From Gammaproteobacteria bacterium (GTDB taxonomy: Bacteria > Pseudomonadota > Gammaproteobacteria > Pseudomonadales > Azotimanducaceae): 44,498 nt of DNA. This document shows, one piece after another, positions 1 through 44,498 of the stretch. The first letter of the stretch is position 1; each line of letters starts with the position of its first letter. The notes below the pieces were generated by a model that saw nothing but the letters and a program-made list of their open reading frames with translations, was not told where the DNA came from and made no database searches. The DNA is taken from the NCBI GenBank assembly GCA_003247835.1, contig QJYB01000121.1, positions 1-44,498 of the forward strand. The letters are read 5' to 3'. A program made the translations under genes and the position numbers.

Positions 1-2672
1 TAGGAAGCCCGGAGATAGAACTGACGTCCGATGGCGTTGTGGTACTCCTGCGGGTAGAACGGCCAGGAGTCCGTCTCGTCCGCCTTCGGGCCTTCGTCGG
101 TGAGGTTGTTCACACCGGCCTGAATGCGCAGCGAGTCGTTGGTCCAGTAGCCGGACAGGTTCGCCGTGGTCCAGGAACCGATCGTCAGCTTCACGCCATC
201 ATCCGGACTATACAGCTCGTTGTACAGACCATTCATGGAGTCGATGTAGCTCACGAACAGCGTCGCACCCCACTGACCGTAGGTCCAGTTGGTGGTGAAG
301 TTCCAGCGCCACTCGGGTACCCGGTCGTCCTGCATGACGTCCACCACTTCAGAAGTCAGGTCGAACTGCTCATCCCACTTGATCATGTAGGTCGCGCGCC
401 AGCGCAGATTCCAGATTCCAATCTGGTCCCACGGCAGCTGATAACCAAGCGAGAAATCCACACCCTCCGTTTCCTGGAAGGTCAGGTTCTGCGCCGTGGC
501 ATTCACACCGAGCACCTCCTGGGTGACCGGGTCGCGAGCATCGATCAGTCCACCGTAGATATCGTAGTTGTTGACGATGGTCTGGGCGGAGAGGTCGTTG
601 ACGATGTCCTTGACCTCGACGTGCCACCAGTCGATGGAGGCATCGAAGCCGGCCATCTGGAAGACGCCACCGAAACTGTAGTTTTCGCCCTTTTCGGCGT
701 CCAGGTCGGCATTGGGACCTACCGTCACGTCGACGTAGGTTTCGCCACGGCACGCCGCATAGGGGCTGTTCGGACCGATGGTGCCGCCCTGGTAGCTGCA
801 GGAGTACGGGTCCGTGACCTGGTCGAACGCCGCGGTGGGATCGCCGTAAACCCGCTGCATGTCCGGCGCACGGAAGGTCTTGGCCCAGTTCGCGCGCAGC
901 AGCAGGGAGTCGACCGGCCGGAACTGCACGCCGATCAGCGGTGCCCAGTTGCTGCCGAAATCGCTGTAGTCGTCGTAACGGAGAGCCGCCTGGACTTCCA
1001 CCATGTCGAGGACCGGAATCAGCGTCTCGCCGTAGACGGCAGAGTAATCCCGGCTGCCTTTACCCGAGGATCCACCGATAGCCAGGATGTTGCCCTTGAT
1101 CGACTCCGAATCGGAGGTGTTGTAGAACCACTCCTTCGCATGCTCCACACCGGCCGCGAAGCCGACGGCGCCCGCCGGCAGCTGGAACAGGCTCGGGGTC
1201 GAGACCGTGAAGCTGAACTGGTTGATCGTCGATTGTGCATCGCTGAACGGCGTATAGGCAGCGCTTTCCACTTCCTCCGGCGTCATCAGGTCGAAGGAAG
1301 AACGACCTGCGGTACCGGAGCTCAGGAACGCGAAGTAGTTATCCGCGCTCGCGTAACCGATGAGCTTGTCCCGGTAGTCGGTGCGCATGAAGGACCAGTC
1401 CGCATCCCAGGACCACTGACCGATGTCACCACGCACGCCCAGAAGGGCGGCATAGTTGTCCACGTCCGTATCCTGGCGGCGGTCACCGAACTCGATCATG
1501 CGTCGTGTGTAGTAGGCGATGGTACCGGGGACCGAGTCCGCGAAATCGCCGCCGAACGCTACATCCTGCGGGAAGGTGGCCGATGTGCCCGTCGCATCCG
1601 TCTCACCCGTTACCGTACCGTCGTCATTGACGTAGAAGGTATAGTCCGCTACCGGCATGGGTTCGATGGTGATGAACGTGTTGGTCTTGGTGTAGTCCAG
1701 TCGGCCGTAGAGCGAGACGGTGTCGCTGAGGGCATAGTTGAACTTGGTCATGATGGACGCACGATTCCGTTCCGGGAACAGATCGCGACGGGCCGAACGG
1801 TTGAATCCGCAGATGTCGGCATTGTCCCAGCGCTGCAGACCGCGGTCCGTACATTCCGGATCCTGCAGCGTGGTCCTCACCGAAGACGAGTAGCCCGGCG
1901 GCAGCAGCTCGATCAGCGAGATACCGTAGGAGCTGTAGCTGCCGAGACCGCCATAGGCCAGGTCGGAACCCAGATCGTTGAAGTTGTTGCGCTGGCTGGC
2001 CTTGAGGGACTGCTGGTCCTCGTACTCTGCCAGGAACAGGATGTTACGGTCCTCGTCGCCGGCACCAATCATGAAGTTGATGTTGCTGGTTCCCAGGCCC
2101 CCGTGGTCCGTGTCGCTGTAACGGGCGTCGATGTTGACGCCGTTGTAGTACTCCTTGGTGATGATGTTCACCACCCCACCCATGGCGTCGGAGCCGTAGA
2201 TGGCCGATGCACCGGTCGTCAGCACTTCCACCCGCTCGATGGCCGCGAGCGGAATGTTCGCGGTATCGGAGAAGTTGTCGGTGCCGCCTGCGGGAATCGG
2301 ATACTTCGGCGTCCGTTTACCGTCGATCAGGGTCAGCGTTCGGCCGATGCCCACGCCGCGGAGGTCGACTGCGGAGGCCGCCGGCGTGAAGCCGAATACC
2401 TGCTGCTGGTCCAGGGAGCCACCCGAGTTCTGAGTCAGATCTGCCAGCACATCCTGGAAGTTGTTGTAGCCCACATCCCGGATGTCATCCGCCGTGATGG
2501 TCACCAGCGGGTTGGCGTTCTCTGCATCGATTCGCTTGATGCGGGATCCGGTCACGACGATCTCTTCCATCACACCTTCTTCGGCGAAGGAGGCTTGCGG
2601 AAGCACTGTCACGACCAGGGCCCATACCAGCGCCCACACGAGCGGTTCGCCCGTCGGTTTCTGGATAGTCAT
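1..2672 (-). CDS. TonB-dependent outer membrane receptor (C-terminus just cut by window edge)
   Basis: This encodes a TonB-dependent receptor, an outer membrane gated barrel for energised uptake of a substrate that the sequence does not identify. The protein begins MTIQKPTGEP, has a signal peptide to about residue 30 (ASFA/EEG), then the plug motif EEIVVTGSRIKR at about 36-47. Further plug motifs follow: VDLRGVGIGRTLTLIDGKR, IERVEVLTTGASAIYGSDA and GGVVNIIT. The rest reads as a large barrel without interruption. The last residues in the window are GRQFYLRAS followed by TA-, which fits a terminal Tyr-x-Phe, so only a few residues are missing. The start at 2672 has only a weak ribosome site (GGGGTAAC). 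About 890 residues are visible, normal for the EEIVVTGSR class of marine gammaproteobacteria. The substrate is unknown, and no neighbouring gene suggests one. Confidence 0.93.
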   Translation of the reverse strand, partial: MTIQKPTGEPLVWALVWALVVTVLPQASFAEEGVMEEIVVTGSRIKRIDAENANPLVTITADDIRDVGYNNFQDVLADLTQNSGGSLDQQQVFGFTPAASAVDLRGVGIGRTLTLIDGKRTPKYPIPAGGTDNFSDTANIPLAAIERVEVLTTGASAIYGSDAMGGVVNIITKEYYNGVNIDARYSDTDHGGLGTSNINFMIGAGDEDRNILFLAEYEDQQSLKASQRNNFNDLGSDLAYGGLGSYSSYGISLIELLPPGYSSSVRTTLQDPECTDRGLQRWDNADICGFNRSARRDLFPERNRASIMTKFNYALSDTVSLYGRLDYTKTNTFITIEPMPVADYTFYVNDDGTVTGETDATGTSATFPQDVAFGGDFADSVPGTIAYYTRRMIEFGDRRQDTDVDNYAALLGVRGDIGQWSWDADWSFMRTDYRDKLIGYASADNYFAFLSSGTAGRSSFDLMTPEEVESAAYTPFSDAQSTINQFSFTVSTPSLFQLPAGAVGFAAGVEHAKEWFYNTSDSESIKGNILAIGGSSGKGSRDYSAVYGETLIPVLDMVEVQAALRYDDYSDFGSNWAPLIGVQFRPVDSLLLRANWAKTFRAPDMQRVYGDPTAAFDQVTDPYSCSYQGGTIGPNSPYAACRGETYVDVTVGPNADLDAEKGENYSFGGVFQMAGFDASIDWWHVEVKDIVNDLSAQTIVNNYDIYGGLIDARDPVTQEVLGVNATAQNLTFQETEGVDFSLGYQLPWDQIGIWNLRWRATYMIKWDEQFDLTSEVVDVMQDDRVPEWRWNFTTNWTYGQWGATLFVSYIDSMNGLYNELYSPDDGVKLTIGSWTTANLSGYWTNDSLRIQAGVNNLTDEGPKADETDSWPFYPQEYHNAIGRQFYLRAS

Positions 2673-3041
2673 TAGTTACCCCGTGTTTACCGTTATTGTT
2701 ACCAATTGTTTCGGGAGAGGACGCCCCTAAGGTTTTCATTAGGATTTTTTAAGGGATTCCTCTGGTCGAACCGGTCGTCCGACCTTTGCGCGGCGCATCA
2801 TAACCTCTGTTCTAGTGACGATGGTCACAGTTAGTGACGAATTTCGCCGGTTTTTAGACGTAATTGCTATTAAAAGTTTCAGAAACATTACCAAGGTCTT
2901 TCAGGGACAATACTGTCCGCCCAGCAGCCACGCTGCTCGCACCATCCGGGTGCTCCCGGCTTCCTGCCCCGGCCCTGCACCGAATTGAAGCCCGCCGACC
3001 CGACCGGCATAGTCGTACCTCCATCGACCCACGGACCGCCG
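2673..3041. other. Intergenic region between divergent receptor and methyltransferase genes
   Basis: This is a 369-base non-coding stretch between two divergent genes, so it should hold both promoters. It is more AT-rich than its surroundings around 2736-2760 and 2850-2915. A short perfect inverted repeat, GGACA-ATAC-TGTCC, lies near 2904-2918. I see no tRNA, no convincing sigma-70 box pair and no conserved riboswitch. Confidence 0.5.
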
Positions 3042-3671
3042 ATGACCACCTCCGATTCGAAGCGTGCGCGCTGGAACGAACGCTACGCCGCCCGCGAGCT
3101 CGTCTGGTCAGCGGGACCGAATCAGCTGCTCGAGCAGCTCCTCACCGGTGAGCAACCCGGTCGAGCGCTGGACGCCGCCTGCGGCGAGGGCCGCAATGCC
3201 CTCTGGCTCGCGGCCAATGGCTGGATGGTGACCGGTGTGGATTTCTCCGACGTGGCCATCGCCAAGGCCCAACGGATCGCCGAAGCGCGCGGGGTGCAGG
3301 TGGACTGGCAGGTCGTCGATGTGGCCAACGACCCGCTTGCCGGGGGACCCTGGGATCTGGTGTGCATCCTTTATCTGCACACCGATCCAGGTGAACGCGC
3401 TCGATGGCTGCCAAAGCTGGTGGACGCGGTCGCCCCCGGCGGCCTGTTTTTCTACATCGGCCACGATCCGAGCAACATCACCCACGGGGTGGGTGGTCCG
3501 CAGGATCCCGAGTTCCTGCCCGCCGCGGAGGACATCGTCGCCGCCCTGCCGGGCTTTCGAATCGAGGAGGCCCGGATCGTTGAACGGGCAGTCACCGCCG
3601 ATCCGGGACACGGTGGCGACGCGGGTGGTACCGCACTCGACACCCTGGTCAGGGCCCGGCGAACCCGCTGA
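3042..3671 (+). CDS. Class I SAM-dependent methyltransferase (TehB-like)
   Basis: This is a 209-residue soluble class I SAM-dependent methyltransferase. The glycine-rich SAM motif is ALDAACGEGRNALWLA near residues 43-58, followed by the acidic end of strand beta-2 (VTGVDFSDVAIAKA) and a later VAPGGLFFYIGHDP segment. The arrangement resembles TehB/UbiE-like small methyltransferases; the substrate cannot be read from sequence. The ATG at 3042 is preferred because the first residues (MTTSDSKRARWNERYAA) match the usual start of this family just ahead of the W-x-x-R-Y motif. The upstream in-frame ATG at 2985 would add an atypical extension. No strong Shine-Dalgarno sequence is visible. The gene is convergent with the MFS gene that follows, whose stop is 3 bases away. 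Confidence 0.85.
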   Translation: MTTSDSKRARWNERYAARELVWSAGPNQLLEQLLTGEQPGRALDAACGEGRNALWLAANGWMVTGVDFSDVAIAKAQRIAEARGVQVDWQVVDVANDPLAGGPWDLVCILYLHTDPGERARWLPKLVDAVAPGGLFFYIGHDPSNITHGVGGPQDPEFLPAAEDIVAALPGFRIEEARIVERAVTADPGHGGDAGGTALDTLVRARRTR

Positions 3672-3674
3672 CTC

Positions 3675-4985
3675 TCAGGCGGCCGCGTTCAGCGCTTCGG
3701 TGGCCTCCAGGTCGCCCCGCACCGAGCGTGCGCCCAGGAAGTAGTGGCAGGCGGCCCAGAGATTGACCAGCACGGCAAGACAGAGCGCGTAGCGCAGTGA
3801 ATGCACCTGCACCCAGGGCGCCAGCAGGTCGCTGGCGACGCCGACCAGATACGGTCCCATGCCCATGCCGATGAGGTTGAGCGCGAACAGCAGGATGGCC
3901 GAGGCAACCGCCCGCATCCTCAGGGTGACCAGTGCCTGGGTCATGGCAAAAGACGGACCCAGGTACATGCCACCCAGGATGGAAACCACCATCAGCGACG
4001 GGATCACCGCCCAGATCCCGCCGTAGAGATAGGCCACGAACTGAAAGGGCACCATGATGAGCGTGGCCCAGCCCGGTACCCAGAGATACCAGCGTCGGTC
4101 CCCACTGCGCTCGGAGAGCTGGTCGGCGAGAAAGCCGCCGAGAAAGGTGCCGATGGCGCCAATGCCGCTGATCAGCGCGAGCCAGGATCCTACCTCGGCG
4201 ATGGGCATGTCGTGGCTTCGGATCAGGAACGGCGCGTTCCACGTACCGGCACCGTAGCCGACGAAGGCATGCAGCCCGGCAGCAAAGGCCAGGTGACGGA
4301 AAGCGATCCGATCCCAGAGCAGCGACAGCGTCTCCCGTACACCCGGTGCCGCCTGGTCGCGAACCGGCGACGTCGCCGCGTCCGCCATGCCCCGCGGTGG
4401 TTCCCGGAGTGTGAACCAGATGAACAGCGCCACCAGAACGCCCGGCAGGCCGACCAGCACGAAGGTGTGGCGCCAGCCCAGAACATCGGCGCCCCAACCC
4501 CCGGCAAAGTTGCCGATCATGGAGCCGAATGGAATCCCGAGCGCATAGATGGACAGTGCCGTTGCCCGTTGCTCGATCGGAAAGTAATCGGAGATCAGCG
4601 AGTGGCTGGGCGGACTGGCACCGGCTTCGCCCACCCCCACACCGACCCGCGCGAGCAGCAGCATCCAGAAACTCTGCGCCAGCCCGCACAGCGCCGTCAT
4701 GCCGCTCCACACGACCATGGCCAGCGAAAGAATCTTCACCCGGCTCCAGCGGTCGGCCAGTGCCGCGATGGGAATACCGAGGGTGGTATAGAAGAGTGCG
4801 AAGGCAAGCCCACCGAGCAGGCCAAGCTGGGTGTCGTTCAGATCGAGATCGTGCTTGATGGGCTCGAGCAGGATCGCCAGGATCGACCGATCGATGAAGT
4901 TGACCACGTAACCGACGAACAGCAGCGCCAGCGCATAGTTCCGGTAGCCGGGCCGGAACACGGCCGGACGGGATGTCACGCTCAC
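3675..4985 (-). CDS. MFS transporter, spinster-like family
   Basis: This is a 436-residue major facilitator with about 12 hydrophobic segments. The first helix carries VVNFIDRSILAILLEPIK and is followed by DTQLGLLGGLAFALFYT. The loop 2-3 signature is IAALADRWSRVKILS, and a G-x-G-E motif lies in helix 4-5 (GVGVGEAGASPPSHSLISDYF). These are features of the bacterial spinster-like MFS group. The substrate is unknown. The start is GTG at 4985, overlapping the stop of the upstream aminotransferase gene by 4 bases (GTGA), so the two are translationally coupled and probably act on the same or related compounds. The C-terminus ends in ALNAAA. Confidence 0.88.
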   Translation of the reverse strand: MSVTSRPAVFRPGYRNYALALLFVGYVVNFIDRSILAILLEPIKHDLDLNDTQLGLLGGLAFALFYTTLGIPIAALADRWSRVKILSLAMVVWSGMTALCGLAQSFWMLLLARVGVGVGEAGASPPSHSLISDYFPIEQRATALSIYALGIPFGSMIGNFAGGWGADVLGWRHTFVLVGLPGVLVALFIWFTLREPPRGMADAATSPVRDQAAPGVRETLSLLWDRIAFRHLAFAAGLHAFVGYGAGTWNAPFLIRSHDMPIAEVGSWLALISGIGAIGTFLGGFLADQLSERSGDRRWYLWVPGWATLIMVPFQFVAYLYGGIWAVIPSLMVVSILGGMYLGPSFAMTQALVTLRMRAVASAILLFALNLIGMGMGPYLVGVASDLLAPWVQVHSLRYALCLAVLVNLWAACHYFLGARSVRGDLEATEALNAAA

Positions 4986-6361
4986 CTGGACGCACCGAGC
5001 AGCGCGGGTCGTTCGGTCGATACGAAGGGTCGCAGCTCACGAAGGCTTTCGTTCATCGCGGAAACAGCCCGATCGATCTCCAGCTCGGACATGGCAGTGC
5101 TCACGCAGTACATGAGGCGGCTCGCGGAGGCCACACCGTGGCGGAGCATGGTCAGATGCAGCAGCCTCGGCACGTGTCCCGCGCCTGCCAGGCCCGGCAG
5201 CGAATCCCTGGCGCTGTGGACGGGCCCGTCGGTGAACAGCACGTTCACCAGCGACCCCTGGCCGATGGCCTGAGCACGGATGCCTGCCTGCAGGAAGGCT
5301 TCGTTGAAACCGTTGCGCAGCCGGTCGCCCAGCGCATTGAGGCGAGCCACCTCCACGTCGGTGTAGGCCCGCATGGCCGCGAGACCTGCCGCCATGGTCA
5401 GCGCGTTGCCGCTGAAGGTGCTCGCGTGCATGACGGGCCGCTCCCGCTCCGGGCTGAACAGCTGCATGAGCTCACGGCTGCCGCCCACGGCACCGATGGG
5501 TAATCCGCCGCCGATGATCTTGCCGAGGCAGGTGAGATCCGGAGTCACGCCGTGCAGGCGCTGGGCGCCACCGGCATCGAGCCGGAAGGTGATCACCTCG
5601 TCGAAGATCAGCACGATATCGTGCTTCGACGTCGCCTGCCGAAGCGCCTCTAGAAAGTCCGTGGTCGCCGGAACCATGCCCATCGAGCCGAGCACGGGTT
5701 CCACGATCACGGCGGCCAGCTCTCCGGCGTGCGCATCGATCAGACGCTGTGCGTGTGCCGGCTCGTTGTAGGGGCAGATGACCGTGTCGGCGAGCACGCT
5801 CGCCGGAAAGCTGTCGTCCACGGCAAGGGATGCCGGCGCTTCCACGGGTCCGCGGCGGTCGGGCGCAGGGATCAGCGATACCTCGGCGAGCTCGTAGCTG
5901 CCGTGATAGCCACCTTCCATCTTCATGATCTTCTGCCGTCCGGTCGCCGCACGGGCGCAGCGGATGGCCATCAGGGTGCCTTCCGTGCCGGAGCTGGTGA
6001 AGCGCAGCTGCTCAACGGACGGGATACGCTCGACGATCAGCTCCGCCAGCTCGATCTGCTCCAGGCTGGGTGCCGCGTAGGCCGATCCGCGAGGTGCCTG
6101 CGCTTCGATGGCGGCCACCACGGCCGGGTGCGCGTGACCATGGACGAGCGAGGTGAAGTTGTTCATGAAATCGAGCAGCTGATGACCGTCCACATCCGTC
6201 AGCCGGCAGCCGCTGCCGCTCGAGATCACCAGAGGATACGGAGCGAAGTGGGCGCTCGAGCGGGTGTCGCCACCGGGAAAGACCATCTGCGCCCGCTTCG
6301 ATAGAGCATCCGATGTCGGCGCGAATGCACGGTACGCCGCAATCAGCGGGTGCTCGCTCAT
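4982..6361 (-). CDS. Class III PLP aminotransferase, glutamate-1-semialdehyde aminomutase-like
   Basis: This 459-residue enzyme is a fold-type I, class III aminotransferase. Visible hallmarks are SSGTEGTLMAIRCAR (about 123-137, PLP phosphate site), GGYHGSYE (150-157), FDEVITFR with Asp254, and TCLGKIIGGGLPIGAVGG with the Schiff-base Lys281. It most resembles glutamate-1-semialdehyde 2,1-aminomutase, but such paralogues next to transporters are often amino-acid or amine aminotransferases, so I do not call it HemL. The ATG at 6361 has a strong GGGGAGGGATC ribosome site. Longer in-frame starts upstream lack this. Its stop overlaps the GTG of the MFS gene (GTGA at 4982-4985), giving a coupled enzyme-carrier operon. 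Confidence 0.88.
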   Translation of the reverse strand: MSEHPLIAAYRAFAPTSDALSKRAQMVFPGGDTRSSAHFAPYPLVISSGSGCRLTDVDGHQLLDFMNNFTSLVHGHAHPAVVAAIEAQAPRGSAYAAPSLEQIELAELIVERIPSVEQLRFTSSGTEGTLMAIRCARAATGRQKIMKMEGGYHGSYELAEVSLIPAPDRRGPVEAPASLAVDDSFPASVLADTVICPYNEPAHAQRLIDAHAGELAAVIVEPVLGSMGMVPATTDFLEALRQATSKHDIVLIFDEVITFRLDAGGAQRLHGVTPDLTCLGKIIGGGLPIGAVGGSRELMQLFSPERERPVMHASTFSGNALTMAAGLAAMRAYTDVEVARLNALGDRLRNGFNEAFLQAGIRAQAIGQGSLVNVLFTDGPVHSARDSLPGLAGAGHVPRLLHLTMLRHGVASASRLMYCVSTAMSELEIDRAVSAMNESLRELRPFVSTERPALLGASR

Positions 6362-6568
6362 GATCCCTCCCCGGCGGTCATTCGGGCCACTATACCAACA
6401 CCAACGATCGATCGGGTTCAACGATCGGAAGGGACCGGCCATCGAGATACGATCACGCAGGCGATCCGGGCCGACAACGCAGCGCCCTCTGCACACCGCG
6501 GAGTGACGTGTTTACCGTCTGCGAAAGCAGCTATCATCGTGCGTCGATGAGATCAGGGGGATAATCAC

Positions 6569-7750
6569 GTGAGCAGCAACGAATTCCGCATGGAGGCTCG
6601 AGCCTGGCTGGAGGAGCACTGCCCACCAGGTGCCCGGGGTGAGGGTCAGATTGCCACCGGCAGCACGAAGATTCCCATCGAGCATCCCGACGTCCGTCTC
6701 TGGCTCGAACGGATGGCTGAAAAGGGCTGGACGGTTCCCACCTGGCCGGCGGAGTACGGCGGCGCCGGTCTCACCACCGAGGAGTTCGTGATCCTGGTGG
6801 AGGAGATGCGCAGGATCGACGCACGCCCGCCGCTCATGGGCATGGGAACCGGCCTCATCGGTCCGACGCTGCTGGAGCTCGGCACCGACGATCAGAAGGC
6901 GCGCCACCTGCCGCCCATCGCCCGCGGCGAGGTGGCCTGGTGCCAGGGATACAGTGAGCCGGGTGCCGGCTCGGACCTGGCCAGCCTGAGAACGCGGGCG
7001 GAAGACCGCGGTGATCACTTCGTGATCAACGGCCAGAAGATCTGGACGTCGGGCGCCCAGTTCGCCGACTGGATGTTCTGCCTCGTCCGCACCGACCCGG
7101 ACGTGCCCAAGCACGAAGGGATCAGCTTCGTGCTGCTCACCATGGACCAGCCCGGGGTCACGGTGAAACCCATCCGGCTGATCAGCGGCAACTCGCCGTT
7201 CTGCGAAACGTTCTTCGACAACGCCATCGCCCGAAAGGAAGACCTGGTCGGCGAGGTCAACAGAGGCTGGACCGTGGGCAAACGCCTCCTGCAGCACGAG
7301 CGCTCCGGCATGTCGGCGCTGGTAGGCGCGCGGAACCGCGACCCCGGCAGAAGCCTGCAGGACGTGGCCGTCGACTATGTGGGTCGCGACGGAAACGGCC
7401 TCATCGACGATCCCGCGCTTCGCAGCCAGGTGCTCACCCACAACATGAACAGCCACGCTTTCCGCCTGACGCAGCGACGAACCGTGCAGGAATCAGAGGA
7501 CGGCCGCACGCCCGGCCCGGCCACCTCCATCTTCAAGATGTACGGAACCGAACTGCAGCAGGAGAAATCCGACCTGATGTGCCGGATCCGGGGCGTGCAG
7601 GGTTATGGATGGACGGGCGACACCTTCAGCTCCGAGGAACGGGAGTGGACGCGCGCATTCCTCTCGACGCGTGCGGCCTCCATCTACAGTGGCTCCAACG
7701 AGATTCAGCGGAACATCATCGCCAAACGCGTGCTGGGTCTGCCGGATTGA
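6569..7750 (+). CDS. Acyl-CoA dehydrogenase family protein
   Basis: This is a 393-residue FAD-dependent acyl-CoA dehydrogenase that would oxidise an acyl-CoA at the alpha-beta bond. Visible features are an N-terminal helical domain, the FAD/substrate loop CQGYSEPGAGSDLASLRTRA, the beta-domain GDHFVINGQKIWTSGAQFADW, and the C-terminal IYSGSNEIQRNIIAKRVLGLP. The usual YEGT at the FAD-binding end is replaced by YSGSNEIQ. The start is GTG at 6569 with AGGGGGAT about 10 bases upstream. It diverges from the aminotransferase gene across 207 bases. The acyl substrate is unknown; the class is common in steroid, branched-chain and aromatic side-chain degraders. Confidence 0.9.
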   Translation: MSSNEFRMEARAWLEEHCPPGARGEGQIATGSTKIPIEHPDVRLWLERMAEKGWTVPTWPAEYGGAGLTTEEFVILVEEMRRIDARPPLMGMGTGLIGPTLLELGTDDQKARHLPPIARGEVAWCQGYSEPGAGSDLASLRTRAEDRGDHFVINGQKIWTSGAQFADWMFCLVRTDPDVPKHEGISFVLLTMDQPGVTVKPIRLISGNSPFCETFFDNAIARKEDLVGEVNRGWTVGKRLLQHERSGMSALVGARNRDPGRSLQDVAVDYVGRDGNGLIDDPALRSQVLTHNMNSHAFRLTQRRTVQESEDGRTPGPATSIFKMYGTELQQEKSDLMCRIRGVQGYGWTGDTFSSEEREWTRAFLSTRAASIYSGSNEIQRNIIAKRVLGLPD

Positions 7751-7773
7751 GCAGCTCTGCCCTGTCGACATTG

Positions 7774-9069
7774 ATGACGATGTCCTTCCATATGTCCGTC
7801 TGTCGAGCTGCCGTGCTGGCGGGCATGCTGTGGGGTGGCGCATCCACCTTCGCATGGGCCGAGCAGGGACCGTCCACATCCCGGTTCTACGCGTCGGTGG
7901 GTCTGGGCTGGAGCTACGCTGAGCCCTTCGTCATGAAGGACATCAACGCGGTGATCGACTACGACCTCGATCCGGTTGTCGCGTCCATTGCCGCCGGATT
8001 AGTCATCTCCGACCGCTGGCGGTTCGAGCTGGAAGGGTCTTTTCACGACAACGCGCCCGAGGTGCTCTACGTCCGGGGCACGGACATCGAGCTCGACACG
8101 CGCGGCGACGACGAGCTGCGCACGTCGAGCTTCCTGCTGAACGCGTACCGGGATTTCCATTTCGGCACGGCGGTCAGGCCCTACATCGCCGTCGGTGCAG
8201 GCGCGGCGCACCTGCACCTCACGTATACCGAATACACGCCGGTGCCGGTCTGGGAGAACCCGCTCGTCGACGACAGCACCTGGTCGTTCGCCTACCAGGC
8301 CATCGCCGGGTTGTCCGTGCCGCTCAGCCGGCGCTTCGACCTCGGTGTGGAGTACCGCTACTGGCGGGCACCGGATGTGGACTTCAAGGACCTCGACGGC
8401 AACCCGCTCAACGGCAGCCAGGCGATCCGTTCCGGCTGGCTGCGGCTCAACTATCGGCCAGGCGGTTACGACAGAACCACGCTGAAGAATGCAGACCCGA
8501 TTCAGGGTCGGGGTTTCTACCTCGCAGCCACGATGGGCACCAGCTGGGGGCCGGACCGCGATTTTCGGTACATCGGTGGCCAGTTCGACGCCTTCGACAT
8601 CGGCCCCATGCTGGGCTTCGCCGCTGGTTATCAGTTCGGCGGCCACTGGTACCTCGAGCTGGACCTGGCCCGGCAGAGTAACGAGATGCAGATCTACGAC
8701 ACCCGCATCGACGAAACCCGCACCAAGGGCAGCGTCGACGGCAACACGCTGAGTCTGAACCTCGGCTATCGTTTCCGGCCGAACCGGGCCATCGATCCCT
8801 ATCTCACCGTGGGTCTAGGCGCTTCGCGCATTCACTACGAAGTCGACGTCGCCATCGGCCGTGCGCCGCTGATCGATGACACCGTGACGCCCTTCTCCGG
8901 GGGTTTTTCCTTCGGCGTAGATCTCGCGCTGTCCGAGCGCTGGACGATCGCGACGGCCATTCGTGGTGTGCTCACCGATCATTTCACCCTCGAGCGAACC
9001 GACGGCGAGACCGTCACCAGCACCTATCTCATGTACGCCATGACCATCGGTGCCCGTTACCGCCTGTAA
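7774..9069 (+). CDS. Outer membrane beta-barrel protein with two tandem barrel-like halves
   Basis: This is a secreted protein of about 430 residues with a signal peptide ending STFAWA/EQ. It has two similar halves. The first runs FYASVGLGWSYAEPF ... AVRPYIAVGAGAAHLHL ... SRRFDLGVEYRYW and ends LRLNYRPGGYD. The second restarts GFYLAATMGTSWGPD ... YQFGGHWYLELDLA ... AIDPYLTVGLGASRIHYEV and ends in the typical C-terminal barrel strand TIGARYRL. Alternating hydrophobic strands and terminal aromatic residues fit an OmpA/OmpW-type barrel or two fused eight-stranded barrels. The start is uncertain: ATG occurs at 7774, 7780 and 7792 in frame, all with weak ribosome sites and all leaving an intact signal peptide. 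It begins 23 bases after the acyl-CoA dehydrogenase stop. Function unknown. Confidence 0.8.
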   Translation: MTMSFHMSVCRAAVLAGMLWGGASTFAWAEQGPSTSRFYASVGLGWSYAEPFVMKDINAVIDYDLDPVVASIAAGLVISDRWRFELEGSFHDNAPEVLYVRGTDIELDTRGDDELRTSSFLLNAYRDFHFGTAVRPYIAVGAGAAHLHLTYTEYTPVPVWENPLVDDSTWSFAYQAIAGLSVPLSRRFDLGVEYRYWRAPDVDFKDLDGNPLNGSQAIRSGWLRLNYRPGGYDRTTLKNADPIQGRGFYLAATMGTSWGPDRDFRYIGGQFDAFDIGPMLGFAAGYQFGGHWYLELDLARQSNEMQIYDTRIDETRTKGSVDGNTLSLNLGYRFRPNRAIDPYLTVGLGASRIHYEVDVAIGRAPLIDDTVTPFSGGFSFGVDLALSERWTIATAIRGVLTDHFTLERTDGETVTSTYLMYAMTIGARYRL

Positions 9070-9079
9070 GTGGGTCTGT

Positions 9080-9679
9080 CTACTCCGCCGGTGCTGGCCA
9101 GTACACCGTGAACGCGCCCCGCAGGTCACCCACCGCGTAGCCACGCGCAAGGTCATGGGGATAGTCTGCATCCAGTTGCGCAGCCACCTCCGCCGCCAGC
9201 GACGCGCCGTGACAGGTCGCGCACAGCGGTCCGAGCAGGATGGCCTTCATGTAGCGCGCGCTGCCGTCTTCCGAAACCGCGAAGTATTCCGGCACACCCG
9301 CCACACCGGTGGCCATCTGCACTTCGAAAGTCTTAAGGACCACGGACTGCCAGGGTTCCGGAGCATTGAGCGGGTTACGGTAACGGCGACTGGTTCGGCC
9401 CACCGCGGCACCCGCGCGACGGGACGCATCGGACGCGAGCTGTGGCGCCAGATCTCGACAGGCCGGAATAGCGGCGAGTGGTCCGCCGTTCTGCAGACCC
9501 TGCTGCAGCGCTTCGAGCAGGCTCTCTGCAAATCCCGCAACCAGCGCCCGGCTTTCTGCGAGCCGCGGATCCGCATCTTTCCGTTCCACCGGGCTGGTTT
9601 CGGCCGCCTGTCCTTCGGCGCCGGCAGCAAACGCCACCAGCACCAGAGAAACCAGGAGCGAGCTCCGCACGGCGATCAT
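9080..9679 (-). CDS. DUF3365 (Tll0287-like) periplasmic c-type heme protein
   Basis: This 199-residue exported protein has an N-terminal signal peptide (MIAVRSSLLVSLVLVAFAAGAEG). Its central region, PACRDLAPQLASDASRRAGAAVGRTSRRYRNP (quoted as PACRDLAP and VGRTSRRYRNP), is typical of DUF3365/Tll0287-like sensors. A single CATCH heme c attachment motif lies at 153-157. The fold is PAS-like with covalent heme, so it may sense redox state or gas, or carry electrons in the periplasm. Its ATG overlaps the stop of the upstream DUF3313-like gene (ATGA, 9676-9679), indicating coupled expression. It is convergent with the barrel gene, with 10 bases between the stops. Confidence 0.82.
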   Translation of the reverse strand: MIAVRSSLLVSLVLVAFAAGAEGQAAETSPVERKDADPRLAESRALVAGFAESLLEALQQGLQNGGPLAAIPACRDLAPQLASDASRRAGAAVGRTSRRYRNPLNAPEPWQSVVLKTFEVQMATGVAGVPEYFAVSEDGSARYMKAILLGPLCATCHGASLAAEVAAQLDADYPHDLARGYAVGDLRGAFTVYWPAPAE

Positions 9680-10434
9680 GACGTCTTGTTTTCGCCGATC
9701 GCCTTGTCCAGCGCGGACCTCAGTCGACGGGCCAGGCTGCCTGCCCAGCGGCGGATATCCCCCATGATCGTCGCCGAGTTGGCAGGCACCGCCACGCCCA
9801 TACCCCGTGTGTTCAGCGTTTCCGCTTCGCGGCGTTCCGCCACCAGCGCGACCACGTCGCCGGTTCGGGCCTCGATCATCTCCATCACGAAGGTGGCGGC
9901 ACCCACGCTCGACAGGTAGATATCAGCCCGGCCAACGAACTCCGGCGGCACCCGCGAGATGATATCCAGCAGGCCGCCTCTCAGGATCAACGTCGAGGCG
10001 TCGATGGCGTCCACGTCCTGGATGATGGAAAAGGTCTTGGCCTTGGCGAATTCCTTGCCGAAGGCCTCGCGAACGATCTCCTCGAACTTCCGGCGATCCG
10101 CCTCGCTGATGCCGAATTCCTGATGGCGTGTGCTGAGCATCGTGGAGCGGGTGCGGCGGGCCGGCCCCACGTCCCGGTACTCGAACTGTCCTTGCCAGAA
10201 ATAAACCTTGTCGAACTGTCCGAAGTTGACCCCGGGCAGGATCCAGGTTTCGCTGAATTCACCATCTTCCTTCACCAGCTCGGCATAGCGGTCACTGCCT
10301 TGCTGCTGCTCAGTGTTCTCCGTTCCGGCAGCGGGAGCCGGCGTATCAGGTGCGGTTCCCTCCTCCGCACCGATGACCGCCAGTGCGACGATAACCGCCA
10401 CCGAACCGGCAGCCAGCGTGATCCATCCCTTCAT
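9676..10434 (-). CDS. DUF3313-like envelope protein
   Basis: This 252-residue protein has an N-terminal hydrophobic segment (MKGWITLAAGSVAVIVALAVIGA) followed by a low-complexity Pro/Glu/Gln linker (about 24-46). The periplasmic domain contains the pattern WILPGVNFGQFDKVYFWQGQ, then FGISEADRRKFEEIVREAFGKEF and VFVMEM/ARTGDVVALVAERR-like stretches. This is the layout of DUF3313 proteins, which are usually lipoproteins; here there is no lipobox Cys, so it is more likely membrane-anchored or cleaved. The ATG at 10434 has GGAG seven bases upstream. It is the first gene of a coupled pair with the DUF3365 heme protein. The family assignment is from remembered pattern only. Confidence 0.7.
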   Translation of the reverse strand: MKGWITLAAGSVAVIVALAVIGAEEGTAPDTPAPAAGTENTEQQQGSDRYAELVKEDGEFSETWILPGVNFGQFDKVYFWQGQFEYRDVGPARRTRSTMLSTRHQEFGISEADRRKFEEIVREAFGKEFAKAKTFSIIQDVDAIDASTLILRGGLLDIISRVPPEFVGRADIYLSSVGAATFVMEMIEARTGDVVALVAERREAETLNTRGMGVAVPANSATIMGDIRRWAGSLARRLRSALDKAIGENKTS

Positions 10435-10710
10435 TTAGAGTCTCCATTGGTCCTTCGGAAGCCGGGATAGTACCCGGTTCGCAAACGTACCCGGTAGCCG
10501 GGGTCCGACACCGGCAGCCCTGTCTGGCTGACGGCAGGGCGTGCGCCCGATCACAGTTTCCGGGATTCCTTACATTCTCTTCAAAACTGTCGAATCCCTC
10601 ACGGGAACGCCCATCCCGCCTGCGGATACTTGATCCCGTTCTATCGCTATGCGGTGCCCGACCCCACCCGTTGCGCCGCGGCAGTTGGCTTTTAGAGCGG
10701 AGAGACGACC

Positions 10711-13596
10711 GTGGGACCAAAGAGAGAGGGACGGCTCCCCAGAGGGACCTGGGGCAGCCGAGAGGCCTGCCTGTGCGCAGCCTTGATCCTGCTTGCCGCC
10801 TGTACGGGCAGCAGCAGCCAGCAGTTTACCGAGAGCGAAGGGCTGATCCTTTCCGGCAGTGTCGGTGACGGACCCATCACCGGTGCGGACATCGTCGTTG
10901 AGGATGCCCGCGGCGAGACCGTGCTCACCGGCACGAGCGACGGCAACGCCGGCTACGAGATTCAGATACCGGATGGCACCCCGCTGCCCGTGATCGTTCG
11001 CGTCTCCGGTGGGACCGATCTGGTGACCGGCCGCGCCGCGGACTTCGAGCTCGTCGGCGCCACGTTCGATTCGGGGCCGGTCATCCTGAACGCATCTCCT
11101 TATACGACGCTGGCCGTACGAACGGCCGAATGCCTCGGCGAGCTCACACCGGAAAACCTCACCACGGCCTGGGATCTGATCGACGAGACCATGAACCTGG
11201 GCTGGGACAGAACACTCATCGCTGATCCCATGGCGGAGCTGGTCGCAGAGCAGAACATCGCCACCGTGCTGCTTGCGAACGAAGCGCTGGGAGAGGTGAT
11301 ACGGCGCACGTCCGCCGCACTGGCAGTCACCGCGGAACCAATGAGCAATGACGAGGTGCTCGAACACCTCGCCTGCGATCTGGCCGGCGACCAGCTTGAG
11401 GGGCTCGGTAGCGCACCGGACCTGCGCACCACCTTCACCCTGACTGCCACGGCAGCCGCTGTCCGGCTGGAGGTGATTGCCGGCTCGCTGCAGGTCGACG
11501 GGCAGGACGCGGGAACACGCCTCGACGACGCCCTGCAGACGGTTCTCCCCGGCTCCGCCCAGAGCGTGGCCAACGTGGCGCCGGTTGAGGCGCTGATCGA
11601 GCAGACCCAGGACGCTCTGGGGGTGCTTCAGATACTGGATCAGAGCGAGCTCGTCGGGCTGGCCCTGGCACTGGACGGCGCGACTCCGTCCACTGCAAGG
11701 GGTCAGCTGCAACCGGCGTTGACCGACACGCGCCTTAACCTGCTCGCCGACCTGCCGGAGACCGTGGCGCTGGCCGACGACACGCAGATCGCGGACCTTG
11801 CCGCAAGGGAGGCCAGCGCCGCCTGGAACCCGCTGATCTCATTCGCTGCCGACGACGCCACCGTGACAAGCGGCTCGACGACCCGGCTCAGCTGGGCGAC
11901 CACCGATGCCGAGGCCTGCGTCGCGGACGGCGGCTGGAGCGGTGCGCGGGATCTGGCTGGATCCGTCGAAACTCCGGCACTCAACGCACCTACGGAGTTC
12001 GTGCTGAGCTGCTGGGGCCGCGGCGGTGTGGCGGCGGAACGCGTGTTCGTGAACGTCACCGCGCCAGTCGAACCGGAACCGGATCCCGTGCCGCAGCCGG
12101 ATCCGCCACCGGCACCCGAACCGATTCCGGCCCCGGCACCGGCCCCAACGCTCAGCCTCGGCGCCGACCGCACCACGGTGAACGCCGGCGAGAGTGTGAC
12201 GCTGTCGTGGATGGCGGGTAATGCGACCAGCTGCACGGCCAGTGGCGGCTGGAGCGGTTCCCGGTCCGTATCCGGCAGCCTCAGCGTCGGGCCGCTCACA
12301 GCCGACGTCACCTTTGGACTGACCTGTTCGGGTGCCGGCGGTCAGGTGAGCGCCAGTCGCGCCATCACGGTGGTTCAACCCCCGCCCGCACCGGTGGTGA
12401 ATCTGAATGCCGCGCCGCTCACCATCGACCGGGGCACCAGCACCACGCTGAGCTGGTCCACGAGCAATGCCACCAGCTGCTCGGCTTCCGGTGGCTGGAG
12501 TGGCAGCAGAAACACCAGTGGCACCCAGGCGGTCAGCCCGACCGTCAACACCACCTACCGGCTGACCTGCACCGGCGGGGGCGGTAGCGGTACCGACACG
12601 GTGAGCGTGACGGTGCGAACGCCTGCGCCCACGCTGACGCTGAACGCTTCACCCGGAACGATCACCGAAGGAAACACGACGACCCTGTCCTGGACGAGCA
12701 CCAACACCACCAGCTGTACGGCTTCCGGTGGCTGGTCGGGGACCCGAGGTACCAGCGGTTCGCTGACCGTCGCGCCGGTACAGACCAGCACCTACAACCT
12801 CAGCTGTTCCGGTGCCGGCGGCGACGTCAGCGATTCGGTGACTGTCGACGTGAGTGCAGCGCCCGTGGATCCGCCGGTGGTGAGTCTCAGCCTCGCTGCC
12901 AGCACCATCGACGCGGGTGGGTCCACCACCCTGTCCTGGTCCGCGAGCAACGCCAATACGTGCAGCGCAACCGGCGGCTGGAGTGGCAGCCGTGGCACGA
13001 GCGGCAGCACCAGCGTATCTCCCGCCTCTACCACCACCTATGGGATCACCTGCACCGGAGACGGCGGATCGAACTCGGCAACGGCAACCCTGAACGTCAA
13101 TGCTGAGGCGCCGACGCTGTCTTTCAACGCTTCGGCAGCGACGGTCAATCAGGGCGCCAACGTCACGCTGTCCTGGTCGGCCACCAACGCGACCGCGTGC
13201 ACCGCCTCCGGCGCCTGGTCCGGCAGCCGTGCTGTGAGCGGATCCCAGCAGGTCGGTCCCATCAATGCCGCCAGCACCTTTTCGCTCACATGCAGCGGTC
13301 CGGGCGGCAACGTGATGGAGATGCTGACGGTGAGCGCCACGGGACCCGTTGCGTTGAGCTGGGTGGCACCGACGCAGAACGTGGACGGCACAACCCTCAA
13401 CGATCTGGCCGGCTATCGTATCTACTACGGTACCGAGTCCCGGGCCTACAGCGACATGGTGGACGTCACCGCACCAGGCAGCACGAGCCACACCTTGTAC
13501 CTGCCTTCCGGCGACTACTACATGGCGATGACGGCGCTCGATGGTGACGGCAACGAGAGTGCCTACTCGAACGAGGTGCTGAAGAGCCGACCCTGA
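10711..13596 (+). CDS. Large lipoprotein with six Ig-like repeats and a C-terminal fibronectin-III-like domain
   Basis: This is a 961-residue surface-type lipoprotein. It starts with GTG at 10711 after GGAGAGA. The signal peptide ends in the lipobox LLAAC with Cys31. Residues about 45-115 look like a carboxypeptidase-regulatory/transthyretin-like domain (SGSVGDGPITGADIVVEDARG). A helical region fills about 120-370. Six repeats of 79-82 residues follow, each with LSW, an S/A-C pair, GGWSGSR and a TCSG-GG closing strand. A Pro/Glu-rich linker (PEPDPVPQPDPPPAP) separates repeats 1 and 2. The last 80 residues resemble fibronectin type III (AGYRIYYG ... YMAMTALDGDGNESAYSNEV). Each repeat has two Cys that could form an intradomain disulphide. 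The likely role is adhesion, carbohydrate binding or scaffolding at the surface; nothing shows an enzyme. Confidence 0.85.
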   Translation: MGPKREGRLPRGTWGSREACLCAALILLAACTGSSSQQFTESEGLILSGSVGDGPITGADIVVEDARGETVLTGTSDGNAGYEIQIPDGTPLPVIVRVSGGTDLVTGRAADFELVGATFDSGPVILNASPYTTLAVRTAECLGELTPENLTTAWDLIDETMNLGWDRTLIADPMAELVAEQNIATVLLANEALGEVIRRTSAALAVTAEPMSNDEVLEHLACDLAGDQLEGLGSAPDLRTTFTLTATAAAVRLEVIAGSLQVDGQDAGTRLDDALQTVLPGSAQSVANVAPVEALIEQTQDALGVLQILDQSELVGLALALDGATPSTARGQLQPALTDTRLNLLADLPETVALADDTQIADLAAREASAAWNPLISFAADDATVTSGSTTRLSWATTDAEACVADGGWSGARDLAGSVETPALNAPTEFVLSCWGRGGVAAERVFVNVTAPVEPEPDPVPQPDPPPAPEPIPAPAPAPTLSLGADRTTVNAGESVTLSWMAGNATSCTASGGWSGSRSVSGSLSVGPLTADVTFGLTCSGAGGQVSASRAITVVQPPPAPVVNLNAAPLTIDRGTSTTLSWSTSNATSCSASGGWSGSRNTSGTQAVSPTVNTTYRLTCTGGGGSGTDTVSVTVRTPAPTLTLNASPGTITEGNTTTLSWTSTNTTSCTASGGWSGTRGTSGSLTVAPVQTSTYNLSCSGAGGDVSDSVTVDVSAAPVDPPVVSLSLAASTIDAGGSTTLSWSASNANTCSATGGWSGSRGTSGSTSVSPASTTTYGITCTGDGGSNSATATLNVNAEAPTLSFNASAATVNQGANVTLSWSATNATACTASGAWSGSRAVSGSQQVGPINAASTFSLTCSGPGGNVMEMLTVSATGPVALSWVAPTQNVDGTTLNDLAGYRIYYGTESRAYSDMVDVTAPGSTSHTLYLPSGDYYMAMTALDGDGNESAYSNEVLKSRP
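11830..13347 (+). repeat. Six tandem Ig-like repeats encoded in DNA units of 237 or 246 bases
   Basis: Repeat units begin at about 11830 (most divergent), 12145, 12391, 12628, 12874 and 13111. Units 2 to 6 are 246, 237, 246, 237 and 237 bases and abut each other. Each unit encodes a Pro start, a T-L-S-W core, a Cys, the loop GGWSGSR, an S-G-S turn and a closing Cys in (S/T)CSG/TCTG. The repeats differ at many positions, so expansion is not recent. Unit 1 is separated from unit 2 by a proline-rich linker. Confidence 0.85.
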
Positions 13597-13643
13597 CGCC
13601 TGGACCATCGCCACATCTCTGGCCGACCGGATCACCCCCTGAT

Positions 13644-13675
13644 AGATTGCCGCTCTTCACGAGCGGCAATCTTTT
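13644..13675 (+). terminator. Intrinsic terminator after the Ig-repeat lipoprotein gene
   Basis: A perfect 12-bp stem (AGATTGCCGCTC / GAGCGGCAATCT, 13644-13655 with 13661-13672) closes a 5-base loop TTCAC and is followed by a short T run (TTTTC). It lies 48 bases after the lipoprotein stop. It ends 1 base before the ATG of the next gene, so it also occupies that gene's ribosome-binding region. Confidence 0.85.
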
Positions 13676-13676
13676 C

Positions 13677-15152
13677 ATGCACGGGCGAATCCGACATCAC
13701 CTGCGCGGCCTGGTCATTCTGCTGTCCGGTCTGCTGCCCGGCACCGCGCTGACCGGCAATCCGGCGCAGGCCATCGCCGATCCCATCAGCGAGAAGATCC
13801 CGATGGGAGACATCGTGCTGCGCGCAACGCCCTTCGTCCGCGCACCGAGAACCGATGACAGCGCCACGCGGGGGGCGAACGATGCCTGGGCACGTATCCA
13901 GTACCTGGCGCCGATTCCGGACGGTTCGGGCCGTCTCGTGTTCAACGACACCCGGGGGCTGCTCTATCTCACGGACGGGAACGGCAGCCCACCCACCGTG
14001 TTTCTCGACCTGCGTCAGTACGGCGGTTTCGGATTCGACGACAGCATGCTGCCGAACGAGTCCGGTCTTGCCGGGTTCGCCTTTCATCCGGACTTCGCCG
14101 ACGCATCGAGACCCGGCTATGGCCGGTTCTACACCGCTTATTCCGCCCGCGCCGACACCGGCGTCGCCGACTATCTCGACGACGATGCGACCAGCCACGA
14201 AAGTGTGATCCGGGAGTGGACACTGTCGGATCCGGCCGCCACCCGATTCAGCGGCTCGTCCCGGGAGATCTTCCGCATCGGCCAGTTCGCGCCCAACCAC
14301 AACATCGGCACCCTCGCCTTCAATCCCACGGTGCGTCCCGGAGATCCGGACTATGGCCTGCTCTATGCCGGCCTCGGCGACGGCGGCGCAGCCAACGATC
14401 CCAGAGACTACGGACAATCCCTTACCGAACCGCTCGGTGCCATCATCCGCATCGATCCGCTGGCAGGCACTTACCCTGCCCGTTACGGTATCCCCCGGGA
14501 CAATCCCTTTGCCGGCGATACGATCCGGGCCCCGGAGATCTGGGCCTGGGGCCTGCGTCACCCGCAGCACTTCTCCTGGGATTCGGTGACGGGCCGGTTG
14601 TACATCGCCGACATCGGTCAGAACCAGGTGGAGGAAATCAATCTCGGTGTGCGCGGCACAAACTACGGCTGGCGCCTGCGCGAGGGCACCTTCGCAACGG
14701 CCTGGGCCTTTCCGGGCACGCCGCCCGGCCCCGTGTTTCCACTACCGGCGTCCGATCCGGAACCCTTCGTCTATCCGGTGGCTCAGTACGACCACGACGA
14801 AGGTAACGCGGTGAGCGGAGGCTTCGTTTATCGTGGCAGGCGTATCGCGGAACTCGAGGGGCGCTACGTGTTCACCGACCTGGTCCGCGGTCGAATCTTC
14901 TACGTCGACACCGATGGCCTGAGCCCCGGCCATCCCGCACCGATCCGCGAGATCGATCTCGTCATCGACGGAGCACGCCGCACCCTGCTCGACGTCGCAG
15001 GCATGCCGAACACCTATGCGCCCGGATCCCGCGTCGACCTCCGGCTGGGGCAGGATGCACAGGGCGAGCTGTACCTGCTGACCAAGTCGGACGGCTGGAT
15101 CCGTCGACTGGATCCGCTGGTCGAAACGCCACAGGAGGACCGGGCCCGGTGA
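13677..15152 (+). CDS. PQQ-dependent sugar dehydrogenase family protein (Asd/YliI-like)
   Basis: This secreted six-bladed propeller enzyme, about 491 residues, resembles soluble PQQ-dependent aldose/glucose-sorbosone dehydrogenases. The signal peptide is MHGRIRHHLRGLVILLSGLL to about residue 32. Family motifs are ESGLAGFAFHPDF, the QFAPNHNIGTLAFNP block, LYAGLGDGGAANDP, EIWAWGLRHPQHFSWD, LYIADIGQNQVEEIN and NAVSGGFVYRG. These place the PQQ/calcium site and catalytic region in order. The substrate is not predictable, and the electron acceptor is not encoded next to it. The ATG at 13677 is the only start giving a clean signal peptide, yet a 12-bp hairpin directly precedes it and no Shine-Dalgarno is free. 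A TTG at 13647 inside the hairpin is the alternative. Confidence 0.85.
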   Translation: MHGRIRHHLRGLVILLSGLLPGTALTGNPAQAIADPISEKIPMGDIVLRATPFVRAPRTDDSATRGANDAWARIQYLAPIPDGSGRLVFNDTRGLLYLTDGNGSPPTVFLDLRQYGGFGFDDSMLPNESGLAGFAFHPDFADASRPGYGRFYTAYSARADTGVADYLDDDATSHESVIREWTLSDPAATRFSGSSREIFRIGQFAPNHNIGTLAFNPTVRPGDPDYGLLYAGLGDGGAANDPRDYGQSLTEPLGAIIRIDPLAGTYPARYGIPRDNPFAGDTIRAPEIWAWGLRHPQHFSWDSVTGRLYIADIGQNQVEEINLGVRGTNYGWRLREGTFATAWAFPGTPPGPVFPLPASDPEPFVYPVAQYDHDEGNAVSGGFVYRGRRIAELEGRYVFTDLVRGRIFYVDTDGLSPGHPAPIREIDLVIDGARRTLLDVAGMPNTYAPGSRVDLRLGQDAQGELYLLTKSDGWIRRLDPLVETPQEDRAR

Positions 15153-15188
15153 CCGTCCGGGCAGAATCTGCAACGACAAGGAGGGAAC

Positions 15189-16259
15189 ATGGATCTGGGT
15201 ATCTGCGTTGCATCGCATGTTACAGACATCGACTACATCGTCCGGGCAGAGGCGCTCGGTTTCAGCCATGCATGGCTGGCCGACTCACAGATGCTCTGGT
15301 CGGACTGCTACGCGACACTGGCCCTTGCTGCCGTCCGCACGAGCCGCATCCGTATCGGTACCGGCGTCGCCGTCAGCGGAACCCGACCGGCGCCCGTCAA
15401 CGCCGCGGGCATCGCCACCATCAACGTGCTGGCACCGGGACGAACCTTCTTCGGTGTCGGTGCGGGTAATACGGCCCGTCGGGTGATGGGCCTGCCACCG
15501 CAGCGCATCAGCGAATTCGAACGCTACCTCGAGACCCTGGTTCCGCTCCTGAAGGGAGAAGAAGCGGAGTACGAGCATAAGGGCAGCCGGCATCTCATCC
15601 GACACATCATGCCCGATCGCGGATTCGTGAATTTTGCCGATCCCATCCCGCTCTACATTTCAGGATTCGGTCCGAAGAGCCTGGCACTGGCCGGTCGATA
15701 TGGCGACGGTGCGGTGATCGGCGCCGCACGGGATACCTCCATGGCCAGCATGTGGCACATGGTGGAGGCAGGCGCCCGCCCCGCAGGCCGGGATCTCACG
15801 CCAGGGTCGAACTTCTACACCACGGCGCTGACCACCATGGTGGTGCTGGACCCCGACGAGGCGGTGGACTCGCCACGGGTGAAAGCGCAGTGCGGCGCCA
15901 TGGCCATGGCGGCCGTGCACTACGCCTACGATCAGCACCGTAACTTCGGTCACCAGCCGCCCAACCACCTCGCCGGTATCTGGGAGGACTACACCGCGCT
16001 GCTCGAGACCGTGCCCGAGGAGCGTCGTCACCAGCGCATTCATGCCGGTCACAACTGCTGGGTGCTGCCGGAAGAGGAACGGTTTCTCACACCCGAGGTG
16101 CTCACGGCCGCGTGCATGATCGGCTCCAGGGATGTGCTCATCGAACGTCTGCAGCGGCTTGAGGACGCCGGGCTGAATCAGGTCATGATTCTGCCCAACT
16201 TCGACACCCGCTTCGACGTGATTGAGCGGGTCGGTCGGGACATCGTGCCTTACGTCTGA
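15189..16259 (+). CDS. LLM-class flavin-dependent oxidoreductase
   Basis: This 356-residue luciferase-like monooxygenase-fold protein begins MDLGICVASHVTDIDYIVRAEALGFSHAWLADS (first 20: MDLGICVASHVTDIDYIVRA), a TIM-barrel start typical of the LLM class including methylene-tetrahydromethanopterin reductase-like F420 or FMN enzymes. Further marks are RIRIGTGVAVSGTRPAPVNA, FFGVGAGNTARRVMG and PLYISGFGPKSLALAGRYGDG. The cofactor (FMN or F420) cannot be decided from sequence. The ATG has an ideal AAGGAGGG site. It follows the PQQ-type dehydrogenase by 36 bases and may share its transcript. The physiological substrate is unknown. Confidence 0.88.
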   Translation: MDLGICVASHVTDIDYIVRAEALGFSHAWLADSQMLWSDCYATLALAAVRTSRIRIGTGVAVSGTRPAPVNAAGIATINVLAPGRTFFGVGAGNTARRVMGLPPQRISEFERYLETLVPLLKGEEAEYEHKGSRHLIRHIMPDRGFVNFADPIPLYISGFGPKSLALAGRYGDGAVIGAARDTSMASMWHMVEAGARPAGRDLTPGSNFYTTALTTMVVLDPDEAVDSPRVKAQCGAMAMAAVHYAYDQHRNFGHQPPNHLAGIWEDYTALLETVPEERRHQRIHAGHNCWVLPEEERFLTPEVLTAACMIGSRDVLIERLQRLEDAGLNQVMILPNFDTRFDVIERVGRDIVPYV

Positions 16260-16385
16260 GTCACATGAGACCCGAGGTTCCCACGGGGGAACCAGTTCTC
16301 AGTAACGGCGTGTGCCTGCATGCAAAATCGACGGGCTGCGGCCCGTTGGACACCCTCGCCCTGCGGGTCCGGTCGGAAACGCAAC

Positions 16386-16931
16386 ATGGCGAGAATCATC
16401 ATCTTCGTGGTCTCCTGCATCGTCACCTGGTGGGTCTTCTCCTCACCGGGCGGGGATGCGTCGACGCTGCCCGACGGTACCTATCAGTTTCCCGGTTACA
16501 CCATCCGGAATCCGGAATCGTTCGAACTGGAAGCGCGTGTGCTGTCGCGGGAGGACTACCATCTGGACGCAGGCGCTGCACTCTCTCCCACGGATCTCGC
16601 GCTGGGTTGGGGTGAGATGGCCGACCCATCGGTCGCGGCGCAGCTCGACGTCAGCCAGCGTGGTCGCTGGTACTTCTGGCGGAGCGATACCTTCCCCATT
16701 CCCAGAGCCAGAATCATCGCTCAGAGCGCGAACATGCACATGGTACCGGCCAATGAACTGGTCGCCCGGGATCTCGAAAGGGTGAAACGCGACGACATGA
16801 TCCGCCTCAAGGGTCAGCTGGTGGACATCTACGGCGAGGACGGCTGGCGCTGGCGGTCGTCGCGCTCGCGAACCGATACGGGCAACGGCTCCTGTGAGCT
16901 CCTGCTGCTGGAGCGGATCGACTGGCTCTGA
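16386..16931 (+). CDS. Conserved hypothetical membrane-anchored protein
   Basis: I do not recognise a named family. The chosen start ATG at 16386 gives MARIIIFVVSCIVTWWVFSS, a single N-terminal transmembrane or uncleaved signal segment, then a soluble domain of about 160 residues. Conserved-looking stretches are TYQFPGYTIRNPESFELEAR, LALGWGEMADPSVAAQL, SANMHMVPANELVARDLERV and DDMIRLKGQLVDIYGEDGWR, ending RTDTGNGSCELLLLERIDWL. The sequence looks like a compact beta-rich domain. An in-frame ATG at 16320 would add a basic, unlikely leader. It sits between the LLM oxidoreductase and an MFS gene on the same strand. Confidence 0.68.
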   Translation: MARIIIFVVSCIVTWWVFSSPGGDASTLPDGTYQFPGYTIRNPESFELEARVLSREDYHLDAGAALSPTDLALGWGEMADPSVAAQLDVSQRGRWYFWRSDTFPIPRARIIAQSANMHMVPANELVARDLERVKRDDMIRLKGQLVDIYGEDGWRWRSSRSRTDTGNGSCELLLLERIDWL

Positions 16932-17001
16932 GAGGCGGCTGGCAGCAGGCACGGCAGATGCTATGCTCGATCGCTGGATCGAGCAGGGGTGGGGAGACGA
17001 G

Positions 17002-18303
17002 GTGGAAGACCGTTTCAGGGTCAGTGCGGGCAGCTATGCCTTTCTGTGCTTTCTCACGCTGCTCAACGTGATGAATTTCGTCGACCGCCAGCTGCTCGCC
17101 AGCTTCGCTAATTTCATCGTTCCCGATCTGGGGCTCACCAATACCCAGTTCGGACTGCTGACGGGACTCTTCTTTCTGTTCTTCTACTCGGCCGCCGGGC
17201 TCTTCATGGGCGCCCTGGCAGACACCACCAACAGGACGCGCCTGATCGGTTTCGGTCTTGCCGCGTGGAGCGGGCTGACCGCGCTCTCCGGCGCCGCACG
17301 CGGATTCGTGAGCCTCGCCGTTCCGCGCATGTTCATCGGCGTAGGGGAGTCCATCATGACACCCACCGCCATGTCGCTGCTGGCCGACCGCTTCCCGCCC
17401 CAGCGCCTCGGGTTCGCTTCCGGCTTCTACTACATGGGGGTGCCCATCGGCGTCGGCGCGAGTCTCCTGGTGGTGGGCTATCTGGGTCCGGCCATCGGCT
17501 GGCGCAACTGCTTCTACCTGCTGGGCGCTGTCGGCATCGTCTTCGCCGTCATCATGTGGTTCATGCCGGAAACGCCGAGACGCCATCTGGCCGACAAGCC
17601 TACCGACGCGACGCGCCAGTCCTTCGGTGGGATACTGCGCACCCTGGCCATGGCGCTGAGAACTTCTCCCGCGCTGCTGATGACAATCAGCGGCGGCGTG
17701 GCTTTCCACTTCATTCTCGGCGCCGCCACTTTCGACCAGCTCTGGTACGTGCAGGAACGGGGTTTCGATCGCGCGGAGATCGCGCAGATCACCGGCTGGA
17801 TCGGCATCATCGCCGGTCTGCTCGGTAATCTGTTCGGCGGCATCGGTGGAGACTGGTTTCTGCGCCGCACCGGCATGGGCCGGCCGATGTTCCTGTTCTG
17901 GATCATGCTGGTACTGGCGCCGTTCAGCGTCGCCTACCGATTGGTGCCACCGGATACCGTGTGGTTCTGGCTCGGAGTGTTCATCGGCTTCTTTCAGCTC
18001 GGCTGTTTCTACGGACCCACCTTTTCCACGGTGCAGGAGCTGGTGCCGCCGGAGATCCGGGCTACCGTGGTTGCGCTCTACATCCTGCTGTTGAACATGG
18101 CTGGTGTTGCCATCGGCGTCAGCACCGCAGGCGTTTACGTCGACTGGCTAATCGAACGCGGACACGACGCGCCTTACACCTCCGCGCTGCTGTGGTTCAC
18201 TGTGATCTCACTGTCGGCGATTCCGCTCTTTTTCATGGCGGGACGCCGGTACGAAAAAGACAAGGCCCGGCTGATTGCGACCATCGAGGCCCAGGCCGCC
18301 TGA
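17002..18303 (+). CDS. MFS transporter, spinster-like family
   Basis: This major facilitator of about 433 residues has 12 predicted helices. Helix 1 contains LLNVMNFVDRQLLASFANF, followed by NTQFGLLTGLFFLFFYS. The loop 2-3 motif is MGALADTTNRTRLIGFG and the GVGES motif (RMFIGVGESIMTPTAMS) follows, all characteristic of spinster-like carriers. The GTG at 17002 (MEDRFRVSAGSYAFL) is chosen because GGGGAGACGAG precedes it; ATG at 16963 in the same frame would add 13 residues. The next gene, a sphingosine-1-phosphate-lyase-like PLP enzyme, begins 23 bases after the stop. In animals spinster proteins export sphingosine-1-phosphate; the bacterial substrate here is unknown. Confidence 0.86.
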   Translation: MEDRFRVSAGSYAFLCFLTLLNVMNFVDRQLLASFANFIVPDLGLTNTQFGLLTGLFFLFFYSAAGLFMGALADTTNRTRLIGFGLAAWSGLTALSGAARGFVSLAVPRMFIGVGESIMTPTAMSLLADRFPPQRLGFASGFYYMGVPIGVGASLLVVGYLGPAIGWRNCFYLLGAVGIVFAVIMWFMPETPRRHLADKPTDATRQSFGGILRTLAMALRTSPALLMTISGGVAFHFILGAATFDQLWYVQERGFDRAEIAQITGWIGIIAGLLGNLFGGIGGDWFLRRTGMGRPMFLFWIMLVLAPFSVAYRLVPPDTVWFWLGVFIGFFQLGCFYGPTFSTVQELVPPEIRATVVALYILLLNMAGVAIGVSTAGVYVDWLIERGHDAPYTSALLWFTVISLSAIPLFFMAGRRYEKDKARLIATIEAQAA

Positions 18304-18326
18304 AACCAACCCGACGGAGCTCGACA

Positions 18327-19562
18327 ATGCGCATCACGATGAACGAGCAGGGCCGCGACTGGCCCTCCCTGAAGGCCGAGATGATCGAACGGGGCGGCAA
18401 GGACGCCCGCTGGCGGGAGGGCAGAACGGCCGTGTACGTCTTCAACGCCGGCGAGGACGTGGCGGCTGTTCAGAAGGAGGCCTACACCCTGTACATGTCG
18501 GAGAACGGCCTCGGACCGCTGGCATTTCCGAGCCTCAAGCAGATGGAGGAAGAGGTGGTCGGCATGGGACTGTCCCTGCTGCACGCCCCGGAGACGGGCA
18601 GAGGCACCATCACCTCCGGCGGCACGGATTCCATCACCATGGCGGTCAAGGCCGCCCGGGACTTCGCCCGGGCTGAAGGCGGGCTGACCGGCCAGGGCAA
18701 CCTGGTCGTCCCCTTCTCCGCCCATCCGGCCTTCGACAAGGCGGCAAAGCTCATGGACCTGGAAGTGCGGCGCGTACCCGTAGGGCCCGACCTGCTTGCC
18801 GATACGACTGCCATGGCCGAGGCCTGCGATGCATCCACCATCATGCTGGTCGGTTCGGCACCGAGCTTTCCGTACGGCCTGATCGATCCCATCGAGCAGC
18901 TGAGCCGGCTCGCCGTGGAGCGGAACCTGTGGCTGCACGTGGACGCCTGCGTCGGCGGCTACATCGCGCCATTCGTGCGCATGAACGGCGTCGACGTGCC
19001 GCCCTTCGATTTCGAGCTGCCTGGCGTCCGTTCCATGTCCGCCGATCTCCACAAATACGGCTACTGCGCCAAGGGTGCTTCCACGGTTCTGTATCGCGAC
19101 GAATCGCTGTCCAGGCACATGGCTTTCGACGAGAGCAACTGGCCGGGCGGCCGGATGATCACGCCCACCCTTGCCGGTACCCGACCGGGGGGCGCCATTT
19201 CCGCAGCCTGGGCCGTCATGAATTATCTGGGCGTCGCCGGATACCGGGCCAAACAGGCCCAGGTCACGGACGCCCGAAGACGGGTGGAGGACGGCGTTCG
19301 CGCTCTCGGCTTCGAGGTGCTGGGCACCCCGCTGCTCGGCATCGTCGCCTTCACTCACAGATCTGCGGACGTGTTCGGCGTCTACCGGCAGATGTTCCGC
19401 AAGGGCTGGTTTACCAGTCTGACCACCCAGCCACGCGCGCTGCACCTGATGCTGTCTCCGTTCCACCGGCAGGTGGTCGACGAGTACCTCGAGGACCTGA
19501 AAGTGAGCCTCGAGGAAGCCGCTGACGGCGATTCGGAGCCGTTCGAGGCCCGGTACAGCTGA
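18327..19562 (+). CDS. PLP-dependent lyase/decarboxylase, sphingosine-1-phosphate lyase-like
   Basis: This 411-residue enzyme belongs to the group II decarboxylase superfamily and looks most like the sphingosine-1-phosphate lyase branch. Visible sites are SGGTDSITMAVKAARDFA (about 97-114, PLP phosphate), SAHPAFDKAAKLM with His133 stacking on the cofactor, LHVDACVGGYIAPF with Asp206, and MSADLHKYGYCAKG with the Schiff-base Lys243. It lacks the N-terminal membrane anchor of eukaryotic S1P lyase. The ATG at 18327 has GGAG upstream. It probably forms an operon with the preceding spinster-like carrier. The reaction could be retro-aldol cleavage of a phosphorylated long-chain base or decarboxylation of an amino acid; sequence alone does not decide. 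Confidence 0.84.
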   Translation: MRITMNEQGRDWPSLKAEMIERGGKDARWREGRTAVYVFNAGEDVAAVQKEAYTLYMSENGLGPLAFPSLKQMEEEVVGMGLSLLHAPETGRGTITSGGTDSITMAVKAARDFARAEGGLTGQGNLVVPFSAHPAFDKAAKLMDLEVRRVPVGPDLLADTTAMAEACDASTIMLVGSAPSFPYGLIDPIEQLSRLAVERNLWLHVDACVGGYIAPFVRMNGVDVPPFDFELPGVRSMSADLHKYGYCAKGASTVLYRDESLSRHMAFDESNWPGGRMITPTLAGTRPGGAISAAWAVMNYLGVAGYRAKQAQVTDARRRVEDGVRALGFEVLGTPLLGIVAFTHRSADVFGVYRQMFRKGWFTSLTTQPRALHLMLSPFHRQVVDEYLEDLKVSLEEAADGDSEPFEARYS

Positions 19563-19632
19563 GCTTCGGTGTACACTGCCGGAGATACCAGGGGACCGGC
19601 CACCACCCGCTCGCAGGACGACGACTCAGGAC

Positions 19633-20985
19633 ATGCAGGCCAGAGAAGACTCGGTGCTCGACCACGTCCTGCCGGCGGACGAGGTGACCTCCGCGCTGCT
19701 GGCGCTCGCCGACTGGGCTGAGACCTACCTGCTCAACATCAACGTACTGATCCAGGTCGGCCTGATCGTCGGCGCGCTGGTGCCGGCCATCATTTTCGGT
19801 CCACGGCTGCGCCGACTGATCGACGGTCAGCTGACCAGCCGGGCCAGAACACCGTTCCTCATCCGCCTGTCCGGTGCGCTTGCGGAGCTCGCCACCCCCA
19901 TTGCCCTGTACCTCACGCTCACGGTGATCCGAATCGGCCTGGGCAGCGCCGGGCAGCCCATGGACTGGGTCGCCGCCGCCATCGCGCTGATGAATGCCTG
20001 GATTCTGGTGCGCGTGGTCACGCTGGTGATCCGCTCCAGGTTCTGGTCGCGACTCGCGTTCTACATCGCCTGGCCCATCGCCGCCCTGGATGCCTTCGGC
20101 ATGCTGGGACCCGTCATCGAGCAGATGCGCGACCTGGCCATCCCCCTGGGCCAGGGCGAAGGCGGTCACCCCATCCAGTTCAGCCTGCTCGATGTCATCC
20201 GCACCCTGTTCTACTTCGCGCTCCTGTTCTGGGGCGCGACGACGCTGAGCAGAGTCCTGCAGCAGCGCCTGGAGAAGGTCGAGGAGCTGAGCCCATCGCT
20301 CAAGGCGATGATCTCCAAGATCCTCAACATCGCCCTGCCCCTGATCGCCCTGGTGATCGCGCTGCAGGTCGCCGGGTTCAACCTGGCGACCCTGGCCGTG
20401 TTCAGCGGTGCCGTCGGTCTCGGTATCGGTCTCGGTCTGCAGCGGATCGCCTCGAACTTCATTGCCGGCTTCACCCTCATCGCCGACCGTTCCATCAAGC
20501 CCGGTGACGTGATCGAGATCGACAACACGTTCGGCTGGGTCACCGCCATGCAGGCCCGGTACGTGGCGATCCGGACCAGGGATGGCACCGAGATCCTGAT
20601 TCCCAACGACCGCTTCATCACGGAGGGCGTCACCAACTGGTCGCGGTCGGACAAGTTCGTGCGTCTGCACGCACCTTTCGGCGTGGCGTACGGCACCGAG
20701 GATCTCAGGCTCGTGCAGAAGCTCGCCATGGAAGCTGCCGCTGCCACCGGACGGGTGGTCGAAGCACCGGCCCCGGTCTGCAACCTGGTGGAGTATGGGG
20801 ACAGCTCCGTCAACTTCGACCTGCGGTTCTGGATCACCGATCCGCAGAACGGCATGGCCAACGTCAGGAGCGAGGTGCTCATGGGGTTGTGGGAGCGCCT
20901 GAAAGAGAACGGCATCCAGATCCCCTTTCCCCAGCGCGACATCCACGTCCGCACCTGGAACGAGCCGCCGTCACCACGCGGCTGA
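19633..20985 (+). CDS. MscS-family mechanosensitive channel
   Basis: This 450-residue inner membrane protein has about four to six N-terminal transmembrane helices followed by the conserved MscS pore and beta domain. The pore helix reads LATLAVFSGAVGLGIGLGLQ, followed by RIASNFIAGFTLIADRSIKPGDVIEID and TRDGTEILIPNDRFITEGVTNWSRSD. The C-terminal domain has VNFDLRFWITDPQNG and ends HVRTWNEPPSPRG. It is larger than E. coli MscS (286 residues) and similar to other medium-length homologues with extra N-terminal helices. Its likely role is release of solutes on hypo-osmotic shock. The start ATG at 19633 lacks a good ribosome site. Confidence 0.92.
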   Translation: MQAREDSVLDHVLPADEVTSALLALADWAETYLLNINVLIQVGLIVGALVPAIIFGPRLRRLIDGQLTSRARTPFLIRLSGALAELATPIALYLTLTVIRIGLGSAGQPMDWVAAAIALMNAWILVRVVTLVIRSRFWSRLAFYIAWPIAALDAFGMLGPVIEQMRDLAIPLGQGEGGHPIQFSLLDVIRTLFYFALLFWGATTLSRVLQQRLEKVEELSPSLKAMISKILNIALPLIALVIALQVAGFNLATLAVFSGAVGLGIGLGLQRIASNFIAGFTLIADRSIKPGDVIEIDNTFGWVTAMQARYVAIRTRDGTEILIPNDRFITEGVTNWSRSDKFVRLHAPFGVAYGTEDLRLVQKLAMEAAAATGRVVEAPAPVCNLVEYGDSSVNFDLRFWITDPQNGMANVRSEVLMGLWERLKENGIQIPFPQRDIHVRTWNEPPSPRG

Positions 20986-21075
20986 TACGGTGCCGACCTT
21001 GATTTCTGCCGCCGCGCCCGCACTATCCGCTTCATCCCATCTGGACGTTGCCACCGGAGGCGCTCGGCGGTTCGC

Positions 21076-22038
21076 ATGAAATTCAGGGATTACTACGAAA
21101 CCCTCGGTCTGGACCGCAACGCCAGCGCAGACGACATCAAGCGCGCTTACCGGCGGCTTGCCCGCAAGTATCACCCGGACGTCAGCAAGGAGCCCGACGC
21201 GGAAGCCCGATTCAAGGAGATGAAGGAAGCCTACGAGGTCCTCAAGGATCCGGAGAAACGCGCCGCCTACGACCAGTTCGGCGAGAACTGGGAGGCCGGA
21301 CAGGAGTTTCAGCCGCCGCCCGGCTGGGACGGCTCGTCGTTCACGTACGGCGGCGGCGAGTTCGGCGGGGCCGAGCACTTCAGCGACTTCTTCGAGACCC
21401 TGTTCGGCGGCCGGGGCCGGGAGCGCGATCCGTTCGGTGGCGGCTTCAGCGGCTACCGCGAGGCCCGCATGAACGGCGAGGACGTCAACGCCCGAATCCA
21501 GATCTCGCTGGCCGATTCCTTTCACGGCGCGACCAGGCAGCTCGCGCTGGAAGTTCCGGAAGTCGGTTCTGATGGTCGGGTCGTGCGGCGCCAGAAAACG
21601 CTCAACGTCACCATCCCGAAAGGCATCACGGCCGGTCAGAGGATCCGACTCGAAGGCCAGGGGGGACCGGCATTCGGCAGCGGCGCCAAACCCGGCGATC
21701 TGTACCTCACCGTGGAGTTCACCCCGCAACCGCCGTTCGAAGCCCGCGGCCGCGACATTCACGTCACGCTTCCGGTGACGCCGGCGGAAGCCGTGCTCGG
21801 CAGAACGGTGAAGGCACCGACGCTGGGCGGTACGGTGGAGGTCAGAATTCCGCCCGGCTCGAGCACGGGTAAGAAGCTGCGGTTGAAAGGTCGGGGTCTG
21901 CCGGGCCGCGAGGCCGGGGATCAGATCGTCGAGCTCAGGATCGTCGTCCCCGAAAAGCCGGACAGCGCAACCCGTGCACTCTATGAGGAGCTCGAGAAGG
22001 CTAACCCGCAGAACCCCCGGGCAGGACTGGGCGTGTGA
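21076..22038 (+). CDS. cbpA: Curved DNA-binding protein CbpA, DnaJ-type co-chaperone
   Basis: This 320-residue class II J-protein has an N-terminal J domain (about 4-70) with HPD at 33-35 ([10 protein letters not shown]). A Gly/Phe-rich linker follows (about 85-135), then two C-terminal substrate-binding domains starting [20 protein letters not shown]. There is no zinc-finger, which separates it from DnaJ. The typical lines [19 protein letters not shown] and [21 protein letters not shown] are present. It should stimulate DnaK ATPase and, in E. coli, also binds curved DNA. The gene directly downstream encodes the modulator CbpM, confirming the assignment. The start has GGAGG only at some distance (about -20). 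Confidence 0.94.
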
Positions 22039-22051
22039 GGAGGGTGAGACA

Positions 22052-22345
22052 GTGACAGCGAAGAAGCCCACCGGGGTGCACGGTGTGGTGCTCGACACCC
22101 GCACCACCTTCACTCTGGTGGAGTTCTGCAGCGCCTGTGGTGTGGAGCAGCGGCGCATCGTCGAGATGGTCGAAGAAGGCGTGATCGAGCCCATCGCCGG
22201 TCAGGACGACTGGCGTTTTCACGGTGAGGCCCTGCTGCGCGCCAAACGGGCGCTCAGGCTCGTGCGGGATCTGGGGGTGAACTGGCCGGGTGCGGCGCTG
22301 GCGCTGGATCTGCTGGAGGAGATCGAACGGCTCGATCGGCGTTGA
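22052..22345 (+). CDS. cbpM: Chaperone modulator CbpM
   Basis: This 97-residue MerR-like HTH protein modulates CbpA by binding its J domain. The pattern FTLVEFCSACGVEQRRIVEMVEEGVIEP (short form: FTLVEFCSACGVEQ) followed by DDWRFHGEALLRAKRALRLVRDLGVNWPGAALALDLL (short: RAKRALRLVRDLGVN) is diagnostic. The start is GTG at 22052, preceded by GAGGAGGGTGAG, 13 bases after the cbpA stop. Translational linkage with cbpA is expected. The length matches the family (about 100 residues). Confidence 0.92.
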   Translation: MTAKKPTGVHGVVLDTRTTFTLVEFCSACGVEQRRIVEMVEEGVIEPIAGQDDWRFHGEALLRAKRALRLVRDLGVNWPGAALALDLLEEIERLDRR

Positions 22346-22424
22346 TCCGGCAGGATGACCCGTCCGCGTGTGGCTGGCAGAATGAGCCGGCGTCCAAACA
22401 AAGAACCAGCGACAGGGAGCTGTC

Positions 22425-22718
22425 ATGTCCAACGAAGGCTATCACGAACCCATTGCCGAGCTGTCTGCGGAGACCCGTGACATGCATCGGGCCATCGTCT
22501 CCCTCATGGAGGAGCTGGAGGCAGTGGACTGGTACAACCAGCGCGTCGATGCCTGCAAGGATGAGGAACTGAGAGCCATCCTCGCCCACAATCGTGACGA
22601 GGAGAAAGAGCACGCCGCCATGGTGCTGGAATGGATCCGCCGAAAGGACCCCGCCTTCGAAGCGGAGCTCAAAGACTATCTGTTCACCGACAAGCCCATC
22701 GCCCATGGCGATCACTGA
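22425..22718 (+). CDS. Encapsulated-ferritin (EncFtn) family ferroxidase
   Basis: This 97-residue protein closely matches the EncFtn family, best known from Rhodospirillum rubrum and Haliangium. The two-helix core has RAIVSLMEELEAVDWYNQRV and LAHNRDEEKEHAAMVLEW. By register with R. rubrum EncFtn, the iron ligands correspond to Glu30, Glu60 and His63, with entry-site Glu29 and Glu32, Trp36 and Tyr37; all are present. EncFtn forms a decameric ring that oxidises Fe(II) but cannot store iron without the encapsulin shell. Here the protein ends at DKPIAHGDH, without a visible C-terminal encapsulation peptide, and no encapsulin gene follows. The ATG has GGGAG upstream. It sits 79 bases after cbpM. 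Confidence 0.9.
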   Translation: MSNEGYHEPIAELSAETRDMHRAIVSLMEELEAVDWYNQRVDACKDEELRAILAHNRDEEKEHAAMVLEWIRRKDPAFEAELKDYLFTDKPIAHGDH

Positions 22719-22740
22719 GCGGGGCAACTGACAGGAACGC

Positions 22741-22770
22741 GCTTCCCGGGTGCCGCAGCAACCGGGAAGC
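22741..22770 (+). terminator. Hairpin after the EncFtn gene, possible terminator
   Basis: A perfect 9-bp stem (GCTTCCCGG / CCGGGAAGC) encloses a 12-base loop, 22 bases after the EncFtn stop. No U-run follows, so intrinsic termination is uncertain. It could protect the 3' end of the transcript. Confidence 0.45.
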
Positions 22771-22819
22771 ACCTGCCCACAGAATCGGGGCCGTCGACCA
22801 GGCGCGCAGATCGCGTCTG

Positions 22820-23128
22820 CTAGCCTTCAACCTCCTCTTCGGCCTCGTCCTCTGCTGCTTCCATGGCTTCGTCCGCGGCATCCATGGCGTCGGCTGCCGC
22901 CTCGTGGGCTTCCACGGTCGCTTCTTCAGCCTGTTGCATGGCGGCTTCAGCCTCTTCCATGGCTTCATCTGCGGTTGCCTGAGCTGCGGCCGTTGCGTCT
23001 TCCAGCGCTTCGGTGGCCTGCTCCATAGCTTCTACCGCTTGGTCGGAGGGCGCCTCCTCTTTCTGGCAGGCGCTCAAGCCGAGCGTGAGTCCCAGCGCGA
23101 GAATCCAGGTGGCAGTACGGTTGAACAT
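22820..23128 (-). CDS. Small Ala/Glu-rich helical lipoprotein
   Basis: This 102-residue lipoprotein has a signal peptide with lipobox LSAC (MFNRTATWILALGLTLGLSAC, Cys21). The mature part is almost entirely Ala, Glu, Asp, Met and Thr in heptad-like order (EAMEQATEALEDATAAAQAT and so on), predicting a long acidic helix or coiled coil. It has no enzyme motif. Similar small helical lipoproteins (Lpp-like) bridge or space the outer membrane, but this one lacks a C-terminal Lys for peptidoglycan linkage. The ATG has GAGGAG upstream. The 5' leader contains strong inverted repeats at 23156-23194. Confidence 0.82.
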   Translation of the reverse strand: MFNRTATWILALGLTLGLSACQKEEAPSDQAVEAMEQATEALEDATAAAQATADEAMEEAEAAMQQAEEATVEAHEAAADAMDAADEAMEAAEDEAEEEVEG

Positions 23129-23155
23129 GTGAATCTCCTCGTCATTGTTATGCAG

Positions 23156-23194
23156 AGCGTGCTCTGTCGCCGCAGAGCACGCTTACTGTAAGCG
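23156..23194 (-). promoter_or_regulatory. Overlapping inverted repeats upstream of the small lipoprotein gene
   Basis: Two perfect inverted repeats overlap here. One is AGCGTGCTCTG / CAGAGCACGCT (11-bp stem, 23156-23166 with 23173-23183, 6-base loop). The other is the 15-base palindrome CGCTTAC-T-GTAAGCG (23180-23194). They lie 28-66 bases before the ATG at 23128. They could be a regulator-binding site, a 5'-UTR structure, or the terminator of the upstream methyltransferase gene, but no U-run follows. Confidence 0.55.
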
Positions 23195-23285
23195 GCGATG
23201 CCGCGAATTGCACATCCGGCGCACGTCACGCGCCCGCCCGCCGATACCCGCCGGGCATCTTCACGGAGGAGCCCGTCGGTATCCG

Positions 23286-23936
23286 CTACGACCTGCCGAA
23301 CAGCAGTTCCAGCCGACCCTCCTGCAGCAGGGTCGCCCGCTGTATGGTCAGCGCGGGAAAATGCTCCGTGAGCTGCTGCTGAGTGTGGGCATGGTATGGC
23401 GTGGTGCACTCTCCCGGCCGGAGCAGCAGATGCGTCCCCTTCAGGATCCCGTACCGGTAGTACTCCCGCCCGCTGTTCAGCGTCGGGTCGCCAGCACGCG
23501 CCCCGGCATGCAGCGCACCGAATCCGTAACCCAGGGTCCGGCGGTCGATGTGCGGTGCCAGAGCCCGACTGAGACCTTCAAGGGCGACCAGATCGATGTG
23601 ATGAAACGTATCCCAGAACAGGCACACGTCGAACACCAGACCTTCGGGCAGGCTCAGGTACTGCTTGAAGGCCTGTGCGGCCGTCGCCGCGTCCAGCTCT
23701 TCCGGCGGATCTGTGACGAACATGCAACCAAGCAGGTCCACGAAGTGGATGCGGGCATGGTAGCCCGCAAAGAAATCCACGGTGCTCTGCGCGCCGGTGC
23801 CCGCATCCAGCACATTGATCCGGCCCCGTTCCTCCATGCCCTCCAGCAGCATGGGTAACAGGCGGCTCGACACCGCATCCGGTTCCGAATGCCGGCCGCC
23901 GGCGTTCGACGACGCCGTCCGCTTTCTGGTCAGCAT
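23286..23936 (-). CDS. Class I SAM-methyltransferase-like protein
   Basis: This 216-residue protein has a methyltransferase-like core: LLPMLLEGMEERGRINVLDAGTGAQSTVDFF (short: INVLDAGTGAQSTVDFF, about 41-57) then ARIHFVDLLG and a middle strand VFDVCLFWDTFHHIDLVALEGL (short: FDVCLFWDTFHHIDL). The DAGTG loop is a plausible SAM site, but later motifs are not standard, so the activity is uncertain. It begins 8 bases after the bactofilin stop on the same strand, so the two are probably co-transcribed and linked to cell envelope or cytoskeletal function. The ATG at 23936 lies just after the bactofilin stop. Confidence 0.7.
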   Translation of the reverse strand: MLTRKRTASSNAGGRHSEPDAVSSRLLPMLLEGMEERGRINVLDAGTGAQSTVDFFAGYHARIHFVDLLGCMFVTDPPEELDAATAAQAFKQYLSLPEGLVFDVCLFWDTFHHIDLVALEGLSRALAPHIDRRTLGYGFGALHAGARAGDPTLNSGREYYRYGILKGTHLLLRPGECTTPYHAHTQQQLTEHFPALTIQRATLLQEGRLELLFGRS

Positions 23937-23944
23937 GGCAGCTA

Positions 23945-24457
23945 TCAGCCGCCGGTCTGACTCTGCTTGTCTTCCACCGCCTCCGGCTTGGTGGGACCCG
24001 CCATCCGCTTCGGCGGTACGGCTGCGGCGGCCTTGGTCTCGCCCGGATCCATGTCGATGGAGCCTTTGAACTTCGCACCATCCTCCAGGGTCACCCTGGG
24101 TGCGACGATGTTGCCGAGCACGCGGCCGGACTTGGTGATGATCACTTTCTCGGTGCCCGAGATGTCGCCGGTGACCTGACCGTCTACCCGTACCGTCTTG
24201 GCGGCGAGATTGGCCTTCACCTGGCCCTTCTGGCCGATGGTGAGGTCGTGGCCGGAGAGCTCCACCGAGCCTTCTACGGAACCCTCGATAACCAGATTCT
24301 CGTCACCGCTCACTTCACCTTTGATCTTGATGGTTGATCCGATCACTGCCGTATTCCTCGTGTTGTATGCATCTGCGGGAAGCTCCGAACGGGGCGGAGA
24401 ACTGAAGGTGACGGGCGTTTCGTCGGGGGGACTGGTGTCCTTTCGTTTATCGAACAT
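23945..24457 (-). CDS. Bactofilin (polymer-forming cytoskeletal protein)
   Basis: This 170-residue bactofilin has a disordered N-terminus (MFDKRKDTSPPDETPVTFSS), then the repetitive beta-helix core from about 42 to 140. Examples are NTAVIGSTIKIKGEVSGDEN, LVIEGSVEGSVELSGHDLTI, GQVKANLAAKTVRVDGQVTG and KVIITKSGRVLGNIVAPRVT. The tail is Pro/Lys/Ala-rich. Bactofilins polymerise without nucleotide and organise peptidoglycan synthesis or cell shape. The ATG at 24457 with GAGG about 9 bases upstream is preferred; longer in-frame readings start in non-conserved sequence. The usual neighbouring M23 peptidase is absent; a methyltransferase-like gene follows instead. Confidence 0.92.
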   Translation of the reverse strand: MFDKRKDTSPPDETPVTFSSPPRSELPADAYNTRNTAVIGSTIKIKGEVSGDENLVIEGSVEGSVELSGHDLTIGQKGQVKANLAAKTVRVDGQVTGDISGTEKVIITKSGRVLGNIVAPRVTLEDGAKFKGSIDMDPGETKAAAAVPPKRMAGPTKPEAVEDKQSQTGG

Positions 24458-24614
24458 GGCTGCGACCTCTTGTATAGCAGAACGATGTAAGGATCCGCTG
24501 CCAACTATAGGCGATTCCGCATGCCGATAAAATGACAACTTACTGGAGGCTAGAGGTGCGCCGAATACAGCCTCGATACCGTATGCTCTCTGCCATTCAC
24601 GCAGCAGACCCAAG

Positions 24615-25871
24615 ATGACCGATTCCGCCGCATCCACGGACCCCGTCGGCCCGAGGCGTCCCTGGGACGCCTTCCGCTACCGCGACTACCGCCTGCTGTG
24701 GGCCGCCCTGGTCACCGCCTCCATCGTCATCTGGATGAGAATCCTCGGCACCGCGCAGTGGCTGCTCGACGAGACCGGATCGGCCACGCTGGTCGGCTTC
24801 ATCGGCGTCGTGCAGCTGGTGGTGCAGATTCCCGCCCTTCTATGGGGTGGCACCCTGGCCGATCAGCTCGATCGCAGGCGCCTGATGGGCATTGCCCACG
24901 CCACCACCGCAGCCGTGCTGCTCGCTCTGGGCGCGCTCAACGCCCAGGACGTGTTGACCCCGGCCATGGTCTACGTGGGCATCGCGGTCACCGCGGCCTC
25001 GCAGATGTTCGCGAGTCCCGCAAGATCGGCCCTGGTCCCGGTAGTGATTCCGAAGCAGAAGCTCATGCTGGCCGCGTCCACGGATACCGCTTCTCAGAAC
25101 GGCAGCGCCATTGTCGGACCGCTGATCTTCGCGGCAGTGGCCGTGGAGCTCGGACTGTCCGCGACCTTTCTGCTGGCAGGCACCATATCGCTCGCCGCCG
25201 CCGGGTTGTCGTTCGGCATCCGTGCGCCCGGTCGGGCGGCAACCACCGGCGACGAACCAGTCGGGTCCCGGGTTCAGCAGACCATCGCCGGACTCCGCTA
25301 CGTATCGAAGCACCCCATCCTGCCCGGCCTGTTTCTGCTGGACGCCGGGATCACCGTCGCGTCGTTCTACCGGGAGATACTGCCTGTCCTGGCCCTGGGC
25401 CTGTTCGCGGGGGGTGCCAGCGCGACCGGCATCCTCGGCGCGGCGAATTCCACCGGCGCCATTCTCGGCTCTTTCCTGGCGCTGACGCTGGTGTGGTATC
25501 GACGCAAGGGCATGCTCGTGCTGTATGCCTCGTTCGCCTACGGCTTCATTCTGTTCGGCTTCGGTGCCGCTACCACACTCTGGTTCGGAGCCTTCATGAT
25601 CGCCGCGCTCGGCGCCGCGGATGCGGTGACGGTGGCGGTCCGTCAGACCACCGTCATGCTCACCACACCGGACCATATGCGCGGTCGCGCCTTCGCGCTG
25701 ATGATCCTGGCCGCACAGACCGCCAACAACGTGGGTACCATCTGGGTGGGCGTCTGGGCCGGAGCCATCGGTGCGGCGAACACCATGATGCTCGGCGGGG
25801 TGATCTCCGTGCTCGCCACCGCACTGATCTGGCGCCTGTGGCGGCCGATCAGGGAGTTCAGCTCCGATTGA
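24615..25871 (+). CDS. MFS transporter, EntS/DHA3-like
   Basis: This 418-residue major facilitator has the EntS/MFS_3 layout: DAFRYRDYRLLWAALVTASI at the N-terminus, the loop 2-3 motif WGGTLADQLDRRRLMGIAHA, ASQMFASPARSALVPVVIPK (helix 4-5), and the C-half VAVRQTTVMLTTPDHMRGRA. Proteins of this branch export siderophores or drugs. No siderophore biosynthesis gene is in the window, so the substrate remains open. The ATG at 24615 is divergent from the bactofilin gene across 157 bases. The stop is close to, and convergent with, the DUF4136 lipoprotein gene. Confidence 0.87.
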   Translation: MTDSAASTDPVGPRRPWDAFRYRDYRLLWAALVTASIVIWMRILGTAQWLLDETGSATLVGFIGVVQLVVQIPALLWGGTLADQLDRRRLMGIAHATTAAVLLALGALNAQDVLTPAMVYVGIAVTAASQMFASPARSALVPVVIPKQKLMLAASTDTASQNGSAIVGPLIFAAVAVELGLSATFLLAGTISLAAAGLSFGIRAPGRAATTGDEPVGSRVQQTIAGLRYVSKHPILPGLFLLDAGITVASFYREILPVLALGLFAGGASATGILGAANSTGAILGSFLALTLVWYRRKGMLVLYASFAYGFILFGFGAATTLWFGAFMIAALGAADAVTVAVRQTTVMLTTPDHMRGRAFALMILAAQTANNVGTIWVGVWAGAIGAANTMMLGGVISVLATALIWRLWRPIREFSSD

Positions 25872-25883
25872 ACCGGATCGAAT

Positions 25884-26447
25884 CTACCTGAGCCGACGCA
25901 GCGGGAAGTCCGCGAAGATCGTCGCAATGCTGCCGATCGCGTCGTTCTGCTCGTAGGTGAGATCGTGATCTTTGAGCCGCTGCGTCGAGACGGCCTCCCA
26001 CACCAGCTGATTGCGTTCCTCGTCGACCACGTCCACGTGCAGCGTGCTCTCCGTGTACTGACGGATGTCGGTGTCATAGCCGGTCCAGACGCCGTAAGGA
26101 TGCCGGTACATGCCATAACCCACGTCGATCGCCGGTCCCTGGCGCCCTTCGATCACCTCTCGGGACTCCACGAAGAAGTTGACCCGCAGGTCCGGGTTCG
26201 CCGCCTCGTAGGTGTATCCCAGGGATTCGAGCTCCCGTCGGACCGCCTGTTTCAGATTCTGACTCAACACCGTGATGGTGCCATCCGGCCGATCGGTGCC
26301 CAGCGGCTCGTAGAAGGCGAAGGTCTGAAAGGTGGAGAAATCCGCCCCGGGATCCCGCGCCACGCTCACCCTCGGCGACGATACACAGCCCGTCGCCAGC
26401 GCCAGTGAGATAACACCCAGCACCACCAGGTTCATGGTTCGCCGCAC
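25884..26447 (-). CDS. DUF4136 family lipoprotein
   Basis: This lipoprotein of about 187 residues has lipobox LATGC. The DUF4136 pattern is clear: VARDPGADFSTFQTFAFYEP, then AVRRELESLGYTYEAANPDL(RVNF) and the late HVDVVDEERNQLVWEAVST. The function of the family is unknown; members are envelope-anchored. I choose GTG at 26447 (MRRTMNLVVLGVISLALATGC, quoted as MRRTMNLVVLG) because AGGAG lies 7 bases upstream and it gives a compact basic n-region. An ATG at 26474 and one at 26435 are alternatives. It is convergent with the EntS-like MFS gene. Confidence 0.86.
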   Translation of the reverse strand: MRRTMNLVVLGVISLALATGCVSSPRVSVARDPGADFSTFQTFAFYEPLGTDRPDGTITVLSQNLKQAVRRELESLGYTYEAANPDLRVNFFVESREVIEGRQGPAIDVGYGMYRHPYGVWTGYDTDIRQYTESTLHVDVVDEERNQLVWEAVSTQRLKDHDLTYEQNDAIGSIATIFADFPLRRLR

Positions 26448-26574
26448 GCTCGACTCCTGATCAACATTCACCATGACAGGTTAGAGTGCGGTCTCCCTCG
26501 ATGAATCCGTACTTTCCCGTGCAGACTTCCTGCAGATAATGAGAAACAAGTTAATAAATCTCCATATCCACCTG

Positions 26575-26589
26575 AAAAATAGTATTTTT
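26575..26589. repeat. AT-rich palindrome upstream of the ECF sigma gene
   Basis: The sequence AAAAATA-G-TATTTTT is a perfect 15-base palindrome inside an AT-rich island (about 26530-26600) in otherwise GC-rich DNA. It lies about 110 bases before the sigma factor start and about 130 bases from the start of the divergent DUF4136 gene. It could be an UP-element, a regulator site or the DUF4136 promoter region. Confidence 0.45.
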
Positions 26590-26698
26590 TTCTCGTTCGA
26601 AATCCAACCGATCAGGCACGTGCCTGGTCCCGGACCGCAACCCCGCTATCCTTCCGGCGTGCAGATCCGTCTTCGAGGTAAAACAAACGGAGACCACC

Positions 26699-27667
26699 AT
26701 GGGACGAACACCGATCGACGACACGGACGCGCGCACGCTGCGCGACCACTGGTTCCGGTACCTGGACACCCTGGAGCCACTGCGTCCCGAGCTCTACGGC
26801 TACTGCCGGAGGCTCACCGGATCCGTGTGGGACGCCGAGGATCTGGTTCAGGACACGTTGCTCAAGGGTTTCGCCATGACCGCCAGAGGCGATTTTCACG
26901 GGCCGGACAGTCCGGTGCGCAACGCCCGGGCCTATCTCTTCCGTACTGCGACCAACGGCTGGATCGATACTCAGCGCCGACTGGCGCGCGTGGTTTCTGA
27001 TTCGGAGCCGGTCGAATCCACAGCGCCCAGCGTCGACACCGTGGTCACGCGTGAAGCTGTCACCCAGGCGCGTGCCCGGACCTCGGCGGCGGAGTTTGCA
27101 AGTCTGCTGCTGAAGGACGTGTACGACTTCACCCTGGAAGAGATTGCCGACTTCGTCGGCACAACGACGGGTACCGTCAAGTCGGCCCTGCATCGAGCCA
27201 GACAGAAAGTCAGGGAGGAAGTCATGTCCGTGCCTGCGGCCGAGGACGCCGATCGCGCGCTCGCTGCCGCGTTCGCAGATGCCATCAACTCCCAGGACGT
27301 GGATCGTGTGCTGGGGATGATGGCGGAGACCCTGCAGATCATCGTCGCGAACGTAGGTGGGGGCCGTGGGAAAAGCCGGCTGTGGACGGAGCCCACCGTC
27401 GCCGCGGCTTCGACCGCCGCGTGTACCGAGGTAGACGGTCGCTGGGTGGTGATTCTGAGCAAGAATGGCAGGCTCTACGACGTTCTGGGTCTTGCCGGCG
27501 ACGACGGCAGACTCACCCGCCTCACCGATTACTGCTATGCGCCGGATGTGCTCGCCGAGGTGGCCGAACGGCTGGATTACCCGTACGACCGGTCCGGCTA
27601 CCACCAGGCGGCGCACATCCTGCCCGGCATGATCGACACCACGACCCTGCCCTGGCGGCACAACTGA
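26699..27667 (+). CDS. ECF-type RNA polymerase sigma factor with C-terminal SnoaL-like extension
   Basis: This 322-residue protein has sigma region 2 at about 30-95 (ELYGYCRRLTGSVWDAEDLV, NARAYLFRTATNGWIDTQRR) and region 4 at about 125-175 (LLLKDVYDFTLEEIADFVGT, TTGTVKSALHRARQKVREEV). A C-terminal domain of about 140 residues follows (AFADAINSQDVDRVLGMMAE). This layout fits ECF groups such as ECF41, whose SnoaL-like tail controls activity in place of a separate anti-sigma factor. The usual LPPRQR start of region 4 is altered (RARTSAAEF). No anti-sigma gene is adjacent, which fits. The ATG at 26699 has GGAGACC upstream. The target genes are unknown. Confidence 0.86.
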   Translation: MGRTPIDDTDARTLRDHWFRYLDTLEPLRPELYGYCRRLTGSVWDAEDLVQDTLLKGFAMTARGDFHGPDSPVRNARAYLFRTATNGWIDTQRRLARVVSDSEPVESTAPSVDTVVTREAVTQARARTSAAEFASLLLKDVYDFTLEEIADFVGTTTGTVKSALHRARQKVREEVMSVPAAEDADRALAAAFADAINSQDVDRVLGMMAETLQIIVANVGGGRGKSRLWTEPTVAAASTAACTEVDGRWVVILSKNGRLYDVLGLAGDDGRLTRLTDYCYAPDVLAEVAERLDYPYDRSGYHQAAHILPGMIDTTTLPWRHN

Positions 27668-27677
27668 GGCGGCTGCG

Positions 27678-29537
27678 TCAGCCGCTGTAACAGACACTGA
27701 CGGCGAGCTCGCCCTTGCTCTTTACGGCGCGGTACTTCTCGAAGAAGAGCGTATCGATCTTCTTCGCGTCGGCGGGTTGGTCGGCACGCCGGTAGCGGTC
27801 GTACTGGCGCGGTCCGCCGTTGTATGCCGCGTAGGTGGCCCGGGCAAGATTGTCCACGGAGCCGGTTTTCGCGTCCTCCCGGTTACCGATGGCGTAACGG
27901 TTCAGGTGGTGCTCGAGGATGTCCGCCCCAGCACGGGCGTTGTAGACGATGTCCCAGCGCAGACCCTGCAGGTCGTAGAAACCACGCCAGACCTTGGGGT
28001 TGATCTGCATCATGCCGATGTCACCGGTACTCGACTGCATGGGCACGCGCTTGTCGGCCCTGACCACGAACTGGCGCCAGCAGCTCTCCTGCCACGCGGC
28101 AGCGAACACGAGGTTGCGATACACCGGCTGATACTTTCCGTCCAGCGGGTTGGTCCTGAGCTGTTCCGTCACCGCGTAGCTCAGGACCTTCTGCACCATG
28201 GGCAGGTAGTCGCGCACATCGGCGGATTTCGGCACCCAGTTGTTGAGGCGTTTGGCCACCGCCGGATCGAAGCCGGTGGCGGCCGCTGCCGTCGGGATCA
28301 GCCAGGCCAGCAGTCCATCCAGCAGTATCCCGGCTTCCCGCGAGGAGGTCTCGAACAGGTATTCGGGGGACGGCAGCGGCGCACCGAAGCCGAAGGAGCG
28401 GCGCAGCTCGGCGTCCACCCCGTCGTCGTACTGGAGCGGATCCGCCGGATCTTCCGGAATCAGGATCCGCGCCAGCCGTCTCAGTCCCGCGCTGGACACC
28501 TCGACACCCGCCGCCGGGCCCAGACCATCCAGGGCCTTGAGCGCGTCACCGGCGCCGATGAAGGTCAGGTAACGCAGGGCATCCGCCTGACTGTCCTGAT
28601 ACGCGGACGCCGCCAGCAGCAGTGGGGTGAGTCCTTCCCAGGCATCCAGGAACAGCTGCCGTGCCGGATCCACCGCCGAGCGTCGTTCCTCACCGAGCAC
28701 GGTGATGAGCTTGCGGCGCAGCTCGACCAGAATGTCGAGCATGGGAGTCGCGTCGTCGATCCCGCCGGTACGGGCAACGGATTTCATCGCGTAGGTGAAA
28801 AAGGCATCCACATCATCGAGTCGGCGCTCGAGCTGCTCGAGTTCCGCGGGGCTCAGCACGGGTTCCCGGCCCACGGCCACCGGCGGCAGCGGTGTGTAGT
28901 CCACACCCAGTGTCACGCCGATGCGACCATCCCCGACCGCCACCTGGCGGATGCGGACGTCGTTCAGTCGGCTGCTATCCGGGCTGCCGTCAGGAGCACC
29001 GAGCATGAGCGCCAGAAAGGCGCTCAGCTGCTCGATGGGCTGGGCAAAATCGATGCGGGTTTCCTTCAGGCGTGCCGGCAGAAACTGGTCGAGCCAGCCA
29101 CCGACCGTGGTGGAGAGCGCATCGGTAGAGCCATCAGGTCTGAGCGCCCGCCACTGGGTGATCCGCACGACGATGCTCTTCCGGTCCGGACCCACTGACG
29201 GTACCTGGACGAACTCGATCTCTCCCCGCCAGTCGAGGGCCAGCACGCACCGGCCCATCATGGGCCGGCCTGCCCGTGCCCACGCCGACGTGCGCAGCAG
29301 CAGACGCCCGGGCGCGGTGGTGAGTCTTGGATTGCCGAGCTCGAGAAACTGACAGCCGGTCTGATCATCGTTGACCCGGATCGTGCCACCGGCACCGGTG
29401 AACGCCTGCTGTTTGAGGGTCGACTCGATCAGGCGGGTTTCCAGCGACAGGGACACATCGGCCTGATCGGCGACAGCGGCTGTCGCGATCAGCCCGCCGA
29501 CGATCAGGTACAGCACAGCAGGGATACGTGCACGCAT
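27678..29537 (-). CDS. Lytic transglycosylase domain protein
   Basis: This 619-residue exported protein has a signal peptide to about residue 23 (MRARIPAVLYLIVGGLIATA). A large N-terminal and middle region without a recognised fold follows (about 25-450). The C-terminal SLT (GH23-like) domain has AAAWQESCWRQF with catalytic Glu484, then STGDIGMMQINPKVWRGFYD, NARAGADILEHHLNRY and ATYAAYNGGPRQYDRY. It should cleave peptidoglycan glycan strands in the periplasm. The N-terminal part (FAGAGGTIRV-like, LALDWRGEIEFVQVPSVG) might bind envelope ligands. It lies 42 bases after the phosphatidylcholine synthase gene on the same strand, so the two may share a transcript. Confidence 0.88.
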   Translation of the reverse strand: MRARIPAVLYLIVGGLIATAAVADQADVSLSLETRLIESTLKQQAFTGAGGTIRVNDDQTGCQFLELGNPRLTTAPGRLLLRTSAWARAGRPMMGRCVLALDWRGEIEFVQVPSVGPDRKSIVVRITQWRALRPDGSTDALSTTVGGWLDQFLPARLKETRIDFAQPIEQLSAFLALMLGAPDGSPDSSRLNDVRIRQVAVGDGRIGVTLGVDYTPLPPVAVGREPVLSPAELEQLERRLDDVDAFFTYAMKSVARTGGIDDATPMLDILVELRRKLITVLGEERRSAVDPARQLFLDAWEGLTPLLLAASAYQDSQADALRYLTFIGAGDALKALDGLGPAAGVEVSSAGLRRLARILIPEDPADPLQYDDGVDAELRRSFGFGAPLPSPEYLFETSSREAGILLDGLLAWLIPTAAAATGFDPAVAKRLNNWVPKSADVRDYLPMVQKVLSYAVTEQLRTNPLDGKYQPVYRNLVFAAAWQESCWRQFVVRADKRVPMQSSTGDIGMMQINPKVWRGFYDLQGLRWDIVYNARAGADILEHHLNRYAIGNREDAKTGSVDNLARATYAAYNGGPRQYDRYRRADQPADAKKIDTLFFEKYRAVKSKGELAVSVCYSG

Positions 29538-29579
29538 GGCACCGTCCGCTCCGGGGGAGAACGGGCCCTACTATAACAA

Positions 29580-30263
29580 TCAGACCTGTCTGTAGTGCAG
29601 GTAGAAGGAGTACGCCAGATACCACGCGGGATAGGCGAGCGAGACGTACACCCAGACGGGTGCCGTCTGCGGGTGAAGAATGAGCCAGAGGCAGACGAGC
29701 CCCCAGAGCATACCGCCACCGATGCCGACCCACCGGCCCTCGGGGTTCCGGTTGGGATACAGATACCGTACCGGCCAGAACGTCATGAGCGCGAAACCGG
29801 CGACCAGCGCTCCGGCCACCGCACCTGGCGGTCTGAGAAAGAACAGATAGAACGCCACGACGTTCCAGTAGGAAGGAAAGCCGGTAAAGAACCCGTCCCT
29901 GGTCTTGGCCGCCTCCGAGCAGAATCCATAGGCGGAAGCGATCAGCGTCAGCGCCAGCAACGGCTGCCAGGCCGGCGGCAGCAGGTCCTGCTGATAGATC
30001 AGACACACCGGAACGAACGTGTAATTGAGGTAGTCGATGATGTCATCGAGCTTGCGGCCGGAGAACTGCGGCGTGTAGACGTCCACGCGGGCACGGCGCG
30101 CCAGCACACCATCCGTGGCATCGACGACGAACGCCACGAGCAGCCACATGAAGACGTCCAGCGGCCGGTCGTCCAGCAGGGCACGCACGCCGAGCGCCGC
30201 GCAGACCAGACCCGTGGACGTATAGCAGTGCGCCATCCACGCAAGCATGATCGATCGATTCAC
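29580..30263 (-). CDS. pcs: Phosphatidylcholine synthase (CDP-alcohol phosphatidyltransferase family)
   Basis: This 227-residue integral membrane enzyme has the CDP-alcohol phosphotransferase signature in the Pcs spacing. Asp48-x2-Asp51-Gly52-x2-Ala55-Arg56 is followed after 12 residues by Gly69-x3-Asp73-x3-Asp77 (DATDGVLAR ... SGRKLDDIIDYLNY). The 12-residue spacer, in place of the usual 8, is the Pcs hallmark. Pcs condenses CDP-diacylglycerol with choline to give phosphatidylcholine and CMP. Several further hydrophobic helices follow (FVPVCLIYQQDLLP, SYWNVVAFYLFFL). The start is GTG at 30263 with GGAGGGGC upstream, better than the non-canonical longer reading. It diverges from the AhpD-like gene across only 65 bases. 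Confidence 0.86.
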   Translation of the reverse strand: MNRSIMLAWMAHCYTSTGLVCAALGVRALLDDRPLDVFMWLLVAFVVDATDGVLARRARVDVYTPQFSGRKLDDIIDYLNYTFVPVCLIYQQDLLPPAWQPLLALTLIASAYGFCSEAAKTRDGFFTGFPSYWNVVAFYLFFLRPPGAVAGALVAGFALMTFWPVRYLYPNRNPEGRWVGIGGGMLWGLVCLWLILHPQTAPVWVYVSLAYPAWYLAYSFYLHYRQV

Positions 30264-30328
30264 GACGCCCCTCCAAAGACCGTTCCAGGCAGGGTATCTT
30301 GGTCGGACCTGGAGCGGGAGCACAGCCG

Positions 30329-30943
30329 ATGGACAGACAGGATCGCACGACCACCGACGCCTGGGTCAGCCTGCCGACGGAAGCGGACCTTCGCGAACGC
30401 GGTTCCTCCGGCGGACCATACGATTTCGGATTTCTCCCGAACATGGCGCGTCTCATCGCCGCCCACCCCACCATCGGGCCGGCATTCAGCGCTTTGTTCG
30501 GTACCATCATGTTCAGATCGGGCGCACTGGACCGTCGGGAGCGGGAGCTGGTGGCGGCGGTGGCTGCCTCTGCCCAGGACTGCTTCTACTGAACCACCTC
30601 TCACGCAGAGTTTCTGCGTGTGGAAGGCGGTAGCCCGGCTCTGGTCGATGCGCTGGAGCGAGGCTCGTGGGCAGATCTCGATGCGCTCAGCGACCGGGAC
30701 CGCCAGCTCTGCGCCGTCGCCGACAAGCTGTCGCGCACCCCTACGCGCATGGTCGAGACAGACTGGGAGCCGCTGCGGGCGCTCGGTTTCGATGATCGGG
30801 CCTGCCTCGAGGTGGCGCACATCGTCGGCATCTTCAACCACCTGACCCGACTCGCCGACGGCATGGGGCTGAAGCTGGATGCTGCGACCCTGCAGGCATC
30901 GAAGTCCGGAGCGCCACTCACACGAGCCTCTACCACGCGCTGA
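30329..30943 (+). CDS. AhpD/CMD-family peroxidase-related protein, candidate selenoprotein with in-frame TGA at 30590-30592
   Basis: I read one 204-residue gene through an in-frame TGA (residue 88). Before it is RRERELVAAVAASAQDCFY and after it TTSHAEFLRVEGG, so the joined motif is C85-F-Y-U88-T-T-S-H92. In AhpD and TIGR01926-type relatives this is C-x-x-C-x-x-x-H, where the second Cys is the peroxidatic residue. The TGA therefore falls exactly at the catalytic Cys. The downstream part is intact and family-like (FDDRACLEVAHIVGIFNHLT, RLADGMGL) in the same frame to a normal stop at 30943. A hairpin follows the TGA (separate entry). The start is ATG 30329 with a weak GGGAG. It would be a thiol/selenol peroxidase or reductase in the cytoplasm. 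The alternative is a nonsense-mutated pseudogene. Confidence 0.85.
30593..30631 (+). promoter_or_regulatory. Candidate bacterial SECIS element of the AhpD-like gene
   Basis: Immediately after the TGA (30590-30592) is a perfect 8-bp stem, CACGCAGA / TCTGCGTG (30602-30609 with 30613-30620), with loop GTT. The loop starts 17 nt after the TGA and its first base is G. Weaker outer pairing is possible between ACCACCT (30593-30599) and AAGGCGGT (30624-30631). The published bacterial SECIS model asks for 16-37 nt between UGA and apical loop and a G in the first two loop bases; both are met. Confidence 0.75.
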
Positions 30944-30976
30944 CGGTCGCCCTGCCTGCGAGGCCGGCTCAACTTC

Positions 30977-31573
30977 TCAGGCGGGTTCGACGGCGTTCAC
31001 GAGCGTGCGTATGGTCCAGCGTTTGACTGCCAGCGCCTCGGAATCGCTGAGCCGCAGCACGTCCTTGACCACGATTCGGGCTTCCGTGCCAAGGACCAGC
31101 GCCAGCGCGCGGGTCAGCATCTTCAGTTCCCGCGCGCTGACGCGTCCCTTGAGCGGTGCCAGCGCCGCCTCGATGAGTCCGCTCCGCCGGTTCTGGCGCA
31201 TGGGAACGTCGGCTTCTCCTCCAGGCGCAATGGATCGTTCCAGTGCCTTGGCGAGCATCAATCGAAGTGCCGCTTCCTTCTCCGCGATCATCGCGTTCAG
31301 GGCATCGTCCGCCCGCTGTACGCGCTCCACAACGTTCTGCTCGGAGACCGTGGCGAACAGCGTTTCCGGCTCCGGCACGGAAACATCCAGCGAGCTCTCC
31401 AGAAGCAGCGCGTCCACATTCGAGAAGTACCGATACGCAGTGGCGCGGGACACCATGGCCTCCTCCGCCACCTCATCGAGCGTCGGTTTGTCGCCGGCCT
31501 CCAGAAGGCGGGCGGCCGCCCGCAGCAGATCCTTGCGTGTACGCTGTTTCTGACGGGAGCGCGCGCCTGACAT
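30977..31573 (-). CDS. TetR/AcrR-family transcriptional regulator
   Basis: This 198-residue TetR-type repressor has an N-terminal HTH at about 10-60: TRKDLLRAAARLLEAG, then PTLDEVAEEAMVSRATAYRYF, with the classic SRATAYRYF recognition helix. The C-terminal ligand domain (about 65-198) is helical and not specific. Its ATG shares one base with the stop of the upstream SnoaL-like gene (TGATG), so both come from one promoter. That promoter overlaps an 18-bp palindrome at 32026-32043, which suggests autorepression. It is convergent with the AhpD-like gene. Confidence 0.9.
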   Translation of the reverse strand: MSGARSRQKQRTRKDLLRAAARLLEAGDKPTLDEVAEEAMVSRATAYRYFSNVDALLLESSLDVSVPEPETLFATVSEQNVVERVQRADDALNAMIAEKEAALRLMLAKALERSIAPGGEADVPMRQNRRSGLIEAALAPLKGRVSARELKMLTRALALVLGTEARIVVKDVLRLSDSEALAVKRWTIRTLVNAVEPA

Positions 31574-31998
31574 CAGGGCGCCTCATCAGGCAGCTGCCGA
31601 AGGATGGCCGCGAGATCGACCCAGACATTCTCCCGGCGGATGGTTCCCTCATCGAATTCCACCACGTGCAGCAGACGGAATTCCAGCGGGCGATTGCGAC
31701 CCTCGATGCCGAACGGGCGTCCCGGGGCACGGCCACGCCAGACGGACTCGTCGACCAGGAAGTGGTCTCCGTAGAGCCGACGGAGGGTTTCCACCTGCCC
31801 ATCAGCCAGGTCTGCAAACAGCGTTTCGTAGAACGGGCGCACAGACTCACGACCGTGGGCAGGCCCTGCGGGCCAACCGACGATGTCGTGCTCAACGTCG
31901 TCGGCGAGCGTTGCGAGCACACCTTCAACGTCGTCCTGCGCCTCGAAGCGGAAGTGCTCGTCCATGAGCCGATCCATTTCCTGAGTCATCATGCACAT
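31573..31998 (-). CDS. SnoaL/NTF2-like protein
   Basis: This 141-residue protein has the NTF2-like (SnoaL) cone fold pattern: MDRLMDEHFRFEAQDDVEGV, LATLADDVEHDIVGWPAGPA, then GRESVRPFYETLFADLADGQ and late strands FRLLHVVEFDEGTIRRENVW. Such proteins are small isomerases, cyclases or ligand-binding proteins; catalytic identity is not clear. The ATG at 31998 has CAGGAG upstream. It is the first gene of a two-gene operon with the TetR regulator, so its expression probably answers to the TetR ligand, which might be its own substrate. Confidence 0.85.
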   Translation of the reverse strand: MCMMTQEMDRLMDEHFRFEAQDDVEGVLATLADDVEHDIVGWPAGPAHGRESVRPFYETLFADLADGQVETLRRLYGDHFLVDESVWRGRAPGRPFGIEGRNRPLEFRLLHVVEFDEGTIRRENVWVDLAAILRQLPDEAP

Positions 31999-32025
31999 GT
32001 CAACTCCTGAGAAATTATTCTGTTA

Positions 32026-32060
32026 ATGAGAATATAATCTCATAAAGAGGCCCACGTCAA
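32026..32060 (-). promoter_or_regulatory. Sigma-70 promoter with overlapping TetR-type operator
   Basis: On the minus strand TTGACG (32060-32055) is followed after 17 bases by TTATAT (32037-32032), a good sigma-70 promoter for the SnoaL-tetR operon. The -10 region lies inside the 18-base near-perfect palindrome ATGAGAATATAATCTCAT (32026-32043, 16 of 18 bases symmetric). An overlapping imperfect repeat (GAGAAATTATTCT / AGAATATAATCTC) spans 32009-32041. A repressor bound here would block RNA polymerase. Confidence 0.7.
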
Positions 32061-32148
32061 GCCTACTTTATCCGCCAGGTAGTGTCGGCTATGGAGACTG
32101 AGGGCCGGGACGGTGGGAAAGATCCGGAGGATCAGATGGCGTGTGCCG

Positions 32149-33048
32149 TCACCCACCGTCCAGGTAGCGGGCGGTGACCGCCGAATACGCGTCGATGCGC
32201 CGGTCCCGGAAGAACGGCCAGCCGTGCCGCTGCCGGCCGATGGCCGCGAGGTCGAGGGTCTGCACCAGCACCGCCTCCTCGTCCACCGGTGCCCTGCACA
32301 GGATGCGGCCATCCGGCGCCGCTACGAAGCTCTGACCCCAGAACTGGATGCCCCCCTCCCCGCGCGGGTCCGGCTCGAACCCGGTGCGGTTGACCGCCAC
32401 CACGTAGCAGCCGTTGGCGATGGCGTGTGAGCGCTGGATGGTTTCCCAGGCCGCGTGCTGCGCAGCCTTCACGTCATCGGCTTCTTCCGGGTGCCAGCCG
32501 ATGGCGGTCGGATAGAACAGCACATCGGCCCCCTGCAGGGCTGTCAGCCGCGCGGCTTCCGGATACCACTGGTCCCAGCAGATGAGCACCCCCAGCTTGG
32601 CTCTTGGGGTGACAAACGTTTTGAAACCGAGATCACCAGGAGCGAAGTAGTACTTCTCGTAGTACCGGGGATCGTCCGGGATGTGCATCTTCCGGTACTT
32701 GCCCTGATAGCCGCGCGTGCCGTCCAGCACCGCGGTGGTGTTGTGGTACAGGCCCGGCGCCCGCCGCTCGAAGAGGCTCGCGATGATGGTGACGTCGTGG
32801 GCTTTCGCGAGCTCGGCGAAGGCGTCGCTGGTCGGGCCGGGAATGGGCTCCGCCAGCGCGAAGTGACGCTCGTCCTCGCTCTGGCAGAAGTAACGCGACC
32901 GGAACAGCTCCTGCAGGCAGATGACCTCCGCGCCCTGGTCGATGGCCTCCCGCGTGCGCGCGAGTGCCTTCTCCATGTTCTCCGCGGGATTCTCGGAGCA
33001 GCGCATCTGCACCAGGCCGACACACACGGATTGGGAGCCAGCTGTCAC
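32149..33048 (-). CDS. aguB: N-carbamoylputrescine amidase
   Basis: This 299-residue nitrilase-superfamily enzyme hydrolyses N-carbamoylputrescine to putrescine, CO2 and ammonia. The catalytic triad is visible: Glu47 in CLQELFRSRYF, Lys120 in KYRKMHIPDDP and Cys157 in LGVLICWDQWYPEA. The line GWPFFRDRRIDAY near the C-terminus is typical of AguB. The start is GTG at 33048, overlapping the speA stop by 4 bases (GTGA), so translation is coupled. It is the last gene of the polyamine operon and completes the arginine-agmatine-putrescine route with SpeA and AguA encoded upstream. Confidence 0.94.
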   Translation of the reverse strand: MTAGSQSVCVGLVQMRCSENPAENMEKALARTREAIDQGAEVICLQELFRSRYFCQSEDERHFALAEPIPGPTSDAFAELAKAHDVTIIASLFERRAPGLYHNTTAVLDGTRGYQGKYRKMHIPDDPRYYEKYYFAPGDLGFKTFVTPRAKLGVLICWDQWYPEAARLTALQGADVLFYPTAIGWHPEEADDVKAAQHAAWETIQRSHAIANGCYVVAVNRTGFEPDPRGEGGIQFWGQSFVAAPDGRILCRAPVDEEAVLVQTLDLAAIGRQRHGWPFFRDRRIDAYSAVTARYLDGG

Positions 33049-35057
33049 GTCATCCGTCCTTTCGCTTTCGGATCGTTCTCGAGATAGGTCTCATCGTCGA
33101 AGCAGGCAATGTACTGATCGAGGATAGCGATACCACGGCTTGGACGGATGGTGCCCGCGTCGATCTTGGCCTTGATCAGGTCCTGCATGCGCTGCTGGAG
33201 ACCATTGGGAAAGTACTGCACCTGGGCGAGTATCTCCTTTACCTTTGTGCCGGGTATCACCTTCTCGATCCAGAAGTTCTTCTCTTCCTCCGCGTCGCCG
33301 TAGACGTGCGCTTCCGTGACACGGCCGAACAGGTTGTGCGCATCGCCCATGATGTCCTGATAGGCGCCCACCAGGAAGATCCCCAGACAGTATGGCTCAC
33401 CGGGCTCCAGCGGGTGCAGCTCGAGGAACTTCTTGTCATCGTTGGAGGAGACGTACTCGGTGATCTTGCCATCCGAGTCGCAGGTCATGTCCACCAGCAG
33501 CGCCCGCCGGGTCGGCCGCTCGTCGAGCCGGTCCAGCGGCACGATGGGGAATGGTTGCTTAATGGCCCAGTGATCGAGCACCGACTGGAACACCGAGAAA
33601 TCGATGAGGTAGTGGTCGACGAGCAGCTCCTGCAGCTGGTCGTACTCCGGCGGCATGGGGTGTGGTTCCAGCAACCGCAGACGCCGCAGGATGGCCGAAC
33701 AGCTGCTCCAGTACATGCGCTCGATCAGGGCATTCTGCCTGAGCGACAGATAGCCCATGTTGAACATCGTGTGCGCATCCTCGTGGAACTCGACGACGTC
33801 GTGATAAGCCTCGATCAGCTCACGGGATCTGATCTCTCTGTCACCCGACGTACGCAGCCACTCCAGAAGCTCGTACATCCGCTGCAGCGTTCGTGACGCG
33901 CCTTCCGGCAGCGCGATGTCCGGGTCCGCGCGATCCTTCTGGAAGGCGCCGAGCGCTTCCACCACGAGCACCGAGTGGTGGGCGGTCATGGCACGACCAC
34001 TCTCGGACATGAGGATCGGGTGCGGCACTCCCCGGTCGTCGCAGACTTCCTTGATGGCGGAGACCACTGAATTGGCGTACTCCTGAAGGCCGTAATTGAT
34101 CTGGCCTTCCTCGAACCCGCCGGTGTAGTTCACGCCGAGCCCACCACCTACGTCGATGTACTGAATCGGCAGGCCGGCACTGATCAGCTCCGCATAGGTC
34201 TGAGCGAGCTCCTTGGCCGCCTGCTTGAGCTGCGTGATCTGGGCGATCTGGCTCCCGAGGTGGAAGTGCATGAGCACGAGCCGGTGGCCCGCAGCAGATT
34301 CCTCGAGGCGCTCGATCACCTTCAGGAGCTCCGGCAGAGATATGCCGAACTTCGACTGATAGCCGCCCGACTCCGCCCACTTTCCGGCACCGGCCGTTCT
34401 GAGGCGCACCCGCACGCCGAACTGGGTAGCCACCCCACGCTCGGCCGCGATGTCCATGAGCTCTTCGAACTCGGCATACTTCTCCATGACCGGGATCACG
34501 TTCTTGCCGAGCTCCTGCATGGAGAGCACCAGCGACAGCATCCGCCGGTCCTTGACGCCGTTGCACACCAGTGGCGTTTCGTCCGAGTTGAGATGCGCCA
34601 CCGTGGCGACCAGCTCCGCGCGAGAGCCGCACTCGAGGCCGAGGCCGAACGGCTTACCGGCGTCCAGCACTTCCTCCACCACCTCGTGCAGCTGGTTCAC
34701 CTTGATGGGATATATAGCGCGGTACGGGCTCTGGTAGCCGAACTCCCGGATCGCCTCGGCGAATGCGCGGGAAAGACGCTGCACACGGGCCCGCAGCACG
34801 TCCTGGAAGCGCAGCAGCGTCGGGAACCGCACCCCGCGGCGGCGAAGCTCGCTCACCACGTCCATGATGTCGATGGAAAGGTCGCTGTTCTCGAACGGCC
34901 GGACGGCCACATGACCCGACTCGTTGACGTGGAAGAAGCCGTCGCTCCACCGGTCGATCCGGTACAGCTCCGCAGCATCGGCCACCGTCCACCCCGATGC
35001 AGGCGTCGGATCTGCCGAGGCGGTGGCCTTCGTGTTGTCCGGGGTCACTGCCGTCAT
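33045..35057 (-). CDS. speA: Biosynthetic arginine decarboxylase
   Basis: This 670-residue fold-type III PLP enzyme makes agmatine from arginine. The PLP Lys119 lies in AIYPIKVNQLHEVVEEVL. Other family blocks are GLECGSRAELVATVAHL, MHFHLGSQIAQITQLKQA, YIDVGGGLGVNYTG and the late catalytic region LVDMTCDSDGKITEYV. The length is as usual for SpeA (about 630-660). The ATG at 35057 has AGAGGAAACGGGAG just upstream and sits 13 bases after the preceding stop; longer in-frame extension reads into the neighbouring gene and is rejected. The stop overlaps the aguB start. Confidence 0.95.
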   Translation of the reverse strand: MTAVTPDNTKATASADPTPASGWTVADAAELYRIDRWSDGFFHVNESGHVAVRPFENSDLSIDIMDVVSELRRRGVRFPTLLRFQDVLRARVQRLSRAFAEAIREFGYQSPYRAIYPIKVNQLHEVVEEVLDAGKPFGLGLECGSRAELVATVAHLNSDETPLVCNGVKDRRMLSLVLSMQELGKNVIPVMEKYAEFEELMDIAAERGVATQFGVRVRLRTAGAGKWAESGGYQSKFGISLPELLKVIERLEESAAGHRLVLMHFHLGSQIAQITQLKQAAKELAQTYAELISAGLPIQYIDVGGGLGVNYTGGFEEGQINYGLQEYANSVVSAIKEVCDDRGVPHPILMSESGRAMTAHHSVLVVEALGAFQKDRADPDIALPEGASRTLQRMYELLEWLRTSGDREIRSRELIEAYHDVVEFHEDAHTMFNMGYLSLRQNALIERMYWSSCSAILRRLRLLEPHPMPPEYDQLQELLVDHYLIDFSVFQSVLDHWAIKQPFPIVPLDRLDERPTRRALLVDMTCDSDGKITEYVSSNDDKKFLELHPLEPGEPYCLGIFLVGAYQDIMGDAHNLFGRVTEAHVYGDAEEEKNFWIEKVIPGTKVKEILAQVQYFPNGLQQRMQDLIKAKIDAGTIRPSRGIAILDQYIACFDDETYLENDPKAKGRMT

Positions 35058-35070
35058 CTCCCGTTTCCTC

Positions 35071-36042
35071 TCACTGACCGAGCACGCAGGCAAAGATGAG
35101 CGGTGCGACGATGGTGGCATCCGATTCGATGATGTATTTCGGCGTGTCCGCCGACAGCTTGCCCCAGGTGATCTTCTCGTTGGGTACCGCGCCGGAGTAG
35201 GAGCCGTAGCTGGTGGTCGAATCGCTGATCTGGCAGAAGTAGGCCCAGCGTGGCGTGTTGGACTTCTCCAGGTCCTGCTGCAGCATGGGCACCACACAGA
35301 TCGGGAAATCCCCGGCGATGCCGCCGCCGATCTGAAAGAAACCGATGGGGGCCTCTGCGCAGGCTTCCTCGTACCACTCGGCGAGCATGATCATGTACTC
35401 GATGCCGCTGCGCACCGTGTGCACGTTGCTGATCTCACCCGTGATGCAGTGCGCCGCGAAGATGTTGCCGAGGGTCGAGTCCTCCCAGCCGGGCACGATG
35501 ATCGGCAGGTTGCGTTCGCAGGCAGCGACCAGCCAGCTGTCCTTCGGATCGATCTGGTGATGCTCCGTCAGCTTTCCCGAACGGATCATCTGGTAGAGGA
35601 ACTCGTGCGGAAAGTACCGCTCTCCCTTCTTATCCGCTGCCGACCAGATCTCCAGGATCACATGCTCGATCCGCCGGATCGCTTCCTCTTCTGGAATGCA
35701 CGTATCGGTCACCCGGTTGAGGTGACGGGACAGCAGCTTCTCTTCGTCGTCCGCCGTCAGTTCCCGGTAGTTCGGCACCCGCACGTAGTGATCGTGCGCC
35801 ACCAGGTTGAAGATGTCCTCCTCGAGATTCGCGCCCGTGCAGCAGATGGCGTGCACCTTCTCCCGACGGATCATCTCCGCGAGCGAGAGCCCCAGCTCCG
35901 CCGTGCTCATGGCACCGGCCAGGGTCATGAACATGATGCCGCCGCGGTCCAGATGGCTGACATAGGCATCCGCCGCATCGATCAGAGCGGCAGAGTTGAA
36001 GTGCCGGTAGTGATGGTGGACGAACTCGCTGATGGTGGTCAT
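35071..36042 (-). CDS. Deoxyhypusine synthase-like protein (possible homospermidine synthase)
   Basis: This 323-residue NAD-dependent enzyme is homologous to deoxyhypusine synthase. The N-terminal region has GGIMFMTLAGAMSTAELGLS, and HAICCTGANLEEDIFNLVAH matches the NAD-binding core. The C-terminus has EKITWGKLSADTPKYIIESD with Lys295 at the place of the active-site Lys that forms the butylimine intermediate. Bacteria have no eIF5A to modify, so the expected substrate is a free polyamine, giving homospermidine or a related product. Its position inside an operon that makes putrescine supports this. The start ATG at 36042 has a weak ribosome site; 82 bases separate it from aguA. Confidence 0.86.
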   Translation of the reverse strand: MTTISEFVHHHYRHFNSAALIDAADAYVSHLDRGGIMFMTLAGAMSTAELGLSLAEMIRREKVHAICCTGANLEEDIFNLVAHDHYVRVPNYRELTADDEEKLLSRHLNRVTDTCIPEEEAIRRIEHVILEIWSAADKKGERYFPHEFLYQMIRSGKLTEHHQIDPKDSWLVAACERNLPIIVPGWEDSTLGNIFAAHCITGEISNVHTVRSGIEYMIMLAEWYEEACAEAPIGFFQIGGGIAGDFPICVVPMLQQDLEKSNTPRWAYFCQISDSTTSYGSYSGAVPNEKITWGKLSADTPKYIIESDATIVAPLIFACVLGQ

Positions 36043-36124
36043 GTGGCTGACGGGTGCTCCGTTGTTCGGATGGATGTTCTGACTACGATGGCCGCTCGCA
36101 GGCTGCCCGGGACCGCGGCCGCCA

Positions 36125-37168
36125 TTAAAACACAGGTACCTGCTGGGTCAGGCAGTGGAAGGTGCCGAGACCCAGCACCAGATCCGTGCAGTCGATGCCT
36201 ACCACGTCCCTGTCCGGAAAGCAGGTGGCAAGCAGCTGCCGGTTCGGCTCGTCCGCAGGATCACCGAACGTCGGCATCACGACCACCCGGTTGCCGATGT
36301 AGAAATTGGCATAGCTTGCCGGCAGCCGTTCCCCACGGTACACGACCGGTCGAGGCATCTTGAGCTCGACCACATCGAGCGAACGGCCATCCTGCAGCCT
36401 GATGGCATCGAGCCGCTCCCGGTTTTCGGCAAGCGCCTCGTGGTTCTCGTCCGTCGGGTCGGGTTCGACCACGGTCACCACCTTATCTTCCGCAACGAAC
36501 CGGGTCAGGTCATCCACATGACCGTCGGTATCGTCACCGACGATGCCCTCACCAAGCCAGAGGATCCGGGCAACACCCAGTTGCTCGCGAAGCTCACGTT
36601 CGATGTCGTCCCGGCCGAGTCCGGGGTTCCGGTTCGGATTGAGCAGGCACTGTTCCGTGGTGAGCAGCGCGCCGGCGCCGTTGACGTCGATGGAACCGCC
36701 CTCCAGCACCATCTCCACACGCCGGCAGGGCACGCCGAGTGCCTCAGCCATCTGCGGCGGAATCGCATCGTCCAGATCGTAGGGCGGATACTTCCCGCCC
36801 CAGGAGTTGAAGCGGAAGTCCAGCGCAGTGAGCGTCGAGTTCCCCTGACTCCGGACGAAGATGGCGCCATGGTCGCGGCACCAGGCATCGTTGGTACGGA
36901 AGTGGTGAAAGACCACATTGGACGCCAGTGCCTTTCCTTCCAGAAACTCCCTCACCCGTTTTTCGTGCCTCGCATCGAGCACGTTGATGCGGACCTTCTC
37001 GGTCTGCGACACGACGCCGACGAACCGCGCCATCACCGGCTCCACCGTTTCGAACTTGCCCGGCCACGTGTCGACGTTGTGCGGCCAGGAGATCCAGGTT
37101 GCCTGGTGCGGCGTCCACTCCGCGGGCATGGTCTGCCCGGGACCGTTGTCTGCGGTGTCTCTACTCAT
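36125..37168 (-). CDS. aguA: Agmatine deiminase
   Basis: This 347-residue guanidino-modifying enzyme converts agmatine to N-carbamoylputrescine and ammonia. Family lines are MPAEWTPHQATWISWPHNVD, NDAWCRDHGAIFV, VLEGGSIDVNGAGALLTTEQ, GIVGDDTDGHVDDLTRFV and the C-terminal GLGTFHCLTQQVPVF with nucleophile Cys339. In most relatives this last motif is GGGNIHC, so LGTFHC is a mild variant. The ATG at 37168 overlaps the stop of the upstream Vgb-like gene (ATGA). It begins the polyamine block aguA, DHS-like, speA, aguB. Confidence 0.94.
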   Translation of the reverse strand: MSRDTADNGPGQTMPAEWTPHQATWISWPHNVDTWPGKFETVEPVMARFVGVVSQTEKVRINVLDARHEKRVREFLEGKALASNVVFHHFRTNDAWCRDHGAIFVRSQGNSTLTALDFRFNSWGGKYPPYDLDDAIPPQMAEALGVPCRRVEMVLEGGSIDVNGAGALLTTEQCLLNPNRNPGLGRDDIERELREQLGVARILWLGEGIVGDDTDGHVDDLTRFVAEDKVVTVVEPDPTDENHEALAENRERLDAIRLQDGRSLDVVELKMPRPVVYRGERLPASYANFYIGNRVVVMPTFGDPADEPNRQLLATCFPDRDVVGIDCTDLVLGLGTFHCLTQQVPVF

Positions 37169-39273
37169 CTCGCCAGCGGATCCGGCCGCAGCTGCACCTT
37201 GCCGACGTAGGAACGCGGCACTTCGGAATGATGAATGGGATCCAGACCATTCGTGAACCAGAGCCCACGCCCTTTCCAGCCGGCGGTCGGGTCGTCGATG
37301 CGGCCGTCCAGTCCCCGAGTAAAGGTGTTGAGCGGATAAGGGATGCGGATGATCGTGAAGTCAGCACTGTCCGGACGGAAGACGAGCAGCGAATCCGAAC
37401 CGGTGCCGTTCAGGATCACCACATCGTTACCCAGTCCCAGGGTGTTGTGCTGGTCCACGAACAGATAGTAGTGAAAGTCGGATCCCACTGGACCAGACGG
37501 GCTCTCGACGCGCATTGTCGGGCCGGGGCTCCGGTACAGTGACCACCCTTCGGGACACTGATCGCCTAGCCCGTAGGTCTGGCGGCACTTCGTGCGATCG
37601 AAGCTCGCCAGGTGCCCGCTGCCACCGAGGGAAACCCAGATGAGCCCGCGACTGTCGACATCCACGCCACGCGGTCCGGAGCCCGGCGCCGGCGGCACGA
37701 ACGTCTCGTGGGTGCCGCTCGACGGATCGTAGCGGACGATACGACCCCGGTAATCCAGCGGGTCGCCCGGGTTTCCGCCCGGCTGGGCGGTCCAGACGCT
37801 GCCATCCAGCGGACTGGGAATGATCCCGTAGTTGAACCCGACGATGGGAGTGTCCGGCTTTCCGTCACCATCGCCGTCGACGACGATTTCCGAAAAACCC
37901 TGCGCGGCCGCCAGCGTTTCCGGTCTGGCCGGGTCGTAGCGGGACGGATCGAACCAGCCGATGACGTAGGAATCGCCGCTGGTCCACAGCACACCCTTGC
38001 TGTCGAACTGCAGATGATGCGTACCGAAGCAGGTATCGATCAGCTCGAAGGCACCGGTCGCGGTGTCGTAACGGCCGAGCTGCCGATGGTGGTACCTCCC
38101 CGCGATGCCGGGTGAATCGCGACAGAAGTCCGGCAGATCCGCATCCCACTCGCGACGTACCTGCGTGGTTATCCAGACCCGGCCCGAAGCATCGAACATC
38201 GGGTTGTGCGGATTGGCCGGGTTGTCATAACGGCCTTCGAACGGTGTGATGCCGGGTTCCATCGGGCAACCCAGGGAGCCGAATCCCATCGGCATGACGG
38301 TGCCGCCCACCGATTCGTCCGAAGCGCGGTAAGTCTGCTCACACCAGGGCGTGCCGAAGCCGCCCATCGTGGGAACGCTCGCAGCGGACGCCGTATAGGT
38401 GAGCGGATCGAGGGAGAGCAGCCGGTCGTTGGCGAGGTCCACGCCGTAAATCTTTCCGTTGGCGTAGCGCGTGGGTTCGCGCTTGTCCGTGGCGATCTCA
38501 TCATGGGCGTAGGTGAACGCATCGCCCCAACCCCATTCGGTGATCACCAGATTCCGCTCGACGCCGGCCGGACGCGGTGGCGCCGGCGGGGTTTCGCCGT
38601 CCGTGATCCGGGCCGACCAGTCCGCCAGGGTATCCAGCAGCTGCTCCCGGCCCAGCGCATCCGCCGTGACATGCATGAACGTCGACTTCTTCAGGCCCAG
38701 ATCGAACGCGCCCCGTGTCCGGTAGCGGGTGAAATTGGAGCCCACCTGGTGACAGAGCTGACAGCCGAGCTTGAACGCGTTCGACCAGCCGGCACTGGCC
38801 CCCGGCGGGTGAACGAGGGACAGCCAGTAGCTGGCCGGATAGATCGCGGCCGCCTCCTGGGCCGTCGACGCGGGGACCGCGGTGAGCTCCCGGGTGTCAC
38901 CGGGAACCGCCCCCACCTTCGCCGAGTCGACCAGTCCGTAGCCTCGCACCCAGAGACGGTAGTGCGCGTCCGGCAGCTCCGGCAGCAGGTAGCGGCCGTC
39001 CTCATCGGTTACCACGATCTTGCGGTAGGCGGTGGGCAGGTCGTCGGTTTCAGCGATGACCCAGACGCCCGCCTCGGCCTGCCCCTGAGCGGACAGGACG
39101 CGGCCGTCAATGATGCCGGTGGGTGTCGCTGCGAAGAGCCCTGCAGGCAGACAGCCGAGCAGCGTCAGCACGAGTGCGAAAAACAAGTCCGCCCCGCGCA
39201 AAGAAGCACCCGCCACTCGACCCGCCGGGGCTCGACATTCGCCCCGGCACCTGTTCCGACACTGACGCTGCAT
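37165..39273 (-). CDS. Exported Vgb-like beta-propeller protein with N-terminal carboxypeptidase-regulatory domain and CxxCH site
   Basis: This exported protein of about 702 residues starts at ATG 39273 (MQRQCRNRCRGECRAPAGRV). A hydrophobic stretch LFFALVLTLLGCLPAGLFA/ATP follows as a signal peptide. Next comes a carboxypeptidase-regulatory-like domain (GIIDGRVLSAQGQAEAGVWV, DGRYLLPELPDAHYRLWVRG). A CQLCH motif could bind heme c. The rest is a propeller with repeated lines such as HNPMFDASGRVWITTQVRRE, LQFDSKGVLWTSGDS and GVDVDSRGLIWVSLGGSGHL, like virginiamycin B lyase-type proteins. Function is unknown; it may be a periplasmic redox or lyase-like enzyme. ATG 39324 is an alternative start. 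Its stop overlaps the aguA start. Confidence 0.8.
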   Translation of the reverse strand: MQRQCRNRCRGECRAPAGRVAGASLRGADLFFALVLTLLGCLPAGLFAATPTGIIDGRVLSAQGQAEAGVWVIAETDDLPTAYRKIVVTDEDGRYLLPELPDAHYRLWVRGYGLVDSAKVGAVPGDTRELTAVPASTAQEAAAIYPASYWLSLVHPPGASAGWSNAFKLGCQLCHQVGSNFTRYRTRGAFDLGLKKSTFMHVTADALGREQLLDTLADWSARITDGETPPAPPRPAGVERNLVITEWGWGDAFTYAHDEIATDKREPTRYANGKIYGVDLANDRLLSLDPLTYTASAASVPTMGGFGTPWCEQTYRASDESVGGTVMPMGFGSLGCPMEPGITPFEGRYDNPANPHNPMFDASGRVWITTQVRREWDADLPDFCRDSPGIAGRYHHRQLGRYDTATGAFELIDTCFGTHHLQFDSKGVLWTSGDSYVIGWFDPSRYDPARPETLAAAQGFSEIVVDGDGDGKPDTPIVGFNYGIIPSPLDGSVWTAQPGGNPGDPLDYRGRIVRYDPSSGTHETFVPPAPGSGPRGVDVDSRGLIWVSLGGSGHLASFDRTKCRQTYGLGDQCPEGWSLYRSPGPTMRVESPSGPVGSDFHYYLFVDQHNTLGLGNDVVILNGTGSDSLLVFRPDSADFTIIRIPYPLNTFTRGLDGRIDDPTAGWKGRGLWFTNGLDPIHHSEVPRSYVGKVQLRPDPLAR

Positions 39274-39356
39274 CTCCCGGTCCCCGACCCTGCGGACGTG
39301 CCGGAAGGCTACCGCAAGTGACATTCGACCTGAACCACCCACACGGAACGGATTCG

Positions 39357-40583
39357 TCAGTCCAGGGCGCCGAACACCTCGTCGGTGTGTTCGCCGAGCT
39401 TCGGCGCCCGCCGCGAGATGGCCCAGGGCGTGCGCGTGAAGCGGTACGGGGCACCCGGATATCGGAAGGAGCGGTCGAGATCGTCGTGCCGGACCTCGGT
39501 GGGATAGCCGCGGGCGACAAAATGCGGGTCTTCGAATACCTCTTCCGGACTGTAGATCACACCTACCGCGAGCCCCGCGTCCTGACAGCCGATGAAGAAT
39601 TCGTAGGCGCTGATCCGGCTGGCGATGAGCTGCAGCCCTTCGCGGCCGCTCGAGAAGATGGCGGTGATGGTTTCATCCGACCCGATCAGCGACAGATCGA
39701 ACGGCCCCTCCCAGTTGGCACCCATTTCCAGGAACACGGCTTCGGGGAACTCCTCTTTCAGTCCGAGCCTTTCCAGCCAGGCCAGCAGCCGGCCGAACTC
39801 CACGGGAAAACGTGGTGGCACGCCCGTGTTCACCCAGCGGCCGTCCGCGCACCGCATCTGCGTTTCGCCGGTGGATCTGGTGGCGGCATGGCGACCGGTC
39901 TGACGCTGAACCGTGCCGCCATTGACCAGCCACGTGTAGCTCGCCGCCTCGGTCGTCACGTTCAGCGCCGCAGTGATGGAGACATCCACGAACTGTCCCG
40001 GGCCGCCGGCCCCACGATGCAGGAGCGCGGTCAGGGCGGACATCACCGCAAAGTGGCTCCCGGTGTGGAATGCCTGTTTTCCCCAGCCCCTTACGGGCGG
40101 CAGGCTGTGATCGTCGTAACCGCAGCTCCACGGTGGGCCGCCGGCCGCCATCAGCGTCAGATCCGTCGCTGGCAGCTGGCTCGCCGCTTCGTGCCGACCG
40201 TAAGGGGTCACCGCCACGTGCACCAGACCGGGGTTGGTCAGGGACAGCACGTCGTAGTCCATCCCCAGGTCCATGAGGCGACCCGGCTGCTCCGCTTCGA
40301 GCAGCACATCGGCGGTGTCGATGAGCTTCAGCAGCCGGTCCCGCTGCCGCGGGTCATCCAGATCGCAGACCACACCCCGTTTGCTGGTGTGGTAGTGCCA
40401 GAAGTGAAGACTGCGCTCCGGATCCCTCACATCATCCAGAAAGGGTGGAAAGAGACGGCTCGCGTCACCGACCGGGGGCTCCACCAGGATCACGTCGGCA
40501 CCCATGTCGGCGAGCAGCTTGCCGGCATAGGCGATCGGTTCACCGGCGAGCTCCACCACCCGAATTTCCTCCAGCACGCTCAC
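39357..40583 (-). CDS. Class III CoA-transferase (CaiB/BaiF family), second gene of pair
   Basis: This 408-residue family III CoA-transferase moves CoA between acyl groups through aspartyl-CoA and aspartyl-acyl intermediates. It starts VSVLEEIRVVELAGEPIAYA, then LLADMGADVILVEPP, the usual N-terminal CoA-binding pattern. A WHYHTSKRGVVCDLDDPRQR line follows, and the C-terminal half contains DPHFVARGYPTEVRHDDLDR and LGEHTDEVFGALD. The substrate is unknown. The start is GTG at 40583 with GGAGGAGGG upstream. It overlaps the stop of the partner gene by 4 bases (GTGA). Paired, coupled CaiB/BaiF genes often form a heteromeric enzyme. Confidence 0.9.
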   Translation of the reverse strand: MSVLEEIRVVELAGEPIAYAGKLLADMGADVILVEPPVGDASRLFPPFLDDVRDPERSLHFWHYHTSKRGVVCDLDDPRQRDRLLKLIDTADVLLEAEQPGRLMDLGMDYDVLSLTNPGLVHVAVTPYGRHEAASQLPATDLTLMAAGGPPWSCGYDDHSLPPVRGWGKQAFHTGSHFAVMSALTALLHRGAGGPGQFVDVSITAALNVTTEAASYTWLVNGGTVQRQTGRHAATRSTGETQMRCADGRWVNTGVPPRFPVEFGRLLAWLERLGLKEEFPEAVFLEMGANWEGPFDLSLIGSDETITAIFSSGREGLQLIASRISAYEFFIGCQDAGLAVGVIYSPEEVFEDPHFVARGYPTEVRHDDLDRSFRYPGAPYRFTRTPWAISRRAPKLGEHTDEVFGALD

Positions 40584-41806
40584 AGCACACCCTCCTCCGC
40601 CAGCTGGCGGACTTCGTCGGCACTGTAGCCGAGCAGGCGGGTCAGAACGGCTGCGTTGTGCTCGCCGAGGCACGGTGCGCCGTGGACCGCCTGCCAGTCG
40701 GTCTGCGAGAAGTGCACCGGTTGCCCGTCCACCCTTACTTCGCCCATCGCGGTATGCGTCACGGAGGGCCACAGACCAAAGCGGCCGGTCGTTTCATCCC
40801 GCTCGATACGTTCTGCGGGCTTCTGCACTGCCGCCGCCGGAATCGGCAGCGCACGCAGGGTCTGCTCGAGCGCGAACTTGTCATGGGTGCGCGTCCAGGT
40901 GGCGAGCGCCGAATCCAACGCGTCCTGCTGTGACCAGCGGGTGTCTGCCGCCTGATAGGCGCTGGTCCAGTCTTCACCGATGGCGCCGGCGAGTGCTCGC
41001 CAGTCAGCGTCGTCACGACAGCTGATGGCGATCCAGTCATCGTCACCGGCGCAGGGATAGATGCCGTGAGGGGCCATCGGCACGTACTGACTGCGGTTGG
41101 AATTCACCGGCGCATCGCGCATGGCGCGACCGTTGACGCTCCAGTCCAGGAGCGCCGGGCCGTTCAGCGACACGCCGGCCTCGGTGCAGGCCAGGTCCAC
41201 CCACTGCCCCTCACCTGTCCGCTGACGGTGCAGCAGGGCCATGAGAATGGCGATAGCCATGTAGTAGCCGCCGGTGTGGTCCATGTAGGAGTAACCCCAT
41301 CCAGCAGGTGGCTGGTCCGGGAGAGCGGAGCTGAAGGTCAGTCCGGAAATGGCCTGTACGATCGGGCCCCAGGTCTTGTACCGTCGGTAAGGGCCGACGT
41401 GACCGAATCCGCAGTTCGACACGTAGACGATGTCCGGCCGGATGGCCTTGAGTTGCTCGTAGCCGAAGCCCCACTTCTCGAGCACGCCGGCGGCGAAGTT
41501 CTCCGTCACGGCGTCCGAGATCCGGATCAGCTCGGTGAGAATCTCCTTCCCTTTGTCCGTGCGCAGGTTGAGGGTGATGCCGAGCTTGTCCACGTTGTGG
41601 TTGTTGAACCCTCCACCCGATTCCAGACCAGACTGGCCGGGTTTGTACGGGGGCGCACCGCGCAGGATGTCCCAGCGGCCCTGGCGCACCGGGTCCTCGA
41701 TGCGGATGACCTCCGCGCCGAACATGGCGAGCCATTTGGTCGCCCCCGCTCCGGCCAGCTGACCGGTGAAATCGCAGATACGGAATCCTTCCAGGGCGCC
41801 TGGCAC
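40580..41806 (-). CDS. Class III CoA-transferase (CaiB/BaiF family), first gene of pair
   Basis: This 408-residue CaiB/BaiF-type CoA-transferase begins with GTG at 41806 (MPGALEGFRICDFTGQLAGA) after GGGGAGAAGCG. Family lines are GATKWLAMFGAEVIRIEDP, HNVDKLGITLNLRTDKGKEI, GVLEKWGFGYEQLKAIRPDI, VYVSNCGFGHVGPYRRYKTW and YMDHTGGYYMAIAILMALLH. It ends APCLGEHNAAVLTRLLGYSA followed by EEGVL. It is translationally coupled to the downstream paralogue. The 72 bases before it contain a hairpin that separates it from the ArsM-like gene. The acyl substrate is unknown. Confidence 0.9.
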   Translation of the reverse strand: MPGALEGFRICDFTGQLAGAGATKWLAMFGAEVIRIEDPVRQGRWDILRGAPPYKPGQSGLESGGGFNNHNVDKLGITLNLRTDKGKEILTELIRISDAVTENFAAGVLEKWGFGYEQLKAIRPDIVYVSNCGFGHVGPYRRYKTWGPIVQAISGLTFSSALPDQPPAGWGYSYMDHTGGYYMAIAILMALLHRQRTGEGQWVDLACTEAGVSLNGPALLDWSVNGRAMRDAPVNSNRSQYVPMAPHGIYPCAGDDDWIAISCRDDADWRALAGAIGEDWTSAYQAADTRWSQQDALDSALATWTRTHDKFALEQTLRALPIPAAAVQKPAERIERDETTGRFGLWPSVTHTAMGEVRVDGQPVHFSQTDWQAVHGAPCLGEHNAAVLTRLLGYSADEVRQLAEEGVL

Positions 41807-41853
41807 CGCTTCTCCCCTTCGCTGTCGAGGGGAGAAGCATGCCACCGATCGAT

Positions 41854-41870
41854 GTGCCTTTCTAAGGCAC
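41854..41870 (-). terminator. Short hairpin after the ArsM-like gene
   Basis: GTGCCTT-AGA-AAGGCAC is a perfect 7-bp stem with a 3-base loop, 8 bases after the final stop of the ArsM-like gene. No U-run follows, so it may be a weak terminator, or an attenuating structure before the CoA-transferase pair. Confidence 0.4.
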
Positions 41871-41878
41871 CGGGCGGA

Positions 41879-42685
41879 TCACCCGGGTTTCCTGGCCAGA
41901 AAGGCATGACCGTACACCGCGAACGCCCGTGCGTTGGCCTCCCCTGTGGTGCCGGAGAAGGTGTCCACCGCGCCGCCGATGACCACGTCCACGAAGCCGG
42001 AGGCTTCCAGCAGCGCCTTCCAGCCTGCACACGGCAGGCCACCGGCGATTCAGGCGGTCCAAAGGTCGATGTTGTCGACCGCGGACTCCGGGACGTCCTT
42101 GCCATTCGCGATGTCCGCAAACTGCAGCCAGCCGCCCGGTTTCAGCACCCGGAACGCTTCCGTGAGCACCGCGGATTTGTCCGCGCAGAGGTTGAACACG
42201 CCGTTGGAAATCATCACGTCGGCCCAGGCGTCGGGGACGGGCAACGCTTCCAGCAACCCCTCGCGGTAGCTCAGATGGTTGATGCCCAGACGCGCCCGCT
42301 CGCGGCCTGCCTTGTCGAGCATCTCCGGCGTCATGTCCACACCGATGACCTGGCCTGCTTCGCCCACGAGGTGCGCCGCCACGATGCTGTCGAACCCGCC
42401 ACCGGATCCCGCATCCACCACCCGCTCACCGGATTCGATAGTGCGCAGCGAGAAGGGATTCGCCACCCCGGCGAAACACTCCACGGCCGAGTCCGGCAGA
42501 CGGCTGAGCAGATCCGCCGGATAGCCGAGCCGCTCGGCCAGCAGCCGACCGGTCTGGAAGTGGAACTCGCCCTGTGGATGGACAGCCACTTCCCGGTACT
42601 TCTCCTGCACCTGGGCACGGAGCGCCTCGGCATTCACCCGTGGGCCGGAGTTCGCAGTTGCAGTTTCTCGTCTAGCTTCATTCAC
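41879..42685 (-). CDS. ArsM-like SAM methyltransferase, candidate selenoprotein with in-frame TGA at 42050-42052
   Basis: Read through one in-frame TGA (residue 212), this is a 268-residue methyltransferase. The N-terminal part has ECFAGVANPF with Cys70, then RVVDAGSGGGFDSIVAAHLV (89-108) and QVIGVDMTPEMLDKAGRERA, very close to ArsM/AS3MT. Before the TGA is NIDLWTA and after it IAGGLPCAGWKALLEASGFV, in frame to GHAFLARKPG and a normal stop at 41879-41881. In human AS3MT the catalytic, arsenite-binding Cys156 lies in LWGECLGGAL, which aligns W-T-A-U-I-A-G-G. The TGA therefore replaces the key Cys. The start is GTG 42685 with GGAGGAG. A candidate SECIS follows the TGA. It may methylate arsenic or another metalloid. 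The alternative is a pseudogene. Confidence 0.84.
42014..42049 (-). promoter_or_regulatory. Candidate bacterial SECIS element of the ArsM-like gene
   Basis: On the minus strand, 16 nt after the TGA, a stem GCCTGC / GCAGGC (42039-42034 with 42028-42023) closes loop CGTGT, whose second base is G. The stem can be prolonged by two wobble pairs and, beyond a small internal loop, by CGCC/GGCG (42047-42044 with 42017-42014). The spacing of 16 nt and the G in the first two loop bases agree with the bacterial SECIS model, at its lower spacing limit. Confidence 0.68.
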
Positions 42686-42799
42686 GACGTTTCTCCTCCG
42701 CGTAGTTGTTCCGCGCGATGGATGCATGATGGGCCCGCCACCGTCCCGGTGCTTGACGTTTGTCTGGAGTAAACTTGGTGAAATTCTGAAGATCTGCTC

Positions 42800-44377
42800 A
42801 TGCGCTACGCCTTCAGACAATTCGAGTTCGATCCCGGGCGGCTGGAGCTCAGGGAGGATGGGGAAATCGTCCACGCCGAGCCCCAGATTCTCGCGCTGCT
42901 CGGCGTGCTGCTCGGCGATGCCGGAGAAACCGTGACCAAGGAGACGATCAACGAGCGGGTCTGGTCCGGCCGTGTGGTCTCCGATGCGGCACTGAGCGGC
43001 CGGATCAAGGCGCTCCGGGCATTGCTGCACGACGACGGCAAGCGCCAGGAGGTGATCCGGACCGTTCATCGGCGCGGCTTCCGGTTCGTCGCCGATGTCA
43101 GCTGCGAATCCCGCGAGCCCACTACTGCCGGGATGTCCAACACCCCCGGCGGCGCGACCGCCACCACGAGCGTGACCCACCCGGACCGTCCGACCGTGGC
43201 CGTTCTTCCGTTCTCCAACCTGTCAACGGACGCCGATCAGAACTACTTCTCCGAAGGCATCAGCACGGACCTCATCACCCACCTGTCGCGGCACCGCTGG
43301 CTCAACGTCATCGCCCGCAACACGGCGTTCAGTTACCGCCAGAGCGACCTGAGTGCGATGGCGCTCGGCCAGGCGCTGGGCGCGCGGTACGTCGTGGAAG
43401 GCAGCGTCCAGAAGAGCGGCAATCGCGTGCGCGTCCGTGTCAACCTGACCGACGCGCAGTCGGGTTACCAGATGTGGTCAGAGCGCTACGACCGCGAGCT
43501 CGCGGACATCTTCGCCGTCCAGGACGAGATCACCGAGACCATCGCCGCGCGGCTCGAGCCCGAGATCGGCTTCGCGGAACGCAACCGGGTGATGGCGTCG
43601 CGCCCGGAAAATCTTCAGGCCTGGGACTGCTTCCACCTGGGCATCCATCACTTCTACCAGTTCACGGCCGAGGCGAACCGCGAGGCGCAGGTGCTGCTGA
43701 AACGCAGCCAGCAACTGGACCAGCGCTTCGGCGAGGCCTGGGCCTGGTGGGCATACGCCGTAGTGCTCGGCATGGTCTACTGGGACACGCCGGCGAGCCA
43801 GGCGCTGCTCGACGAAGCTCTGGCAGCCTGCGAGACCGCACTGAAGCTCGATCCGCACAATGCCACCTTCTACGCATTGCGGGCGCGGACGCTGCTGGCC
43901 CGCCGTGAGTATGACCGCGCCATTGTCGAGAACGAGAAGGCCATCGAGTTGAATCCCACCTTCGCGGCTGCCTACTGTGGTCTCGGCGATTCGCTGGCTT
44001 ACGAAGGTCGCTACGACGAGGCGATACCGTACTTCGAGCGCTCCATCGCGCTCAGTCCGAACGACCCGCAGCTCTGGGCCTTCTACTCCTACGGTGCGCT
44101 GGCACTGCTGTTCATGAAGGATTTCGAGCGTGCCGAGGCCTGGACGGAACGGGCACTCGCCACGCCGAACTGCCAGTTCTGGGCCCTGGCCCATCGCGCC
44201 GTGGCGTTGGCCTACCTCGATCGGCTCTCCGAAGCCCGGCTATGCATCGCTCAGATTCGAAAGGAAATTCCAGAATTTTCAATTAGATATACGAGAGACC
44301 GCATGTTCTATCTGAAACGCCCCGATCAGATCGCGCTCTACGAGAAAGGGCTCGCCCTGGCCGGGGTCGAACCATGA
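42800..44377 (+). CDS. Winged-helix transcriptional regulator with TolB-like and TPR domains
   Basis: This 525-residue protein has an OmpR/PhoB-type winged helix at about 1-97: FEFDPGRLELREDGEIVHAE, ETINERVWSGRVVSDAALSG, RTVHRRGFRFVADV. A linker follows, then a TolB N-terminal-like segment (about 130-240: RPTVAVLPFSNLSTDADQNY, FSEGISTDLITHLSRHRWLN, GARYVVEGSVQKSGNRVRVR). Tetratricopeptide repeats fill about 270-500 (ALKLDPHNATFYALRARTLL, AIELNPTFAAAYCGLGDSLA). No transmembrane segment is evident, unlike CadC. It diverges from the ArsM-like gene across 114 bases and overlaps the next gene by 4 bases (ATGA). It may regulate either neighbour; the signal is unknown. Confidence 0.88.
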   Translation: MRYAFRQFEFDPGRLELREDGEIVHAEPQILALLGVLLGDAGETVTKETINERVWSGRVVSDAALSGRIKALRALLHDDGKRQEVIRTVHRRGFRFVADVSCESREPTTAGMSNTPGGATATTSVTHPDRPTVAVLPFSNLSTDADQNYFSEGISTDLITHLSRHRWLNVIARNTAFSYRQSDLSAMALGQALGARYVVEGSVQKSGNRVRVRVNLTDAQSGYQMWSERYDRELADIFAVQDEITETIAARLEPEIGFAERNRVMASRPENLQAWDCFHLGIHHFYQFTAEANREAQVLLKRSQQLDQRFGEAWAWWAYAVVLGMVYWDTPASQALLDEALAACETALKLDPHNATFYALRARTLLARREYDRAIVENEKAIELNPTFAAAYCGLGDSLAYEGRYDEAIPYFERSIALSPNDPQLWAFYSYGALALLFMKDFERAEAWTERALATPNCQFWALAHRAVALAYLDRLSEARLCIAQIRKEIPEFSIRYTRDRMFYLKRPDQIALYEKGLALAGVEP

Positions 44378-44498
44378 CAGGAAACACAACCGCGCCGCTC
44401 AATACCCCGGAAGCTGCGCGTCGCCGGGTGCTCGCCCGCATTACCGAGCTCGGGCTCAACGATCACCTGCTGGCCCTGGAAACCGACGGATACACGGT
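44374..44498 (+). CDS. N-terminus of a probable phytanoyl-CoA dioxygenase family protein (truncated by window)
   Basis: Only 41 residues are visible: MTGNTTAPLNTPEAARRRVL, then ARITELGLNDHLLALETDGYT. The ending L-x-x-L-E-T-D-G-Y-T resembles the first conserved stretch of PhyH/phytanoyl-CoA dioxygenase-type iron(II)/2-oxoglutarate oxygenases, just before the catalytic domain. The ATG at 44374 overlaps the stop of the TPR regulator (ATGA), so the two are coupled. The identification rests on a short motif only. Confidence 0.5.
   Translation, partial: MTGNTTAPLNTPEAARRRVLARITELGLNDHLLALETDGYT

Follow-up and report, generated by a model that had tools for sequence, protein, structure and literature searches.

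We report a gene that belongs to a stand-alone, single-Sec subfamily of ArsM-like methyltransferases and that public gene calls cut at an in-frame TGA. It lies on the minus strand of a gammaproteobacterial contig, within the 44,498-nucleotide stretch of DNA analyzed here in full (the window), at positions 41879..42685, and encodes 268 residues from a GTG start taken at 42685 to a stop TGA at 41879-41881. Its one internal TGA, codon 212 at 42050..42052 (-), very likely specifies selenocysteine (Sec212), a reading that we draw from comparative sequence evidence. Sec at an ArsM-like UxxG site is itself already published; what is new is the stand-alone single-Sec subfamily.

Re-reading of the minus-strand frame from 42685 to 41879 gives VNEARR...DLWTA-TGA-IAGGLPC...RKPG-stop and bears out the original prediction, made from the letters of the window alone, that the frame continues for 56 codons past the TGA to a clean stop with no other lesion. 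Open stretches of 56 codons are frequent by chance at the 64.5% GC of the window (396 of its 1685 stop-to-stop stretches reach this length); what lifts this frame beyond chance is that homologues keep the TGA, the frame and the tail. Among 84 loci, comprising the window's own, three others from related genomes and the best 80 of 558 matches, the codon at column 212 is TGA in 31, TGC in 30, TGT in 22 and TAG in one. An alignment of P0001 with 120 other proteins, the best-scoring of 8000, has Cys at the column in 105 of the 120 and Trp in two, which answers in the affirmative the earlier question of whether relatives carry Cys here; the remaining 13 stop short of the column. These 13 end directly before column 212 and comprise 11 close-relative clusters, P0023 and P0002, the last being the window's own gene as cut at the TGA in public gene calls. 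A search of 195 related genomes at E 1e-30 found a match in four. Three of these, the window's own genome among them, belong to the window's family and have TGA; the fourth comes from another family and has Cys.

Could the TGA be a recent pseudogene lesion or a sequencing error? The window's MAG is a draft in 129 contigs with a completeness of 88.8%, in which errors of this kind might be suspected; however, the same TGA, followed by a conserved tail, recurs in L018 and L019, from two further genomes of the family, and at 28 more loci, and these independent copies refute the idea, to which we give practically no credence. A true stop deserves more thought. Under that explanation the product would be a 211-residue methyltransferase with a tail that is untranslated in this organism, in keeping with the gene calls that end P0002, the 11 close relatives and P0023 exactly there. 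The part of the tail 3' of the TGA and of the hairpin described below, 41882..42021 (-), is nevertheless conserved at the protein level. Post-TGA tails are homologous among the TGA loci (the sequence of L065 runs out before its stop), and in 21 recoded genes the differences at codon positions 1/2/3 in codons 226-266 (0.32/0.26/0.61) resemble those in codons 20-211, 5' of the TGA (0.28/0.23/0.59), from which we conclude that the tail past the hairpin is under protein selection. Orthologues that end naturally at the TGA had been named as grounds for abandoning the Sec reading; the orthologues that were fetched do not end there.

The most telling evidence comes from a change of codon. Among 112 genomes from the family of a Blastococcus (Geodermatophilaceae), 10 match at E 1e-60. 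In six of the 10, the frame contains a single TAG, located at column 212; three others carry a more distantly related gene whose codon there is TGC (L174-L176), yet a CTA tRNA-Sec is present; and one locus falls short of column 212. The anticodon of tRNA-Sec is CTA in all six TAG genomes, where ARAGORN labels the tRNA Pyl, and TCA in all 25 TGA genomes with an ARAGORN-confirmed tRNA-Sec (23 of 28 checked, plus G018 and G021). Codon 212 and the tRNA-Sec anticodon thus change in step, which neither a true stop nor a Trp reading explains; in particular, a true stop does not account for the finding of TAG at the column in genomes with a UAG-reading tRNA-Sec. A TGA-to-TAG switch that is matched by the anticodon is near-proof of decoding without experiment, and it supplies a natural pair of constructs. 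One genome, G302, holds both a TCA and a CTA tRNA-Sec (L177:1169-1263 and L187:1497-1592) and has TAG as its methyltransferase codon; either dual decoding or a contaminant contig might explain this double complement. A UAG-reading tRNA-Sec of Geodermatophilaceae, with the same anticodon CUA as found here, has already been published;PMC5330540 the passages concerned name the selenoproteins FDH, UGSC and AhpC and leave this methyltransferase unnamed.

Reading of the TGA as tryptophan would account for the W that P0044 and P0108, known as proteins only, carry at column 212. Each of the two nests singly beside a TAG or TGA row in our tree, however, and TGG is one base away from either codon; most relatives carry Cys, the hairpin and Sec machinery accompany the TGA, and the TAG forms match the CTA tRNA-Sec. 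We consider this explanation scarcely conceivable. The tree itself, built by a quick method with a midpoint root and SH-aLRT support only, has 108 rows and places all 37 Sec rows within one 61-row group (support 98) that also holds 21 Cys rows, the two Trp rows and P0023; the remaining 47 rows have Cys at the Cys174 site (numbered as in CmArsM, below) and include no Sec.

Does the RNA carry a signal for Sec insertion? A SECIS-like hairpin, GGCCUGC-CGUGU-GCAGGCU, lies at 42022..42040 (-), assigned from pairing and covariation, with 7 bp and the 5-nt loop CGUGU. It begins 9 nt past the TGA, and its loop begins 16 nt past the TGA with G as the second loop base, just as had been described from the letters alone. 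The covariation check suggested at that time found compensatory changes: across 30 sequences, of which 28 are distinct, the paired share of cells is 95.4% (87.3% in shuffles), and changes on both sides affect 14 cells (4.0 in shuffles), while slid registers of the hairpin pair at 20-49%. In two of the five measures of covariation the sequences do not stand clearly above shuffles, double-change pairs being reached by 19 of 500 and further pair types by 73 of 500. Against synonymous recoding, 230 of 252 stem pairs form in 36 of the 37 recoded genes where 174 are expected; for the 7 nearest Cys genes out of 54, the figures are 26 of 49 formed and 23 expected. Folding energy is unremarkable (z -0.99 against dinucleotide shuffles), and against synonymous recoding the mean z of -0.72 in recoded genes and of -0.59 in Cys genes is not significant. 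The window's stem register is not kept in full everywhere: the TAG forms, like some of the TGA forms, lose one or two of its pairs, and L066 keeps three of seven. No Rfam family matched the window at gathering scores, which we do not hold against a SECIS since these elements are short and varied, and ARAGORN found no tRNA in the window. The hairpin loop encodes Cys219, present in 18 of the 31 TGA forms, and this residue may be kept for the sake of the RNA.

The Sec machinery of the organism itself must be pieced together from its relatives. In the window's own MAG (88.8% complete), selA, selB and selC were not found, as a true stop would have it; the tRNA-Sec candidates there, at 31-37 bits, proved to be Leu, Gly, Ser, Trp and Cys tRNAs. 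The same MAG does encode a selD with an in-frame TGA (CGUAAK), the Sec motif of SelD being UxxK,PMC13188914 and this selD needs Sec. SelA, SelB and tRNA-Sec are present in all three same-genus genomes, clustered on one contig, and one missing contig is probably the best account of their absence from the window's MAG. Lack of Sec machinery, named in advance as a refutation, holds for selA, selB and selC in this MAG but not for its TGA-containing selD or for the three same-genus genomes. With its conserved tail, its matched TAG forms, its own selD and the complete same-genus machinery all against it, the true stop is in our judgment very unlikely. More widely, in a set of 24 genomes, of which 23 belong to the window's family (its own included) and one, G178, to another, SelB exceeds its cut-off in 20, tRNA-Sec is present in 21 and SelA in 20. 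SelB also exceeds the cut-off in 23 of 28 other TGA genomes, three of the 28 having neither SelB nor a confirmed tRNA-Sec. By codon class, in 50 of the best 80 loci, SelB is found in 23 of 28 TGA, 1 of 1 TAG and 14 of 21 Cys genomes, so that its presence fails as a discriminator between TGA and Cys carriers. Among the nearest Cys carriers, L046, L053 and L056 lack SelB (0 of 3), though the L046 genome has tRNA-Sec; a fourth, L067, has both.

What, then, does the enzyme methylate? Counted along the alignment with CmArsM (Cyanidioschyzon ArsM), the TGA column corresponds to Cys224, presumably the equivalent of human Cys206; the original prediction, which equated it with AS3MT Cys156, was wrong on this point, and the equivalent of Cys156 is Gly162 here. 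We take Cys72, Cys174 and Cys224 of CmArsM to be its As(III)-binding cysteines. By alignment, the window protein has Val74 (42464..42466, minus strand) at the Cys72 site, Gly162 (42200..42202, minus strand) at the Cys174 site and the TGA at codon 212, so the three-Cys As(III) signature is incomplete. Val and Gly occupy the first two sites in 121 of 121 aligned proteins (the best 120 of 8000 plus P0001), and in the 31 TGA loci the Cys174 site is always Gly while the Cys72 site is Val in 24, Thr in four, Met in two and Ile in one, never Cys. With only the codon-212 position kept among the three, an arsenite substrate becomes doubtful. The Sec part of the originally proposed Sec-containing arsenic or metalloid methyltransferase has thus stood, and its arsenite part, with one of three arsenic-binding Cys sites left, is in doubt. 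Cys167 (42185..42187, minus strand), present in 27 of the 31 TGA forms and missing in four, is a candidate resolving thiol for Sec212; the idea that it is exclusive to Sec forms was rejected, as 66 Cys relatives also have it.

In its predicted fold, the window protein is a SAM-methyltransferase closest to ArsM: arsenic methyltransferases are the closest solved structures, whether compared by sequence or by fold, and Foldseek ranked no other fold above ArsM, although families missing from that comparison prove nothing. The canonical ArsM/AS3MT enzymes (4fr0, 6cx6, 5evj, 8xt7) share with the window protein this modeled fold and the third Cys position; in contrast, Sec replaces the third Cys and Val and Gly replace the others in the window protein, and the two lie on opposite sides of the branch with support 98 in the quick tree. 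Prior literature on Sec in this fold is richer than the original prediction, which knew of no characterized example, had allowed for, as Sec-containing ArsM-like proteins at UxxG are already in print.PMC13188914,PMC2398784 An arsM selenoprotein family was named in 2008,PMC2398784 and a 2026 review tabulates a Sec arsenite methyltransferase with the motif UxxG as 'experimentally verified', citing Fomenko et al. 2007, together with three larger families of Sec-ArsM fusions, for which it cites Haft and Tolstoy 2025.PMC13188914 The tabulated enzyme (NF008823/PRK11873) is ArsM-like with Sec followed by xxG, as is the window protein, which scores 195 bits against the NF008823 arsM model, under the cut-off of 263; the other two arsenic-binding Cys are absent on the window side, a contrast read from the window protein only. 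The best NCBIfam matches of the window protein, over approximately residues 19-237, are NF041537 ArsM_AhpD_UU (231 bits, cut-off 510), NF041536 ArsM_DUF2284_UU (205, cut-off 575) and NF047649 MTase_UXPK_star (209, cut-off 460). The review lists the UxxG motif for these families too; they are longer, with two or three Sec,PMC13188914 whereas the window protein is a methyltransferase only, with one Sec and no further domain.

These likenesses make up the case for a Sec-containing arsenite or methylarsenite methyltransferase, in which Sec212 would bind trivalent arsenic as Cys224 does in ArsM, Cys167 would perhaps be a second ligand and the function would be arsenic detoxification: the closest solved sequences and folds are ArsM/AS3MT, the best NCBIfam matches are Sec families of which two are named arsenite methyltransferase, and the review lists an enzyme of that name with the same UxxG. 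Against it stand the Val and Gly at the Cys72 and Cys174 sites throughout the aligned proteins, Gly162 in every TGA locus, and the surroundings of the Sec genes, where the commonest neighbor families include rhodanese, DsrE, MddA and a selenium-related LysR and not arsenic genes; one ArsP-type permease lies near L062. We regard the arsenite enzyme as possible, but on balance improbable.

The surroundings are most suggestive in planctomycetes, whose members are approximately 40% identical to the window protein. At two of five planctomycete TGA loci (L070 and L077), an MddA domain follows the Sec methyltransferase in frame (NF045656, 350.6 and 346.4 bits; cut-off 270), and at the other three the fusion is absent. 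At four of the five, the gene directly upstream, in the same orientation, encodes a 'selenium metabolism-associated' LysR (258.8-270.1 bits against a cut-off of 250); the LysR at L065, at 190.6 bits, falls under that cut-off. Of the best 46 protein hits to the planctomycete fusion (120 listed of 959), 45 start at a Met 13 residues past the TGA site, which suggests that many Sec-methyltransferase/MddA fusions are split in gene calls, the 45 proteins being known without their upstream DNA. Four other proteins (P0168, P0169, P0173 and P0201) join MddA to a different C-terminal SAM methyltransferase that by eye is not ArsM-like. The S-methyltransferases MddA, MddH, MddM1 and MddM2 carry out the same reaction as we propose here;PMC12904073 in the passages on them, the enzymes acting on sulfide and methanethiol are of UbiE/UbiG type or membrane proteins, and the main text of that paper contains neither 'selenocysteine' nor 'ArsM'. 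Our literature search, with most subscription papers outside its reach, found no paper on a Sec methyltransferase-MddA fusion.

Neighboring genes elsewhere in the family point in a similar direction. A simple ORF picker, which takes at most two ORFs per side, leaves out those of more than 700 residues and makes some false N-terminal extensions, gave 118 neighbor ORFs for 36 Sec loci, among them 14 rhodanese, two SBP56 (one in L168) and two DsrE; SBP56 is a methanethiol oxidase family.PMC5739008 The rhodanese count includes several ArsR-rhodanese fusions, and ArsR regulators flank canonical arsM too. At 47 canonical ArsM loci, ArsR is the commonest neighbor (12) and rhodanese lies outside the 25 commonest families (130 of 167 listed ORFs), so that its count there is only bounded, the last of those families having two members. 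Within the window's own family, L019 has a rhodanese ORF upstream of the Sec gene, and in L018 (genome G021) a DsrE gene has its stop at 1461-1463, directly before the Sec frame that opens at about 1468. A regulator divergent to this DsrE-Sec gene pair resembles one in the window, a CadC-like winged-helix/TPR regulator at 42800..44377 (+), divergent to the Sec gene, which is itself followed by two CaiB-type CoA-transferase genes (39357-41845, minus strand). These three window neighbors, when tested, bore no sulfur or selenium signature. Two other arrangements were also seen: in Gemmatimonadota/Chloroflexota, the Sec gene is separated from an ArsR-rhodanese regulator by an ORF that resembles a second methyltransferase (L055:2649-3488 and L063:1684-2685), and downstream of the Sec methyltransferase of L062 lie a metal-sensing repressor (Trns_repr_metal) and a permease of ArsP type (L062:4917-6180).

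Because of these links of its relatives to MddA, rhodanese, DsrE, SBP56 and the selenium-metabolism LysR, we favor sulfide or selenide methylation over arsenite methylation. Our confidence in this choice is modest, as the strongest links are found in distant members and the three tested neighbors in the window carry no such signature. That the window protein is an ArsM relative with Sec212 that methylates reduced sulfur or selenium species, and not arsenite, is a predicted activity that we hold to be an even call. In such an enzyme, SelB and tRNA-Sec would place Sec at the hairpin-marked codon, and the Sec212 selenolate could then hold a sulfur or selenium atom beside SAM, for example as Se-S received from a rhodanese- or DsrE-type carrier. 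The methyl group of SAM would pass to the atom so held, Cys167 would join Sec212 in a Se-S bond and so set methanethiol or methylselenol free, and a reductant would reopen that bond. In the planctomycete fusions, the MddA domain may take over this product and release it as dimethylsulfide or dimethylselenide.

These ideas lead us to a broader and distinctly tentative proposal, that of a selenium-gated methylation valve: a Sec-dependent enzyme that would be made only when selenium is plentiful and would convert HS- and HSe- to methanethiol and methylselenol. In some planctomycetes, a single chain that includes MddA, encoded behind the gene of a selenium-responsive LysR, might then form a self-contained two-step dimethylsulfide/dimethylselenide route, cut at the Sec codon in gene calls. 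The family as a whole is under-counted, because gene callers truncate its members at the TGA and appear to split the MddA fusions. Should sulfide or selenide prove to be the substrate, volatile sulfur and selenium production would gain a selenium-dependent entry through this family, and that substrate would explain why a selenolate has been kept after its arsenic-binding partners were lost.
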